Made by a program: the position numbers and the translations under genes. Of a DNA stretch of 64,000 nt, positions 1-64,000 are shown piece by piece. The stretch comes from an uncultured beta proteobacterium (GTDB lineage: Bacteria > Pseudomonadota > Gammaproteobacteria > Burkholderiales > SG8-39). The notes under the pieces were generated by a model that worked only from the letters and a program-made list of their open reading frames with translations, was not told the DNA's origin and did no database searches. Within the stretch, counting starts at the first letter, position 1, and each line of letters begins with the position of its first letter. The stretch covers positions 1 to 64,000 of the forward strand of contig CAIOLO010000080.1 of the NCBI GenBank assembly GCA_903859155.1. The letters are read 5' to 3'.

Positions 1-918
1 CCCCTCCGGGAAGAACCACTCGATACTCTTGGACAAACGACTTGCGATCACGGATTGCTTCTGCTATCTCCCTTTCGGCTTTTTGTAGATCCTCTGGATG
101 CAAGGCCGCTTTGAAAGTCTCGTAGCTTGCTTTGTTGTTGGAGACGCCCAAACCAAACAAACGGAAGAACTCAGCCGACCATTTTGTCTCCCCGGTCTTA
201 AAGTTCCAGACATATGCCCCCGCTTTGGCCGCCCGCTCGGCGAGTTTTATATTTTCATTCGCCCTGCGCAATTCTTCTGCGCTCTCGACCAGCATTTTTT
301 CTGCGTGCTTGCGCTCGGTAATGTCGGTCAGAACGAAGCGCAGTTCTGGCGGGCCGTCAGCAACCGGGCTCGCGTTGGCTTCCAGATGCGCCCAAAATGG
401 CGTGCCGTCGTACTTGACCATCTGCAACTCGAACGTCTGCGGCTTGCCCGAATCAAGAAGCAGCTTGCGATTGCGGTAGAAAATGTCCTGGTCTTCCCTG
501 CGGATGAAGCGCGAAATCAGCTGTCCCACCAGTTTGGACCGGACCACGCCCAGCATGGTAGTGGCGGTGAGATTGGCTTTCAGAATCAGCCCTTTTGCGC
601 TCATGCTGCAATAGCCCACCGGCGCCTGCTCGTAGAGATCGAAATAGCGCGAGCGCTCGGCTTCGAGTTCCAGCTGCGAGCGGCGCAGATCCTCGTTTTG
701 CAACTCCAGCTCGATCTGGTGCACGCGCAGATCGTGCAGCAACTGTCGCGTTGCTTCGGACGACAGAGACTCGATGTTTTCACTCAACTGCGCGGCGCTT
801 TTCTGGGAAACGGCTTCAGCCCGCTCGCGCAGCGCCCGCGATGGGCTGGCTAAGGCGTCGGCGCTATCGGGGGGGGGGGTAGCTGCGGACCACTCTTCGT
901 TCCCATCGCGCGCTCCAT
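1..918 (-). CDS. PAS-domain sensor protein, C-terminus off the left edge; frame interrupted near the start
   Basis: The minus strand encodes a PAS-type sensor whose 3' end lies outside the window. A coiled-coil N-terminal region (many Glu, Leu and Arg; e.g. HQIELELQNEDL) is followed by a first PAS domain (YFDLYEQAPVGYC to FVLTDITERKHA) and a second PAS_3-like domain (WNFKTGETKWSAEFF, then LHPEDL). The output domain is not visible; a histidine kinase or diguanylate cyclase would be typical. The only ATG codons upstream (918 and 906) are out of frame with the PAS frame, because the C run read on this strand (869-879) has 11 bases. Twelve or nine would join them. The PAS frame itself has no ATG, GTG or TTG between its upstream stop and the run. 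So this is phase variation, a sequence error or a start I cannot see. Confidence 0.75.
869..879. repeat. 11-base G homopolymer at the 5' end of the PAS gene
   Basis: An uninterrupted run of 11 G lies between the nearest upstream ATG codons (918 and 906 on the minus strand) and the open PAS-domain frame. Other mononucleotide G or C runs seen in the window are about 8 bases. With 11 bases the ATG frame and the PAS frame are out of register; a one-base gain would join them. Confidence 0.9.
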
Positions 919-1172
919 CTAGTGACGTCCGCGCAGATCGCCTTGCTTGGCACCCGTGGCCTACTCGCGCTGCGCGCGCGGGGTGCGTCGCCAATGATTA
1001 CCACTGCCCGACTGCACAGGGTAGTCCTATTCGCAGCAGAAATACGGTTACTTTCGAGCTATTTCACTGCGCCGCACATACGCCCCGCGCTCGGCTCCAG
1101 GCCTTGCGACCCCGAGTCTCAAGAAACGAGCCGCGCACCAAGATGTGTGCTCGACAACAAACGCAGGGAGGT
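919..1172. other. Intergenic stretch without a recognisable gene
   Basis: About 250 bases between the PAS gene start region and the stop of the Bug protein gene, both on the minus strand. It would hold the promoter of the PAS gene. I see no convincing -35/-10 pair, no terminator hairpin with a T run, and no open frame that looks like protein. Confidence 0.4.
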
Positions 1173-2165
1173 CTATTCCGCCTTGATGCCGAGCTTTCTC
1201 ACCAAAGAGCCGTAATTCTCATTGTCGGCACGAATGACGGCGGCGAATTCCTCGGGGGACACGGAATAGACGTCGAGCGAGCTCGCCGTATTGATCCGAT
1301 CCTTGACCTCGGGCATCGCCAGCACCCGCCTGATGTCGCTGCGGAGCCTGAAAGTCACCGACTCGGGGATGCCGACCGGGCCGAAAAGACCCATCCAGGT
1401 CGATACCTGGTAGCCGGGATAGAACTCACCGATGGTTGGAACCTCCGGGAACATCGGTGATCGGTTTTCGCCGGTGGCGGCAAGTATTCGCAGCTTTCCG
1501 GCCCGGATCTGGGGGACGTTCACAGATGCGGCAACCATCACCGGAACCTCGCCTGCGATCACGGCGGTAGCGGCGGGTGCCCCGCCCTTGTACGGGACGT
1601 GAAGCAGGTTGATTCCAGCGCGCGCTTTAAGCAATTCCATGCCCATCTGGTGCTGGCTGCCATTGCCACCGGAGGCATACGCGAGCGGCGGCGTCGCTTT
1701 GCGTGCGTATTCGATGAAGTCCCTGAAGTCTTTGACAGGAACCGATGGATTCGTCACGAGAAACAAGGTGCGTGCGACTACCAACGAGGAGATCGGCGCG
1801 AGGGCCTTCATCGGGTCCACCGACATATTCGAGTACATATGCGGATTGATGACGATCATGGCGTCAAAGCAGATTATCACCGTGTAGCCATCGGGTGCCG
1901 AGTGCGCCACCAAATCCATCGCGATGTTCCCGCCGGATCCTGCCCGTGTCTCAACAACGATCGGTTGCCCGAGCAGGGGCGAGAGCCTGTCTGCGATCAC
2001 CCGCGCGACGATATCGGGACCGCCGCCCGGGGGGATCGGTACGATGAGCCGAATGGGTTTTGATGGGTATTGGGCATGCGCGCCGACCGGATTGAGCAAG
2101 CCGCTGATGGCGATACCCATCGCGAGCAGGTGAGCACCGAAACACTTTTTTGTCATGAGTCGCAT
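1173..2165 (-). CDS. Bug-family (TctC) periplasmic solute-binding protein
   Basis: The 330-residue product is a tripartite tricarboxylate transporter-type solute receptor. A signal peptide (residues 1-31, ending AHA before QYPSKP) is followed by the family start PSKPIRLIVPIPPGGGPDIV, then RAGSGGN (75-80) and the HVPYKGGAPAATAVIAGEV segment. Such receptors bind small carboxylates in the periplasm; the ligand cannot be told from sequence. No TctA or TctB membrane genes are next to it, which is usual for the many orphan Bug proteins of Burkholderiales. The start at 2165 is chosen for a complete signal peptide; a second ATG at 2156 is also possible. Confidence 0.93.
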   Translation of the reverse strand: MRLMTKKCFGAHLLAMGIAISGLLNPVGAHAQYPSKPIRLIVPIPPGGGPDIVARVIADRLSPLLGQPIVVETRAGSGGNIAMDLVAHSAPDGYTVIICFDAMIVINPHMYSNMSVDPMKALAPISSLVVARTLFLVTNPSVPVKDFRDFIEYARKATPPLAYASGGNGSQHQMGMELLKARAGINLLHVPYKGGAPAATAVIAGEVPVMVAASVNVPQIRAGKLRILAATGENRSPMFPEVPTIGEFYPGYQVSTWMGLFGPVGIPESVTFRLRSDIRRVLAMPEVKDRINTASSLDVYSVSPEEFAAVIRADNENYGSLVRKLGIKAE

Positions 2166-2466
2166 AACTCAAGTTTGCCACGAAGACACCTGATGCCGCA
2201 GTCAATGTGCTCGATGTGCGGCAAAGGTGATCGGCGGAATCTTGTGTGGAACAGCGGTGTCAGGAAATCTTGACCATTATTTCGAATTCAGTTGCCGGAT
2301 GTCCATATTGGTACCTGCATGCTGCGCCGAGCGTCGGTAACAACGGATATAAAAAAATGTGAAACATTTCATTGTAAGAATACATAGCGCATGGGACTAA
2401 TCAGCCAGAAAATATTGCATGTAGTAATAAACGCCGCCATAGCCACAGGTTGTCGCCGGGTTTTTC
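2166..2466. other. Intergenic, promoter region of the Bug gene
   Basis: About 300 bases with no gene. It must carry the leftward promoter of the Bug gene and the end of the exporter operon. On the minus strand a weak AT-only hairpin (arms 2364-2369 and 2355-2360, loop of 3) is followed by a T run and could be a poor terminator for the exporter operon. Nothing else is convincing. Confidence 0.4.
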
Positions 2467-3606
2467 TCAATCCAGCGTCCGCCGGTAAAACCCCAGCCCC
2501 GCCAGCAGCACGGCCAGCGTGAACGCAAGTATCGGCCACACGGCGGGCAGCAGTTCATAAAGCGTGTTGCCCTTGAGCATGATGCCGCGCACCAAAATCA
2601 GGAAGTGCGTCAGCGGCAGCAGGTTGCCGATCCACTGCGCCCATTCGGGCATGCCGCGGAACGGGAAGGCGAATCCGGAGAGCAGCAGCGAAGGCATGAA
2701 GTACAGCACCATCATCTGCATGGACTGGAGCTGGTTGCGCGCGATGGTGGAAAAGGTGATGCCGATGGTCAGGTTGGCGGCAATGAAAATGAGCAGCACA
2801 AAATACAGCAGCGTGATGTCCCCCTCCATCGGCACGTGGAACAGCCAGGTGCCGATCAGGTAGATGAGCGTCACCTGTATCAGCCCGACGATGACGTAGG
2901 GCACGATCTTGCCGGTCATCACCTCGATCGGCAGGGCCGGGGTGGAGAGCAGGTTCTCGAAAGTGCCGCGCTCGCGCTCGCGCGTCATGGCAAGGCCCGT
3001 CATCAGCACCAGCGTCATGGTGAGGATGGTCCCGAGCAGTCCGGGCACGATGTTGTAGGCGCTGACGCCTTCCGGGTTGTAGCGCCGGTGCACGCGCAGT
3101 TCCACCGGGGCCGTCGCCGGCACCGGGTCCTGCAGCACGCCTTGCAGGTCGCGCGCGATGGCGCTGTTGGCCAGCTGCAGCATTGCGGCCACCGCGTTGG
3201 CGGTGGCACCCGGGTCGGTGGCGTCGGCCTCCACCAGCAGGGTGCCGGTTTCACCGCGCGCGATGCGGCGCGAGAAATCGGCGGGAATGTTGACCACGAA
3301 CTGCACCTCGCCGCGCGCCAGCAGTTCCTCGGCTTCGCTTTCGCTGTTGAGTTGCCGCACCACCTGGAAATAGCCGCTGTTCTCCAGCGCGCGCACGAAA
3401 CTGCGCGAGTACGGGCTCTGGTCTGCCGCGAGCACCGCGGCGGGCAGGTTTTTCGGATCGGCGTTGATGGCGTAGCCGAACAGCACCAGCTGGATCACCG
3501 GTATGGCCACCACCATGCCGAAGGTGAGGCGGTCGCGGCGCAGCTGGATGAATTCCTTGGTGATGATGCCCAGCCAGCGCGACAGGGAAAAGGATTGCCA
3601 GTTCAT
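2467..3606 (-). CDS. ABC-2 type exporter permease
   Basis: The 379-residue inner-membrane permease resembles the YhhJ/YbhR group. There is one N-terminal membrane segment (about residues 28-48), a long extracytoplasmic domain, then a cluster of about five membrane segments in the C-terminal half with the ABC-2 signature region FENLLSTPALPIEVMTGK. The ATG at 3606 was chosen because it overlaps the stop of the ATPase gene (ATGA, 4 bases), a typical translational coupling, although the same frame stays open far upstream. It should form a homodimeric or half-size pore with the ATPase encoded just before it. Substrate unknown; relatives export drugs or lipophilic compounds. Confidence 0.93.
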   Translation of the reverse strand: MNWQSFSLSRWLGIITKEFIQLRRDRLTFGMVVAIPVIQLVLFGYAINADPKNLPAAVLAADQSPYSRSFVRALENSGYFQVVRQLNSESEAEELLARGEVQFVVNIPADFSRRIARGETGTLLVEADATDPGATANAVAAMLQLANSAIARDLQGVLQDPVPATAPVELRVHRRYNPEGVSAYNIVPGLLGTILTMTLVLMTGLAMTRERERGTFENLLSTPALPIEVMTGKIVPYVIVGLIQVTLIYLIGTWLFHVPMEGDITLLYFVLLIFIAANLTIGITFSTIARNQLQSMQMMVLYFMPSLLLSGFAFPFRGMPEWAQWIGNLLPLTHFLILVRGIMLKGNTLYELLPAVWPILAFTLAVLLAGLGFYRRTLD

Positions 3607-4526
3607 TGCGGCGCATCCGCGGAATCGGGCATCAGGCTGATGAACACATCCTCCAGCGTGGCTGCGGCGCGCTCGACGCGGTAAGCCCCGTCCGCGCGCA
3701 CGAAGGCCAGCGCGGCCTGGAGTTGCGCCGCGTCGGTGCCGGCCACGTGCAGCGTGTTGCCGAAAGGCGTCGCCAGCAGCACGCCGGGGGTTTGGCGCAG
3801 GCGCGGCGCGAGCGAGGCCGGATCCGGCCCGGACAGCGTGTACACCGCGAGCCTGCGTTGCTCCACCACTTCGCGCGCGGTGCCGCTGGCGAGCAGGCTG
3901 CCATAGGCCAGATAGGCCAGGCGATGGCAGCGCTCGGCCTCGTCCATGTAGTGGGTGGACACCAGCACCGACAGGCCGCGCCCGGCGAGGTTGTGCAGTT
4001 CCTCCCAGAAATCGCGCCGCGCTTTCGGGTCGACACCGGCGGTGGGTTCGTCCAGCAGCAACAGGCGCGGACGATGCAGCATGCAGGCGGCGAGCGCAAG
4101 GCGCTGCTTCCAGCCGCCGGAGAGCGATCCGGCGAGCTGGTCCCGGCGCGCGCTGAGCCCCAGCGTGTCCAGGGTTTCGGCAACCGCGCTGCGCCGGTCT
4201 TTCATGCCGTACATGCGCGCCACGAAGTCGAGGTTCTCGCCAAGGGTGAGGTCCTCCCAGAGCGAGAAGCGCTGCGTCATGTAACCCACCTCGCGCTTGA
4301 TCGCGGCGGTCTGGCGCAGCACGTCGTAGCCAAGGCAGGTGCCGCTGCCGGAGTCCGGCGTGAGCAGACCGCACAGCATGCGGATGGAGGTGGTCTTGCC
4401 GCTGCCGTTGGGGCCGAGGAAGCCGTAGATTTCGCCGCGCTTCACCTGCAGCGAAAAATCCTTCACCACGTGCTTTTTGCCGAAGCTCTTGTTGAGCCCC
4501 TTCACGTCGATGACGAAATCATCCAT
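3603..4526 (-). CDS. ABC exporter ATP-binding protein
   Basis: The 307-residue product is a soluble ATPase with Walker A GPNGSGKTTS (about 39-48), Q-loop region YMTQRFSLWEDLTL, signature LSGGWKQRLALA, Walker B LLLLDEPTAGVD and H-loop STHYMDE. The C-terminal extension of about 90 residues is usual for drug-type exporters. The open frame runs upstream of 4526, but that part only shadows the adaptor gene; the ATG at 4526 gives the normal N-terminus and follows the adaptor stop by 20 bases. It is the middle gene of an adaptor-ATPase-permease operon. Confidence 0.93.
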   Translation of the reverse strand: MDDFVIDVKGLNKSFGKKHVVKDFSLQVKRGEIYGFLGPNGSGKTTSIRMLCGLLTPDSGSGTCLGYDVLRQTAAIKREVGYMTQRFSLWEDLTLGENLDFVARMYGMKDRRSAVAETLDTLGLSARRDQLAGSLSGGWKQRLALAACMLHRPRLLLLDEPTAGVDPKARRDFWEELHNLAGRGLSVLVSTHYMDEAERCHRLAYLAYGSLLASGTAREVVEQRRLAVYTLSGPDPASLAPRLRQTPGVLLATPFGNTLHVAGTDAAQLQAALAFVRADGAYRVERAAATLEDVFISLMPDSADAPQ

Positions 4527-4546
4527 GGCCTGTTTGCCGGCCCGAT

Positions 4547-5542
4547 TCAGCGAGCCGCTGCCGGCGCGGCTGCGGCTGCGGCGGTCTTGTCCAGGCTCAC
4601 ATCCAGCGGCTGTCCGGGCCGCAGGCGCAGCGCATCCCCGGGAGCAGGGCGCGCCTCGACCATGAACACCAGCTTGGTGCGCGAATCGCGGTTGTAGAGC
4701 ACCGGCGGGGTGTATTCGGCCTGGCGCGAGATATAGCTGATGGTGGCCGCGATCGGCGCGGCGCAGCCGTCGCAGGCGGCGCTGACCCTCTGGCCTATGG
4801 CGATCGAACCCAGTTGTGCCTCCGGTACGAAAAAGCGCAGCTTCAGATTCTGCGGCGGCAGCAGGTTTGCCACCGGCCGGCCTGCGGGCACCCACTCGCC
4901 TTCGACGAAGAAGGTGTCCTGCACCATGGCGGCTGCCGGCGCGATGCCCTCGCGCTGCGACTGGCGCCACGCGGCCTGCGCCAGCGCCGCGCGCGCCGCG
5001 TCAACTTCCGCCTGCGCGGCGCGGATTTCGGCCTCGCGTCCCAGGCTTTGCAGCGCGACGCGGCCCGCCGCCTCGGTTTCGCCGACGCGTGACATATCGC
5101 GATCGAAATTGGCGCGGGCGATGTCCAACTGGGCCCTGGAGATGAAGCCGGCATCGAACAGCTTTTCCTGTTGTTTCAGTTGCAGCCGGGACAGTTCGCG
5201 CGAGGCCCGCGCCTGTTCGGTCTGCGCAGTGGTGGTGTCGATCTCGGCGGGCCGGCGGCCGGTGCGCAGATTGGCCAGGCGCTGCTCGGCGTTGCGCAGG
5301 CGACCGGCGGCTTCGTTGCGCCCGGCTTCCTCGCTGATGCGATCGAGTTCGAACAGGATCGCGCCCGGTTCGACCTGCTGGCCGCGGCGCACATGGAGTT
5401 TGCGCAGGGTGCCGCTGTTGGGTGCGGCGACCAGCACGAACTCGCCTTCCGCATAACCCTGCAGCGTATCGGGCTTGCCGGGCGAGCAGGCGGCCAGTGT
5501 GACGCCGGCGAATACCAAGGAAAGAATCGCTGCGTTCTGCAT
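4547..5542 (-). CDS. HlyD-family periplasmic adaptor, predicted lipoprotein
   Basis: The 331-residue product is a membrane-fusion (HlyD/YbhG-type) adaptor. It has a biotinyl-lipoyl half motif near residues 36-66 (VAAPNSGTLRKLHVRRGQ, then PGAILFELD), a long alpha-hairpin (about 70-200, many Ala, Glu, Arg), and the returning barrel with FVPEAQLGSIAIGQRV. The N-terminus MQNAAILSLVFAGVTLAAC ends in a lipobox with Cys19, so it is probably lipid-anchored. The ATG at 5542 is preceded by AAGGAG with seven bases between. It starts a three-gene exporter operon; no TolC-type gene is adjacent. The C-terminus is an Ala-rich tail. Confidence 0.92.
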   Translation of the reverse strand: MQNAAILSLVFAGVTLAACSPGKPDTLQGYAEGEFVLVAAPNSGTLRKLHVRRGQQVEPGAILFELDRISEEAGRNEAAGRLRNAEQRLANLRTGRRPAEIDTTTAQTEQARASRELSRLQLKQQEKLFDAGFISRAQLDIARANFDRDMSRVGETEAAGRVALQSLGREAEIRAAQAEVDAARAALAQAAWRQSQREGIAPAAAMVQDTFFVEGEWVPAGRPVANLLPPQNLKLRFFVPEAQLGSIAIGQRVSAACDGCAAPIAATISYISRQAEYTPPVLYNRDSRTKLVFMVEARPAPGDALRLRPGQPLDVSLDKTAAAAAAPAAAR

Positions 5543-5610
5543 GTTTTGGCTCCTTTTGTTCCAGAACCGGCAAGCACTTTACCGCTGCGACTTGCTTGCC
5601 ATTCCAGTGC

Positions 5611-5880
5611 CTATTCGGTGGGCCGCCACTCAAAGCCGGTGAAGTAGCCCGGGGCATCTTCGACGCGGATGGCATCGACGCTCGCCCCGGGCGGGCCGCG
5701 ATGCGCACGCTCGATCATGGCCTGCACCAGCGGCTCCATGCCGTCGACCATGGCTTCGACGCTGCCGTCGGGCCGGTTGCGAACCCAGCCGGTAAGGCCC
5801 AGGGTCAGGGCTTCGCCGCAGACCCAGTGGCGGAATCCCACGCCCTGTACGCGTCCGGTGATGTGCAGGTGTTTGGCCAT
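5611..5880 (-). CDS. acyP: Acylphosphatase
   Basis: The 89-residue product is a full-length acylphosphatase, a small cytosolic enzyme that hydrolyses acyl phosphates. The phosphate loop GRVQGVGFRHW carries the catalytic Arg17, and GWVRN supplies the catalytic Asn35; the family ending (GFEWRPTE) is present. It is the last gene behind the hydrogenase-like operon, 37 bases after the small membrane protein, and 68 bases before the exporter operon on the same strand. It is probably a passenger of that transcript; I see no functional reason for the link. Confidence 0.95.
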   Translation of the reverse strand: MAKHLHITGRVQGVGFRHWVCGEALTLGLTGWVRNRPDGSVEAMVDGMEPLVQAMIERAHRGPPGASVDAIRVEDAPGYFTGFEWRPTE

Positions 5881-5917
5881 GCTATGGGGTGATCAGGCAA
5901 CCGAACCGCATGGGCGA

Positions 5918-6367
5918 TCAGGGTATGCCGAAGGCCGTGCGTGCCGCTTCGCTGCGCAGGCTGAAGATGGTGGCAATGCAGAAAAGTATGACCGGCAGCA
6001 CGAACAGCGTCATGCCGACGATTATCTGTATCCAGTCCCGCCGGGTGACGCCCTGGCCGAGCTTGTACACGGTGTAAATCCGGCTCGCCGTCGACAGCAC
6101 CACCAGCGCCATCAGCATCCAGCAGAACAGTTGCAGCAGGAACTGGCCCCATTGGCTGCGATCGATGACGCCGATCGCGCCGCCGAATCCGATCACCCAG
6201 ATCATCAGCAGCATGACGTCGTTGAGGATGTTGTAATCCTTGTAGCGCTCCTTGATTATGCCGCGGGCGTAAAGCACGGCGAACACGAGCAGGCCGAAGA
6301 TCACCACGATGCCGCAGGCGGTCGCATAGAACCAGCCGATAAAATCAAGATCAAAAGTGTCGAGCAT
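5918..6367 (-). CDS. Four-helix membrane protein of unknown function at the end of the Hyf-like operon
   Basis: The 149-residue hydrophobic protein is not one I recognise. Four membrane segments are visible at about residues 11-33, 51-67, 77-93 and 113-135, with a short basic loop after the first (RGIIKERYKDY) and another before the last (VTRRDW). The ATG at 6367 follows the small-subunit gene by 14 bases, so it is very likely translated from the same transcript. The position suggests an accessory or assembly subunit of the complex, or an unrelated membrane protein. The upstream extension of the frame overlaps hyfI and is not believed. Confidence 0.75.
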   Translation of the reverse strand: MLDTFDLDFIGWFYATACGIVVIFGLLVFAVLYARGIIKERYKDYNILNDVMLLMIWVIGFGGAIGVIDRSQWGQFLLQLFCWMLMALVVLSTASRIYTVYKLGQGVTRRDWIQIIVGMTLFVLPVILFCIATIFSLRSEAARTAFGIP

Positions 6368-6381
6368 GTCCTGGTGTTCCT

Positions 6382-6909
6382 TCAGTCGTGCGTTGCGGCG
6401 GGTTTTGCGGATATTGCAGTAAGAATTCCCTGCATGATGGCCGCCGGTGTGGGCGGACAGCCGGGCACGGCGACGTCCACGGGTATCACGTTGGCTACGC
6501 GGCCGCGGCTGGCGTAGGACTCGCCGAACATCCCGCCGTCGCAGCCGCACTCGCCGAGGGCCACCACCAGCTTGGGATCGGGGGTGGCCTCCCAGGTGCG
6601 TTTGAGGGCGACTTCCATGTTGCGCGCAACCGGGCCTGTCACCAGCAGCATGTCGGCGTGGCGCGGGCTGGCGACGAACTTGATGCCCAGACCCTCCAGG
6701 TTGTAATAGGGGTTGTTGAGGGCGTGAATTTCCAGTTCGCAGCCGTTGCACGAGCCGGCATCCACCTGGCGGATCGCCAGGGCGCCATTGAACAGGCGCA
6801 GGATTTCGTTTTCCAGGCGCTGGGTGAGGACGCGCAACGATTCCTCGGGCGGCGGCGGCGGCTCGGTCCTGATGCCGACATCGAAAACCTGTTTGAGCAA
6901 TTGGTACAT
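6382..6909 (-). CDS. hyfI: NuoB/HyfI-like iron-sulfur small subunit
   Basis: The 175-residue product is the NuoB/HycG/HyfI homologue, the peripheral subunit that holds the last [4Fe-4S] cluster. Cysteines of the cluster motif are present: GSCNGCE (Cys54, Cys57), GECGCDGG (Cys121, Cys123) and PGCPP (Cys151). So this subunit should still carry its cluster even though the partner large subunit has lost its Ni ligands. It lies 23 bases after a 27-codon ORF that follows hyfG. The symbol is by family resemblance and not proof of orthology with E. coli hydrogenase 4. Confidence 0.9.
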   Translation of the reverse strand: MYQLLKQVFDVGIRTEPPPPPEESLRVLTQRLENEILRLFNGALAIRQVDAGSCNGCELEIHALNNPYYNLEGLGIKFVASPRHADMLLVTGPVARNMEVALKRTWEATPDPKLVVALGECGCDGGMFGESYASRGRVANVIPVDVAVPGCPPTPAAIMQGILTAISAKPAATHD

Positions 6910-6932
6910 AAGTTCTTGTTGAACAAGGGGGC

Positions 6933-7016
6933 CTACGCGCCCTCGTAACTCCCCCGATGCAGAGGGAAACGCCGATTGCGTCGAATGGGAAACAGCAACT
7001 TGATCAGCGTTTCCAT
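6933..7016 (-). CDS. Possible 27-residue ORF in the hyfH position
   Basis: Between hyfG and hyfI, where every other gap in this operon is 14 bases or less, there are 112 bases. They contain a small ORF that starts 5 bases after the hyfG stop (AGGA about 12 bases upstream of its ATG) and ends 23 bases before the hyfI ATG. The peptide starts METLIKLLFPIRRNRRF and is basic. In E. coli and related operons this slot holds the ferredoxin-like subunit HyfH (NuoI), whose N-terminus has a similar LLK...FPL pattern, but there is no cysteine here. It may be a vestige of that gene, a small subunit, or chance. Confidence 0.45.
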   Translation of the reverse strand: METLIKLLFPIRRNRRFPLHRGSYEGA

Positions 7017-7021
7017 GGAAA

Positions 7022-8578
7022 TTATAGATCCTGTCCCGAGTACGACAGATTGAATGATTTGTTGATCACCGGAAAATCCGGAACGATATTGCCGATGACC
7101 GCATGCTCCAGGGCGGGCCAATTCTGCCACGACGGATCGTGCGCATGCGCCTGCCGGATGCGGCCGTTCTCGCCGGCTTCCAGCGCGACAAATATTTCGC
7201 CGCGCCAGCCCTCAATCCAGCCCAGCCCGGGGGCGCCCGCCGGCGGCACCGGCAGTTCCATGCACTCCCGGCCCGGGGCGATGCGCTCGACGATGGCGCG
7301 TATCAGCCGCAGGGATTCGAAAACCTCCCCGAAGCGCACCGCGACGCGGCCGGCGACATCGCCGGAGCGGGCGGTGCTCACGCGCACGTCAAGCAGATCG
7401 TAGGGGGCAAGCCCCGGCGAGCGGCGCGCATCCATCGCCTCGCCGCTGGCGCGCGCGGCAAAACCCACCACGCCCAGCCGCCGTGCGGTCGCCGCGGTCA
7501 GGATGCCGCAGGTCATGAAACGGTCCTGCAGGCCGGCATGGTCGTCGTAGATTTCGCGCAGCGTGCGCACTTCGGGTTCGAGCGCATCGCACTGTGCGGC
7601 CAGTTGGTCGAGCGCGGCGCGGTCGATGTCGCGCATGACCCCGCCGGGGACAATGGCGTCCATCAGATAGCGGTGGCCGGCGACGCGCGCGTTCAGGCGC
7701 AGCACATCCTCCTTGAGGCGCATGAACTGGGCCAGGCCAAAGGCGAGACCGCCATCGTTGCCCAGGGCGCCCAGATCGCCCAGGTGATTGGCGATGCGCT
7801 CGCGCTCCAGATACAGCGCGCGCAGCCACAAGGCCCGCGGGGGCGGCGTCGTGCCCGTCATGGCCTCGACGGCCATGGCATAGGCCCAGGCATACGCCAC
7901 GGTCGAATCGCCCGAAATCCTCCCTGCGAGGCGGGCGCCTTCCTTGAGGGTGAGGGCGCTGAAGCGCTTGGCTATGCCTTTGTGGGTGTAGCCCAATCGT
8001 TCCTCGAGCCGCAATACTTTCTCGCCGACCACAGAGAAGCGGAAATGACCGGGCTCGATGATGCCCGCATGCACCGGTCCGACCGGGATCTCGTGCACTC
8101 CCTCGCCCTCGACCGGCACGAAGGCGTAGTTATCCGTACCCGGAGGCGAGGTGTTCTCCAGGCTCGCATCGCGCCGCAGCGGAAATTCCGATCCGCTCCA
8201 GGCCCCGTGGCTAAGCCACGGCCGGCGATCGACAAACGCGGTCGAATGTTCCACCTGGATCCCCAGCAGATCGTGGATGGCCCTTTGCTGGCGATCGGCG
8301 CTGCTGAACCATTGCGACAGATCGGGATACGCCGGATTCCGTGCGTCGAGCCGGCAGGTGAGCCACAGCGCGCCGTCGCCATTGGCAAGGATAAGATGCA
8401 GCGAGAAACCTCCGGCCTGGTCGCGGTTGTCGGCGCCCCACAACGCGGTCAGGCGCCCGCCCTGGTCGCGGACCGCACGGCACACCTGGGGAAGCTGAGC
8501 GGTTTCGACCCGGGCGTGCCACGCCGGCGAGGCTCCGTGGAGGGGGAGCATGGGCAACTGCAATCCTTCGAAGGCCAT
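7022..8578 (-). CDS. hyfG: HyfG/HycE-like large subunit (NuoC-NuoD fusion) without Ni-binding cysteines
   Basis: The 518-residue product fuses a NuoC-like domain (about 1-165) to a NuoD/[NiFe]-hydrogenase large-subunit domain (about 170-518). The conserved HEIPVGPVHAGIIEPGHFRF segment and the ending NKSFNLSYSGQDL fit the Hyf/Hyc-like group. In true hydrogenases the Ni-Fe centre is held by RxCGxC and DPCxxC. Here these read R220-I-S-G-D-S225 and D481-P-S-W-Q-N486, so all four Cys are replaced by Ser or Asn. The protein cannot be a normal [NiFe] hydrogenase; it fits the Ehr class between complex I and group 4 hydrogenases. The electron donor and acceptor are unknown. Confidence 0.93.
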   Translation of the reverse strand: MAFEGLQLPMLPLHGASPAWHARVETAQLPQVCRAVRDQGGRLTALWGADNRDQAGGFSLHLILANGDGALWLTCRLDARNPAYPDLSQWFSSADRQQRAIHDLLGIQVEHSTAFVDRRPWLSHGAWSGSEFPLRRDASLENTSPPGTDNYAFVPVEGEGVHEIPVGPVHAGIIEPGHFRFSVVGEKVLRLEERLGYTHKGIAKRFSALTLKEGARLAGRISGDSTVAYAWAYAMAVEAMTGTTPPPRALWLRALYLERERIANHLGDLGALGNDGGLAFGLAQFMRLKEDVLRLNARVAGHRYLMDAIVPGGVMRDIDRAALDQLAAQCDALEPEVRTLREIYDDHAGLQDRFMTCGILTAATARRLGVVGFAARASGEAMDARRSPGLAPYDLLDVRVSTARSGDVAGRVAVRFGEVFESLRLIRAIVERIAPGRECMELPVPPAGAPGLGWIEGWRGEIFVALEAGENGRIRQAHAHDPSWQNWPALEHAVIGNIVPDFPVINKSFNLSYSGQDL

Positions 8579-8588
8579 GTTCGCTTCC

Positions 8589-10049
8589 CTAGCCGATCAG
8601 TTTGGCGGCCTGGCGGTACCAATCGGCCAGGTGCGGGGGAATATAGAGGCCGAGCATCAGCACGATGGCCAGATGCACGAACACCGGAATCTGCGCCGGC
8701 GCAAAGGGCAGGCGTTTGAGTGAAATTTCGCCGCGCGAATCGCCGAAAACCATGGGCTGCACCTTGGCGAACACTGCGGCGAACGCCACGCCCAGGGATA
8801 TCAGCAGAATAGGCGTGGCCCAGGGCTGTTCGCGCATGGCGGTGGTGAGCATCAGGAACTCGCTGGCAAAAACGCCGAACGGGGGCAGGCCGAGGATGGC
8901 CATGGTGCCGATCAGCAGGCCCCAGCCCACCGTGGGATTGATGCTGATCAGGCCGCGGATTTCATCGATGACCTGGGTGCCTGCTTTCTGCGCCGCGTGT
9001 CCTACTGTGAAAAAGATGGCGCTCTTGGTGAGCGAATGCACCGTCATGTGCAGCAGTCCGGCGAAACTGGCCACCGGACCTCCCATGCCGAAGGCAAAGG
9101 TGATCAGTCCCATGTGCTCGATGGACGAGTAGGCGAACAGGCGCTTGACATCGCGCTGGCGCGCGAGGAAAAAGGCCGCCACCACCACCGACAGCAAACC
9201 GAAACCCATCATCAGGTTGCCGGCGAAGTGCGAATGCAAGGTTCCATCCACCAGCACTTTGCAACGCACCAGGGCATACAGCCCCACGTTGAGCAGCAGG
9301 CCCGAGAGCACCGCGGATACCGGCGTGGGGCCCTCGGCATGCGCGTCGGGCAGCCAGTTGTGCAGCGGTGCCAGGCCCACCTTGGTGCCGTATCCCACGA
9401 TCAGGAAAACGAAGGCAAGGGAGACGACCGTGGGCTCGAGGCTGCCGGATACTTCCTGAAGGCGTGTCCACAGCAGCGCCTCGCCACCGGCCCCCAGCAC
9501 CCGCTCCGAGGCAATATACAAAAGGATGGTCCCGAACAGCGCTTGCGCGATGCCCACGCCGCAGAGGATGAAGTATTTCCACGCGGCCTCCAGCGAGGCG
9601 GGCGTGCGGTACAGGGATACCAGAAGAACGGTGGTCAGCGTGGCCGCCTCGAGGGCGACCCAGAGAATGCCCATGTTGTTGGTGAGCAGCACCAGCAGCA
9701 TGGTGAAGGTGAACAACTGGTACATGCTGTGATACAGGCGCAGGCGCGTTTCAGTGAGGCGGCCATGGGCCTGCTCGATGCGCATGTAGGGGCGCGAAAA
9801 AATGGCGGTGGTCATGGCCACGAACGCGGTGAGCGCGACCAGGAAGACATTCAGCGAATCCACGAAGAACTGGTGATCCGGCGTGATCATGGGGCCGTCG
9901 GATATCACCCGTGCGGTGAGCACCGCGGCGGCGATGAAGGTGAGCGTGCTCATCAGAAGATTCAGCTCGGCGGCCAGGCCGCGGTGTCCCCACAGGGCGA
10001 GCAGCGCCCCGCCGATCAGGGGAGTGCCGAGGACAAAGAAGATTTCCAT
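8589..10049 (-). CDS. hyfF: HyfF-like antiporter-type membrane subunit
   Basis: The 486-residue product is an NuoL/M/N (Mrp antiporter) family membrane protein with roughly 14 hydrophobic segments. Proton-channel residues are conserved: Glu134 in WVALEAATL, Lys158 in AAWKYF, and Lys223 in GTKVGLAPLHNWLPDAH, with a further conserved region SLTKSAIFFTVGHA. In the complex it should couple electron transfer to proton or sodium movement. It starts 7 bases after hyfE and ends 10 bases before hyfG. Length and motifs match HyfF more than NuoN. Confidence 0.93.
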   Translation of the reverse strand: MEIFFVLGTPLIGGALLALWGHRGLAAELNLLMSTLTFIAAAVLTARVISDGPMITPDHQFFVDSLNVFLVALTAFVAMTTAIFSRPYMRIEQAHGRLTETRLRLYHSMYQLFTFTMLLVLLTNNMGILWVALEAATLTTVLLVSLYRTPASLEAAWKYFILCGVGIAQALFGTILLYIASERVLGAGGEALLWTRLQEVSGSLEPTVVSLAFVFLIVGYGTKVGLAPLHNWLPDAHAEGPTPVSAVLSGLLLNVGLYALVRCKVLVDGTLHSHFAGNLMMGFGLLSVVVAAFFLARQRDVKRLFAYSSIEHMGLITFAFGMGGPVASFAGLLHMTVHSLTKSAIFFTVGHAAQKAGTQVIDEIRGLISINPTVGWGLLIGTMAILGLPPFGVFASEFLMLTTAMREQPWATPILLISLGVAFAAVFAKVQPMVFGDSRGEISLKRLPFAPAQIPVFVHLAIVLMLGLYIPPHLADWYRQAAKLIG

Positions 10050-10056
10050 GCGCGCC

Positions 10057-10719
10057 TCAGTCTTCCTTCAGTTTTTCCAGATGGCGGATATCGAGGCTGT
10101 CGAAGTGCTCGCGGATCTGGAAGAAAAACACGCCCAGGATCACCATGCCCACCAGCACGTCCAGCGCGATGCCCAATTCGACCACCATGGGCATGCCGTA
10201 GGTGGCCGAAGTGGCCGCGAAAAACAGCCCGTTTTCCATGGCGAGAAATCCGATCACCTGCGGAATGGCCTTGGAGCGGGTGATCATCATCAGGAACGCG
10301 AGCAGCACGATGGCCAGCGCAATGCCCAGGGTGCTGCGCGTGATGGTTCCTGCCAGCGCGGATATCGGCAGCGCCAGATTGAAGGCAAGTATCACCAGCA
10401 CGATGCCCACGATCATGGTCATCGGAATATTGATGAGGGTCTCGATATCCCATTTGACGTTGAGCTTGCGCACCAGCCGGTGCAGGATCCACGGCAGCAG
10501 CAGCACCTTGAGCAAGAACGTGATCAGTGCCGACCAGTACAGGTGCGGCTGCGAGGTGGCCCAGGCCACCAGCAGCGTGGAGAGCGTCAGCGTCAGGCCC
10601 TGCAGCGCGAACAGATTGATGAGCGTGAGCACGCGCCGCTGCGAGAGCATCGCAAAGGCGATCAGCAGCATCATCGCCGCGAGCAGGTTGATGAACTGCG
10701 AGGGCAGCGACAGTGCCAT
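10057..10719 (-). CDS. hyfE: HyfE-like membrane subunit (NuoK-related)
   Basis: The 220-residue product has about six membrane segments and the HyfE pattern: a NuoK-like core near MLSQRRVLTLINLFALQGLTL and a C-terminal extension ending REHFDSLDIRHLEKLKED. The ATG at 10719 overlaps the hyfC stop by one base (TGATG). The frame stays open further upstream, but that part runs through hyfC and is ignored. It is a membrane-arm subunit of the complex. Confidence 0.9.
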   Translation of the reverse strand: MALSLPSQFINLLAAMMLLIAFAMLSQRRVLTLINLFALQGLTLTLSTLLVAWATSQPHLYWSALITFLLKVLLLPWILHRLVRKLNVKWDIETLINIPMTMIVGIVLVILAFNLALPISALAGTITRSTLGIALAIVLLAFLMMITRSKAIPQVIGFLAMENGLFFAATSATYGMPMVVELGIALDVLVGMVILGVFFFQIREHFDSLDIRHLEKLKED

Positions 10720-11669
10720 CAACTCTCCAGCAGGAAGTGGATGAGCATGGCCAGCACCGCCAGCAGAAACGCGGTGCCGAGGAACTCCGGTGCGCGGAAA
10801 ATGCGCATCTTGGCGCTGACCGACTCGATCAGCGCCAGCAGGAAACCGCCGGCCGCCAGTTTCACGGCAAGCACCGGCAGCGAGATCAGTATTCCGAGCC
10901 AGTTGCCGCCGTCGGCAATGCCGAAAGGAACGAACAGCGCAATGCCGATGCAGGAATAGGCGAACAACTTCAGGCTGGCGGCCCATTCCATCAGCGCCAG
11001 GTGGCGGCCGGAGTATTCCAGCAGCATCGCCTCGTGGATCATGGTCAGCTCGAGATGGGTGGCCGGATTGTCGACCGGTATGCGCGCATTTTCCGCAAGC
11101 GACACCATGGTGAAGGCGACGCCGGCGAACGCGAGGCTTGGATAGATCATCAGCTCCATGCGCCCCAGCTGGCCGACGATGGAGGAGAGCGAGGTGGAGC
11201 CGGAAATCAGCGACGCGGTGAACAGCACCATCAGCAGAGCCGGTTCGGCCAGAAATCCGATCATCATCTCGCGGCGTGCTCCCAGGGTGCCGAAGGCGGT
11301 GCCGATGTCCATGGCCGCCAGCGACATGAAGACGCGCGCGAGCGCGAACAGGCCCACCAGCGCGATGGCGTCGGCCGCGGCATTGAAGGGCAGGTTGATG
11401 TCGAGCGTGGGCACGATCGCCGCGGCCAGGCACATGCAGCCGAAGATGATGTAAGGCGTTATGCGGAAAAGCGGCGAGGCGTTTTGCGCCAGCACCGGTT
11501 CCTTGTTGAACAGTTTGAGCAGCACGCGGTAAGGGGTGAGCAGCGGCGGCGCACTTTTGTTCTGCATCCAGGCCCGGCACATGTTGACCCAGCCGGTAAA
11601 CAGCGGCGCGAGCAGCACCGCGAGCATGAGCTCGGTGAGTTGCGCCGCGATGCCCGCTATCGTTAACAT
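10719..11669 (-). CDS. hyfC: HyfC/NuoH-like membrane subunit
   Basis: The 316-residue product belongs to the NuoH/HycD/HyfC family, the membrane subunit that contacts the peripheral arm. About eight membrane segments are seen, and the hallmark loop ENARIPVDNPATHLELTMIHE is present (Glu, Arg and the DNPATHLE stretch). It ends in a one-base overlap with hyfE and starts 13 bases after hyfB. In complex I this subunit forms the quinone channel; in hydrogenases it transmits the coupling. Confidence 0.93.
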   Translation of the reverse strand: MLTIAGIAAQLTELMLAVLLAPLFTGWVNMCRAWMQNKSAPPLLTPYRVLLKLFNKEPVLAQNASPLFRITPYIIFGCMCLAAAIVPTLDINLPFNAAADAIALVGLFALARVFMSLAAMDIGTAFGTLGARREMMIGFLAEPALLMVLFTASLISGSTSLSSIVGQLGRMELMIYPSLAFAGVAFTMVSLAENARIPVDNPATHLELTMIHEAMLLEYSGRHLALMEWAASLKLFAYSCIGIALFVPFGIADGGNWLGILISLPVLAVKLAAGGFLLALIESVSAKMRIFRAPEFLGTAFLLAVLAMLIHFLLES

Positions 11670-11682
11670 GGTATCGGCGTGA

Positions 11683-13680
11683 TCATCGCACCAGGAACAG
11701 CAGAACGATCAGGGTGAGAAAACTGTATAGCAGGTACACCGAAATGCGCCCCTGCTGCAGCTTGTTGACCAGCGTCGAGGCGAATTCGGTGACACGCCCT
11801 ATGGGCAGATACAGCCAGTGCCACAGATGGTCCTCGACCGTGACGCGGTAGCGCGGCGCGCGGTCCTCGGGTGAGGGCAACTCGCGCCGCATGCGAAAGA
11901 ACGGTTCGAACACCTGCCGCACCGGCTGGCCGAAGCCCTCGGCGCTGTCTTGCATGCGCGCGGTCTGGAACGGAAAGCCGCAGTCCCAGGCGGGACCGCG
12001 GCGGACGCGGCCGTGGTAGAAGTGGCGCACCAGATACCAGGTGGCCAGCACCACCAGCGCGACCACCGCGAGAAACAGCAGCGGGCTGTAGCTGGAGCGC
12101 TCCGGTTTGATGGGCGCGAGGAACAGCCAGTTGGACGAATTGCCAAGACCCTGGCCGAGCAGCTGCCGGTTGACCTGGTCGATCACATCGATCACGCTGA
12201 CCGGCAGCAGACCGAGGATCACGCATCCGGCTGCCAGCCAGAGCAGGCCGGCCTTCTCCCAGGGGCCGGCGTCATGCGCATCGACCAGCTTTTCTTCGCG
12301 CGGGCGGCCGAGAAACACCACGCCGTAGAACTTGACCATCACGTAGCCGGCCAGGGCCGCGGCGAGCACCACTACCGCGGTAGCCACCGGAATGAACATG
12401 TTCAGGTAGTTCTGCGGCAAGCCCGGGGTAAAGAGGAACGCCTGCAGCAGCAGCCATTCGGACACGAAACCGTTGAGCGGCGGCACGCCCGCGATGGCAA
12501 GTGTTCCGACCAGCGCCAGCCAGGCAACCCACGGCATGCGGTGAATCAGCCCGCCGAGCTTTCCCAGGGAGCGCTCGCGCGTGGCGTGCAGCACCGAACC
12601 GGTGGCAAGGAACAGCAGGCTTTTGAAGAAGCCATGATTGAGCGAGTGATAGAGCATGGCGGTCAGCGCCAGTGCGGCGAGCGAGCGCATCTCATAGGCG
12701 CGAAACGTGATTGCCAGCCCCGCGCCGGCAAAAATGAAGCCGATGTTTTCGATCGACGACCAGGCGAGCAGGCGCTTCATGTCGCTTTGCACCGCCGAAA
12801 AGATCACGCCGTAGAGCGCCGTGGCCAGGCCGACGGCCAGCACGATCACCCCCCACCACCAGATCTGGGTGCCCATGAGATCGAACATCACCCGGAGAAA
12901 TCCGTAGACGGCCGTCTTGAGCATCACCGCGCTCATCAGCGCGGATGCCGGCGAGGGCGCGGCCGGGTGTGCCTCGGGCAGCCACACGTGCAGCGGAACT
13001 ATGCCCGCCTTGGCGCCGAAGCCCGCCAGCGCCAGCGCGAAGGCGATGGTCCCCCAGAAGGGCGTAAGCGCCACCTTGCGCATGGCGTCGAAGCTGTAAT
13101 CGCCGGTGCCTCCCTGCAGAACGCCGAAGCAAAGCAGGATGGCGACCGCGCCCACGTGGGCGATCAGGATGTAGAGGAATCCGGCGCTGCGGATCTCGGC
13201 CTTGGCATGGTCGCTGACCACCAGGAAGTAGGAAGACAAGGCCATGGTTTCCCAGAAAACCATGAAGGCGTAGGCGTCGTTGGCCACCAGGACCAGCGCC
13301 ATGCTGGCCAGAAACACGTGGTAGTAAAGGCATTGCAGGCCGGGGGCGTTGCCTTCCCCGGGGCGCAGATAGCCGCTGGCAAACACGGACACTCCGGCGC
13401 TCACCGAGCCCAGCAGCAGCAGAAAGAATCCGGAAAGCGCATCGATGCGCAGGTGAAACGGCAGGTCGGGCAGGCCCAGCGGAAGAACCAGGCTGGCCGT
13501 GCCGCCCAGCGTGGCGGCAAAGCCGGCGGCGGCCAGGACCAGCGCGCCGGCGGCGCCCAGCGGGAAAAGTATTTTCGCCACGATGCGCAGATTGCGGGCA
13601 AAGGCGATGCCCAGCAAGGCGATGGCCAGCCATAGCACGATGACTGCCAGTACCGTTTGCAGGGGCATCGAAATGGTCAA
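11683..13680 (-). CDS. hyfB: HyfB-like antiporter-type membrane subunit
   Basis: The 665-residue product is the large NuoL-like subunit of the membrane arm. Key motifs are FMVFWETMALSSYFLV with the channel Glu, GFGAKAGIVPLHVWLPEAH with Lys and the conserved His, and YHSLNHGFFKSLLFLATG. The length with the C-terminal extension (FRMRRELPSPEDRAPRYRV onwards) fits HyfB. It is the first gene of the operon, 43 bases downstream of metG on the same strand, so metG and the complex could share transcripts. The upstream ATG at 13680 is kept; a second Met is at residue 5. Confidence 0.93.
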   Translation of the reverse strand: MTISMPLQTVLAVIVLWLAIALLGIAFARNLRIVAKILFPLGAAGALVLAAAGFAATLGGTASLVLPLGLPDLPFHLRIDALSGFFLLLLGSVSAGVSVFASGYLRPGEGNAPGLQCLYYHVFLASMALVLVANDAYAFMVFWETMALSSYFLVVSDHAKAEIRSAGFLYILIAHVGAVAILLCFGVLQGGTGDYSFDAMRKVALTPFWGTIAFALALAGFGAKAGIVPLHVWLPEAHPAAPSPASALMSAVMLKTAVYGFLRVMFDLMGTQIWWWGVIVLAVGLATALYGVIFSAVQSDMKRLLAWSSIENIGFIFAGAGLAITFRAYEMRSLAALALTAMLYHSLNHGFFKSLLFLATGSVLHATRERSLGKLGGLIHRMPWVAWLALVGTLAIAGVPPLNGFVSEWLLLQAFLFTPGLPQNYLNMFIPVATAVVVLAAALAGYVMVKFYGVVFLGRPREEKLVDAHDAGPWEKAGLLWLAAGCVILGLLPVSVIDVIDQVNRQLLGQGLGNSSNWLFLAPIKPERSSYSPLLFLAVVALVVLATWYLVRHFYHGRVRRGPAWDCGFPFQTARMQDSAEGFGQPVRQVFEPFFRMRRELPSPEDRAPRYRVTVEDHLWHWLYLPIGRVTEFASTLVNKLQQGRISVYLLYSFLTLIVLLFLVR

Positions 13681-13723
13681 GCGGATGGATATCCGGGGCT
13701 GGTCGAGTTGTTGTTCCGCGGCA

Positions 13724-15820
13724 TTATTTGATCTTCATGCCGGGTTGCGCACCACTGTCCGGGGCAAGAAGGAAGATGCCGGGCGCTTCGCCGCTGGCCG
13801 CGAGCACCATGCCTTCGGACAGGCCGAATTTCATTTTTCGCGGCGCGAGATTGGCCACCATGACCGTCAGCCGGCCCTCAAGCGAGGCCGGATCGTAGGC
13901 CGATTTTATTCCAGCGAATACCGTGCGTGATTCGGCGCCGATGTCCAGGGTGAGTTTGAGCAGCTTGTCGGCGCCTTCGACGTGCTCGGCCTTGACGATT
14001 CTCGCCACACGCAGGTCGACCTTGGCGAAATCGTCGATCGAGATAGGCGCCGGCACCGTCCTCTGGGCATCGGCCATCGAGTGGCTCTGGACGGACATCT
14101 TGGGGATATCGCTCACTGTTTTTTGCTCCTTGGCGGGGGGGGCTGCGGGAAGACCGAGCAGCGCATCGAACTGCTTTTCTTCGACGCGGGTCATGAGGTG
14201 GCGGTACGGTCCCATTTTGCGGCCGATGCCCCGGCGCAAATCGGACCACCGCAATGGCGTTGGCAAACCGAGCCAGATTGCGACGTTCTCCGCGGTTTCC
14301 GGAAGTATCGGCGCAAGGTAGTAAGTCAGGATCCGAAAAGCATCCAGACATTCAGAGCACACCGCATGCAACTGTTTTTTTGTCCCGGGATCGGCGATGT
14401 TCTTGGCCAGGTCCCATGGCCGGGCTTTATCCCAGCGCTGGTTGATGAGGTCGGCCAGGCGCATGATTTCGCGTACCGCCTTGCCGAACTCGCGCGCGTC
14501 GTAATCGCCGGTCAACGATTCTTCTGAAGCATAAACAACCGTATTGGTCGGGTTGTTGCCGTCGGGCGCAAGCAATTCGCCGTCAAAATATTTGGTAATG
14601 AATCCCGCCGCGCGGCTGGCGATGTTGACGTACTTGCCGATCAGGTCGCTGTTTACCCGCGCGATGAAATCCTCGGGGTTGAAATCCACATCTTCGACAT
14701 TGGCGCTGAGCTTGGCGGCGATGTAGTAGCGCAGCCATTCCGGCTTCATGCCGAGTTCCAGGTATTTCAGCGGCGAGATACCCGTGCCGCGTGATTTGCT
14801 CATCTTTTCGCCGGATACGTTGATGAAGCCGTGCACATTTACCTGGTCCGGCGTCTTGTAGCCGGAATACTCGAGCGTCGCCGGCCAGAACAGGGTGTGG
14901 AAGTAGATGATGTCCTTGCCGATGAAATGGATCATCTCGGTGCCCTGCGCCTTGCTTTTTTCGGGCCGGACGAAGGCATCGAAATCGAGGCCCTTTCTCG
15001 CGCAGTATTGCTTGAGGCTGGCGAAGTAGCCCACCGGTGCGTCCAGCCACACATAGAAGTATTTGCCGGGCGCGTCCGGGATCTCGATACCGAAGTACGG
15101 TGCATCGCGCGAGATGTCCCAGTCGCCCAGAGCCTTGTCGCCTTCGCCGTTGAGCCATTCTTTGGCCTTGTTGGACACCTGCGATTGCAGACGCCCGGGC
15201 TTGTTGATCCATTCCCTCAGGAAGGCGACACACTTGGGGTCGGACAGGCGGAAGAAAAAATGCTCCGAGCTGCGCAGTTCGGTCTTCGCTCCCGAGAGCG
15301 CCGAGTAGGGATTCACCAGGCGCGTGGCCTCGTAGACCGAACTGCAGTTCTCGCAGGCGTCGCCGTACTGGTCCTTGGCGCCGCAATTGGGGCATTCCCC
15401 CTTGATGTAGCGGTCGGCGAGGAACATGCCCTTGACCGGGTCGAACAACTGCTCGATGGAGCGCGTGTAGATGAGTCCCGCCTCCTTCAAGCGCGCGTAG
15501 ATTCCGCGCGACAGTTCGGCATTCTCCGGGGAATGCGTGGAATGCCAGTTGTCGAAGGAAATGTGGAAGCCATCCAGGTATTGCTTGCGCCCTGCGGCAA
15601 TGCCGGCGATGAAGGCCTCCGGCGTGGTGCCCGCCTTTTCCGCGGCCAGCATGATGGGCGCGCCATGCGCATCGTCGGCGCCCATGAAATGCACCTCGTT
15701 GCCGAGCATGCGCTGGAATCGTACCCAGACGTCAGCCTGGATATACTCCATGATGTGGCCGATGTGGAAGGGACCGTTTGCGTAGGGCAGGGCGGTCGTG
15801 ACGAAGAGTCGACGCAGCAT
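13724..15820 (-). CDS. metG: Methionyl-tRNA synthetase
   Basis: The 698-residue class I synthetase charges tRNA-Met. HIGH is at residues 19-22, the catalytic loop reads [10 protein letters not shown], and a zinc knuckle is formed by [17 protein letters not shown]. After the anticodon-binding helices a Pro/Lys linker leads to a C-terminal tRNA-binding OB domain (from about residue 590, with [17 protein letters not shown]) that mediates dimer formation. It is divergent from mrp, with 100 bases between the two starts. Complete and of normal length. Confidence 0.98.
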
Positions 15821-15920
15821 CGATGATTCTTGAAAACCCTTATTTTAGCGCGGCTTAGGGGGTTTCCGTGTTGAAAAACAGTAAAATCACCCCCTCCAAC
15901 CACCGGCCGGAGCCCAATAC

Positions 15921-17009
15921 ATGACAATTACCCAGGATCAAGTCCGCGATGCGCTGCGAAGCGTGATCGATCCAAACACCGGCAAGGACCTGGTGAGCAG
16001 CAAATCGGTGACCAGCATCAAACTCGATGGCGCGAATGTCACGGTAGATGCCACTCTGGGTTATCCGAGCCGCACCCAGCGCGAACCCATACGCCTTGCC
16101 ATTCATACCTGCCTGTCGGCATTGCCCGGCATTGCCGGCCTCGAGGTGAACGTCGTGAGCCGCATAGACGCGCATTCGGTGCAGCGCGGGGTCAAGCTGG
16201 TTCCGGGTGTGAAGAACATCATCGCGGTGGCCTCGGCCAAGGGGGGCGTGGGCAAATCGACCACCGCGACCAACCTCGCCCTGGCGCTGGCCGACGAGGG
16301 CGCCACGGTCGGCATACTCGACGCGGACATTTACGGCCCGTCCCAGCCGATGATGCTGGGTATTACCGGCCGGCCCGAGTCCAACGACGGCAAAAGTATA
16401 GAGCCGATGATGGGACACGGCATCCAGGCGATATCGATCGGCTTCATGATCGATACCGATACGCCGATGGTTTGGCGCGGTCCGATGGTGACGCAGGCGC
16501 TGGAGCAGTTGCTCAACCAGACCAACTGGCGCGACGTCGATTACCTGATTGTCGACCTGCCCCCCGGCACCGGCGACATCCAGCTGACACTGGCGCAGAA
16601 AGTGCCGGTCACAGGTGCGGTAATTGTCACCACACCGCAGGACATCGCGCTGATCGACGCGCGCAAGGGTCTGAAGATGTTCGAGAAGGTTGGCGTGCCG
16701 ATTCTTGGCATTGTGGAAAATATGTCCATGCACGTCTGCTCCAATTGCGGCCACCAGGAGGCGATCTTCGGGACCGGCGGCGCGGAGAAGATGTGCCAGG
16801 ATTACGGCACGGAACTGCTAGGTCAATTGCCGCTGGACATGAGCATTCGCCAGCGGGCGGACTCCGGCAATCCGACGGTGGTGGCCGATCCGCAAAGTGC
16901 GGCGGCCGAGATCTACCGAAAAATCGGCCGTCGAGTGGCGGTGAAACTTGCCGAGCGGGCGAAGGACATGAGCTCGAAGTTTCCCAACATCGTGGTGCAA
17001 AATACCTGA
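15921..17009 (+). CDS. apbC: Mrp/ApbC-type iron-sulfur carrier ATPase
   Basis: The 362-residue product is a P-loop ATPase of the Mrp/NBP35 family that carries and delivers [4Fe-4S] clusters. An N-terminal MIP18 (DUF59)-like domain covers about residues 1-85. The deviant Walker A SAKGGVGKSTT is at 105-115, and the CSNC pair (Cys273, Cys276) that binds the cluster between two subunits is present. It is placed back to back with metG, as in many beta- and gammaproteobacteria. The dcd gene that often follows is absent here. Confidence 0.96.
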   Translation: MTITQDQVRDALRSVIDPNTGKDLVSSKSVTSIKLDGANVTVDATLGYPSRTQREPIRLAIHTCLSALPGIAGLEVNVVSRIDAHSVQRGVKLVPGVKNIIAVASAKGGVGKSTTATNLALALADEGATVGILDADIYGPSQPMMLGITGRPESNDGKSIEPMMGHGIQAISIGFMIDTDTPMVWRGPMVTQALEQLLNQTNWRDVDYLIVDLPPGTGDIQLTLAQKVPVTGAVIVTTPQDIALIDARKGLKMFEKVGVPILGIVENMSMHVCSNCGHQEAIFGTGGAEKMCQDYGTELLGQLPLDMSIRQRADSGNPTVVADPQSAAAEIYRKIGRRVAVKLAERAKDMSSKFPNIVVQNT

Positions 17010-17111
17010 TTGCGGCGGGCGCAGCCGGCCGCGCGTCGGCGTGGCCCACGATGCCTGCGGTGCCCGCCTGACGCCAGCAGCGCCCGGCAGGCTGCTGCGA
17101 TCATCGGCGCC

Positions 17112-18350
17112 TCAGGGGACGGGCTGATCGATCGAAACGCGCAGCCCGGAGGCGCCCGCGGCAACGATGCCGCTTGCGCCTTGCAGGTCGCCGGATTGGG
17201 GTATCGCATTGCCAGTGCGCGAAATGCGCGCTTCAATGCGAACGCGCTGAAACAGGGAAATGCGCAATTCGGGTGACATCGCCTGGGAATCGTCGAGTGC
17301 AAAGCTCAGCGGCAGATCCTTGACCTTGGCGCGCATGACGGCCAGCGGCGTACGCGGTCCTTCGGCGGCACGCGCGAATACAAACACGGAGTCGTCGGGA
17401 CCCGCCTTTGCGGCCAGTGCCGGGGCCAGCGACACCACGCCGCGAATGGCGGCACCGCCTTTGCCGCTTGCGGCTGAGGGCGATTTTTCCACTCCTTTGG
17501 CCACGGGTGCGACTGCGGAATTGCCCTGCCCCATCGCGGCATTGGCGCGGGACATGGCTTCAGTCACCGCGCGCGCCTCGTCCGAATCTGGCGGCAATTG
17601 TGCGACCGCCTTCTGCCAGTAACGCGCGGCACCAGGGTAATCGGAGCGCTCGAACGCGGCACTACCGGCAAATATCAGCGCGGGCACGTGATCCGGGGCG
17701 AGTTTGAGCGCCCGCTCGATCAGCTTCATGCCACGCCCCTGAAAACTTTCCTTGCTGGTATGGGCAAGCGCCTCGGCAAAATCGACCAGGTTCTGGGGAT
17801 TGTCATCGATCGCGCTGCCGGCGCGCTCAAACGCCGCGATCGACTCGGGCAGTTTTCCCATCGCCTTGTAGGAGCGGGCCAGTATCACCCAGCCTTTGAG
17901 ATCGTCGGGATTGGCCTCCAGGCGCTGGGCGAGGGCGGCAACCATGCTGTTGATTTTATCCGCGCTCAGGGCGTGCTCGTCGACCCGGTTGACGACAATC
18001 GCGGCCGGGGTTCCCAGTGCGGTATAGGTCAGGATGGCGGCGACCGGAACGATGACCACCAGGGCCACCGCGGGCCATCGGGTTGTCCGCGCAACCGGCG
18101 GCGCGTCGTCTTGAATTTCGTCGAGCGCGCGGCGCTCCAGTTCACGTCGAGACTGATCGTACACGGAGGGGTCGAGAATCCCGTTGGCCCGGTCGGTTTC
18201 GAGTTCGGCCATTTGATTGCCGTAAATTCTGGCGTTGATCTGCGCGCGGGCGACGGGGGTATCGGCCGCGTCGCGGCGCAGCAGGGGGCGCAGCAGAACC
18301 ACCAGCGCCAGGGCGAGCAGAACACTTGCGCCGATGAGGAACTCGATCAT
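17112..18350 (-). CDS. ccmI: Cytochrome c maturation protein CcmI
   Basis: The 412-residue product is the apocytochrome chaperone of System I haem ligation. Two N-terminal membrane segments (residues 4-22 and about 93-115) enclose a cytoplasmic loop; tetratricopeptide repeats fill about 135-270 (e.g. GWVILARSYKAMGKLPESIAAFERA), and a C-terminal periplasmic beta domain ends at IDQPVP. It is the last gene of the ccm operon and its start overlaps ccmH by 4 bases. Confidence 0.94.
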   Translation of the reverse strand: MIEFLIGASVLLALALVVLLRPLLRRDAADTPVARAQINARIYGNQMAELETDRANGILDPSVYDQSRRELERRALDEIQDDAPPVARTTRWPAVALVVIVPVAAILTYTALGTPAAIVVNRVDEHALSADKINSMVAALAQRLEANPDDLKGWVILARSYKAMGKLPESIAAFERAGSAIDDNPQNLVDFAEALAHTSKESFQGRGMKLIERALKLAPDHVPALIFAGSAAFERSDYPGAARYWQKAVAQLPPDSDEARAVTEAMSRANAAMGQGNSAVAPVAKGVEKSPSAASGKGGAAIRGVVSLAPALAAKAGPDDSVFVFARAAEGPRTPLAVMRAKVKDLPLSFALDDSQAMSPELRISLFQRVRIEARISRTGNAIPQSGDLQGASGIVAAGASGLRVSIDQPVP

Positions 18351-18850
18351 GATTTCCCCCCTTTGCCGCTCGAGGCGGGGGGCGCTTCCTCGGTAAGCAG
18401 TTTGGCGAGCGTGGCACGCTCGTCATGGCTGAGCTCGACGTCGGTCGGATCGGAGGCTTTCGATTCCCGCGAGCGCCGGCGAAGTTGCCGGAACAACAGC
18501 CCCAGGCCGAGCAGCAGCAACAGCGCCGGGCCCAGCCACAACAGCAGGGTGGTTCGCTTGAATTGTGGGCGGTAGAGAATGAAGTCGCCGTAACGGTCGG
18601 TCAGGAACGTCCTGATAGCGTCGTCATTGTCGCCGCGGGCGATCAGGGTTCTGATTTCGCGCCGCAGATCGAGCGCGAGTTCGGCATGCGAGGCCGCCAG
18701 CGATTCGTTCTGGCAGACCAGGCATCGCAATTCGCCGGAAATATCGATCAGGCGTTGTTCGATTACCGGATCCTCGGCGACGGGCACGGCTTCGCGTGCA
18801 AAAACCTGGCCGGCAAGCAGTGCGACCAGCAGGAGAATTAGCGTGCGCAT
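18347..18850 (-). CDS. ccmH: Cytochrome c maturation thioreductase CcmH
   Basis: The 167-residue product has a signal peptide (residues 1-18), the redox motif LRCLVCQN (Cys43, Cys46) that reduces apocytochrome thiols in the periplasm, and a single C-terminal membrane helix (about 103-121). It is the short CcmH form; the TPR part is the separate CcmI. It overlaps its neighbours by 1 base (ccmG) and 4 bases (ccmI). Confidence 0.95.
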   Translation of the reverse strand: MRTLILLLVALLAGQVFAREAVPVAEDPVIEQRLIDISGELRCLVCQNESLAASHAELALDLRREIRTLIARGDNDDAIRTFLTDRYGDFILYRPQFKRTTLLLWLGPALLLLLGLGLLFRQLRRRSRESKASDPTDVELSHDERATLAKLLTEEAPPASSGKGGKS

Positions 18851-19374
18851 TATTTGTTCAACTCCGCGATGAGCGGCAGGATGGTTTTTTTCAAGGCTTC
18901 CTGATTTACCGGGCCGATATGTTTGTAGCGGATGGTGCCCGCCTTGTCGATGACATAGGTTTCGGGCACACCATAGACGCCATATTCAATGCCGATGCGG
19001 CCGTCGACGTCAGCGACGCTAAGGTCGTAAGGGTCGCCGAACTGCGTGAGCCAGCGCAGCGCGTCGGTGCGCGAATCCTTGTAGTCGAGACCGTAAATCG
19101 GCACCACCTTGGTACGCGACAGCTCGACCAGCACCGGGTGCTCGTCACGGCAGGAAACGCACCACGAGGCCCAGACATTGAGCATCCAGACACGCCCTTT
19201 CATTTCTGCGGGCGAGAATTTCCGTGCGGGTTCGTGCAGTTGCGGCAGTTCGAACGCCGGTGCGGCCTTGCCCACCAGCGGCGATGGCACTTCGCGGGGG
19301 TCGAGCGTCAGCCCTACGCCAAGGAATACCACCAGGACCAGGAAGATGCCCAGCGGCCAGAGATATTTGCTCAT
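18850..19374 (-). CDS. ccmG: Cytochrome c maturation thiol:disulfide protein CcmG (DsbE)
   Basis: The 174-residue thioredoxin-like protein is held in the inner membrane by an N-terminal helix (residues 5-24). The active site is WASWCVSCRDEHP (Cys72, Cys75), and the cis-proline region GVPETYVID is present. It keeps the haem-binding CxxCH of apocytochromes reduced. Its start overlaps the ccmF stop by 4 bases. Confidence 0.96.
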   Translation of the reverse strand: MSKYLWPLGIFLVLVVFLGVGLTLDPREVPSPLVGKAAPAFELPQLHEPARKFSPAEMKGRVWMLNVWASWCVSCRDEHPVLVELSRTKVVPIYGLDYKDSRTDALRWLTQFGDPYDLSVADVDGRIGIEYGVYGVPETYVIDKAGTIRYKHIGPVNQEALKKTILPLIAELNK

Positions 19375-21353
19375 GCGCCGGCCTCCATGCCCGAGAGCCT
19401 TGTCGCGCCCGCCTGTCGCCGGGCACCCAAGCGGTAGCGTTTGTCCAGCACAGCGAGCAGGCCGCCCAGTGCCATGAGCAGGGCACCGCCCCAGATCCAG
19501 TCGACCATCGGTTTGTAATAAACGCGCACGGTCCAGGCGCCGCCCTCGAGTTGTTCACCCAGGGAAACGTAGACATCGCGCAGGACGCTGGTATCGATCG
19601 CGGCCTCGGTCATGGGCATGGCGGAGGAGTTGTAAAAACGCTTCTCCGGCCAGAGGGTGCGCAAAGCCGCGCCGTTCCTGGACATCTCGACTTCGCCGGT
19701 GAGCGCGCGGTAATTCGGCCCGTTGCTCTCGCGCACCGCCAGCATGCGCAAGTCGTAGCCGCCGATGGCGACCACATCGCCGGGGGCCATGCGCACATCC
19801 TTTTCGTTTTCGTAGTTGCTGACCACGGTGATGCCAACGGCAACTACGGCGATACCCAGGTGGGCAAGGTGCATGCCGTACCAGGAAGGTGGTTGGCGCA
19901 GCATTGCCGCGGAAATATTGCCCGTGCCGGTGATTCTCAGCCGGTCCCATATGGTCATGCCAACGCCGCCGAGGATCCATGTCGCCAGGCCGATGCCCAG
20001 CACCGCGGCGAATTTCACCTCGCCCAGAAGAGCGGCGAACCCGACCCCCGCAATGAGAGAAAAGGTCAGGACGCCTGGCATGCGCCGCAGCACTGCGCGC
20101 AAGTCGGCCTGTTTCCAGGCGGTCAACGGTCCCAGTGCCATGAGAATCATCAGCGGTACCATCAGCGGGACGAACACGGTATTGAAATAAGGCGGCCCGA
20201 CCGAGAGCTTGCCCAGGCCGAGCGCATCGATGATCAGCGGATAAAGCGTGCCCAGCAGCACCGAGCTCGCGGCAACCACGAGCAGTACGTTGTTTGTCAG
20301 CAACAGCGTTTCACGCGAGGCCAGCTCGAAACTGCCGCCCAGGCGCACCTTGGGCGCCCGCCAGGCAAACAGGGCCAGCGACCCGCCGATGACGACGGAA
20401 AGAAAAATGAGAATGAAGACGCCGCGCCTAGGATCAGTGGCGAAGGCGTGCACCGAGGTCAACACGCCCGAGCGCACCAGAAAGGTTCCCAGCAGCGAAA
20501 GGGAGAACGCGCTGATCGCCAGCAGCACCGTCCAGCTCTTGAAGCTGCCGCGCTTTTCCGTGACCGCGAGAGAATGGACCAGCGCCGTGCCCACCAGCCA
20601 GGGCATGAAGGAGGCGTTCTCCACCGGGTCCCAGAACCACCACCCGCCCCAGCCCAGTTCGTAATACGCCCACCAGCTGCCCAGTGCGATGCCCAAGGTC
20701 ATGAAAATCCAGGCCGCCGTGGTCCAGGGGCGGGACCAGCGCGCCCAAGCCGCGTCGAGCTGGCCCGCAAGCAGCGCCGCGATTGCAAAGGCGAAGGCAA
20801 CCGAGAACCCGACATAACCCATGTAGAGCATGGGCGGGTGGATGATAAGGCCCGGGTCCTGAAGCAGTGGGTTTAGGTCGCGTCCATCTGCGGCCGCCGG
20901 CAGCAGGCGCTCGAACGGGTTCGATGTCAGCAGTATGAAAAGCAGGAATCCGACGCTGACCAGACCGAGCACGCCGAGAACGCGCGCAACCATCGCCTGC
21001 GGCAGTTGCCGGGAGAACAGCGATACCGCGATGGTCCAGCCGGACAGCATCAGGCTCCACAGCAGCAACGATCCTTCGTGTCCGCCCCATACCGCAGCGA
21101 TGCGATAGGCGAGCGGGAGTTGCGAGTTCGACTGATTGGCCACATACAGAACAGAAAAATCATTTTGCACAAAGGCCCAGGACAGACAGCCGAACGCTGC
21201 GGCAACCAGCGTGAATTGCAATTGCGCCGCCGGTCGCGCGATGGCCATCCATGCGTTGTCGCCGCGTGCCGCGCCGGCAAGTGGCAGGAGCGCCTGTACC
21301 GAGGCGACGAACAGCGCGAGTATCAGGGCGAAATGCCCGAGTTCAGCGGTCAA
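19371..21353 (-). CDS. ccmF: Haem lyase subunit CcmF
   Basis: The large polytopic protein attaches haem to apocytochrome c. The tryptophan-rich signature WWFWDPVENASFMPWL and a second conserved stretch YMGYVGFSVAFAFAIAALLAG are present, and about 15 membrane helices can be counted. I place the start at the TTG at 21353 (giving about 660 residues beginning TAELGHFALILALFV, the usual CcmF start), because GGAGG lies four bases before it. An ATG at 21395 would add 14 residues that do not look like the family. It ends in a 4-base overlap with ccmG. Confidence 0.93.
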   Translation of the reverse strand: MTAELGHFALILALFVASVQALLPLAGAARGDNAWMAIARPAAQLQFTLVAAAFGCLSWAFVQNDFSVLYVANQSNSQLPLAYRIAAVWGGHEGSLLLWSLMLSGWTIAVSLFSRQLPQAMVARVLGVLGLVSVGFLLFILLTSNPFERLLPAAADGRDLNPLLQDPGLIIHPPMLYMGYVGFSVAFAFAIAALLAGQLDAAWARWSRPWTTAAWIFMTLGIALGSWWAYYELGWGGWWFWDPVENASFMPWLVGTALVHSLAVTEKRGSFKSWTVLLAISAFSLSLLGTFLVRSGVLTSVHAFATDPRRGVFILIFLSVVIGGSLALFAWRAPKVRLGGSFELASRETLLLTNNVLLVVAASSVLLGTLYPLIIDALGLGKLSVGPPYFNTVFVPLMVPLMILMALGPLTAWKQADLRAVLRRMPGVLTFSLIAGVGFAALLGEVKFAAVLGIGLATWILGGVGMTIWDRLRITGTGNISAAMLRQPPSWYGMHLAHLGIAVVAVGITVVSNYENEKDVRMAPGDVVAIGGYDLRMLAVRESNGPNYRALTGEVEMSRNGAALRTLWPEKRFYNSSAMPMTEAAIDTSVLRDVYVSLGEQLEGGAWTVRVYYKPMVDWIWGGALLMALGGLLAVLDKRYRLGARRQAGATRLSGMEAGA

Positions 21354-21422
21354 AGTGCCTCCGGATTTTTCGTTGATTTGCCGCGCCCGCAGCAAAGGGC
21401 GGGCGATTGACTATTGCGGTGC

Positions 21423-21866
21423 TCATTGAATGGTCTTGGCCGCTTTCTGCGCCTGCTCGACAGCGTGCGCGGCATCCGGCGGCATGTAGTTCTCATCGTG
21501 CTTGGCCAGAACCTCGCTCGCCTGAAACACACCATCGGGCCGCATCCTGCCCTGTACCACCACGCCCTTGCCCTCGCGGAACAGGTCGGGAAGCGTTCCC
21601 AGGTAGGCCACGGCGATGGTTTTTACCGTATCGGTCACATCGAACTGAACCGTCAGTCCGTCGCCGACGCGTTTGACCGTTCCAGTCTGAACCAGGCCGC
21701 CGATCCGGATGGTGCGATCCTTCGGCGCGGTGCCGGCGATCACATCGGAGGGGCTGTGAAAGAACACCAGATTGCTCTGGAATGCATTGAGGACAAGCGC
21801 GACGGCAACGCCAAGGCATACGACACCCGCGGCAATGAATGCAAATCGTTTGTGGCGTGGTTTCAT
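21423..21866 (-). CDS. ccmE: Haem chaperone CcmE
   Basis: The 147-residue periplasmic OB-fold protein has an N-terminal anchor (residues 8-27). The haem-binding motif is HDENY (His123, Tyr127); the conserved GGLVQTGTVKR segment is near residue 57. It receives haem from CcmC and passes it to CcmF. The ATG at 21866 overlaps the ccmD stop (ATGA). The upstream open extension of the frame is not coding. Confidence 0.96.
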   Translation of the reverse strand: MKPRHKRFAFIAAGVVCLGVAVALVLNAFQSNLVFFHSPSDVIAGTAPKDRTIRIGGLVQTGTVKRVGDGLTVQFDVTDTVKTIAVAYLGTLPDLFREGKGVVVQGRMRPDGVFQASEVLAKHDENYMPPDAAHAVEQAQKAAKTIQ

Positions 21867-22045
21867 GGGTTCGTGGTCTTTTCTTGTTCGTGGTCGTGTT
21901 GCAACTGGCGCAGCAGACGGGTTCGACGGTGGATGACAAAAATAGTTTCTGCAGCGATCGCCAGGGCAAAGACCAGGAAGCTTCCCCAGACGTAAAAGGC
22001 GTAGCCACCCATGGCAAAAAACTCCGCTGGACTGGACCAGTTCAT
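21863..22045 (-). CDS. ccmD: Haem exporter accessory protein CcmD
   Basis: The 60-residue protein has one membrane helix (about residues 16-40) preceded by FFAMGGYAFYVWGS, the typical CcmD start, and a charged cytoplasmic tail (HRRTRLLRQLQHDHEQE). It releases holo-CcmE from the CcmABC complex. It overlaps ccmC and ccmE by 4 bases each. Confidence 0.92.
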   Translation of the reverse strand: MNWSSPAEFFAMGGYAFYVWGSFLVFALAIAAETIFVIHRRTRLLRQLQHDHEQEKTTNP

Positions 22046-22788
22046 CGTCCGCCTCCGGCCAGTTCGGCCACCCATCCGGTGTGCTTTTCCCTCTCCAGCA
22101 TGATACAGCGCGCGCGCGCGAGGCACATGGCAATGCTGTACATCCAGCAGGCAAGAGACATCAGTAACATTCCCCAGAGCATGGTCTTGGCCATCGACGG
22201 TGCGCGGGTGACGCTGACCGACGCCCCCTGATGCAGCGTATTCCACCAGATCACCGAGAAATAGATGATGGGTACATTGATCGCGCCGATGATCGCAAGC
22301 AATGCGCCGGCACGGTCGCCGCGGCGCGGATCGTCGATCGCCGCCTGCAGTGCCATTACGCCCAGATAAAGGAAAAGCAGGATGAGTTCCGATGTCAGGC
22401 GTGCATCCCACACCCACCATGCGCCCCAGGTCGGCTTGCCCCAAAGCGCCCCTGTCCACAGCGACAGGAAGGCGAACATGGCCCCGGTTGGCGCCAGCGC
22501 CCGTGCCATCATGAAAGAAAGGCGTGTATTGAGGGCCAGGCCGATTGCGGCCCAGCCCGCCATGACGAGGTAGATGAACATCGACAGCCAGGATGCCGCG
22601 ACGTGGATGAAGATGACGCGGTAGACCTGGCCCTGTTGCGCGTCAGTGGGGGCGACGAAGAAACCAATGTACAGCCCGGCTGCCGCCAATCCTGCTGCCA
22701 CGCCGAAAAACCAGGGCATCATGCGCCCCGCTAGCGGATAGAAGGTCTGGGGAGAGGCGAATCGAAACCAGTTAATTAGGCTGAACAT
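22042..22788 (-). CDS. ccmC: Haem exporter/handling protein CcmC
   Basis: The 248-residue protein has six membrane helices and the WWD-domain motif WGAWWVWDARLTS that presents haem to CcmE. The conserved periplasmic histidines are in HVAASWLSMF and NTLHQGAS. It starts 9 bases after ccmB and overlaps ccmD by 4 bases. Confidence 0.96.
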   Translation of the reverse strand: MFSLINWFRFASPQTFYPLAGRMMPWFFGVAAGLAAAGLYIGFFVAPTDAQQGQVYRVIFIHVAASWLSMFIYLVMAGWAAIGLALNTRLSFMMARALAPTGAMFAFLSLWTGALWGKPTWGAWWVWDARLTSELILLFLYLGVMALQAAIDDPRRGDRAGALLAIIGAINVPIIYFSVIWWNTLHQGASVSVTRAPSMAKTMLWGMLLMSLACWMYSIAMCLARARCIMLEREKHTGWVAELAGGGR

Positions 22789-22797
22789 TTGCGGGTC

Positions 22798-23463
22798 CTA
22801 TTCTAGCGCGATACGAAGTGCCGACGCCGTTCCAAGCGGTGCGAGGAACAGGCTTGCCGCGAGCATGGCGCCAATCAGCGACAGATTGGCCCCGACACCG
22901 AGCCCGGAGGCATCCGCGTCCACCGCGCCGGCGCCGAAGATCAATACCGGAACGTACAAGGGCATCAGCAGCAAGGCCACCAGGACCCCGCCGCCGCGAA
23001 CACCCAGCGTCAGCGCCGCACCTATGGCGCCCAGCAGCGAGAGTAACGGCGTGCCCAGTGCGAGTGAAATACACAGTATCCATACCGCGCGCGGTTCCAG
23101 CCCGTATTGCAGCGCCAGCAGGGGCGCCAGCACCACCAGCGGGACGCAGGAACTGAGCCAATGCGCCAGGATCTTCGCCAGCGCGATCAATGCGAGCGGC
23201 TGTGGCGAGAGCGCCAGCTGCTCGAGCGAGCCGTCGAGATAATCCGCCTCGAACAACCGCGGCAGTGACAGCATGGACGCAAGCAGGGCGGCGACCCAGA
23301 GCACCCCGGGGGCAATGGTGCGCAACTGTGCCGCCTCGGGGCCAATTGCCAGGGGGAACAGGCTCGCCACCATGATGAAAAAAAACAAGGTCATGGCAAG
23401 GTCCGATTTTCGCCGCAACGCAAGCAGCAGATCGCGGCGGATGATCGCGGCGAAGGCGTTCAC
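22798..23463 (-). CDS. ccmB: Haem exporter permease CcmB
   Basis: The 221-residue permease has six membrane segments and pairs with the ATPase CcmA. The family start (FAAIIRRDLLLALRRKSDL) and the conserved FEADYLDGSLEQLALSPQPL segment are present. Its start overlaps the ccmA stop by 4 bases. Confidence 0.95.
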   Translation of the reverse strand: MNAFAAIIRRDLLLALRRKSDLAMTLFFFIMVASLFPLAIGPEAAQLRTIAPGVLWVAALLASMLSLPRLFEADYLDGSLEQLALSPQPLALIALAKILAHWLSSCVPLVVLAPLLALQYGLEPRAVWILCISLALGTPLLSLLGAIGAALTLGVRGGGVLVALLLMPLYVPVLIFGAGAVDADASGLGVGANLSLIGAMLAASLFLAPLGTASALRIALE

Positions 23464-24089
23464 GCTGCGAACGTTGGCGCGGCGCCAACCCAGACTTCAC
23501 GCACCGGGCGCGCCAGATCCACCGCCTGGTGGCTGGTCAGCACAAGCGAGCCACCCTGATCGAGATGGTGATCGAGCAAGCGGAGAATAGAGGCCACCGC
23601 TCCGGTATCCAGAGCGGCCAGCGGTTCGTCCAGAATCCACAGCTTCGCCGGGGTGAGCGCCAGACGGGCCAGGCCGACGCGGCGCTTCTGCCCCTGGGAA
23701 TGTGTCCTTATCGGTGCGCGGTTGGCGGGGTTGAGTCCGAGCATGCGCAGCGCATCGCCAATCGGCTGCACCGGTGGCGCATCGGCCACGGCGCAGCTGG
23801 CAAGCAGGTTCTCGCTGGCATCCATGTCGTCTTTCAATGCAGTTGCGTGGCCCAGATAGGCGAGCGCGCGATGATACTCGTCGCGGTTCTGGTCGATGGG
23901 TTGCCCCATCCAGGTGACCACGCCTTTCATGGGCCGCAGCAATCCGCACAAGGCCTTCAACAGTGTGGTCTTGCCGGCGCCATTTTCCCCGCGGACGTGA
24001 ATCCATTCGCCCGGGCCGACGGAAAATGTCAGATCTTGAAATATTTCGCGCTCGCCGCGTACGCAGCAGAGTGCCGAGACTTCCAGCAT
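23460..24089 (-). CDS. ccmA: Haem exporter ATP-binding protein CcmA
   Basis: The 209-residue ATPase is short, as is usual for CcmA. Walker A is GENGAGKTT (34-42), the signature is a degenerate SQGQKRRVGLARL, Walker B is LWILDEPLAALD, and the H-loop is LTSHQAV. ATP hydrolysis here drives release of haem-loaded CcmE. I choose the ATG at 24089; an ATG at 24179 would add 30 residues that do not resemble the family. It is the first gene of the ccmABCDEFGHI operon. Confidence 0.94.
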   Translation of the reverse strand: MLEVSALCCVRGEREIFQDLTFSVGPGEWIHVRGENGAGKTTLLKALCGLLRPMKGVVTWMGQPIDQNRDEYHRALAYLGHATALKDDMDASENLLASCAVADAPPVQPIGDALRMLGLNPANRAPIRTHSQGQKRRVGLARLALTPAKLWILDEPLAALDTGAVASILRLLDHHLDQGGSLVLTSHQAVDLARPVREVWVGAAPTFAA

Positions 24090-24095
24090 GAACGG

Positions 24096-24310
24096 ATCCC
24101 GCCCTGATTTTGGCAACGGCGCGATTGTGCATGATTCGACGCGGAAAAAGCGAGAACCCAGTCGCATGGGCCAAACCAATTCGTCAAATCATGAAATTAT
24201 TCACGCCAGTTCCGACCGCAGCAGCGTGCCGCGACCGCCAGCCTGAACCAATCCCGCCTTGTTCGTATGCAGCGACGGCGCAATTCTGCATGAATCGACC
24301 GGCAAAAGAA
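24096..24310. repeat. Imperfect direct repeat of about 58 bases, two copies
   Basis: Copies at 24096-24153 and 24251-24310 share ATCCCGCC at the start, a central ACGGCGC(G/A)ATT(G/C)TGCATGA motif and CGAC followed by G and a purine-rich end. By-eye alignment needs small gaps. The first copy begins just upstream of the ccmA start. It could be a regulator-binding array or an old duplication. Confidence 0.45.
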
Positions 24311-24678
24311 TTGACAGACATCAATGAACGCGGGGCGATCGGCGCTGACCGGGAGATGCTGGCGCGGGAGAGCCGAAATTTTATACAAATTGTTGCATTT
24401 GTCTCGGACCCGGTACGGTTTGCCTGATGCCTGCCGGGGCATCTGAATATAATGCAGGCCTTGCTTCTGTTCTTGGGGGGAGCACGGGTCTGCGACTGAA
24501 ATTCTATCTGGTGTTTATTGTCGATGTTGCGCCGAGTTTTGGCATGGCCGGCACGGTTCCTTACGAACTGTTACACAAAACGCGCGTAACCCAGTGCTGC
24601 GCAATGCCGGCGTGATGATGGAGGCGGTGCGCAACTCTGGGCAATCCGGCTGCCCGCGTGGCGCTCAAGCGTGCCGTG

Positions 24679-24786
24679 ATGAAGGCGCGCGACGTATCCG
24701 AACTCTATTTGCCGATATTTGCTGAAATAGAGGACAGGAGCGGGCGCAAAAAATTCATCGGCAAGGCGATGTCATTCAGGGAATGA
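24679..24786 (+). CDS. Possible 35-residue ORF upstream of asmA
   Basis: An ORF from the ATG at 24679 ends 4 bases before the asmA ATG. The peptide (MKARDVSELYLPIFAEIED onward) has normal amino acid composition and the frame is open further upstream to about 24612 without a better start. It may be a short protein coupled to asmA, or the tail of a decayed gene. No Shine-Dalgarno sequence is evident. Confidence 0.25.
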   Translation: MKARDVSELYLPIFAEIEDRSGRKKFIGKAMSFRE

Positions 24787-24790
24787 AACA

Positions 24791-27064
24791 ATGAAAATGC
24801 TGAGGTATTTCGGCTTTGCTGTAGTCGGCCTGGTGGCCTTTTGCGTCATTTCCCTGACGGCGGTTGCCGTCATCGTCGATGGCGCGTTCGTCAAGCCGCT
24901 GCTCGAGCGCTATCTGAAAGAGGAAAAGCAACGCACGCTCAGCATCGAAGGCTCGCCCGGGCTGCGTATTTTTCCCGTGATCGGACTGACGCTGGGCAAG
25001 ACCGTTCTGTCGGAGCGTTCCAGCGACAAGGTCTTTGTTTCACTGGATTCCCTGGAGATCGGTGTGCGGGTGATGCCGCTGCTTGCCGGCGAAGTTGCCG
25101 TGGACGTGCTGGCATTGTCAGGATTGCGGGCCAATATCGTGAAATTCAAGGACGGCCGATTCAATTTTCAGGATCTCGCCGCGGCGCAGGAACAGGCATC
25201 GCCGAAAGCCGCGCCGAATGGGAATGTCGACAAATCGAAACCGCCAAAACTGAGGGTCGCCGAATTCAGGATCCAGGACGCCCAGGTCAATTATCGCGAT
25301 GAATCCTCCGGCCAGGAAGTCAAGGTGGCCGGATTCAACCTCCGGACCGGACGCCTGGAGGAGGATGCCCCGAGCCCGATCAGCCTGAGCGTGGCGGTTA
25401 CCGGAACAAAACCGGAAGTGGGATTGAAGCTCGATCTGAGCGGTTCGGCCAGAATCAATCTCGCCCATTCGTCATTCGCTCTGACCGGGCTCGATGCCCG
25501 GGTAACGGGAAATGCAGCCAATCTGAGTGGGTTGAATCTTCGTGCCAGTGGTGATGTTGCCGTTGATGGCGGCAGGAATCTTGTCGACGTCAGGGGATTG
25601 CAGGTCCGGGCCGACGGTATGCTCGATCGCGATGTCCTGGCTGTGATGCTCGATGTACCGCGCATTGAAATTACACCAGCCAAAGCCTCCGGTTCCGTGG
25701 TCGCCGCAAGCGCCAAGTTGACCGGGCCGCAGCGTACCGCGTCCGCGCTGCTGAGGCTCGAGGCGCTGTCCGGTTCTGCTTCGGCTTTGTCGATATCCAG
25801 GGCAGTGCTCGACATAGATGCCAGTACCGGGGGGGATACGCTGAAGGCGCAGATTGCTACGCCGGTTCTGGCCAACCTCGCGGCAAGAAGCTGGGATATG
25901 CCCGCAATCGCGGCCAATGTGACACTGAGCGGGCCGATGATTCCGCAAAAAACGGTGACGCTGTCGATACAGGCTGCGTTCAAGGCGGATCTGGACAAGC
26001 AGACCATGGCCTCGGAAGTCGCCGCGAAGTTCGACGAGACCAGCATCCACGCCAAACTGGCGGCTGCCAAATTGGAACCGCTGAACGCGAATTTTGATAT
26101 CAGCATCGACAAACTCAACCTTGATCGATATATGCGATCGGGCGGCGCAACCAGTTCAGAGGGGGATCCTCCGGTCGATCTCTCGCCGCTGCAGCGGCGC
26201 ACCGTCACCGGGAAAATCCAGATAGGTACGCTGCAGGCGCAGCGCCTCAAGCTGGCCGACATCAAGGCGGAGATGCGGTTGGAAAACGGCAAACTCAATG
26301 TGGCCCCGCATTCCGCGAGTCTTTACGAAGGCACTTTGAACGGCAGTTTCTCGGCCGATGCCAATGCGAACCAGATTGCGATCAAGGAGGACGTCAGGGC
26401 GGTTGCCATCAATCCGCTGTTGCGCGATCTTGCTGACAAGGACATTGCCGAGGGCAGGGGGGATGTGTCGCTGGATGTCACCCTGAGCGGTGCGACTGTT
26501 GGCGCGATGAAACGCGCAATGGACGGCAGTGCGAAATTCCAGTTGAAGGATGGCGCCTACAAAGGCATCAATCTGGCGGAGACCTTCCGCAAGGCAAGTA
26601 CCTTCGGTTCGAAATCGGGTTCACAAGGCGCGGACTGGGCGCAAAAAACTGATTTTTCCGAAATGAGCGCAAGCTTCGCGATCAAGAAGGGTGTGGCGCA
26701 CAACGATGATCTTTCCCTGAAATCCCCGTTGTTGCGAGTAGGCGGCAGCGGCGACGTGGACATCGGCAACTCTCGTGTCGACTACACTGCAAAAGCTTCC
26801 CTGGTTGCCACCATCACCGGTCAACAGGGGCGCGACGATGCGGCAGGCATCACGATTCCTGTGAAGATATACGGCAAGCTCGACGCGGTGCAATACGACA
26901 TTCAATATGGCGCACTGTTCTCGGGCATCAGCAAGGGCGTCGGGGGGCTGTTCGGCGGTGGCACGACGCAGGGGGCTGCAGCGCCGGGCAAGGGCGGGGC
27001 GCAGCCGGCGCCTGCGGCTGCCGACGCGGTCAAGAATCGGCTCAAAGGTTTGTTCGGGCGCTGA
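24791..27064 (+). CDS. AsmA-family protein
   Basis: The 757-residue product starts with one membrane helix (residues 4-28), then the AsmA N-terminal pattern (SIEGSPGLRIFPVIGLTLGK) and a long beta-rich periplasmic region; an AsmA C-terminal domain lies around 480-690 (LKLADIKAEMRLENGKL, YEGTLNGSFSADAN). AsmA-like proteins are envelope proteins thought to move lipids between the membranes. The C-terminus is Gly/Ala/Pro-rich. It is followed after 30 bases by the DUF853 gene and probably shares a transcript with it. Confidence 0.93.
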   Translation: MKMLRYFGFAVVGLVAFCVISLTAVAVIVDGAFVKPLLERYLKEEKQRTLSIEGSPGLRIFPVIGLTLGKTVLSERSSDKVFVSLDSLEIGVRVMPLLAGEVAVDVLALSGLRANIVKFKDGRFNFQDLAAAQEQASPKAAPNGNVDKSKPPKLRVAEFRIQDAQVNYRDESSGQEVKVAGFNLRTGRLEEDAPSPISLSVAVTGTKPEVGLKLDLSGSARINLAHSSFALTGLDARVTGNAANLSGLNLRASGDVAVDGGRNLVDVRGLQVRADGMLDRDVLAVMLDVPRIEITPAKASGSVVAASAKLTGPQRTASALLRLEALSGSASALSISRAVLDIDASTGGDTLKAQIATPVLANLAARSWDMPAIAANVTLSGPMIPQKTVTLSIQAAFKADLDKQTMASEVAAKFDETSIHAKLAAAKLEPLNANFDISIDKLNLDRYMRSGGATSSEGDPPVDLSPLQRRTVTGKIQIGTLQAQRLKLADIKAEMRLENGKLNVAPHSASLYEGTLNGSFSADANANQIAIKEDVRAVAINPLLRDLADKDIAEGRGDVSLDVTLSGATVGAMKRAMDGSAKFQLKDGAYKGINLAETFRKASTFGSKSGSQGADWAQKTDFSEMSASFAIKKGVAHNDDLSLKSPLLRVGGSGDVDIGNSRVDYTAKASLVATITGQQGRDDAAGITIPVKIYGKLDAVQYDIQYGALFSGISKGVGGLFGGGTTQGAAAPGKGGAQPAPAAADAVKNRLKGLFGR

Positions 27065-27094
27065 CGCGGCGGAAATGACAACCAAGAGGAGTGC

Positions 27095-28603
27095 ATGATC
27101 GAACCCCTAACCATCGCGCGCGCGGGCACGCAGGAAATTTCCATTCTTCCGGGATTGGCCAATCGCCACGGGCTGATTACCGGTGCCACGGGAACCGGCA
27201 AATCGGTGACCCTCCAGGTCATGGCGCAGGCATTTTCGCGCGCCGGTGTGCCGGTGTTCATGGCGGACGTCAAGGGTGACCTTGCGGGGCTGGCCTGCGC
27301 GGGCGCGATGAATTCCCGGCTCAAGGAGCGGCTTGCAACGCTGAGTATTGGCAATTTCCCGTTTGCGGCAAGCCCCGTGGTTTTCTGGGACGTGTGGGGC
27401 AGGAGCGGACACCCCGCGCGCGCCACTATTTCCGACATGGGTCCGCTGCTGCTCGGGCGCATGCTCAATCTGAACGACACCCAGCAAGGTGTGCTGACGC
27501 TGACGTTCAAGATCGCGGATGACAACGGTCTGCTGTTGCTCGACATGAAGGACCTGCGCGCCATGCTGCAGCACGTGGGCGAGAACGCGCGCGATTTTCA
27601 GTCCCGGTATGGCAATGTTTCGGCGGCATCCGTCGGAACGATTCAGCGCGGGCTGCTGGCGCTGGAGCAGCAGGGGGGCGAGGCCATGTTCGGCGAGCCG
27701 ATGCTGGATATCGCAGATCTCATGCAGACCGACGCCGAAGGCCGCGGCGTGATCAATATCCTGGCTGCAGACAAGCTGTTGAACTCACCCAAGCTGTACT
27801 CAACCTTCCTGCTCTGGCTGCTCTCGGAGTTGTTTGAACACCTTCCGGAAATCGGCGACCCGGAGAAGCCGAAGCTGGTGTTTTTCTTCGACGAAGCGCA
27901 TCTGCTCTTTAGCGAAGCGCCCAAAGTGCTTCTCGACAGGATCGAGCAGGTGGTGCGGCTGATTCGTTCCAAGGGCGTGGGCGTCTATTTCGTGACGCAG
28001 AACCCGCTGGATGTGCCGGAGGCGGTGCTGGGACAACTGGGCAACCGCGTGCAGCATGCCCTGCGCGCGTTTTCGCCCAGGGATCAGAAAGCCGTCAAGG
28101 CCGCCGCCGAGACCATGCGTGCGAATCCCGGCTTCAGTGCCGCACAGGCGATCACCGAATTGCAGGTGGGTGAAGCACTGGTCTCCTTTCTGGATGAAAA
28201 GGGTGCGCCCGGCATCGTGCAGCGAGCGTTTGTTTTGCCACCGAATTCGCGCATAGGACCGCTTACCGACGCGGAGCGCGAATCGCTGATCAGGTCATCG
28301 GTCCTGTACGGGCACTATGAAAAGTCCATCGACCGTGAATCCGCCTATGAAAAACTCAAGTCCCGCGCGGATGAAAAGGGTGCGCCATCGCTGTCGCCCG
28401 CAGCACAACCGGCAATTGCAGGCGGCGCCATGGGGGCACTGGGGTCGATCCTGATGGGTACAACCGGGCCGCGCGGCGGGCACCAGGCTGGCCTCATGGA
28501 AATGCTCGCCAAAAGCGCGGTTCGAACCGTCGGCTCGCAGATCGGCCGCGAAATTGTCCGCGGCGTATTGGGCGGGATCCTGGGCTCTGGCAGGCGCCGC
28601 TGA
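27095..28603 (+). CDS. DUF853 (HerA-like, YjgR-type) ATPase
   Basis: The 502-residue product is an FtsK/HerA-superfamily ATPase. Walker A is [10 protein letters not shown] (about residues 29-38), Walker B is [13 protein letters not shown], and the arginine-rich sensor regions [17 protein letters not shown] and [16 protein letters not shown] follow. The C-terminal 80 residues are Gly-rich and low-complexity ([11 protein letters not shown]). The function of this widespread family (DUF853) is not established. It is the second gene after asmA and meets the TAXI gene tail to tail. Confidence 0.9.
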
Positions 28604-28625
28604 AATAACGGCGTCCTGACAGGGG

Positions 28626-29990
28626 TTAAGCGGGTAAATGCAGCGGGCCTGCCAGGCGGGTGTCTGCCCCAGCCGATTTTGCCTGCGAACCTATCATCCG
28701 GCGCACCATGTCGATGTGCTGGCGCAGGGTATAGACCTCTCCGGTAAATGCGATCGGCAGCGGGCGCGTATAGGCGCGTTTTTCGAGATCGTCGAGTCTT
28801 TCGGTATAGCGCCTGATCTGCTGCGGGTCAAAGCGCTCCATGATTTCGAGTTCCAGGAATTTCAGCTCGCCATACCAGCGGTAGATCCGTGAGCGGATGC
28901 GCCAGTAATACACCGTCGGGGCGAAGCGTGCGACCGGCAGCAGCACCACCAGCAGCGGCACTAAAAGCACGATGATGCGATCGGCCAGAGTGGCGGCCCA
29001 GAACGGCATGTAGCGCTGCAGAAAAGGCGGACCGGACTTGTAGAAGCGCTGCGCTTCCCTGCTTGCCGGAAATTCGATGTCGTGCAAAACCGGAAATGCG
29101 CCGGCCTTGTGCAGCAGACCGTTGCCGCCATGGACTTCCGCCATTGCCTGCATCAGCAGGTCGACCAGCGCGGGGTGAAGGTCTTCCTTGACAATGACAT
29201 TGGCGGTCGGTGCGAGCAGAGTCACCTCATTGGGTGGAATGTTGTGCTGCAGATTGATGCCGCCCTCGGGAAGTTTCACCACGGCCAGGTGTGGAAATAC
29301 ATTGGTATAGGCAGCGGTGCGGTCGAAACTCAGCAATCGAATTTCCGGATCGTGGAGCAAGGACCGGATGGTGGGAGATTCCACAGGTCCGACGAGAAAC
29401 AGCACATCGAGGGAGCCCTGGCGCAGCCCCGCAGCGCCGGTTTCGCCGCTCAGATCCTGTATTTGAGTAGGCGGCGACCAGGCATCGTTGACCAGCAGCA
29501 ACTGGGTGGCGATTTTTCGCGTGCCGCTGCCCATGCCGCCTATCCCGATGCGCTTGCCGCGCAGGCGGCGCAGTTCGTCCTCCAGCCGCGGGCCGCGATA
29601 GAAAATCCATATCGGTTCGTAGTAGACGCTTCCCAGCGTGACCAGGCCGGGATATTCATCGGCGGCACCGGTGCCGGATTGGACCAGGCCGACTTCCACT
29701 TGCGAATTCTCATCGGCCAGGCGGTTGAGGTTTTCGACCGCCCCGGCCGACGTTTTCAATTCAACCGTGACGCCCTGGCGTGCAAGGATTTCCTTGTAGC
29801 GCAGTCCTACCGCGTGATAGGCGCCGTCCACGCTTCCGGTCGAGATGACAAAGGAACCAGGCGGCGCCGGTTTGACGAACTGGTAGGCGCCCCAGAAGGC
29901 CGCAATCACGATCAGCAGCGCCGGCAATCCGATCAGCGCCGCATCGCGCCGGGAAATTTCCGAAAACTTTATTTTTCGCAGGCGATCCAT
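28626..29990 (-). CDS. TAXI-family TRAP solute receptor with C-terminal membrane segment
   Basis: The 454-residue product has an N-terminal helix (about 20-38), the TAXI receptor fold starting FVISTGSVDGAYHAVGLRYK and SGTGAADEYPGLVTLGSVYYEPIW, and then, unlike simple periplasmic receptors, a hydrophobic segment (about 346-365, ADRIIVLLVPLLVVLLPVA) and a cytoplasmic-looking charged tail (YTERLDDLEKRAY). No TRAP permease gene (fused DctQM) is adjacent. It might act as a membrane-held sensor of a ligand, or serve a permease elsewhere. Ligand unknown. Confidence 0.85.
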   Translation of the reverse strand: MDRLRKIKFSEISRRDAALIGLPALLIVIAAFWGAYQFVKPAPPGSFVISTGSVDGAYHAVGLRYKEILARQGVTVELKTSAGAVENLNRLADENSQVEVGLVQSGTGAADEYPGLVTLGSVYYEPIWIFYRGPRLEDELRRLRGKRIGIGGMGSGTRKIATQLLLVNDAWSPPTQIQDLSGETGAAGLRQGSLDVLFLVGPVESPTIRSLLHDPEIRLLSFDRTAAYTNVFPHLAVVKLPEGGINLQHNIPPNEVTLLAPTANVIVKEDLHPALVDLLMQAMAEVHGGNGLLHKAGAFPVLHDIEFPASREAQRFYKSGPPFLQRYMPFWAATLADRIIVLLVPLLVVLLPVARFAPTVYYWRIRSRIYRWYGELKFLELEIMERFDPQQIRRYTERLDDLEKRAYTRPLPIAFTGEVYTLRQHIDMVRRMIGSQAKSAGADTRLAGPLHLPA

Positions 29991-30044
29991 GCATTCAATT
30001 CAAAATACAGAACGGGTGGCTCCGCGGATCAGGAAACCGCCAGA

Positions 30045-31718
<1,674 letters not shown>

Positions 31719-31894
31719 GGGATTACCGCGTTGAAATGCCAGTGCGAAGCTTACCCGAACCTTCGCGGTTTGCCGCGCGACATCATCATTGGGCAGGCCG
31801 GGGCCGCGCCTTTGATGCAAGGCGGGGTGGCCTCGACGGCAATCGGCGGATAACGGGTATTGATCAGCGTCTCCGGGCGGAATAGCATGTAGGC

Positions 31895-32356
31895 ATGCGG
31901 ATTTTGCCCCGGATAGCCGTTCTTGCCTGCCAGCTGCTGCTTTCGGCCTGCGTTGGCGTTCAACCCATTGTTCCGCGAATCGAACGCTTGCCCGAGGGTG
32001 CAGCGGGTGCCATTGCGTTGGCGCTTGCGCGTCCTTTGAGTCTGAAGGAAGTCGCGGCCATGGCGCAAAGCGGCGCCCCGGCAAATGTCATCATTCAGTC
32101 GCTGCGGGATTCGCGGGCTGCCTACGCCGTCAGTTCCGCCGAGGCGGACGACTTGTCGCGCCAGGGCGTGCCGGTTGAAGTGGTTGAGTTTTTGCGCTGG
32201 GGCGAGCCGCAGCCGGCGCGGTGGGCGACCTATCCGTATCCCGTCTACACGCCTTTTATCGTGGCGCCCGGAATTTACTATTCGCGCTGGGGTATCGGTC
32301 GTTACCCGCGCCATTCATCGGGCGGGATCAGTCTGCGGTTCGGATTTCGACGGTAG
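31895..32356 (+). CDS. Small lipoprotein of unknown function
   Basis: The 153-residue product begins with a lipoprotein signal ([10 protein letters not shown], lipid Cys at about residue 19). The mature part has [25 protein letters not shown], a short helical repeat-like region, and an aromatic C-terminal half rich in Tyr, Pro and Trp ([26 protein letters not shown]). I do not recognise the family. It is divergent from ettA (about 175 bases between starts), and its 3' end overlaps the 3' end of folA by 55 bases on the other strand. Confidence 0.7.
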
Positions 32357-32835
32357 CTGACGAAACTGTATCCAAGCCCGGAGGTCGAACTCCGGTCCTC
32401 CCGGCTGGTTTCAAGCCATTCGGATCTGTCAAATGCCGGAAACCAGGCGTCGCCTTCGAAGATCGCATCGATCTCGGTGAGATACATGCTGTCGGCCAGC
32501 GGCAATGCCTGAGCATAAATTTCTGCGCCGCCTATGACGAACGCGGTTTTTGCGTCTGCGAGGCCAATGGCATCTACCAGCGAGGCGGCCACCTCGCATC
32601 CCGGCGATGCATAGTGCGCCGATCGTGTGACCACGATACTTCGCCGCTTGGGCAGAGGTTTGCCAAGAACGGCCAGAATGGATTCAAAAGTTTTGCGTCC
32701 CATGATGACCGTGCTTCCTGTGGTCAAGTCCTTGAAGTGCCTGAGATCCTCGGGCAGATGCCAGGGCAGGGCGCCACGGTTGCCGATAACGCGCTCAGCC
32801 GCCATCGCGGCGATGATTGCGATGCTCGCGCTCAA
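32302..32835 (-). CDS. folA: Dihydrofolate reductase
   Basis: The 177-residue enzyme reduces dihydrofolate to tetrahydrofolate. Conserved parts are [22 protein letters not shown] (substrate and cofactor loop), [11 protein letters not shown], and [14 protein letters not shown]. The ATG inside (MAAERVIG) would remove the first beta strand, so I choose the TTG at 32835 ([11 protein letters not shown]); it overlaps the thyA stop (TTGA), giving a coupled thyA-folA pair. Its 3' end runs 55 bases into the convergent lipoprotein gene. Confidence 0.95.
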
Positions 32836-33641
32836 ACCGCGATCGGCGCCTTGATCGCCGGGTGAGGATCGTAGCCGTCCAGCGAGAAGTCCTCGTATTT
32901 GAAGGCGAAGATGTCTGTAACGCCCGGGTTGATGATCATCCGTGGCAGCGGCCGTGGTTCGCGGGCCAGTTGCTGCCTGGCCTGGTCTAGATGGTTCAGG
33001 TACAGGTGGGCATCGCCCAGAGTGTGGACAAACTCCCCCGGGCGAAGACCGCAGACCTGAGCCACCATCATCGTCAGCAGGGCGTAGGAGGCGATATTGA
33101 AGGGTACGCCCAGAAATATGTCCGCGCTTCTCTGGTACATCTGGCAGGACAGTTCGCCCCCTGCCACGTAGAACTGGAAAAAAGCATGGCAGGGGGGCAA
33201 CTTCATGCTGGGCACATCGGCCGGATTCCACGCGGTGACGATATGCCGGCGTGAGTCCGGTGAGTGGCGGATGGATTCAATCACCTGCCGGATCTGATCG
33301 ATGTGGCGCCCGTCCGGCGCCGTCCAGTTGCGCCACTGGTAGCCGTAGACGGGCCCGAGTTCGCCGTTGCCGTCCGCCCATTCATCCCAGATGGTCACGC
33401 CATGTTGCTGCAACCAACCCACGTTGGTGCTGCCCTGCAGAAACCACAACAATTCGTACAGGATCGATTTCAGGTGGAGCTTTTTGGTCGTCAGCAACGG
33501 AAAGCCCTGCTCAAGGGGAAAGCGCATCTGCCAGCCGAAAACCGACAACGTGCCGGTGCCCGTGCGGTCGGATTTGCGATGACCCTGTTCGAGGACATGC
33601 CGCATCAGTTCGAGGTATTGGATTTCCGGGCTTTTCAGCAT
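32832..33641 (-). CDS. thyA: Thymidylate synthase
   Basis: The 269-residue ThyA makes dTMP from dUMP with methylene-tetrahydrofolate. The catalytic cysteine is in [31 protein letters not shown] and the C-terminal KAPIAV are conserved. The start at 33641 ([17 protein letters not shown]) gives the normal length. It is directly coupled to folA, which recycles the dihydrofolate it makes. Confidence 0.97.
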
Positions 33642-33684
33642 TGGGTATTCCGGGGCGGCATCAGGTTGGCGGGCGGACGAAGTT

Positions 33685-34890
33685 TCAGATGGCGATGTGT
33701 GCAAAGAGTTCTCTGGCGGATTGGAAGCGATTCTCGGGATTCTTGGCAAGCAACTTCTCGACCACATTCTGGAATCCAGCGACTCTGGGCGGTAGTTTCG
33801 GCACTTGGGCGTTGACGTGCTGATAAGCCAGCGCCGCGGGGCTGTCGCCGGAGAAAGGCGGCGCACCGGCGAGCATTTCAAACAGGATTACTCCGCAACT
33901 GTAAAGGTCGCCCCTGGCATCCTGTGGTTTTCCCATGCATTGCTCCGGGCTCATGTATACGGGGGTGGCGAGGATCATTCCGTCCTGGGTCAATTGCATC
34001 TGTGCAGTGGTATCGGGATCAATGGGCTTGGCGAGTCCGAAATCGACCAGCGCCAGCCGGTCCCAGTCCCGGAACATGATGTTATGCGGTTTGAGGTCGC
34101 GGTGCACCAGTCCTGCGCTGTGAATGGCGTCGATCGCCTTGACTATCTGCATCATGATTTTCAGGGAGGCGATCGCGGGAAGACCGCCACGTATCCTGCT
34201 TTTCAGATCGCCGGCGGCGAAATACTCCATGGAAAGATACGGGCGGTTGCCATCCACGCTGTAGTCGTGAATTTTCACCACGTTGTCATGCTGGATGCGC
34301 GCGAGCAACTGGCATTCCCTGGCAAAGCGCAAAACGAACATTTTGTCCTGCGCCAACTTCGCATCGACGAGCTTCAGGACCACCGCCGATTCCTGGTCTC
34401 CCCGCTGGGCCAGATAGACTTTGGACATTCCGCCTTCGCCGATTTTGCGCAGCACCCGGTAACCGGGGACGGCCGGCAGTTTTTCCTCGTGCCTCGTGCC
34501 TGATTCCACGCGCAGCTTTTGCGCGTGTGCGAGCTTCAGCGTGGTGATGAAGAGTGCCGGAGATAGTCCGGGCAATGGCAGCACTGTTTCTGCACCCGCC
34601 AGCAGGGCGCGTCCCGCCAGATCGCTGTCATGGACCTCGGCAAGGGCAATAATCGGAGTGCAGTTGGTGCGACTCCCTTTTGAATTCGCGAACTGCCGCA
34701 GGGCCTCCAGATGTTCGCCTGCCCGGCCCAGCGTGCACATTATGACGTCGCTCAAGTGCTCCTCTGACACCGGGGCGGGTGCGTCGGTGTAATTGCGGGC
34801 GACCAGCAAGGCGTCTGGCAGGGTGCTGCCAAGCATGTCTGCCAGACGATAGCGCAGACCTTCCGTCGCACCCAGCAGCAAAAGACGCAT
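33685..34890 (-). CDS. Ser/Thr protein kinase with a degenerate receiver-like N-terminal domain
   Basis: The 401-residue protein has a Hanks-type kinase at about residues 144-401: glycine loop [11 protein letters not shown], Lys173, HRDLKPHN (263-270), DFG (283-285), APE-type YMSPEQ. Residues 1-125 look like a receiver fold that has lost its chemistry: the acidic pair is ATE, the phospho-Asp position is Thr53 (DVIMCT), and the conserved Lys is gone ([10 protein letters not shown]). So it is probably a pseudo-receiver. No membrane segment is seen. The kinase and its lead-in segment ([18 protein letters not shown]) resemble the kinase of the 59.7-61.7 kb fusion protein, suggesting paralogues. 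Substrate unknown. Confidence 0.88.
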
Positions 34891-35007
34891 TTGAATCTGC
34901 CTGTAGAAAAATTCGACCTGCGTAAATGCGCCACCCCCGGCGCATTTGCCTCGACATCCTGAATAAGCTTATTGAAAACGCCTGATGATAACGGTTGCTG
35001 CACCCCG

Positions 35008-35028
35008 ATAAAAGCCCGGTTCCCGGGC
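35008..35028 (-). terminator. Rho-independent terminator candidate after the Rieske gene
   Basis: On the minus strand a perfect six-base stem (GCCCGG / CCGGGC; 35023-35028 with 35014-35019) and a loop of three are followed by TTTTAT. It lies about 86 bases downstream of the oxygenase stop. The T run is short. Confidence 0.5.
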
Positions 35029-35113
35029 CGGCTCGCAGATGCCTGCAAAAACCTTTGCGTCGATTGCAGTCCGGGCCCCGCCCCCGGCTACAGGAGGGGA
35101 GATCTTGCGTTTA

Positions 35114-36232
35114 TCAGCGTAATCCCGGCAAGGTCTTTCCATCCAGGTGTCCCCGGATGTACTCGTGAAAATGCTGCATGCCGTCTTCCATGGGCGACTG
35201 ATACGGTCCGGCCTCATCAAGACCGCGCTCCCACAGGGTGCGGCGTCCATGGTCCATGCGAATGGCGATTTCATCATCCTCCACGGCGGTTTCCATGTAG
35301 GCGGCCTGCTCGGCTTCAACGAACTCGCGCTCAAACAGAACGATGTCCTCCGGATAGTAGAACTCCACGATATTGGTGGTGTGCTGGGGACCGCGCGGTA
35401 CCAGGGTGCTGACGATCAGGCAATGCGGGTACCACTCGAGCATGACATTTGGGTAGTACACCATCCAGATGGCGCCGTACTTGGGATCCTTGTCGTTGCG
35501 ATAGCGGCGGACCGCCTCATGCCATTTTGCGTAGACGGGCGTGCCGGGCTTCCGGAGGTGATTTCTGATGCCGACCGTTTGCACCGAGTACGCGTCGGAC
35601 ATTTTCCAGCGAAGATCGTCGCAGGTGACAAAATTCCCGAGCCCGGGATGAAACGGAACGACGTGATAGTCCTCGAGGTAAATCTCGATGAAGGTCTTCC
35701 AGTTCTGCTTGTATTCGTTGACCTGGATGCGATCGAGCATGTAGCCGGTGAAATTGAAATCTTCGGCGGCCGTGCAACCGGCAAGATCCGCCGCGACATT
35801 GCGCTTGCCGCCGAAAAGAAGGCCGTTCCAGTTCTGCAGCGGACTCGAACACAGATGGAGCCCGGGATTTTCCGCGAAGTGCGGCGCGCCGAGCAATTTC
35901 CCCTGCAGATCGTAGGTCCAGCGATGCAGCGGACAGACGATGTTTTCCGTGTTGCCCCGGCCTTGCAGGATGATGGCCTGCCGGTGGCGACATACGTTGG
36001 AGAGCAGTTCCGGGCCGTTCGAGTTGCGGATGAGGAATTGCCCCTCATCGCGCCAGGAAAGGGTCTGATAGTCGCCTTGATTGGGAACCATCAACTCATG
36101 TCCGACATAACCGGGGCCCGCGTCGAAAAGGAGCTTTTTCTCCAGTTCAAACACGTTTTTCTCGAAATACCAGGACACGGGCAACTGAGTTGCGCCGGGC
36201 TGCAGCGCGAGCCTGCTGGGCACATCCGACAT
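35114..36232 (-). CDS. Rieske-type aromatic ring-hydroxylating oxygenase alpha subunit
   Basis: The 372-residue product has the Rieske [2Fe-2S] motif C81-x-H83 and C100-x2-H103 (NVCRHRQ and VCPLHRW) and the catalytic mononuclear iron region with Glu187, His190 and His195 (EDYHVVPFHPGL), followed by the SRPBCC-type domain. Such oxygenases act on aromatic, quaternary ammonium or steroid-like substrates with a separate reductase. No reductase or ferredoxin gene is adjacent, so the substrate cannot be inferred. It lies near, but not in an obvious operon with, the kinase gene. Start at 36232 by normal length. Confidence 0.9.
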   Translation of the reverse strand: MSDVPSRLALQPGATQLPVSWYFEKNVFELEKKLLFDAGPGYVGHELMVPNQGDYQTLSWRDEGQFLIRNSNGPELLSNVCRHRQAIILQGRGNTENIVCPLHRWTYDLQGKLLGAPHFAENPGLHLCSSPLQNWNGLLFGGKRNVAADLAGCTAAEDFNFTGYMLDRIQVNEYKQNWKTFIEIYLEDYHVVPFHPGLGNFVTCDDLRWKMSDAYSVQTVGIRNHLRKPGTPVYAKWHEAVRRYRNDKDPKYGAIWMVYYPNVMLEWYPHCLIVSTLVPRGPQHTTNIVEFYYPEDIVLFEREFVEAEQAAYMETAVEDDEIAIRMDHGRRTLWERGLDEAGPYQSPMEDGMQHFHEYIRGHLDGKTLPGLR

Positions 36233-36548
36233 AAACCCGGGGCTCCTTTCTCCCTTGCGGCGTCGGTAAAAAAGACTGGCGATTGTAGACCCAATCGCTG
36301 TCGGTTGTTTCCGGAAATTTGCTGCTGGATTGACCTGCGGAGATCGGCAAGTGGGTTGTCAAATCGACCGGTACGCGGCGCTAAAGGATCCTCCATCCCG
36401 CGGCGATTGCGTGCCGGCACTGCGTGGTAAAGGGCTCGCGGGCACGCCGTGCTTGTTGCTTGGATTTGACCGGAATCACTACTATAAGCTATTGTTACAC
36501 CTTCGATTTTCTGGATCCCGCCAAAATTGGCAGGTCCGAATTGTGGAC
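36233..36548. other. Divergent spacer between the Rieske gene and xseB
   Basis: About 315 bases without a gene. It contains the rightward promoter listed at 36460-36488 and presumably the leftward promoter of the Rieske gene, which I could not identify. Confidence 0.5.
36460..36488 (+). promoter_or_regulatory. Sigma-70-like promoter for xseB-ispA-dxs
   Basis: TTGGAT (36460-36465) and TATAAG (36483-36488) are separated by exactly 17 bases. The -10 element ends 60 bases before the xseB ATG. Confidence 0.55.
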
Positions 36549-36791
36549 ATGCCAAAAACTCCCAAGTCCGATCAACCCATGAGTTTCGAATCGGCACTGT
36601 CCGAACTGGAGAGGATCGTCGCGGGCATGGAATCGGGGGAACTCAGTCTGGAACAATCGCTTGCCGCGCATAAACGCGGGCGAGAACTGGGCCAGTATTG
36701 CCAGAATCTGCTGGCCCAGGCGCAACAGCAGGTAAAGATCCTGGAAGAAAACACACTCAAGAATTTCCCCGGTGGCGAGTCAGACGGCTGA
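36549..36791 (+). CDS. xseB: Exodeoxyribonuclease VII small subunit
   Basis: The 80-residue protein has the XseB pattern FESALSELERIVAGMESGELSLEQSL and GRELGQYCQNLLAQAQQQVKIL. The start is the ATG at 36549; a GTG two codons earlier (36543) is possible. It overlaps ispA by 20 bases. The order xseB-ispA-dxs is the usual one in proteobacteria. Confidence 0.94.
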   Translation: MPKTPKSDQPMSFESALSELERIVAGMESGELSLEQSLAAHKRGRELGQYCQNLLAQAQQQVKILEENTLKNFPGGESDG

Positions 36792-37689
36792 TTTTGCATC
36801 GTGGATGGCGGGCATTCAGGCGCGAATTGAAACCGCGCTGGAGCGCATGCTGCCCGGTCCCGATATCGCGCCCGCACGCCTGCACGCGGCGATGCGCTAC
36901 GCGGTGCTTGGCGCTGGCAAGCGGGTGCGTCCGCTGCTGGTGCACGCGGCGGGCGAGGTGGTAACGCCAGAGGGGACCGAAGAGTGGCTGACCAGGCTCG
37001 ATATTCCGGCCTGCGCGGTGGAATGTATCCACGCATACTCGCTGGTACACGACGACCTTCCCTGCATGGACGACGATATATTGCGCAGGGGAAAGCCTAC
37101 GGTGCATGTGGAATATGACGAGGCGATTGCCCTGCTGGTTGGTGACAGCCTGCAGTCGCTCGCATTCCAATTGCTCGCCGATGAGCGCACGACGCTTGAC
37201 GCGAAGACGCGGATTGCCATGGTGCGAATTCTGGCAATGGCCGCGGGCAGCCACGGCATGGCCGGTGGTCAGGCGATCGATCTGGCGAGCGTGGGTGAAA
37301 AATTGAGCATGCCCGAGCTCGAATTCATGCATATACACAAAACCGGGGCCCTGATCAGGGCTTGCGTGAATATGGGCGCCCGCATTTCCGGAGGGCTGAA
37401 CGAAAATGAGTTTGCCAGCCTGGATAGCTACGGGCGTTGCATCGGGCTCGCATTTCAGGTTGTCGATGACGTGCTCGATGCCGAGAGCACTACCGCCACG
37501 CTTGGCAAGACCGTCGGCAAGGACGCGGATGACAACAAACCCACCTATGTAAATATCATGGGATTGTCGCCGGCCAAGGCTTTCGCCGGCGAACTGCGGG
37601 CACAGGCACATCAGAATCTCGCTGTATTCGGCAAGCGTGCGCGCCGGCTGGGAGAACTGGCCGATTTCATTGTATTGCGCAAGTTCTGA
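36772..37689 (+). CDS. ispA: Farnesyl diphosphate synthase (short-chain polyprenyl synthase)
   Basis: The 305-residue enzyme joins IPP with DMAPP and GPP. The first aspartate motif is DDLPCMDDD and the second is FQVVDDVLD; GKRVRPLLVHA binds the pyrophosphate and HKTGALI is conserved. Start is the GTG at 36772, overlapping xseB by 20 bases. It ends 19 bases before dxs. Confidence 0.96.
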   Translation: MASQTADFASWMAGIQARIETALERMLPGPDIAPARLHAAMRYAVLGAGKRVRPLLVHAAGEVVTPEGTEEWLTRLDIPACAVECIHAYSLVHDDLPCMDDDILRRGKPTVHVEYDEAIALLVGDSLQSLAFQLLADERTTLDAKTRIAMVRILAMAAGSHGMAGGQAIDLASVGEKLSMPELEFMHIHKTGALIRACVNMGARISGGLNENEFASLDSYGRCIGLAFQVVDDVLDAESTTATLGKTVGKDADDNKPTYVNIMGLSPAKAFAGELRAQAHQNLAVFGKRARRLGELADFIVLRKF

Positions 37690-37708
37690 CTTGGAGTAAA
37701 TTGCGGTC

Positions 37709-39634
37709 ATGAGTTCAATCATCGGTGCGCAGGACCTGCCGGGCGATCACGCAATCGACCGCGAGGCCGCAGCGGGGCAGGTGCCCTATGCCTTGCTCAA
37801 CACGATCAATGACCCTGCGGATTTGCGCAGGCTTGAACGCACCCAGTTGCACCAACTCGCCGTCGAATTGCGGGCATTCGTATTGGAGTCGGTTTCCCAG
37901 ACAGGCGGGCATCTGTCTTCGAATCTCGGCACGGTAGAGTTGACGATAGCGCTGCACTACGTATTCAACACCCCGGAAGATCGCATTGTCTGGGATGTCG
38001 GGCACCAGACCTATCCCCACAAGATCCTGACCGGCCGCCGCGAGGCGATGGCACGCTTGCGCATGCTTGGTGGAATATCCGGATTTCCGCGCCGTAGTGA
38101 AAGTATCTACGACAGTTTCGGAACGGCGCACTCGAGCACCTCGATATCCGCGGCGCTGGGAATGGCTGCCGCCGCGAAATTGAAGGGGGAGGACCGCCGG
38201 GCAATCGCGGTTATAGGCGACGGCGCAATGTCCGCTGGCATGCCTTTCGAGGCAATGAACAATGCCGGGGTGATGGACGTCGATTTGCTCGTGATTCTCA
38301 ACGACAACGACATGTCGATATCGCCCGCGGTGGGGGCCATGAACCGATACCTTGCACGACTGATATCCGGGGGGTTCTACGCGGCGGCGAAAAAAGCCAG
38401 CGAGCGCGTGCTCGGGGGCGTTCCACCGTTGCTGGAACTGGCCAAGAAAGTCAGGGAGCACGCCAAGGGACTGGTTTCCCCGTCAACGCTTTTTGAAGAG
38501 TTCGGATTTCATTACATCGGTCCCATCGACGGCCATGATTTGGATTCACTGGTGCCTACATTGCGGAACCTCAAGGAACTCAAGGGACCCCAGTTTCTGC
38601 ATGTGGTGACCAGAAAAGGACAGGGGTACAAGCTCGCCGAGGCCGATCCGGTTCTTTATCACGGTCCGGGCAAGTTCGATCCTGCGGAGGGCGTCAAAAA
38701 ATCCGTCGGCGGCCACCCTACCTATACCCAGGTGTTTGGCGATTGGCTGTGCGACATGGCCGAGATCGAACCAAGACTGGTTGGCATCACCCCCGCCATG
38801 CGCGAAGGTTCCGGAATGGTGAAGTTCGCGAGCAGGTACCCCGATCGATACTATGACGTGGGAATCGCCGAGCAGCATGCAGTGACCTTCGCCGGGGGGT
38901 TGGCCTGTGAGGGTATGAAGCCGGTGCTGGCGATTTACTCGACCTTTCTGCAGCGCGGATATGATCAGTTGATCCACGATGTGGCGATACAGAAACTGCC
39001 GGTCGTCTTTGCACTCGATCGTGCCGGCATTGTCGGTGGCGATGGGGCGACTCACAATGGAGCGTTCGACCTGGCATTTCTGCGCTGCGTGCCCAACATG
39101 GTGGTGATGGCGCCGGCCGATGAAAACGAATGCCGCCAGATGCTGTTTACCGCTTGCCAGCTGGACACCCCTTGCGCGGTGCGCTACCCGCGGGGCGGCG
39201 GTCCGGGCGCGGCCATCGTCAAGGAGATGGCCGCGCTGCCGTTGGGCAAGGCGCAACTCAGGCGGCAAGGCAGCAAAGTGGCGATACTCGCATTCGGTTC
39301 TATGCTGCAGCCGGCGCTGGAAGCTGCGGAGGCTCTGGACGCGACGGTCTATAACATGCGCTTTGTCAAACCCATGGACCAGGATGCGGTGGCCGAGGCG
39401 GCGCGCACGCATCAGCTGCTGGTGACTGTCGAGGAGCACCAGGTCCTGGGAGGCGCGGGTGCGGCGGTCGCCGAAGTCGCGGCGGAACTTGGATTCTCCG
39501 TGCGGTTTTTGCATCTTGGCATTCCCGACCGGTTCATCGATCACGGCGACCCCGCCTTGCTGCTGGCTGCCTTAGGTCTGGATCGAAAAGGGATCTTGCA
39601 GGCGATTGAAGCGCGTCTTGCAACGTCATTCTGA
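37709..39634 (+). CDS. dxs: 1-Deoxy-D-xylulose-5-phosphate synthase
   Basis: The 641-residue thiamine-diphosphate enzyme makes DXP from pyruvate and glyceraldehyde 3-phosphate, the first step of the MEP isoprenoid pathway. The cofactor motif [18 protein letters not shown] and the catalytic-glutamate region [19 protein letters not shown] are present, with the [15 protein letters not shown] substrate loop. Together with ispA upstream and ispH at 56.5 kb it covers three steps of isoprenoid synthesis. Confidence 0.98.
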
Positions 39635-39838
39635 GTTTTCTGAAAAGCCGCAGGCGGCTGGATGGAGCCGGTCCCCTGTCTTCCTGGCAACGTTTCCCTT
39701 TCAGGCGTAGGGACTCTGGGCTGTTTGCGAGGCAGTGCATGCTAGAATTATCCGAGGTTTCAAGAGTGTCCGGTGCTTTTCTGCGTACCGGATGAATCGC
39801 CAATTTCTCCAGCAATTCGCCCCCCAAGAGATCAATAA

Positions 39839-40642
39839 ATGAATACACGCGATCAGGTAGCGATCCCGGACATTCAGAGCAGTACGGACAAGCGCAAGAT
39901 CGCCATCGACAAGGTGGGCGTGAAGGCCATCCGCCACCCTGTCCGTGTGGCCGAACGCGGCGGTAGCGTGCAGCACACCATCGCGATGTTCAACATGTAC
40001 GTGGGCCTTCCGCACCAATTCAAGGGGACCCACATGTCGCGGTTCCTGGCAATTCTGAATGCCTATGAGCGCGAGATTTCCGTCGAATCGTTCAAGATCA
40101 TGCTGGAGGATATGGTCGAGCGTCTTGAGGCCGAATCCGGTGTTATCGAAATGACCTTTCCGTATTTCATCAACAAATCGGCACCGATCTCCAAGGTACT
40201 CAGCCTGATGGATTACGAAGTGACCTTCGTGGGTGAAATCAAGTCCGGGAAGCGGATCTTCAACATGAAGGTGGTGGTGCCGGTGACCAGTCTTTGCCCG
40301 TGTTCAAAGAATATTTCGGATTACGGCGCCCACAATCAGCGCTCGCATGTGACGATTTCTGCCCGCACCAAGGATTTTGTCTGGATAGAGGAACTGGTCG
40401 AATACGCAGAAAAACATGCTTCCAGCCAGCTGTACGGCCTGCTCAAGCGCCCCGATGAGAAGTTCGTAACGGAATATGCCTATGACCACCCCAAATTTGT
40501 CGAGGACATGGTGCGTGACATAGCCGCTGATCTTAATCGCGACAAGCGCATTGATCAGTATGTGGTGGAGTCGGAAAACTTCGAATCCATCCATAACCAC
40601 AGCGCCTACGCCCTGGTCGAGCGGGACAAGGCGAAAAAATAG
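39839..40642 (+). CDS. folE2: GTP cyclohydrolase FolE2
   Basis: The 267-residue product is the type IB GTP cyclohydrolase (COG1469/FolE2), which makes dihydroneopterin triphosphate for folate. Typical segments are GVKAIRHPV near the N-terminus, the Cys motif [21 protein letters not shown] and [15 protein letters not shown]. It uses several metals and can replace zinc-dependent FolE. A 200-base spacer upstream carries a TCCGGT...ACCGGA hairpin in the leader; I saw no Zur-like box. It meets the protease gene tail to tail. Confidence 0.96.
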
Positions 40643-40663
40643 GGCGCGGTGCCGCCTGGCGGC

Positions 40664-41329
40664 TCAAAAGCGCTTGGTCAGGATCATGACCTGACCTTCA
40701 CGGCGCATGTTGGTGCGGTTCAGAAAGCTCATCCCCAGCAGCACCGGCATCGACTGGTTTTCCATCACCACGGCGTCGACGCCGTTTACCGTGATGTCGC
40801 CCACGCGCACGGTATCCAGCTTGACACGCCAGGCGGGGGCCATGCCGTTTGCCGTGTTCATGTATCCCACTTCTCCGTTGCGGTAGTTTATGCGCAGTCG
40901 CTGCGCGTCGGCCGAGGACATGGCAACCACCGTGGCACCGGTGTCCACGATGAAACGGACCGCGCCCCCGTTGATCTGGCCGTCAACGACAAAATGGCCG
41001 CGGGTGTCCGCGCTGAGGGTAACGCTTGCGGCGCCGGGGCCATTCGATGTGGCGTGCTGCTGTCCCAGTTTCAGGGTACGACGCCTGCCGGCAATATCAA
41101 AAACCGCGTCTCCACGGTCTATGGAAACAAGTACCACGCCCTCGGCGGTCTTTTGCCCGATTGAAAGCGTCCTGGGAGCGCCGCCGTCGATCTGTACCAC
41201 AGCCTTGTTCGGTGACAGACCGACCACCGTAACCTCGGTGGCGCCGACAGCCGCGGCGACCGCCATTGCCGCCACGGCAATACAATAGCGGCCAAATCGA
41301 AACAGGGAGCGGGATCGGCAACGATTCAC
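40664..41329 (-). CDS. Retropepsin-like aspartic protease of the TIGR02281 type
   Basis: A clan AA protease: residues from about 100 show GHFVVDGQINGGAVRFIVDTGAT with the catalytic DTG (Asp129 counted from the GTG start), and the later ENQSMPVLLGMSFL. A signal-anchor (about 16-30) sends it to the periplasm. I choose the GTG at 41329, with AGGA eight bases upstream; ATG codons at 41386 and 41362 would overlap the divergent gene. Its role in bacteria is not known. Confidence 0.85.
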   Translation of the reverse strand: MNRCRSRSLFRFGRYCIAVAAMAVAAAVGATEVTVVGLSPNKAVVQIDGGAPRTLSIGQKTAEGVVLVSIDRGDAVFDIAGRRRTLKLGQQHATSNGPGAASVTLSADTRGHFVVDGQINGGAVRFIVDTGATVVAMSSADAQRLRINYRNGEVGYMNTANGMAPAWRVKLDTVRVGDITVNGVDAVVMENQSMPVLLGMSFLNRTNMRREGQVMILTKRF

Positions 41330-41345
41330 GAGAAGGGTCCTGAAA

Positions 41346-42086
41346 ATGCAGAAGCCTGTCATTGACCGGATGAAACCTGTCGCCATATGCCGGTACAGCG
41401 CGACAGAAGGTCCGGGTTATTTTGCCATATACCTGGATTCCAAAGGCATCCCATGGCGCGAGATCAAGGTCGATCGGGGCGAACCGCTACCCTCGGATCC
41501 GCGTGATTTTTCCGGGCTGGCTTTGATGGGGGGGGCAATGAGCGTCAACGATGCGTTGGCGTGGATCCCGGGCATGCTCGAATTGATAAGGTCGGCAGTT
41601 TCCATGGACGTGCCGGTGCTGGGACATTGCCTGGGCGGCCAGTTGATGGCCAGGGCCATGGGTGGCGTCGTTACCGGGAATCCCGTCAAGGAAATAGGCT
41701 GGGGCAGGGTGGTGGTTGCCGAAAATGAAGTGGCGAAATCCTGGTTTGGCGAAATGAGGGAGTTCGAATCATTTCATTGGCATGGGGAGACTTTTTCAAT
41801 TCCGCGCGGCGCGCAGAACATTGCCTCCAGCGAATACTGCGCCAACCAGGCATTTTCCCTGGGCAGGCACCTGGCGATGCAATGCCATGTCGAGATGACA
41901 CCGCAGCTTGTCCGCACCTGGTGCGGGGAGTGGCAAAAGGAGGTTGCTTCACTGTCCGCGCGGACCCAGTCCGTGCAGTCGCCACCGGAAATATTGCGCG
42001 ACCTGGACGAGCGCGTGGCAAAACTCAATGGCGTGGCCAGAGGTCTCTACGATCGCTGGTTATCAGGCCTGCACGTGACGCCGTAA
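41346..42086 (+). CDS. Class I glutamine amidotransferase-like protein
   Basis: The 246-residue product has the triad of type 1 amidotransferases: Cys95 in VLGHCLGGQLMARAMGG, His181 and Glu183 in MQCHVEMT. It is a stand-alone GuaA-N-like domain (the GMP synthase glutaminase type) without a synthetase domain, so the ammonia acceptor is unknown; some relatives hydrolyse gamma-glutamyl compounds. It starts 16 bases from the divergent protease start. The ATG at 41346 has AAGGG upstream; an ATG at 41370 is also possible. Confidence 0.85.
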   Translation: MQKPVIDRMKPVAICRYSATEGPGYFAIYLDSKGIPWREIKVDRGEPLPSDPRDFSGLALMGGAMSVNDALAWIPGMLELIRSAVSMDVPVLGHCLGGQLMARAMGGVVTGNPVKEIGWGRVVVAENEVAKSWFGEMREFESFHWHGETFSIPRGAQNIASSEYCANQAFSLGRHLAMQCHVEMTPQLVRTWCGEWQKEVASLSARTQSVQSPPEILRDLDERVAKLNGVARGLYDRWLSGLHVTP

Positions 42087-42149
42087 CCGCCCGCCCCCCC
42101 CCGGCGGACGCAATGCGAATCCGTCGCGGTTCGGCACAATAGGCGAAAT

Positions 42150-42632
42150 TCAGTCGCGAAAATTGCCGAATTGCACCGGAATCTCCTTGATGGAGTCCCG
42201 TACCAGCTGAATCGCCGCCTGAAGGTCGTCCCGCTTGGCGCCGGATATGCGCACCGCGGCACCTTGAATGCTGGCCTGAACTTTCAACTTGCTATCCTTG
42301 ATCAAGCGGACGATTTTCTTCGCGTTATCCTGATCGATGCCTTCCTTGACAGTCACAATCTGCTTTACCTTGGTGCCTATCTTTTCGAGGTGCTTGACCT
42401 CCAGGGCGCGCGTATCCACACCGCGCTTGGCGCACTTGGTCGTAAGCAGGTCCATTACCTGGCGCAGCTTGAAGTCATCGTCGGCGTAGAGCGTCAGGAC
42501 AAGTTCGTTTTGCTCGACGCGCGCATCCGAGCCCTTGAAATCAAAGCGCGTCTGGATCTCCTTGGTTGCCTGATCTACGGCATTTTTCAACTCGACCTTG
42601 TTTACATCGGAGGTGACATCGAACGAGGGCAT
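42150..42632 (-). CDS. yajQ: YajQ-family nucleotide-binding protein
   Basis: The 160-residue product matches YajQ (UPF0234), with the start [21 protein letters not shown], the [13 protein letters not shown] region, and the C-terminal [16 protein letters not shown]. Some members bind cyclic di-GMP and act with transcription regulators. It is convergent with the amidotransferase gene. Confidence 0.97.
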
Positions 42633-42770
42633 GGAGGTATTCTCAAGAACGGGTGAGGGACATTATACTGGCGCGGGGGGGCAACCAGGCCCCGGGCACC
42701 GGGCAGCTGCGCCGACAAAAGCCCGGGATTGGCCCCCCCCGGAAGCGGATGCGTGGAAAAGGAGGGAACC

Positions 42771-43172
42771 ATGCCACAAATGGATATTGCAATCCCGATA
42801 TTGCCGGCTCGTGACCTGGAGGAAACCATCGAGTTCTACAAAGTCCTCGGATTCGCGCTGGCCTACAGGCACCTTGAACTCGATGACTACATCATACTTC
42901 GCCGCGACAAACTGGAACTGCAGTTTTTTCAATGGCCGCCGCTCGACACCCAGGCGACCTTCGCCGGCAGCTATCTGCGCGTGACTGATGTGGAGGCGAT
43001 CTACCAATCGTTTGCGGCAGCCCGGTTGCCGGCACGTGGAACTCCCAGCCTGGGGGGCATCAGACGGCGCGCCTGGGCCATGCGCGAATTTCATCTGGTG
43101 GACTGCAATGGCAATCTGCTCAGGGTTGGAGAACCAATCGACAAACCCAAGCGACGTGCGCGATCCGGCTAG
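42771..43172 (+). CDS. VOC/glyoxalase-superfamily protein (bleomycin-resistance-like)
   Basis: The 133-residue protein has the VOC fold start IPILPARDLEETIEFYKVLGF and the LQFFQWPP and HLVDCNGNLLRVGEP strands of bleomycin-binding proteins, which trap a small molecule at a dimer interface. The ATG at 42771 has a strong AAGGAGG seven bases upstream; an upstream start at 42729 in the same frame is rejected for this reason. Metal-binding residues are incomplete, so binding and not catalysis is likely. It overlaps the convergent metallophosphoesterase gene by 4 bases. Confidence 0.85.
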   Translation: MPQMDIAIPILPARDLEETIEFYKVLGFALAYRHLELDDYIILRRDKLELQFFQWPPLDTQATFAGSYLRVTDVEAIYQSFAAARLPARGTPSLGGIRRRAWAMREFHLVDCNGNLLRVGEPIDKPKRRARSG

Positions 43173-43912
43173 CCTGGTTGGATTTCTATGATCCGGTCCG
43201 CGCGGAATCCGGTGTTCTCGTATTCATAGCCGCGCGGGTTGCATGCTATGCGCGTACCGCGAACCTCATAGTCGAGCGCGGTATGGGTATGGCCATGGAG
43301 CCAAAGGTCAGCCTGACCCATCAAATGATCCAGGTCGACGATGAACCCGGGATTGTCCGGATGGTTATGAAATTGCGGGGCGATGGAGCCGCAATGTGGC
43401 GCGAAATGCGTGATAACGACCGTTCGGCCGTTGAATGGTTGCGCCAGTCGCGCATCCAGCCACAAGCGGTGGCGCCGGCACAGGGCGATGGCATCCTCCG
43501 GAGAGAAGGCATTTTCTCCCATGCGAATGGCTTGGTGATCCGGGTTGTAGCGGCGCGAGCGCTCGATGACATCGTCGAGTTTTTCCCGCGGAGCAAGCGA
43601 GTAATCGGTCCACAAGCTGCAGCCGAGGAATCGCATGGAATTCAGGATCAGCTCCTGGCAGTCCAGTACGGTTACATGGCTTCCGGCAGCCGAGTCCTGA
43701 AGGGCCCGCTGCACGCGATGAAATTCACCATCGTAATACTCATGATTGCCTGCAACGCAGAGTACCGGGACTTGAAAGGTCCGCTTCGCCCATTCAATGC
43801 CGGCGGTGCCGTTGTGAATGTCGCCGGCCAGAACCACGAGGTCCGCCGCGGCCTCCGGGAGGAGAATCGGCCGTACCTCAAGGTGCAAATCGGATAGGAC
43901 CAGAATCCGCAT
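43169..43912 (-). CDS. Calcineurin-like metallophosphoesterase
   Basis: The 247-residue product has all dimetal motifs in order: SDLHLE (D8, H10), AGDIHN, GNHEYYDG, ITHFAPH and HGHTHT. It is a stand-alone soluble phosphoesterase of unknown substrate. No operon partner is visible. Confidence 0.92.
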   Translation of the reverse strand: MRILVLSDLHLEVRPILLPEAAADLVVLAGDIHNGTAGIEWAKRTFQVPVLCVAGNHEYYDGEFHRVQRALQDSAAGSHVTVLDCQELILNSMRFLGCSLWTDYSLAPREKLDDVIERSRRYNPDHQAIRMGENAFSPEDAIALCRRHRLWLDARLAQPFNGRTVVITHFAPHCGSIAPQFHNHPDNPGFIVDLDHLMGQADLWLHGHTHTALDYEVRGTRIACNPRGYEYENTGFRADRIIEIQPG

Positions 43913-43981
43913 TGACTGTCCCGCGAAGGCTCAAGGCGTCACACTGCATTGGCGCACGATACCGCGGAATTGAAGGCGCGC

Positions 43982-44000
43982 GGGGCAGCGACCCTGCCCC
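43982..44000. other. Stem-loop downstream of argG
   Basis: A perfect seven-base stem (GGGGCAG / CTGCCCC) with a loop of five lies between argG and the phosphoesterase gene. No T run follows on either strand, so it is not a classical terminator; it might protect the 3' end of the argG transcript. Confidence 0.35.
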
Positions 44001-44028
44001 GGGACCGGGCTCAATTCCGAAGTCGCGG

Positions 44029-45261
44029 TTATCGGCGCTTTTTCTTCAGATTCGCTGCAATGCGCAACCGCAGGGCGTTCAACCTTATGAAACCCGCCGC
44101 GTCGGCCTGGTTGTAAGCGCCGCCATCGTCATCGAAAGTCGAGATAAGCGGGTCGAACAAAGAGTCCGATTTGGAAGCGCGCCCAGTGACCAGCACCGTG
44201 CCCTTGTAGAGCTTGAGTCTGACTGTGCCGTTGACGCAGTGCTGCGAGGAGTCGATCAACTGTTGCAGCAGTACCCGCTCCGGACTGAACCAGTAACCGT
44301 TATAGATCATCCGGGCGTAGCGGGGCATGAGGTCATCCTTGAGTGCAAGCACCTCGCGATCAAGCGTAAGGGACTCCATGGCGCGATGCGCGCGGAGCAT
44401 GATGGTCCCGCCGGGCGTTTCATAACATCCCCGCGACTTCATGCCGACATAGCGGTTCTCCACCAGATCGAGGCGGCCGATCCCGTGACGGCCGCCAATG
44501 CGATTGAGTTCGGTCAGCACCTTGGCGGGGGTCAAACGCTTGCCGTTGATGGCGACAATGTCGCCTTTCTCATAGGCAAGCTCGATGTGTTCGGGACGGG
44601 CGGGGGCCTTTTGCGGCGAAACCGTGATGCGCCACATGGATTCTTCAGGTTCGAAGGCCGGGTTTTCGAGAATTCCGCCCTCGTAAGAAATATGCAGCAG
44701 GTTCGCATCCATGGAATAGGGTGCGCCGCCCTTGCGTTTTTTGTAATCGACCGGGATCCCGTGCTTGTCGGCGTACTTCAGCAGCTTTTCCCGCGAAAGC
44801 AGGTCCCACTCCCGCCAGGGAGCAATGACGCGAACATTGGGCATGAGCGCGTAGGCGCCCAGTTCAAAGCGGACCTGGTCGTTTCCCTTGCCGGTGGCGC
44901 CATGCGAAATCGCATCTGCGCCGGTGCGCCGGGCGACTTCAACCAGGTGCTTTGCGATCAGCGGCCGCGCGATCGAGGTGCCGAGCAGATACTCGCCTTC
45001 GTAGAGGGCGTTGGCGCGAAACATGGGGAAGACGAATTCGCGCACAAACTCCTCGCGCAAATCTTCCACAAAGATCTGCTTGACGCCCATGGCACGCGCC
45101 TTTTTGCGTGCCGGCTCAAGTTCCTCTCCCTGGCCTATATCGGCGGTGAAGGTGATGACCTCGCAGCCGTAGTTGTCCTGGAGCCACTTCACTATCACGG
45201 AGGTGTCGAGTCCGCCTGAATAAGCAAGCACGACTTTTTTTACTTTTTCCAATTCTGCCAT
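44029..45261 (-). CDS. argG: Argininosuccinate synthase
   Basis: The 410-residue enzyme joins citrulline and aspartate with ATP. The N-type pyrophosphatase loop is [15 protein letters not shown], and [13 protein letters not shown] and the [12 protein letters not shown] segment are typical. It is the third gene of the argD-argF-argG cluster, 98 bases after argF, and may have its own promoter in that gap. Confidence 0.97.
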
Positions 45262-45359
45262 TGCCCTGATCTCTTCAAAGTTTCAAAATTTGTCTTGCCG
45301 AAGCGACATCCGCTGCCGCTACCTGGTATCACACCGCGGCCATCCCCAACCCCGGGGGG

Positions 45360-46280
45360 CTATTGCTCAATGCGCCCCAGCAGCAGAAATTCAATCAGCG
45401 CTTTTTGCGCATGCAGCCGGTTTTCCGCTTCATCCCAGACCACGCTTTGCGGACCATCCATGACCTCTGCAGTAACTTCTTCGCCGCGGTGAGCCGGCAG
45501 GCAGTGCATGAATACAGCCTCTTTTTTTGCGGCCTTCATCATTTCCGCGTCAACCTGCCAGTCCTCAAAGTCGCGCTTTCTCTCCTCGTTTTCGGCCTCA
45601 AAGCCCATGCTGGTCCAGACGTCGGTGGTGACCAGGTCAGCATCCCGGGCGGCTTGCATCGGATCGGAGAATTCCTCGTAGTGGCCTGTTCCGTACAGTC
45701 CTGCGCGCTCCGGCTCGACTTCGTATCCTGGCGGCGTCGACACATGCACGTTGAAATCAAATAACTCGGCGGCCTGAAGCCAAGTATTGCATACGTTGTT
45801 GGAATCGCCGATCCAGGCCACGGTTTTTCCACGAATGGGGCCGCGCTGTTCGATGAACGTATAGATGTCGCCCAATATCTGGCAGGGGTGATACTCGTTG
45901 GTCAATCCATTGATGACCGGAACGCGGGAGTGCCTGGCGAAGCGCTCCACAATTTCCTGCTCGAAAGTGCGGATCATCACTATATCGGACATGCGCGAGA
46001 TTACTTGCGCAGCATCCTCCACAGGCTCTCCGCGCCCCAGCTGCGAGTCGCGCGTATTCAGGTATATGGCGGTTCCTCCCAGCTGGTGCATGCCGGCTTC
46101 AAAGGACAAACGCGTCCGGGTGGATTGCTTCTCGAAAATCATTACCAGGGTGCGGTCAATCAACGGCCAGTACTGGCGATAGGATTTGAACTGCTCCTTG
46201 ATCCAGCGCGTGCGCGCGAACAGATGCTCGTACTCCTCTCGCGAAAAATCCTTGAACTGCAGAAAATGCCGTGCCTTCAT
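45360..46280 (-). CDS. argF: Ornithine carbamoyltransferase
   Basis: The 306-residue enzyme makes citrulline from ornithine and carbamoyl phosphate. The carbamoyl phosphate motif is KQSTRTRLSFE; HCLPAHRGEEV is the ornithine and catalytic-cysteine region; NGLTNEYHPCQILGD is present. The start overlaps the argD stop by 4 bases. Confidence 0.97.
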   Translation of the reverse strand: MKARHFLQFKDFSREEYEHLFARTRWIKEQFKSYRQYWPLIDRTLVMIFEKQSTRTRLSFEAGMHQLGGTAIYLNTRDSQLGRGEPVEDAAQVISRMSDIVMIRTFEQEIVERFARHSRVPVINGLTNEYHPCQILGDIYTFIEQRGPIRGKTVAWIGDSNNVCNTWLQAAELFDFNVHVSTPPGYEVEPERAGLYGTGHYEEFSDPMQAARDADLVTTDVWTSMGFEAENEERKRDFEDWQVDAEMMKAAKKEAVFMHCLPAHRGEEVTAEVMDGPQSVVWDEAENRLHAQKALIEFLLLGRIEQ

Positions 46281-47476
46281 GGCTTGACTGCGGTCTGCGG
46301 CAAAGGTTGGGCGAGAAACTCCCGTATCAACGGGACCAGGATGGAGACAATCTGCCCGGCCTCGTCCCGGTTTAGCGTCAAGGGAGGCAGCAGGCGAACA
46401 ACGTTATCGACCGTGACGTTGATCAGGAGTTGCCGTTCAAGTGCGCGGGTTACGAGGTCGCCGCAGGGGCGGTCCAGTTCCACGCCTATCATGAGGCCGC
46501 GGCCGCGGATTGCTTTTAACCCGGCGTTTCCCTTCAATCCCTCCGCAATTCCATCGCGTATCAGCGCGCCCATTTCGATCGCGTTGGGGATAAGCGCTTC
46601 CTCTTCGATGATCGACAAGGTTGCCAACGCAGCGGCGCTGGCCAGGGGATTGCCGCCGAAGGTCGATCCGTGATTGCCGGGCTTGAAGACCTCGGCGGCG
46701 GCACCGCGCGCGAGGCATGCGCCGATGGGTACTCCTGAGCCGAGACCCTTGGCCAGGGTCATCACATCAGGGAGGAAATCCGCGTGCTGATATACAAACC
46801 ACTTTCCCGATCGGCCGATCCCGCACTGTACTTCGTCGAGCATCAGCAGCCAGCCGTGTTTGTCGCAGACTTCGCGCAAGCCGCGCAGATATTCGATGGT
46901 CGATACATTGATGCCGCCCTCACCCTGGATCGGTTCCACCAGCACGGCGACCACGCTGCGGTCATGCTCGCCAATCTGCCGCACTGTCTCAATGTCATTG
47001 AAGGGCACGCGGACAAAGCCGCCAACCAAAGGCTCGAATCCCGCCTGCACCTTGCGGTTTCCGGTCGCCGAAAGCGTTGCAAGCGTGCGGCCATGAAATG
47101 CCTGGTCCATGACTATGATTGCCGGCGTGTCCACGCCATTGCGGTGGCCGTGTAATCGCGCAAGCTTGATTGCGGCCTCGTTCGCTTCGCAGCCCGAATT
47201 GCAGAAAAACGACTTGTCCATGCCGCTGATGGCAGCCAGCTTGTCTGCCAGGGCCTCCTGTTTGGCGATGCGGTAAAGATTCGAGGTGTGAATGACGCTG
47301 CCAATCTGTTCGCCAAGTGCGCGGACGAATTTGGGATGCGCATGGCCAAGCGTGCTCACGGCGATGCCCGCCAGGGCGTCAAGGTAACGCTTGCCGGATT
47401 CGTCCCATAGCCAAACGCCCTCTCCGCGGACAAAGCAAAGAGGCAATCTGCTGTAGGTGTTCATTACGTGCGACAT
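46277..47476 (-). CDS. argD: Acetylornithine aminotransferase
   Basis: The 399-residue PLP enzyme has the class III pattern: HTSNLYRIAKQEALAD, NSGCEANEAAIKLAR, LMLDEVQCGIGRSGKWF, the PLP lysine in TLAKGLGSGVPIGAC, and NHGSTFGGNPLASAAAL. It is the first gene of the arginine operon here. It may also serve in lysine synthesis (DapC), as in relatives. Confidence 0.95.
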   Translation of the reverse strand: MSHVMNTYSRLPLCFVRGEGVWLWDESGKRYLDALAGIAVSTLGHAHPKFVRALGEQIGSVIHTSNLYRIAKQEALADKLAAISGMDKSFFCNSGCEANEAAIKLARLHGHRNGVDTPAIIVMDQAFHGRTLATLSATGNRKVQAGFEPLVGGFVRVPFNDIETVRQIGEHDRSVVAVLVEPIQGEGGINVSTIEYLRGLREVCDKHGWLLMLDEVQCGIGRSGKWFVYQHADFLPDVMTLAKGLGSGVPIGACLARGAAAEVFKPGNHGSTFGGNPLASAAALATLSIIEEEALIPNAIEMGALIRDGIAEGLKGNAGLKAIRGRGLMIGVELDRPCGDLVTRALERQLLINVTVDNVVRLLPPLTLNRDEAGQIVSILVPLIREFLAQPLPQTAVKP

Positions 47477-47835
47477 AGATAATCCAATTGTGCTGCGAAA
47501 ATGAAGTTGCGGGCGCCAGTCCGTCGCAGTATGACCTGCGGCGCCTGCCCGTGTTCCACGGGACTCCGGATTCGCGCCGGGCGGTCCACGCGATATATGT
47601 GCGCTACCGCAAAGGGTACCCGATTCGCGTTACTCTCAAGCAAGCCGTCATCCGCCAAATCCGTGGGACAGCAAAAAAAATATCTGCAGCGTTTCACCGA
47701 CGGAATTGCTGTCCGCAGAGGTCGCCACGCTAACCTGGTTCAGGTATCGCCAAACTGCAACGGTGGCCTCGGCCACCGTTGTGTAATAATGAAAATGTTA
47801 TTGATACCAATATCTTAGCATAGCCCCGGCGAAAA
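47477..47835. other. Divergent spacer between argD and parA
   Basis: About 360 bases. It should contain the leftward arg operon promoter and the rightward parA promoter. Visible structures are CCCGTG-TTC-CACGGG (47550-47564), and the palindrome listed at 47758-47781. Short open frames here look non-coding. I saw no ArgR-like box that I would stand by. Confidence 0.4.
47758..47781. promoter_or_regulatory. Long palindrome upstream of parA
   Basis: CAACGGTGGCC, two bases, GGCCACCGTTG: a perfect 11-base inverted repeat about 55 bases upstream of the parA ATG. It is flanked by a further pair GGTATC and GATACC (about 47743-47748 and 47804-47809). It is not followed by a T run on the plus strand. 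An operator or a ParB-like or autoregulatory binding site is possible. Confidence 0.45.
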
Positions 47836-48630
47836 ATGGATGCTTCCCTCGCGGTGTTCAATCAAAAGGGCGGGGTGGGCAAGACCACCACCGCGCTGAA
47901 TCTTGCCGCAGCGCTGTCCAGGCGCGGCCTGCGACCGCTCCTCATTGACCTTGACCCGCAGGCGCACCTTTCTTCCATTTTGGGACAGAGCTGCAGCGGC
48001 GCCAGCAGCATGTTCGCGTTTTTCTCCGAAGAGAAAAAACTTTCCACTCTGATGCGCCCGATCCAACTTTGTGGAAATCCGGAGGCGTGCGCACCTGGCG
48101 ACCTTTTGCCGGCGCATTCGGAGTTGCTGAAAGTCGACACCCTGTATGGCAAGGGGCCAAATGTGCTGCGCCGCTTGCGTCTTGGCATTGAAGAGAACCT
48201 GCAGACCGACGGCCCGCGACCGGTGCTGATCGATTGCTGCCCCATGCTGGGCGTGCTCTCCTTGTCGGGGGTGTTCGCGTGCGAACGGGTGCTGGTTCCC
48301 ATTTCCACCGACTTCCTGTCGGTCAATGGGGCGATTCAATTGGATAGGACCTTGAACGCGCTGGAGCATGTGTTTAAGCGTCGAGTACCGCGCAGGTATG
48401 TGTTGACCCGATTCGACGGTCGCAGGCGCATGTCCCATGAGATTGTCACCAGGCTCACAGAGCGCTTCGGCGGGGAACTGTGTCAGACGCGTGTCGCCGA
48501 GAATGTCTCGATTGCGGAAAGTCCCGCCGTGGGCAAGGATATCTTCGCGCATGCACCGCAAAGCCGCGGCGCGGCTGATTACGAAGCGCTGCTGGAAGAA
48601 CTTCTCAACTCGGGCTTTCTGGTGGCTTGA
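47836..48630 (+). CDS. ParA-family ATPase without an adjacent ParB
   Basis: The 264-residue product is a ParA/Soj-type ATPase. The deviant Walker A NQKGGVGKTTTALNLAAAL is at residues 9-27, LIDLDPQAHLSS is switch I, and LIDCCPMLGVLSLSG is Walker B. ParA proteins position cargo such as plasmids, chromosome origins or protein clusters. No ParB, minC or chemotaxis genes are nearby, so it is an orphan with unknown cargo. Start at the ATG 47836. Confidence 0.88.
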   Translation: MDASLAVFNQKGGVGKTTTALNLAAALSRRGLRPLLIDLDPQAHLSSILGQSCSGASSMFAFFSEEKKLSTLMRPIQLCGNPEACAPGDLLPAHSELLKVDTLYGKGPNVLRRLRLGIEENLQTDGPRPVLIDCCPMLGVLSLSGVFACERVLVPISTDFLSVNGAIQLDRTLNALEHVFKRRVPRRYVLTRFDGRRRMSHEIVTRLTERFGGELCQTRVAENVSIAESPAVGKDIFAHAPQSRGAADYEALLEELLNSGFLVA

Positions 48631-48670
48631 TCCGGACCGAAACCCAAGGCGCGCGGCCGGTTGCCAGGCT

Positions 48671-48892
48671 TCATTTCGAGATCAGCGAAACCACATCCTC
48701 GAAGCTGAGTGAGTCGGTACGGCGTCCGGTTTGAAGGACTACGCACTCCATGATCTGGCAATTCTGGTACATCTGACGGAGCTTGCGTTCCGCCTCGGCT
48801 TCGTCGAGACCATGAATCGACAGGTTTTCCACCAGAAGGCCATGGCGCGTACGTATGCGAAAACCGTACTTGATTGTGGTTGGCACCGACAT
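48671..48892 (-). CDS. Small conserved-looking protein of unknown function
   Basis: The 73-residue product (start MSVPTTIKYGFRIRTRHGLL) has a predicted alpha/beta layout with GLDEAEAERKLRQMYQNCQIMECVV. I do not recognise the family. Codon use is ordinary and promoter elements lie upstream (48943-48971). The orphan ParA ends 40 bases away on the other strand. Confidence 0.6.
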   Translation of the reverse strand: MSVPTTIKYGFRIRTRHGLLVENLSIHGLDEAEAERKLRQMYQNCQIMECVVLQTGRRTDSLSFEDVVSLISK

Positions 48893-48942
48893 GGATACCT
48901 CGCAAGACGAAACGATGAAAAGATAATCAATGGGTTAGGTGG

Positions 48943-48971
48943 GGTATAGCATAAGAGTATCAAATGCACAA
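48943..48971 (-). promoter_or_regulatory. Promoter candidate for the 73-residue protein
   Basis: On the minus strand, TTGTGC (48971-48966) and TATACC (48948-48943) are 17 bases apart. A TTGACA (48994-48989) with a TATATT only 13 bases on lies upstream and may be a second, poorer site. Confidence 0.4.
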
Positions 48972-49159
48972 TATAACATTTTGATTTTTGTCAATTTTTA
49001 GGCGTTCTCCAGGGATTTCCCAAAAATTTGGGTCTCTGGCTGTATTTTCTCCAAGCAATGCAGATATGCCAGCTCAGGCATGCACCCGGGAGATGCATCA
49101 ATTGCCGGGGCAAATGGCAACCGGCGTTCGTGCGAACGGAGAGGCCGCCAGATCGGGAA

Positions 49160-49192
49160 AATAAAAAAGGCGAGCGCCAGCTGGCGACCGCC
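49160..49192 (-). terminator. Rho-independent terminator of rpsT
   Basis: On the minus strand a 12-base stem with two central mismatches (GGCGGTCGCCAG / CTGGCGCTCGCC) is followed by TTTTTTATTTT. It starts about 29 bases after the rpsT stop codon. Confidence 0.85.
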
Positions 49193-49220
49193 TTTCGGGA
49201 TACCGAACCTCGGGTAGAAA

Positions 49221-49484
49221 CTAGGCCAGAGCCTTGATCTGCCCCGCGAGCTGGCTCTTGTGCCGCGCCGCCTTGTTTTTGTGGATGATGTCCTTATCGG
49301 CAATTCGATCGACGACGCTCATCGATTCGCGGTATATCTTCTGAGCCGCCGTCTTGTCGCCGGACTCGATGGCCTTGCGCACGTTCTTGATGGCGGTGCG
49401 CAACTCTGAACGCAGCCCCATGTTGTGTGCACGCCGATGTTGCGATTGTCTCGCCGCCTTGCGGGCGCTGTTGGTGTTCGCCAT
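49221..49484 (-). CDS. rpsT: Ribosomal protein S20
   Basis: The 87-residue protein has the S20 start [18 protein letters not shown] and the Lys/Arg-rich helices ([30 protein letters not shown]). It binds 16S rRNA. The ATG at 49484 is the conserved start, with the promoter below upstream; the open frame further upstream is not coding. Single-gene unit with its own promoter and terminator. Confidence 0.98.
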
Positions 49485-49514
49485 GGACCCAGGTGCCTGA
49501 AAAGAAAGGGCGGA

Positions 49515-49543
49515 ATTGTAATTGCTTAGCGCCAGGAAAGCAA
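49515..49543 (-). promoter_or_regulatory. Promoter of rpsT
   Basis: On the minus strand, TTGCTT (49543-49538) and TACAAT (49520-49515) with a 17-base spacer, about 30 bases before the rpsT ATG. Confidence 0.7.
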
Positions 49544-49652
49544 GGCGCAACAGTTACAATCGGGTACGCATACAAAAGAACGAATCCGCCGACAATGTGG
49601 CGGACCATCAGGAACGGCCCCCCATCTTGTTGTCTCAGAGCCCAGTTTTCCA

Positions 49653-51188
49653 ATGAACCTGCTGAAAGCGCTTGCCACGGTCAGCAGCATGACCATGGTA
49701 TCCAGAATTCTGGGCTTTCTGAGGGATCTGGTGATCGCACGCATGTTCGGCGCCGGGATTGCAACCGACGCATTTTTTGTGGCTTTCCGGATTCCGAATC
49801 TGCTGCGGCGCCTGTTTGCCGAGGGCGCGTTTTCGCAGGCGTTCGTTCCGGTTCTTTCCCATTATCGCGTCGGGCAGGGCGAGCAGGGCACGCGCACGCT
49901 GGTCGACCGTGTCGCGAGTCTCCTGGCAGTCACCCTGATCCTGGTCAGCGTGCTCGGGGTGATATTGGCGCCGTGGATCATTTACGTGAGCGCTCCTGGA
50001 TTTGCCGCCGATGCCGCAAAGTTCGATCTGACCGTGGCGATGCTCCGTATCACCTTTCCCTATATCGTATTTATTTCTCTGGTGTCGCTGGCGGGCGGCA
50101 TTCTCAACACCTGGAGCAGATTCGTCATTCCGGCGCTGACGCCCTCCCTGCTCAATCTGTCGTTCATTTTCGGGGCAATGTTTGCCGCGCCCTATTTCGA
50201 TCCGCCGGCGATGGTGCTTGCCTGGGCGGTTTTCGCCGGGGGCGCGGCGCAGTTGGCCTTCCAGATTCCGGCATTGGCGCGCATCGGCATGCTGCCCAGA
50301 TTGCGACTGGATTGGCGAGATCCGGGCGTAAAACGGATTCTGCGGCTCATGGGGCCGGCAATATTGGGAGTGTCAGTCGCTCAGATAAGCCTTTTGATCA
50401 ACACGATCTTTGCGTCATTCCTCGCCGTCGGCAGCGTTTCCTGGTTGTACTACGCCGATCGGCTCATGGAGTTTCCAACGGCGCTTCTGGGGGTCGCATT
50501 GGGAACGGTGCTGTTGCCCAGTCTTTCGCGTAGTTTTGCCTCGGGCGATGTCGAGGAATATTCGCGCTTGCTCGACTGGGGATTGCGCCTGACTTTGCTG
50601 CTTGCGCTGCCGGCCGCGGTGGCGCTGGCGGTACTGTCTGTTCCGCTGGTCAGCACCCTGTTTCATCATGGCGCCTTCTCCGAGCAGGATGTCTGGATGA
50701 CCCGCCAGGCATTGATGGCTTACAGCGCCGGATTGCTGGGTCTGATACTTGTCAAAATCCTCGCGCCGGGATTCTATGCCCGGCAGGATGTTGCCACGCC
50801 TATGCGGATTGCCGTCGTCACCCTGGTCGCGACCCAGGCGATGAACCTCGCGCTGATCGGCATGCTGGCGCATGCTGGTCTGGCATTGTCTATTTCCCTT
50901 GGCGCCTGCCTGAACGCGGTCCTGCTGTACCGCGCCCTGCGGTCGGATAATATTTTCCGGCCTCAGCCCGGCTGGCCCCGGTTCATCTTGAAGGCGTTGT
51001 GCGCCGTGGCGCTGATGGCGACTGCGCTTTTTCTGGCTGCCGGTCCGGCATCCTGGTGGCTGGGCGCGGGTGACAGCATCCGCGCCGCCGCGCTTGCAGC
51101 ATTGGTGCTTCTTGGTGTTGCGGTCTACTTCGCCACATTGTTCATTTTGGGATTCCGGCCACGGGATTTCTCGAGGGGCGGCGCGTGA
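49653..51188 (+). CDS. murJ: Lipid II flippase MurJ (MviN)
   Basis: The 511-residue polytopic protein has about 14 helices and the MurJ start [19 protein letters not shown] followed by [20 protein letters not shown], with the conserved cavity arginines. It flips lipid II across the inner membrane for peptidoglycan synthesis. It overlaps the next gene by 4 bases and is divergent from rpsT, as in many betaproteobacteria. Confidence 0.96.
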
Positions 51189-52018
51189 ACCGCGGCCTTG
51201 ACCGGTTCGCCGAACTGGTTTCCAGCGAAAACTTCAGTCTTGCCGAGGCAAGCCTGCTGATCGCCCAGGACAGATACGGCGATCTTGACGTCGATCGCTA
51301 TCTTGAGCGCATTACGACGATGGCCGATACGGTGCGGTCACGAATTTCCGGAGATGCTTTTGCCGAGCAAAAGGTTCTGGCGATCAATCACCATCTCTTC
51401 CGTGAACTGCAGTTTCTCGGGAATTTCGACAATTACTATGATCCTCGCAACAGCTACCTCAATGAAGTGCTCGACCGCCATACCGGAATACCGATAACGC
51501 TTTCGATTCTCTACATGGAAATCGGCAAGCGCCTCGGCCTGAACATCCATGGCGTGTCGTTTCCTGGTCATTTTCTGGTCAAGCTGAAGGTCAAGCGCGG
51601 GCAGCTGGTCATCGATCCTTTCATCGGCGGTGAAACCCAGTCCGAAGCCGATTTGCGGCAACGCCTGGCCCAGGTGCTGCCCGCATCCGAGGCGCAAACC
51701 GCGCCTATTCACAGGTATCTTGAGGCGGCCACCCCGCGCCAGATCATCGCCCGCATGTTGAGGAACCTGAAAAACATCCACATGCAGGCGGAAAAATTCG
51801 ATGCGGCGCTGGATGTCATGCAGCGCATGCTGTTGCTGCTGCCAGAGTCGGCGGTGGAATTGCGCGACCGCGGGCTTTTGTACCAGAAGCTCGAGTGCTT
51901 CCGCCCGGCACTGTCGGACCTGCAGAACTACGTGCGCCGCGTTCCGGACGCGCCGGATAGCGGCGATATGCACTTGAGGATCGCCGAACTCAAACGCGCA
52001 TGCGCCAGTCTGAACTGA
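51185..52018 (+). CDS. SirB1-family protein (transglutaminase-like N-terminal part, TPR C-terminal part)
   Basis: The 277-residue product matches the SirB1/YchA family: [21 protein letters not shown] with [27 protein letters not shown], followed by a TPR-like C-terminal half ([20 protein letters not shown]). The residues of the transglutaminase triad are not all present, so enzymatic activity is doubtful. Start is the GTG at 51185 (GTGA overlap with murJ). Confidence 0.9.
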
Positions 52019-52080
52019 AAGCGGTACCAGGGACTTCTCCGCGGGCCGCTATGGCTCCGGTTCAGGCGGCATAAGTCATA

Positions 52081-52086
52081 TATAAT
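52081..52086 (+). promoter_or_regulatory. -10 element for ribF-ileS-lspA-ispH
   Basis: A perfect TATAAT 34 bases before the ribF ATG; the -35 (GGTTCA-like, 17 bases upstream) is poor. Confidence 0.4.
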
Positions 52087-52119
52087 TCAACGCCCTGCGC
52101 TTCATCCCTCGAACTTCCC

Positions 52120-53070
52120 ATGCTGGTCACACGCGGTGCGCTACGCGCCGGACATGCTCCGGTGGCCTTGACGATCGGCAATTTCGACGGTGTTCATAAA
52201 GGGCATCAGGCTATCCTGTCGCGCCTGGTGCAGGGTGCGCGAGAGCGAAGTATTACCAGTTGCGTGATGACCTTTGAGCCGCATCCCCGTGAATTTTTCG
52301 GACGAATTCAAGGGAACCCGCAAATCGTACCCACGAGGCTGACGTCGCTGCGCGAAAAACTTGAATTGCTCGATGCGAGTGGCGTAGCGCGCACTCACGT
52401 GCAGAGGTTTTCCACGGCGTTCGCGGCGCTTACCCCGGATCAGTTTGTTCACGAACTGCTGGATCAATGTCTGGCCGCCCGCTGGGTCCTGATTGGCGAC
52501 GACTTTTGTTTCGGGACCGGAAGGGCTGGTAATTTTCATTTGTTGCGCCGGCTTGGCGAGAAACTTGGCATCGAAGTTCAGGCGATGGATACGGTCGCAC
52601 AGCAAGGCGTCCGGATATCGTCCGTCGCGGTGCGTTCGGCGCTGACCGAGGGCGATCTTGAAAGGGCACGCTTGCTGCTCGGGCGGGCGTACAGCATCAG
52701 TGGTCGCGTGGTGCATGGTGACAAATTCGGGCGCGAACTCGGGTATCCCACGGCCAACATCCAGATTCAGCACAACCGGCCGCCGCTGCTGGGGATCTTT
52801 GCGGTGCGCATGCATGGGGTGGGCGCGGATGCCCTGCCCGGTGTCGCGAGCCTGGGCGTGCGTCCCACGGTGAAGAGTTCGGGGACCGCGGTGCTGGAGG
52901 TGCATCTTTTTGATTACTCCGGCGATCTTTACGGCCGCCACGTGCGTGTTGAATTTCTGCACAAGATCCGTGACGAGGAACGCTACCCGGATATTGCCAC
53001 CCTTCGCGCGCAAATCGCACGCGATTGCGACGCCGCGCGCCGCGTGCTGATGGAAAAAAATGATGGATGA
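52120..53070 (+). CDS. ribF: Bifunctional riboflavin kinase/FAD synthetase
   Basis: The 316-residue enzyme makes FMN and FAD. The adenylyltransferase domain carries [16 protein letters not shown] and [20 protein letters not shown]; the kinase domain carries [20 protein letters not shown] and the C-terminal [13 protein letters not shown]. It overlaps ileS by 11 bases. Neighbourhood ribF-ileS-lspA-ispH is a classical proteobacterial cluster. Confidence 0.97.
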
Positions 53071-55915
53071 ACCCAAGAGTGATTACCGCAAGACCCTGAA
53101 CCTTCCTGACACGCCATTTCCGATGCGCGGCGACCTGGCAAAGCGCGAACCCCTGTGGGTGCGCGAATGGGAGGAGAAAGGCGTCTACAAAAAGCTGCGC
53201 GCAATGCGGCGCGGCAGGCCGAAATTCGTGCTGCACGACGGTCCGCCCTACGCCAACGGCGACATTCACATCGGCCACGCAGTCAACAAGATCCTCAAGG
53301 ACATCATCACCAAATCGAGGGCGTTGGCGGGCTTCGACGCAGTCTATGTCCCCGGGTGGGACTGCCATGGCATGCCGATCGAAGTCCAGATCGAAAAAAC
53401 CCATGGCAAGAACATAGCGGTGGAGAAAACGCAGGCCTTGTGCCGCGCCTATGCCTCCGAGCAGGTAGAGCGCCAGATGCGCGATTTCAAACGCCTGGGC
53501 GTGCTGGGCGACTGGGCGCGTCCGTACCGCACCATGGATTTCGTCAATGAAGCCAACGAGATCCGGGCTCTGGCGGGTTTGCTGCAAAAGGGTTACATCT
53601 ATCGCGGCCTGAAGCCGGTCAACTGGTGTTTCGATTGTGGCTCGGCCCTCGCCGAGGCCGAGGTCGAGTACGCCGACCGGCGCGACCCGGCGATCGACGT
53701 CGGATTCAGGTTCGCCGAACCGGAAAAGCTGGCCAGAGCATTCGGTCTGCAAAGCCTGCCGACCGACAAGGGTTGGGCGGTCATCTGGACCACCACCCCC
53801 TGGACCATTCCTGCCAATCAGGCGCTCAACGTGCATCCTGATCACGTCTACGACCTGGTCAGCACGCCGCGGGGGCTGCTGATTCTTGCAGCCGAACTGC
53901 GCGATGCGTGCCTGGCCCGGTTTGGTTTGGCCGGCGAGGTCCTGGCCAGCTGCAAGGGGATCGCGCTGGAGCGAATCGCATTCGCCCATCCCTTCTACGA
54001 TCGCATCTCGCCGGTCTTTCCGGGAGACTACGTGACCCTGGAGCAGGGCACCGGCATCGTCCACAGCGCGCCCGCCTACGGAATCGAGGATTTTCAATCC
54101 TGCAGGCGATATGGCATGGCGGACGACCAGATACTGACTCCGGTCATGGCAGAGGGGCGATACTCCCCGTCACTGCCCTTTTTCGGCGGCTTGAACATAT
54201 GGAAAGCCAACCCGGCAATCGTCGCAAAAATTGAGGAAAGCGGTTGCCTGTTCAGTTCGGTGAGTTACGAACACAGCTACATGCACTGCTGGCGCCACAA
54301 GACGCCGATCATCTATCGCGCCACAACGCAATGGTTTGCCGGCATGGAGGACGTTCCCGGGTTCAATGGCGTCAAGCCTGCCGAGTCGCTTCGCGCAACC
54401 GCATTGCGCGGCGTCGAGCAAACGCAGTTCTATCCCGCCTGGGGCAAGGCGAGATTGCACGGCATGATCGCGAATCGACCGGACTGGACGTTGTCGCGCC
54501 AGCGCCAATGGGGCGTGCCCATGCCGTTTTTCGTGCATCGCGAAACCGGCGCGCCGCATCCGGATACCGCGGCGCTGACCGAACGCGTGGCGCTGCGCGT
54601 GGAGCGCGAAGGCATAGAAGCCTGGCAGCACGTTACCGTCGAGGAAATGCTCGGCGATGACGCGCCGAATTACGAAAAAGCAAGGGACACCCTGGACGTG
54701 TGGTTTGATTCCGGAGTAACCCATGCAACGGTTATCGGCGGTCCCGACGGAGAGAAAAGCGGCTTGGGCAGCCACGGCAGTGATCTGCAATTCCCGGCTG
54801 ATCTTTATCTGGAGGGTTCGGACCAGCATCGCGGCTGGTTTCATTCGTCCCTGCTGGTGTCCTCGATGATGTGGGGCGTGCCTCCCTACAAGGCGCTGCT
54901 TACACATGGTTTCGTCGTCGACGGTCAGGGACGGAAGATGTCGAAATCCATGGGAAATGTGGTTGCGCCTCAGAAGGTCGCCGATACGCTGGGTGCAGAG
55001 ATCCTGCGCCTGTGGACGGCGGCGACCGACTACTCCGGCGAATTGTCGATTTCAGACGAGATTCTCAAGCGCGTGGTGGAAGGTTACCGGCGCATACGCA
55101 ATACCCTGCGTTTCCTTCTGGCCAACACCTCGGATTTCGACCCCGCGACACAGATGTTGCCGGTTGCCGAATGGCTGGAAATCGACCGCTACGCACTGGC
55201 GCTGACGCATGAATTGCAGCAGGCGGTGACCAGCGACTACGAGCGCTATGAGTTCCACCTCATCGTCGCCAGAATCCAGACTTTTTGCTCGGAGGATCTG
55301 GGGTCGTTCTACCTGGATATCCTGAAGGATCGTCTGTACACGACCAAGGCAGATTCGCGCGAAAGGCGGGCGGCGCAAAGCGCGTTGCACCACATCGTCC
55401 AGACGCTGCTGCGCCTCATCGCGCCCATCCTCTCCTTTACTGCCGAGGAAGCGTGGCGCTGCGCGCCTGGCGCGAGCGAGAGCGAGAGCATTTTCATGGA
55501 GACCTGGCATCAGCTTCCCCCGGTCGAGGGCGCGGCGGCGCTGCTCTCGCGCTGGGCGTCGATCCGGGAACTTCGCGGCGAAGTGCAAAAGCAACTCGAG
55601 GCATTGCGCGAGGCAGGGCGCATAGGGTCCTCGCTGCAGGCGGAAGTCGTGGTTGGCGCAGCGGGAGAAAAACACGCGCTGCTGGCTTCGCTGGGTGACG
55701 ATCTTCGCTTCGTGCTGATAACTTCCAAAGCCCAATTGCGTTCCTCGGAATCTAAGCAGGACGAGACCATCGACGCGGTCCCCAGTTCCCATTGCAAATG
55801 CCAGCGCTGCTGGCACTGGCGCGAGGACGTGGGCGCCGATTCTGCGCATCCGGGCCTGTGCGGGCGCTGCCTGTCCAATCTTTTTGGTGCGGGCGAGCCG
55901 CGCCGTTTTGCTTAA
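53060..55915 (+). CDS. ileS: Isoleucyl-tRNA synthetase
   Basis: The 951-residue class I synthetase has [18 protein letters not shown] (HIGH box), the [12 protein letters not shown] loop, editing domain motifs [16 protein letters not shown], and the C-terminal zinc finger CKCQRCWHW ... CGRC. Start ATG at 53060 or the next codon. It overlaps ribF and its 3' end overlaps the lspA start. Confidence 0.98.
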
Positions 55916-56399
55916 GCCGGCGGTGGACGCGGCCCGCCGGTCGGCACCGTGGCTGGCGCTGTCCATGCTGGTTGCATTGCTCGACCAGGGCAGCAAATAC
56001 TGGGTTGAAGCGGTCTTTCAGCGAGGCGAGCGTCTGCCGATTACGGATTTTTTCAATCTGGTGCTGGTATACAACCCTGGCGCCGCGTTCAGCTTTTTGT
56101 CGGACGCCGCAGGTTGGCAGCGTTATGTACTGATCGCCGTTTCCTTGATTGCGGTCATTCTGATCGTCGCTCTGCTCGCCGGGCAATCCGCCCAAGGCTT
56201 GTTTCGAATTGCGCTTACATTGATTCTAGGGGGGGCGCTGGGAAATCTCTGGGACCGAGTGGCAGTCGGCGAAGTGGTCGATTTCCTCGACTTTCACCTT
56301 GGCGCCTGGCATTGGCCGGCGTTCAATATTGCGGACTCCGCGATCAGCATTGGCGCGGCGCTGCTGGTGGTTGACGGTGTTTTCGGGAAAAAGCAATGA
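55884..56399 (+). CDS. lspA: Lipoprotein signal peptidase (signal peptidase II)
   Basis: The roughly 170-residue aspartic protease has four membrane helices, [11 protein letters not shown], and the catalytic aspartates in GNLWDRV and NIADSAIS. The start lies inside the ileS end; TTG at 55884 and GTG at 55887 are both possible and no good Shine-Dalgarno sequence decides. The fkpB gene that often follows is missing here. Confidence 0.94.
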
Positions 56400-56454
56400 T
56401 GCCGTCGACGGCGGTCAGTGGCGGCGACGAAGTTTCGCAGAGGATGGGAACGTG

Positions 56455-57387
56455 ATGGAAGTCCTTCTGGCACATCCGCGGGGGTTCTGCGCTGGGGTCG
56501 AGCGTGCCATCATTATCGTCGAGCGTGCCCTGGAACTGCACGGTGCGCCGATCTACGTGCGGCACGAAATCGTTCACAACAAATACGTGGTTGACAGTTT
56601 GCGGTTGAAGGGCGCCGTATTTGTCGACGAGCTTGCCGAGGTGCCCGCGGGCGGCACGGTCATCTTCTCGGCGCACGGTGTGTCCCAGGCGGTCCGGCGC
56701 GAAGCCGAAATGCGCGCACTCAAGGTATTCGACGCCACCTGTCCGTTGGTGACCAAGGTGCATGTCGAGGTGACCAGGATGCGTGCCGAAGGCCGGGAGG
56801 TCATCATGATAGGGCACCGCGGCCATCCGGAATCCGTGGGCACCATGGGCCAGGCGGATGGTGGCATGCACCTCGTACAAAGCGTCGAAGATGTGGCTTC
56901 GCTGACAGTGCGAGACCCCGGGCGGCTTGCCTATGTCATGCAGACCACCCTTTCAGTTGACGATGCCGAATCAATGGTAAAAGCGCTCCGGGCGCGGTTT
57001 CCGGATATTGCCGGCCCCAAGAAGGGCGACATTTGCTATGCGACGCAGAATCGTCAGGATGCGGTGAAATTCATGGTTTCGCAATGTGACCTGATCATCG
57101 TGGTGGGATCGCCGAATTCCTCCAATTCAAACCGCTTGCGTGAAGTGGCGCTAAGCCGGGGCATCGAGTCTTACATGGTGGATAACGCCACGCAGCTTGA
57201 TTCGGCCTGGTTGCAGGGAAAGCACCGCATAGGCCTGACCGCCGGTGCGTCCGCTCCTGAGATCCTGGTCCAGGAAGTCGTTGCCAGCTTGCGTGAGATG
57301 GGGGCGCGCCAAGTTACGCAACTCGCTGGCATCGAGGAGAACGTCACGTTTCCGCTGCCCAAGGGGCTGGTTACGAAAGCCGGTTAA
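56455..57387 (+). CDS. ispH: 4-Hydroxy-3-methylbut-2-enyl diphosphate reductase
   Basis: The 310-residue iron-sulfur enzyme makes IPP and DMAPP, the last MEP step. The three cluster cysteines are in [12 protein letters not shown] (Cys12), [11 protein letters not shown] and [10 protein letters not shown]; the substrate loop [11 protein letters not shown] is intact. The ATG at 56455 follows lspA by 55 bases; the preceding GTG (56452) is also possible. Confidence 0.97.
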
Positions 57388-57685
57388 AACGGGAATGGGC
57401 TTGCGGCACCCGACATTTCCGCGTATTCACCATCTAATATCCTACATTTGAAATGACAATGGACTTTAAATCCACGTCATTGTTGTATTTATAAGAATAA
57501 AAGTATTGAATTCATAAAAATGATCCAGGCTTGCGGCATGGCAGCCTGTTCACCCTGTAGTGTCGCTGCTTAGTCGTTGTATTGGCGCCGAAACGGGAGC
57601 ATATTCCGCACCGCTATCGAGGGCGTGCTTCAACTATAATTCCCCCTCGTAGTCTCTGGGCGCAGGAGCCAGAGTATTTGCGCGG
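57388..57685. other. AT-rich spacer between ispH and tRNA-Thr
   Basis: About 300 bases with no gene. A hairpin with arms AATGAC (57452-57457) and GTCATT (57476-57481), followed by a T-rich stretch, could end ispH transcription. The -10 element of the tRNA promoter lies at 57635-57640. The AT-rich character (57430-57530) differs from the neighbours. Confidence 0.4.
57635..57640 (+). promoter_or_regulatory. -10 element of the tRNA-Thr promoter
   Basis: TATAAT 45 bases upstream of the mature tRNA 5' end; no clear -35 element is seen at 17 bases. Confidence 0.5.
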
Positions 57686-57763
<78 letters not shown>

Positions 57764-57863
57764 TATCAAGCACTTAGCGATGCATCTAAGATTTTCTACG
57801 GCTTCTGTGTCGTGGATGTGCCGCCGGTCTGTCGCGGATCGCCCACCTGGGTTTGCCGTGCGG

Positions 57864-58295
57864 TTATTCCATCTCGATCAACGCGACGTCGAATCGTCGC
57901 GCCGCCGCAACCAAGCCCCGGTCAATAGTGGCCAGCGGAACACCCAACGTGTGCGCCAGATCGAGGTATAGCGCATCGTATCCGGCCAGGTGGTACTTGA
58001 TGGCGAGCTTGACGATTTCCCCGGGTGTATGCGCCCGATGGTGGGTTTCGATGGGTAGTTGATCCAACCGGGAAATCGCGGCGTTTAGTGCGGTGGTGCT
58101 GAGCCGGTCGGCGCGCCATTCCCGGACCAATGTGGATCCCATCTCGGTGTGCCATTCACCGGGTACGATCAGCGAGGGCACATCCGCTTCGATCAGCTTG
58201 GCGATGCCCAGCGCGTATTCGCGTTGAGCTGCGGAATCCCCCTCGAGGAACCACGCGAGCGTGACACTCGCGTCCAGTACCAGCATTGACATCAC
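57864..58295 (-). CDS. PIN-domain toxin (VapC-like)
   Basis: The 143-residue protein has the PIN acidic set: Asp8 (LVLDASVTLAWFLE), Glu51 (GEWHTEMGSTL), Asp107 and Asp125 (AGYDALYLDLA and TIDRGL). VapC-type toxins cut tRNA or rRNA. Translation may start at 58295 or at Met codons 3-9 bases on. It overlaps the preceding gene by 4 bases, the usual order antitoxin then toxin. Intact, so it can be active. Confidence 0.88.
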   Translation of the reverse strand: MMSMLVLDASVTLAWFLEGDSAAQREYALGIAKLIEADVPSLIVPGEWHTEMGSTLVREWRADRLSTTALNAAISRLDQLPIETHHRAHTPGEIVKLAIKYHLAGYDALYLDLAHTLGVPLATIDRGLVAAARRFDVALIEME

Positions 58296-58573
58296 CTGCC
58301 GCGGCGCGCAGCCTGAAGCTTGGTGCGTATGCTTTCGCGCCCTTGGGCGGTTTTTGGCATGTCGCGCAAGATTGCGCGAATCGCGCGCCGCGCCGCCGTT
58401 GGGTTCACCGTTCTACGCGTGATGGTTGTTTCGCCGGCGTCGATCAAGACGGGACGCATGGCCTTGCCCGAGCGCGGGCTGGCGGTGCGGATTTTCAGGT
58501 CGGCGTGCCCCATGGTGGTCTCGAGAAACGTGTCGTTGATATATCGCTGATGAGCAAGTGTACACCCCATCAT
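58292..58573 (-). CDS. Putative antitoxin upstream of the PIN toxin
   Basis: The 93-residue product precedes the PIN toxin and overlaps it by 4 bases, so it is the cognate antitoxin by position. No known DNA-binding motif (ribbon-helix-helix, AbrB or Phd) is clear. The C-terminal half is basic (AARRAIRAILRDM, KLQAARRGR). A shorter version would start at 58513 (MGHADLKIRTASP). The start ATG at 58573 overlaps the stop of a 40-codon ORF. Confidence 0.6.
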   Translation of the reverse strand: MMGCTLAHQRYINDTFLETTMGHADLKIRTASPRSGKAMRPVLIDAGETTITRRTVNPTAARRAIRAILRDMPKTAQGRESIRTKLQAARRGR

Positions 58574-58692
58574 GCGGGTTCACGTTCCGGGCCGGAACTA
58601 CGCACGGGTTCCGGTCCGATTGCTGAGGCGTTGGTCAATAGCTGGTCGATCACCCGGGCGTGCTGCAGGAATTGCTCAGGTGCGTTCTTCAC
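58570..58692 (-). CDS. Possible 40-residue ORF ahead of the antitoxin
   Basis: A GTG-started ORF (peptide MKNAPEQFLQHARVIDQLL onwards, 40 residues) ends at a stop that overlaps the antitoxin ATG (ATGA). Composition looks protein-like and it fits the coupled pattern. No homologue is recognised and it is short, so it may be chance or the tail of a lost gene. Confidence 0.3.
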   Translation of the reverse strand: MKNAPEQFLQHARVIDQLLTNASAIGPEPVRSSGPEREPA

Positions 58693-58777
58693 CGGTTACG
58701 GATGCGGCTTCCTTCCGCAATCCGCCTAAGTAAGTGACAAGCTGATTCCCGGCGGGCCGCACCTGGTTCGGTAGAGC

Positions 58778-59068
58778 CTATGCGGCTTTTTTCACCCGTA
58801 ACTCAACGCGCATGCCTGCATTCCCAAGCATGTTCACCAGCGCGTCGAGGCTGAATTTGTCGATCCTGCCGCGCAGCAGGTCGTTGAGGCGCGGCTGCGT
58901 GATGCCAAACCGCTTTGCCGCCTCCCGCTGCGTTGCGTCTTTCGCGACGTCGCGCACGCGGTCCATGAGCTGGGCTCGCAGCAACAGGTTTTCCGCCTCG
59001 ATTGGCGAAAATCCCAAGTCGTGGAACACGTTGCCGCTGCCGCGCGTCATTTTCAGTTTGGTGCTCAT
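58778..59068 (-). CDS. HigA-like XRE antitoxin
   Basis: The 96-residue protein has a helix-turn-helix of the HigA/XRE type (TQREAAKRFGITQPRLNDLLRG, with DALVNMLGNAGMRVEL as the C-terminal helices). It follows a HigB/Gp49-like toxin gene by the typical ATGA overlap of 4 bases. In this order (toxin first) the pair belongs to the higBA group. It should repress its own promoter. Confidence 0.85.
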   Translation of the reverse strand: MSTKLKMTRGSGNVFHDLGFSPIEAENLLLRAQLMDRVRDVAKDATQREAAKRFGITQPRLNDLLRGRIDKFSLDALVNMLGNAGMRVELRVKKAA

Positions 59069-59400
59069 CGTAGCTTCCTTTCGCGAATCAATTCCCGGAA
59101 TCGAGTTCTGGCCATGTCGAGTTCCGCCTTTGGTGCCTTCTGATCCTTCTTTTGAAAGGCATGAAGCACATACACTGCCTCCGTGAATTTCGCCACATAG
59201 AGAATTCGGAATGCACCTCCGACGCGAACCCGAATCTCTTTAACCCCGAGGCCGACCGATGGCATGGGCTTCCAGTCCGTCGGCTCTTTGCCTTGTTGCA
59301 CTTCCCAAAGCTCAAAGCCGGCGACGCCACGCGCCTCCGCGGGAAATTCCTACAACCGATCCCGACTATCGGCCAGCCAGGTTATGGGTTTGACAATCAC
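59065..59400 (-). pseudogene. HigB/Gp49-like toxin gene interrupted by an amber codon
   Basis: The intact part (78 codons from a GTG at 59301) begins QQGKEPTDWKPMPSVGLGVKEI and has the family features RVGGAFRILYVAKFTEAVYVLHAFQKK. The same frame continues upstream with family-like sequence (residues KPITWLADSRDRL, then TAG at 59352-59350, then EFPAEARGVAGFELWEVQQG), starting at a GTG at 59400. So one in-frame stop appears to break the N-terminus (family members usually have Lys or Arg here). The short version might be translated from 59301, but the first helix would be lost. Either a dead toxin, a sequencing error or a real short form. Confidence 0.7.
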
Positions 59401-59466
59401 GATATTGGTTCTGATATCAAAGGTCAATGCGGTTCATCATGCAGATCGCGACAATTGGCGGGCGTA

Positions 59467-59622
59467 TCAGTTCGTTCTCTGGCCGGCGTTGCGCTTTCCC
59501 CGTAGACTCACCACGTTGCCGGCCTTCTTGCTTTCGGCGATTTTGTCCAAACGGGCTTCCCACGCTACCGGCGCGGCCCGCTTTTCGTCGAAGTAGCCGT
59601 GCCGGTCATGGTGGGCGAGCGC
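59467..59622 (-). pseudogene. C-terminal remnant of a tyrosine recombinase (integrase)
   Basis: The minus strand from the edge of the second repeat reads ALAHHDRHGYFDEKRAAP, then VAWEARLDKIAESKKAGNVVSLRGKRNAG and a stop. Such an ending (HDRHxYFDEKR, then W, R, L, and NVVSLRG) fits the last residues of P4-type integrases, which target tRNA genes. The homology ends at the repeat edge, so the rest of the gene is gone. Recognised by eye only. Confidence 0.5.
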
Positions 59623-59669
59623 TTCGTAATCAGCAGGTCGGACGTTCGATTCGTCTCGCCAGCACCAAA
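59623..59669 (+). repeat. Attachment-site-like repeat, distal copy (attR)
   Basis: A 47-base copy of the tRNA-Thr 3' half (anticodon loop, T arm, CCA) with one mismatch. No 5' half is present, so this is not a tRNA gene. Together with 57717-57763 it marks a 1.9-kb insertion. Confidence 0.9.
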
Positions 59670-59689
59670 CGATCCATTTCGCTGTTTTT

Positions 59690-61744
59690 TCAGGAACCCT
59701 GTGCGCGCGCGGCGCGCCAGCTCCACAGCTCATCGATCGCCACCAGCAAAGCGTCGGCATCGGCGTATCTTTCACCGGGATTTTTGGCGAGCAGGCGATC
59801 CAGAACGGATTGGCAATCCGCGAGCGTCTGGGGGAGCCGCGGGACCGGCGCACGCAGGTGCTGCGTGACCAGCTCCGATATGGCTTCTGCCTGGAATGGT
59901 TTGCTGCCCGTGAGCATTTCGTAGAACATGATTCCAAGGCTGTACAGATCGGAGCGCTCTGACGCCGGCAGGCCTTCGATCAATTCCGGCGCGAGGTAGT
60001 AAGGAGTGCCAAACAGCTCGCCATGGAGCGTTTGCTCGGCATCTGCCTGGAGTTTTTTCGCAATCCCGAAATCGGCAATCGCCATGGTGCCGTCATCGCG
60101 AACCATGATATTGGCCGGTTTGAGGTCGCGATGGATGATGCCCCGGGCGTGCAATTCGCGGAGCCCGCCCGCCAGTTGGGCCATTACCGAAAGTGCCTGG
60201 CGTTCGCTGAGTCCTGCGTCAATGGCATCCTTGAGCGTGCCTTTGGGCATGTATTCCATGGCAATGAATGCATAGGCATCGGTAAATCCATAGTCATAAA
60301 TTTTCACCACATTGTTGTGCTGTGCCGAGGAAATCAGCATGTACTCCTGCGCAAATCGCTGAAACAGCTCGGGGTCGTCGGCGGGCCTGGCATTGAGGAT
60401 TTTCAGCACTATCTGTTCTCCATCGCTTTCGCGCCTGGCCAGGTAGACATGTGACATGCCGCCCTGGCCGATCTTGGAGACGATTCGGTAGCCCGCGACC
60501 GCCGGTGGCAGCATCGCGTTGCGCGCGTGGGCAAGGTCCGAGGTGATCATGCGCAGGGTTTCGTTGAGCACGGCCTTGGATGCATTGGCGGCATCCCTGG
60601 CGTTGGCGGCCAGCGCCTCGAGGATTTCCGGAGGCAATTCACCCGCTGTGTCCAGCCCCTCAAGTTGATGGTCGGTCCCGGTGATCTCCACGGCTTCGAC
60701 CGCGGTGGAGCGTCCGCGCAAATCCAGCATGATCGATCTGCCGGTTCGTATTCCCGCTCCGGCGGCATCAACAGTGGTGCGGCTTGCGATTATCGGCCAG
60801 CCCATTGCCTTGGTCCGCGCTTCCAGCCGTGATGCCACATTGACACTGTCGCCGATCAGGGTAATTGCATTGCCGCCGGCGGGACCAATCAGGGTTTCGA
60901 TCATTTCACCGCTGTGAATGCCGATGCCCACGGAGAACTTCGGCAGCGCATGCTCACCGTGGCGTTCGCGAATCCAGTCGCCGAATTTGTACGCGGCAAG
61001 GGCGATACCCATGGCGGCGACCAGCGCCGCACGCGCGTGATTATCCCCGGGCTTTTCCGGCGCGAACACCGCCATCATTCCGTCGCCCAGCAGCTTGACT
61101 ACACGGCCTCCGCTGGCCAATACGGGAGCGCAGGCGCCGTAAAAATAGGCATTCAGCAGTTCGGCAGTCTGCGCCGAGGTGAGGCGTTCGGAAATAGTGG
61201 TGAAATTGCGTATGTCGGAGAAAAGAACCGTACCCGTGATCATTTTTCCGGTCGTCCCGGCGGCAAATGCATCATCCTCGGCGGCCACCGGCCGCCCGGT
61301 GACACGGCCGCGAAAGCGGGCCCGCATTTCATCGGGGTCGGAAACGATCCTCGCGGAGAGCGCGTCCACCACGCGCTGGTGCTTGCTCAGGTGCGAATTG
61401 ACGGCCGCCAGCAGTTCATCACGGGTAAACGGCTTGTTGAGGAAGTCATCGGCGCCCAGGTTCATGCCGCGTCGCATGCTGGCGCGGTCGTCCAGTGCGG
61501 TAAGGAACATGAAGGGCAGGTCGACGTTGTCGGGATTGGCGCGCAGCGCCTCGAGCACCCCATAGCCGTCCAGTTCCGGCATCATCACATCGCAGATCAC
61601 CAGATCCGGACGGCTCAAGGAAATTTGAACCAGCCCTTCCTTGCCGTCAGCAGCCTGCGTGACTTCGTAGCCCTCGCCCTTGAGCATCAGCTGAAGGTTC
61701 AGGCGGATCTGAAAATCGTCTTCTATGACAAGTATCTTGGTCAT
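59690..61744 (-). CDS. Receiver - class III nucleotide cyclase - Ser/Thr kinase fusion
   Basis: The 684-residue protein joins three signalling modules. Receiver domain 1-120: acidic pair D9 D10, phospho-Asp D52, Lys104. Cyclase domain about 168-310: metal Asp177 in FSDIRNFT and Asp221 in KLLGDGMM, Lys217 and GDSVNVASRLE (adenylate type by pattern, not proven). Kinase about 419-684: GQGGMSHVYLA, Lys448, HRD (538-540), DFG (558-560), GTPYYLAPE. It is the second gene of an operon; the histidine kinase gene ends 16 bases before it, so the receiver is probably its partner. No membrane segment. Intact motifs suggest all three outputs can work. Confidence 0.9.
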   Translation of the reverse strand: MTKILVIEDDFQIRLNLQLMLKGEGYEVTQAADGKEGLVQISLSRPDLVICDVMMPELDGYGVLEALRANPDNVDLPFMFLTALDDRASMRRGMNLGADDFLNKPFTRDELLAAVNSHLSKHQRVVDALSARIVSDPDEMRARFRGRVTGRPVAAEDDAFAAGTTGKMITGTVLFSDIRNFTTISERLTSAQTAELLNAYFYGACAPVLASGGRVVKLLGDGMMAVFAPEKPGDNHARAALVAAMGIALAAYKFGDWIRERHGEHALPKFSVGIGIHSGEMIETLIGPAGGNAITLIGDSVNVASRLEARTKAMGWPIIASRTTVDAAGAGIRTGRSIMLDLRGRSTAVEAVEITGTDHQLEGLDTAGELPPEILEALAANARDAANASKAVLNETLRMITSDLAHARNAMLPPAVAGYRIVSKIGQGGMSHVYLARRESDGEQIVLKILNARPADDPELFQRFAQEYMLISSAQHNNVVKIYDYGFTDAYAFIAMEYMPKGTLKDAIDAGLSERQALSVMAQLAGGLRELHARGIIHRDLKPANIMVRDDGTMAIADFGIAKKLQADAEQTLHGELFGTPYYLAPELIEGLPASERSDLYSLGIMFYEMLTGSKPFQAEAISELVTQHLRAPVPRLPQTLADCQSVLDRLLAKNPGERYADADALLVAIDELWSWRAARAQGS

Positions 61745-61760
61745 TGGACGCCTGTCAAAG

Positions 61761-63941
61761 CTACGCGGGCAGCGCCCGGATGCGCGCGGAGAAGTTCGAT
61801 CCGACGCCCAGTTTGCTGGTCACAGTGACGCCGCCGCCATGCAGTTCCGCAGCGCTCTTGACTATGGCCAGCCCCAGGCCGGTGCCCGGGCGGCTGCCGA
61901 CATTTCCCGCCCGATGGAAACTCTCGAACATCTTCGGGAGGTCTTCGGCGGGGATGCCGATGCCTTGATCATTGATGCTGAGCAGGATTTCATCGCCCGA
62001 TTCGACAACCGAAAATCCGACGCAGGTGCCCTCCGGGGAGTATTTCAGCGCGTTGGTCAGGAGATTGATCACGATATGGCGCAACAACTGCTCGTCAACC
62101 TTCCTCTGGCGCTGCTCCAGGTCGCATTTGAACTCCAACTGGTGCTTGGCGCCGTGGCTGAAGCGCAGGGCTTCGACTATCCCCGACAGTGCCTCGCTCA
62201 AGTCAAGGGCCACGGGGTTGAACTTCAATTTTCCTGATTCGGATCTGCCGATAAGCAGCACATCATTGATGAGGGCGGTCATGCTCAGAACCCCGTCCTT
62301 GATCGCCTGGAGGAGTTTCGCCTGGTCTTCGGCCGAAAGGGTTGCCGAATAATGTTGCAGCAATTCCGCGGAGGAAAGAATATTGGTGAGCGGCGTGCGG
62401 AATTCGTGGGAGGCGATCGAGACGAATTTCGACTTCATCTCGTTCAGTTCCTTCTCGCGCTGCAGGGCGGCGAACAATTCCGATTCTGCGAGTTTTCTCT
62501 TGCTGACATTCACGTTGGTGCCTACCAGCCGTCGCGCGCGGCCCGTGGCATCGCGTTCCACCGTTTCGCCCTGGGTATGAATCCAGATCCATTCGCCGGT
62601 TGTCGAGCGCACCCGGAATTCGACCGACAAACTCAGGCCGGAGTTCTTGAGGCATCCGATCAGAGCGGCTTTGAAACGTTCCCGGTCTTCCGGGTGGATC
62701 AGGCTTGCCAGTTCCTCAGGCTTCACATGGGATTCCCCCCCTTCGGTCCTGAGCATCGCCGGCCACGCGGCATCCAGATAAACGGTACCGCGCGCTTCTT
62801 CCCATTCCCAAACAGCCAGCGCCGAGGAATGCACCGCGAGGTCGACGCGCTCAGTGGCGCGCAACAGCTCGGTTTCGGCGTTCTTGCGCTCGGTGATATC
62901 AATGACCGAAATGATGCAACCCGCGAGCGCATTGCCTTGATCCACGTCGCGGCTTTCCACGGCGAGCCATTGCCGGTACCCGTCATTTCGGGTTTGCGAA
63001 ACTTCGGCAGGCAGCGCGGTTTCGCCGGCCGCGACTGAATGGTGTCCTGGCGTAGGAGAGGAATGATCCCGCGCCGGCACTTGTTTCAGGAGGGCCAGCG
63101 GCTTGCCGGTCAGATACTCCCGTGTCTGGCCGAGCATCTCGCAAAGTCGCCGGTTGCAGCGGACAACTTTTCCTTCTGCGACCAGGGCGATGCCCACCGA
63201 GGCCGTCTCGAAGATGGTTTCCTGCTCGCGCAGGGCCGCAGTGACGGATTTCTCGGCGGCGCGCAGCAGTTCCAGCAGTTTGGCGTTCTCACGGCCGTCG
63301 GCGAGCGTGGTCATCAGTGCCCGGTGGGCGGAGATGTAAAGCGAGAGCAGGACGCCGGTGAAGACCAGCAGCAACAGGCCGGTGGCCGTGTTGACTTCGC
63401 CCCCAGAGGAGAACATCAGCGCAACCACCGGCGCCAGGATCGGCAGCACGAAGCTTACGAAGGCTTTGGGGCTGGGCGCCAGCGAGGGCGGCAGGCCCAT
63501 GCTGATGGTACTGAGCAGAAACGCCACGGTGAGCTCGGGCACCGAGCGCGCCTGCGAGGTCAGCAGAAGCAGCGACAGGCCCCAACCGGTGCCCAGCGTG
63601 GCGCTGACAAGGCAGAAAATGTTCTCCCAGCGAAGCGCCTGATCCTTGGCCGGCTGAACGCGCCGGTAAAGGCGCGCGAGCAGATAGCGGGCGACGCTGG
63701 CGGCAATCAGCCACAACGCCCATGCGAGCAGCAGGGATACTTTTACCACGCCCCACAATGCGAACACGGCGACAGAGGCCACTAGAAGGATCATTGGCGT
63801 GTCTTCGCCGCTCAACCTGTAGAGCAGCGCGACGCGTTCGTGCAGGAATTCGCTACGAGTCAATACGAATCGACTGAAGGGCGTCTGTTCAGGAACCGCG
63901 GCGTTCGGGGAATCGGGCGCTGAAGGCATAGGTGCAAACAC
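61761..63941 (-). CDS. Membrane PAS histidine kinase
   Basis: The 726-residue sensor has about six membrane helices in residues 48-205, a coiled coil, two PAS domains (about 240-350 and 370-480, each ending like VIDITERKN or TNVNVSKRK), HisKA with His512 (IASHEFRTPLTN), and HATPase with N630-region NLLTNALKYS, DQGIGIP and GTGLGLAI. It is expected to phosphorylate the receiver of the next gene. Signal unknown. The N-terminal segment is MASE1/MHYT-like only in having several helices; I do not name it. Confidence 0.93.
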   Translation of the reverse strand: MFAPMPSAPDSPNAAVPEQTPFSRFVLTRSEFLHERVALLYRLSGEDTPMILLVASVAVFALWGVVKVSLLLAWALWLIAASVARYLLARLYRRVQPAKDQALRWENIFCLVSATLGTGWGLSLLLLTSQARSVPELTVAFLLSTISMGLPPSLAPSPKAFVSFVLPILAPVVALMFSSGGEVNTATGLLLLVFTGVLLSLYISAHRALMTTLADGRENAKLLELLRAAEKSVTAALREQETIFETASVGIALVAEGKVVRCNRRLCEMLGQTREYLTGKPLALLKQVPARDHSSPTPGHHSVAAGETALPAEVSQTRNDGYRQWLAVESRDVDQGNALAGCIISVIDITERKNAETELLRATERVDLAVHSSALAVWEWEEARGTVYLDAAWPAMLRTEGGESHVKPEELASLIHPEDRERFKAALIGCLKNSGLSLSVEFRVRSTTGEWIWIHTQGETVERDATGRARRLVGTNVNVSKRKLAESELFAALQREKELNEMKSKFVSIASHEFRTPLTNILSSAELLQHYSATLSAEDQAKLLQAIKDGVLSMTALINDVLLIGRSESGKLKFNPVALDLSEALSGIVEALRFSHGAKHQLEFKCDLEQRQRKVDEQLLRHIVINLLTNALKYSPEGTCVGFSVVESGDEILLSINDQGIGIPAEDLPKMFESFHRAGNVGSRPGTGLGLAIVKSAAELHGGGVTVTSKLGVGSNFSARIRALPA

Positions 63942-64000
63942 TTGTCTCTGGCAGGCGCTGGAATGCTAAATTTTATTCCTTTTTGGCAATATTCAAAGGG
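63942..64000. other. Right edge, upstream of the histidine kinase gene
   Basis: The last 59 bases hold part of the promoter of the histidine kinase operon. On the minus strand a TTGAAT and TAAAAT pair is only 15 bases apart, so it is not convincing. Confidence 0.3.

Follow-up and report, generated by a model that had tools for sequence, protein, structure and literature searches.

The locus analysed here raises the question of what a hydrogenase-like membrane complex does once its large subunit has lost the cysteines that bind nickel. We examined a 64,000-nucleotide stretch of DNA from an uncultured beta proteobacterium (the window; contig CAIOLO010000080.1), in which a hyf-like operon encodes such a subunit. 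The answer that we consider reasonably probable is an Ehr-class, six-subunit membrane complex with one iron-sulfur cluster, which would act as a redox-linked ion pump and not as a hydrogenase.

A six-gene operon and its membrane arm

Six consecutive genes, hyfB, C, E, F, G and I, run on the minus strand from position 13680 to 6382 and are backed by Pfam or NCBIfam matches (for hyfE below the cut-off). The preliminary description had named the same six genes; the interval 5611-13680 that it gave does contain the operon, but also spans an open reading frame of 149 aa and an acylphosphatase gene, both of which are neighbours and not Hyf subunits. The features are:

13724..15820, minus strand: metG (methionyl-tRNA synthetase), 43 bp upstream of hyfB and co-oriented with it; PF09334, 2.2e-137
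11683..13680, minus strand: hyfB, antiporter-like membrane subunit; Proton_antipo_M, 1.2e-53; NF005086, 920 bits (cut-off 667)
10719..11669, minus strand: hyfC, NuoH-like membrane subunit; NADHdh, 1.4e-33
10057..10719, minus strand: hyfE, hydrogenase-4 membrane subunit E; NF008556, 6e-28, below its cut-off and the sole domain support; synteny in relatives
8589..10049, minus strand: hyfF, second antiporter-like membrane subunit; Proton_antipo_M, 1.2e-52; NF005045, 866 bits (cut-off 543)
7022..8578, minus strand: hyfG, large subunit in which NuoC- and NuoD-like parts are fused and the Ni ligands are missing (S222, S225, S512, G515)
6382..6909, minus strand: hyfI, NuoB-like small subunit; Oxidored_q6, 2.1e-31, the only match
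5918..6367, minus strand: open reading frame for a 149-aa hydrophobic protein, a downstream neighbour; no Pfam or NCBIfam match
5611..5880, minus strand: acylphosphatase gene; PF00708, 1.2e-23

The hyfB frame starts at a TTG codon (665 aa), and the family match begins at an in-frame methionine four codons further in. By tblastn the 149-aa protein is matched on 8 of the 80 named loci, six of which are included in the neighbour clustering described below. Among the 55 informative relatives, 22 have a metG match on the locus.

HyfB, C, E and F are predicted to form an arm of the complex I/hydrogenase-4 type that would translocate H+ or Na+. Pump residues of the hyfB product are conserved with 62 relatives and acidic residues of the hyfC product with 66, and the pump residues are common to E. 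coli Hyf and the membrane arm of the window. E. coli hydrogenase-4 additionally has hyfA, hyfD and hyfH (HyfA and HyfH ferredoxin-like, HyfD a membrane subunit), whereas the window operon has none of these.

The nickel site of HyfG and its place in the tree

The motifs RxCGxC and DPCxxC, present in E. coli hydrogenase-4 and formate hydrogenlyase, are absent from HyfG of the window. HyfG was aligned with E. coli HycE both as a single sequence and as a 27-sequence profile, with the same C-terminal result. More specifically, RVCGIC of HycE aligns with RISGDS (220-225), so that S222 and S225 replace the cysteines, and DPCYSC aligns with NLSYSG (510-515), where S512 and G515 take their place. The preliminary description was right about the loss of all four cysteines and about RISGDS; its C-terminal motif, DPSWQN (481-486), pairs with AATYAN of HycE and is rejected by both alignments.

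Among 116 HyfG sequences, the window included, never more than one cysteine is found at the four Ni-ligand sites (exactly one in four sequences), while D224, N510, Y513 and D517 are invariant in all 116. Sequencing error or a pseudogene as the cause of the cysteine loss is excluded, since the residues are fixed in more than 100 relatives. In 110 of 110 sequences the C-terminus of HyfG lies exactly three residues past position 515, whereas HycE runs on into a C-terminal tail, which is presumably cleaved at the point where HyfG ends; a HycI-type protease should therefore not be needed. Because a fixed S/D/S...N.S..G site is combined with a native end where hydrogenases have a tail, the site appears rebuilt rather than decayed. 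The predicted fold of HyfG is nearest to HycE (TM 0.82; closest solved structure 7z0s, HycE), with pocket loops (143-201 and 494-518) at pLDDT <50 that make the pocket geometry of the model unusable. Judged from sequence, the complex cannot build a [NiFe] site of known kind, and a hydrogenase function is improbable.

No hydrogenase or maturation gene occurs among the 19 window proteins scanned, a subset of the window's open reading frames, which agrees with the earlier observation that maturation genes are missing nearby. Hyp genes lie elsewhere in the genome, beside an NAD-linked, Hox-type hydrogenase that accounts for them. A HypD match is missing in 17 of 34 operon-bearing genomes, and HypD is not commoner with the operon (17/34) than without it (17/36; p = 1), the 36 operon-free genomes having been hand-picked from 240 for size and completeness. 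Dependence of the operon on Hyp is rejected on this distribution.

The tree places HyfG outside the true hydrogenases, represented by three rows (E. coli HycE, E. coli HyfG and Azospirillum Hyf; 100/99) with MbhL, EchE, CooH and named Ehr sequences left out, and inside a 44-sequence clade whose members have either none (40 sequences) or a single one of the four cysteines (support 96/95). HyfG is thus not placed inside the functional [NiFe] hydrogenases sampled, and the proposed fit to the Ehr class holds. According to the available portions of three reports (PMC6349859, PMC10284858, PMC10432482), Ehr complexes have group 4-like subunits whose Ni ligands are gone, and the window operon likewise combines group 4-like large, small and membrane subunits with lost Ni ligands.

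A finer placement is possible. HyfG and rhizobial Hyq, for which knock-outs have been published, form one clade (35 rows, 100/99; rhizobial and azospirillar proteins stand in for A. caulinodans HyqG), and within this clade the window operon falls in a branch whose members are mostly betaproteobacterial. Hyq (hyqRBCEFGI) matches the window operon in its six structural genes and in their order, and is likewise without A, D and H; Rhizobium johnstonii 3841 pRL11 carries an HTH gene with BCEFGI. The absence of CxxC motifs from HyqG was reported by its own authors (PMC3357923, as far as the available text goes), and Hyq shares the S/D/S...N.S..G site with HyfG of the window. The two branches also differ. 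HyqG has three conserved cysteines (C258, C491 and C497 in A. caulinodans, matched by spacing to the window numbering) where HyfG has G273, I505 and L511; these positions read C, C, C in 5/5 alpha rows and G/I/L in 88 of 116 rows. The regulator gene hyqR stands directly upstream of Hyq, whereas the window has metG there; an HTH gene family is found on 8 of 25 alpha/gamma-type loci. NifA control is a further feature of Hyq; the window genome has no nifH match (E <= 1e-60). The operon also occurs in Cupriavidus necator N-1, with a match on pBB1, and in Thiobacillus and Sulfuricella, and mycobacterial relatives are among the search matches.

Electron partners and rival readings

The small subunit HyfI keeps C54, C57, C121 and C151, one conserved [4Fe-4S] ligand set, as had been described, and its alignment with MbhJ is gapless around CxxC. 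A Pfam scan found no ferredoxin domain in any operon protein, in line with the reported absence of a ferredoxin-like subunit, whereas the small subunit of one sister Ehr-type family has such a domain in 3/3 loci examined; a second sister family has a partial, sub-threshold match in 2/2 loci. The NADH module (NuoE/F/G/I) is absent from the operon. Neighbours were clustered on 68 named loci of at least 9 kb (families on at least 4 loci, the larger ones annotated) and on 25 alpha/gamma-type loci (families on at least 3 loci); no conserved electron-donor gene was recognised beside the operon in these loci, and several neighbour families have no Pfam match.

By homology, HyfG and HyfI would sit on the cytoplasmic foot of the membrane arm. 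We propose a soluble carrier because the operon encodes neither a ferredoxin nor an NADH module: the HyfI cluster may trade electrons directly with a low-potential carrier, most plausibly a ferredoxin or a flavodoxin. The former NiFe cavity (S222, D224, S225, N510, S512, Y513) might take a small acceptor or donor, and the redox step there would drive an ion gradient, or the gradient the redox step. It is in this sense that we infer a pumping redox complex.

A complex I-like quinone oxidoreductase with a soluble donor as electron source would agree with the NuoB/C/D/H homology of the operon products. Respiratory complex I, however, has an NADH module and the quinone ligands of NuoD, both absent here: at the positions of Nqo4 H38 (His) and Y87 (Tyr), which we take to be the quinone ligands, HyfG has I174 (116/116) and G223 (115/116). 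This lack of conservation weakens a quinone partner, and although the available part of PMC3357923 suggests one for Hyq, we regard this reading as unlikely. Reduction of a sulfur compound by the proximal cluster itself, as in Pyrococcus MBS, is scarcely probable. MBS shares with the operon the lost NiFe site and an ion-translocating arm, and generates a Na+ gradient; it retains two of the four cysteines, and a cysteine loop shorter by three residues than that of MBH leaves its cluster with an open iron (PMC7684303, available portions). In contrast, HyfI is gapless against MbhJ at this loop with all four ligands kept, and the window operon has neither the two cysteines nor the shortened loop nor a ferredoxin-type subunit like MbsN.

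The idea that the complex is a hydrogenase independent of Ni and Hyp, or an essential component of such an enzyme, comes from Azorhizobium Hyq mutants (PMC2650096, PMC2930871, PMC3357923). In the accessible text of the latter two reports, deletion of this alphaproteobacterial Hyq raised H2 loss 15-fold at 20 uM O2 and decreased it at levels below 1 uM, H2 recycling persisted after deletion of the hup/hyp cluster, and Hyq was interpreted as a genuine, reversible H2 enzyme. If this is correct, H2 chemistry without Ni ligands occurs in the clade. nifH is also commoner above cut-off in genomes with the operon (11/34 against 3/36, p = 0.017), a result that is weak because the operon-free set was hand-picked. 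For the window we nevertheless hold this reading to be very improbable: all four Ni ligands and the three cysteines of HyqG are absent from HyfG, its genome lacks a nifH match, and the mutant effects may be indirect.

Inorganic carbon genes beside related operons

The neighbourhood of related operons suggests a further role for the complex, as an engine for inorganic carbon uptake that powers bicarbonate/CO2 capture as DAB or cyanobacterial NDH-1 would. It might, for instance, pump the Na+ that SulP symporters use, or drive the hydration of CO2. SulP permease genes occur on 15 of the 80 named loci, all within the 55 that include 2.5 kb or more of sequence before hyfB. In 12 of these 15, a SulP gene has the orientation of hyfB and its end lies 42-299 bp in front of it. 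Subsets of the 80 loci also carry a CsoSCA-like carbonic anhydrase (6), a gamma-CA-like hexapeptide protein (6, two being partial matches), the RuBisCO large subunit (4) and cbbQ (5). SulP and carbonic anhydrase-like neighbours belong to operons of related bacteria that oxidise sulfur or iron. The CsoSCA-like enzyme is rare, with a match in 3 of 274 class genomes (E <= 1e-60), and is found again in a locus of the other sub-branch, G082, where it follows hyfI in the same orientation after about 85 bp.

Several results tell against this role, which we consider doubtful at best. None of the seven query genes has a match within the 64-kb window, and the genome itself has no RuBisCO match. The 25 alpha/gamma-type loci (24 from the other sub-branch, one from the window's) yield a single carbonic anhydrase and no SulP, and five further loci of the window's branch have neither; two of the three carbonic anhydrase genomes, G014 and G106, lack the operon. 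RuBisCO shows no enrichment in genomes with the operon (18/34, against 21/36 without it; E <= 1e-100; Fisher p = 0.63, computed with 22/36 for the operon-free genomes), and an association is rejected. Loci with SulP group together on the tree (0/500 shuffles as low); firm branches force three changes, which may represent one gain and two losses. The operon-linked SulPs may also carry sulfate.

Ehr-type complexes, a widespread class, are evolutionary intermediates between hydrogenases and complex I, and in the literature searched Pyrococcus MBS and MBX are the sole exceptions to their lack of a proven donor, acceptor and function. Because the HyqG cysteines are missing in the window's branch, a comparison of the two branches makes the hydrogenase claim for Hyq testable. 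The SulP/carbonic anhydrase neighbourhood, for which we noticed no published link to hyf-like operons in the literature searched, gives a first functional lead. It is a long shot that the branch, with SulP and carbonic anhydrases, adds a third inorganic-carbon engine of complex I descent to cyanobacterial NDH-1 and DAB; if true, either the vacated NiFe cavity or the arm that pumps ions would serve bicarbonate/CO2 capture, and hosts without RuBisCO, that of the window among them, would use the complex for housekeeping CO2 supply.

Operon layout and the former nickel site of HyfG

All six genes named in the preliminary description (hyfB, C, E, F, G and I) were recovered on the minus strand; HyfB, C, F, G and I are recognised by Pfam and NCBIfam, and HyfE by a match below its cut-off only. 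Intergenic gaps are at most 13 bp as far as hyfG, with 112 bp between hyfG and hyfI. The 518-aa HyfG combines NuoC and NuoD in a single chain.

Features in the window
13680 to 6382, minus strand: hyfB, C, E, F, G, I
5918-6367, minus strand: 149-aa hydrophobic protein 3' of hyfI, possibly an extra subunit, possibly no more than a neighbour
59690-61744 and 61761-63941, minus strand: response-regulator, adenylate/guanylate cyclase and Ser/Thr kinase protein adjoining a PAS histidine kinase, an unusual relay from two-component signalling by way of a second messenger to a kinase

The 149-aa protein had no family match in Pfam or NCBIfam; tblastn found relatives near the operon at 8 of 80 loci (the best 80 of at least 569 relatives).

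As previously described, the RxCGxC motif reads RISGDS in HyfG, which pairs with RVCGIC of HycE, the large subunit of E. coli formate hydrogenlyase. The C-terminal motif had been misplaced: DPSWQN pairs with another HycE stretch, AATYAN, and the counterpart of DPCYSC is NLSYSG (510-515) by both single-sequence and profile alignments to HycE. The four nickel-ligand positions are S222, S225, S512 and G515, so the claimed loss of all four cysteines stands. Conservation was assessed in 110 sequences (the window, 29 others and 80 loci, the best 80 of at least 569 relatives) and in 116 after adding six plasmid rows.

Residues at the nickel-ligand positions of HyfG (n=116)
222: S 111, C 3, A 1, V 1
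225: S 101, T 10, A 4, C 1
512: S 111, A 5
515: G 115, A 1

One cysteine occurs at these sites in 4 of the 116 sequences and two in none, while E175, D224, N510, Y513 and D517 are invariant (116/116). HyfG ends three residues past position 515 in 110/110 sequences and HycE, which is cleaved there by HycI, extends beyond that point. Predicted HyfG is nearest to HycE by Foldseek (TM 0.82), with pocket loops poorly resolved in the model. The fixed S/D/S...N.S..G pocket, together with Glu175, retained as in HycE, suggests that the former nickel site was rebuilt, and its substrate may be small and polar.

Kinship with Hyq

A tree of 52 large subunits, leaving out MbhL, EchE, CooH and named Ehr (energy-converting hydrogenase-related) sequences, resolved three blocks. 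The first (5 rows, 100/100) holds E. coli NuoCD, a NuoD-like row from the window's own genome and three class-genome sequences; the second (3 rows, 100/99) is made up of genuine hydrogenases, E. coli HycE and HyfG and Hyf of Azospirillum, each reading C, C, C, C. Window HyfG falls outside these three hydrogenases, in a block of 44 rows (96/95); 40 of these have no cysteine at the nickel-ligand positions and 4 have a single one. The clade holding the rhizobial relative Hyq takes in 35 of the 44 rows (100/99) and comprises a mainly betaproteobacterial branch of 20 rows that includes the window (100/97) and 15 alpha and gamma rows (83/47, weak). Nickel-ligand loss and tree placement thus uphold the proposed Ehr assignment: on these alignments the operon is an Ehr-class member of the Hyq clade without Hyq's cysteines and, as far as sequence can tell, does not encode a functional [NiFe] hydrogenase.

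The remaining 9 rows of this block are two further families. In one, a ferredoxin domain is joined to the small subunit (3/3 loci) and an antiporter-like gene comes next; the other shows a partial, sub-threshold ferredoxin-domain match (2/2 loci).

Loci with the ferredoxin-fused small subunit
L126 6565-7371
L118 10095-10904
L127 5127-5915

The three class-genome sequences of the first block, NuoD-like large subunits at loci L129, L130 and L133, carry two cysteines at the nickel-ligand positions (C, D, C, E); MBS likewise retains two, according to excerpts of PMC7684303, where MBS is treated. The Ehr class is treated in PMC6349859, PMC10284858, PMC10432482 and PMC7894505.

In excerpts of PMC2650096, PMC2930871 and PMC3357923, the A. 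caulinodans hyqRBCEFGI operon is under NifA control, its deletion slows diazotrophic growth by ~21% and shifts H2 output either way depending on O2, and H2 recycling persists after hup/hyp deletion. The excerpt of PMC3357923 describes HyqG of eight genera as having neither CxxC motif and highlights three conserved cysteines; the main observation is therefore already in print for relatives. These three positions are C, C, C in 5/5 alpha rows, whereas the window has G273, I505 and L511 (numbers matched by spacing). New here are the extension to the window's branch, the absence of the three HyqG cysteines there, and the neighbourhood data.

Probable electron and ion transfer

Cluster cysteines described as retained in the small subunit are indeed conserved: HyfI C54, C57, C121 and C151 occur in every row having residues there (110-sequence set), and the alignment of HyfI with MbhJ is gap-free around CxxC. 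With one conserved cluster site and no input module encoded, a soluble donor or acceptor would have to meet HyfI directly. HyfG has I174 and G223 at the positions of the complex I quinone ligands, which makes a quinone site of the standard kind less likely. HyfB and HyfF share conserved pump residues, and HyfC conserved acidic residues, with 62-69 relatives and with E. coli Hyf; the complex therefore likely translocates ions.

Distribution and genomic neighbourhood

Orthologues (at least 43% identity over at least 390 residues) occur in 34/274 class genomes, own included, and a pattern scan of further genomes gave at least 569 relatives among at least 589 stretches, the best 80 loci being kept. 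Compared with 36 hand-picked genomes without the operon, HypD matched in 17/34 versus 17/36 (Fisher p = 1), nifH over cut-off was commoner with it (11/34 versus 3/36, p = 0.017), and RuBisCO (E <= 1e-100) matched in 18/34 versus 21/36. In the own genome, searches for nifH and RuBisCO gave no match; HypD, HypE-like and HypF lie beside a Hox-type NAD hydrogenase (names from domains). Two metagenome bins titled Bordetella parapertussis and Sphingobacteriaceae (L034, L110) hold betaproteobacterial-type orthologues; the titles may be wrong.

Upstream of the window operon lies metG, matched at 22 of 55 informative loci drawn from the best 80 of at least 569 relatives. Fifteen of these 55, among them loci of Thiobacillus, Sulfuricella and Gallionellaceae, have SulP permeases close to the operon; in 12 of the 15 they share its strand and precede it by 42-299 bp. 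This gives a lead to a possible, though unlikely, role of the complex in powering inorganic-carbon uptake together with SulP permeases or carbonic anhydrase. Fifteen genomes (14 SulP-linked and that of locus L066) have 1-8 SulP matches each, some genes double-counted, which puts chance adjacency at ~1% per locus, an estimate that ignores shared descent; however, the SulP-linked loci group together by descent, and the 25 alpha/gamma-type loci have no SulP and one carbonic anhydrase. In Sulfuricella sp. T08 (L162 4295-15991), three SulP genes lie within ~12 kb directly upstream of the operon.

Among the best 80 of at least 569 relatives, 6 loci carry a CsoSCA-like carbonic anhydrase, 6 a protein resembling gamma-type carbonic anhydrase (two partial) and 4 RuBisCO.

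CsoSCA-like carbonic anhydrases (~350 aa, CxDxR stretch visible) beside operons of the same kind
L060 14410-15465
L069 12190-13251
L141 7238-8293

At a cut-off of E <= 1e-60, 3/274 class genomes have the CsoSCA-like enzyme: in G082 its gene stands ~85 bp 3' of hyfI, and the other two are without the operon. No gene of this carbon-uptake set matched within the 64-kb window, and five further loci of its branch (L157-L161) had neither SulP nor the carbonic anhydrase. Coupling to carbon uptake gives a testable hypothesis on the operon's function.
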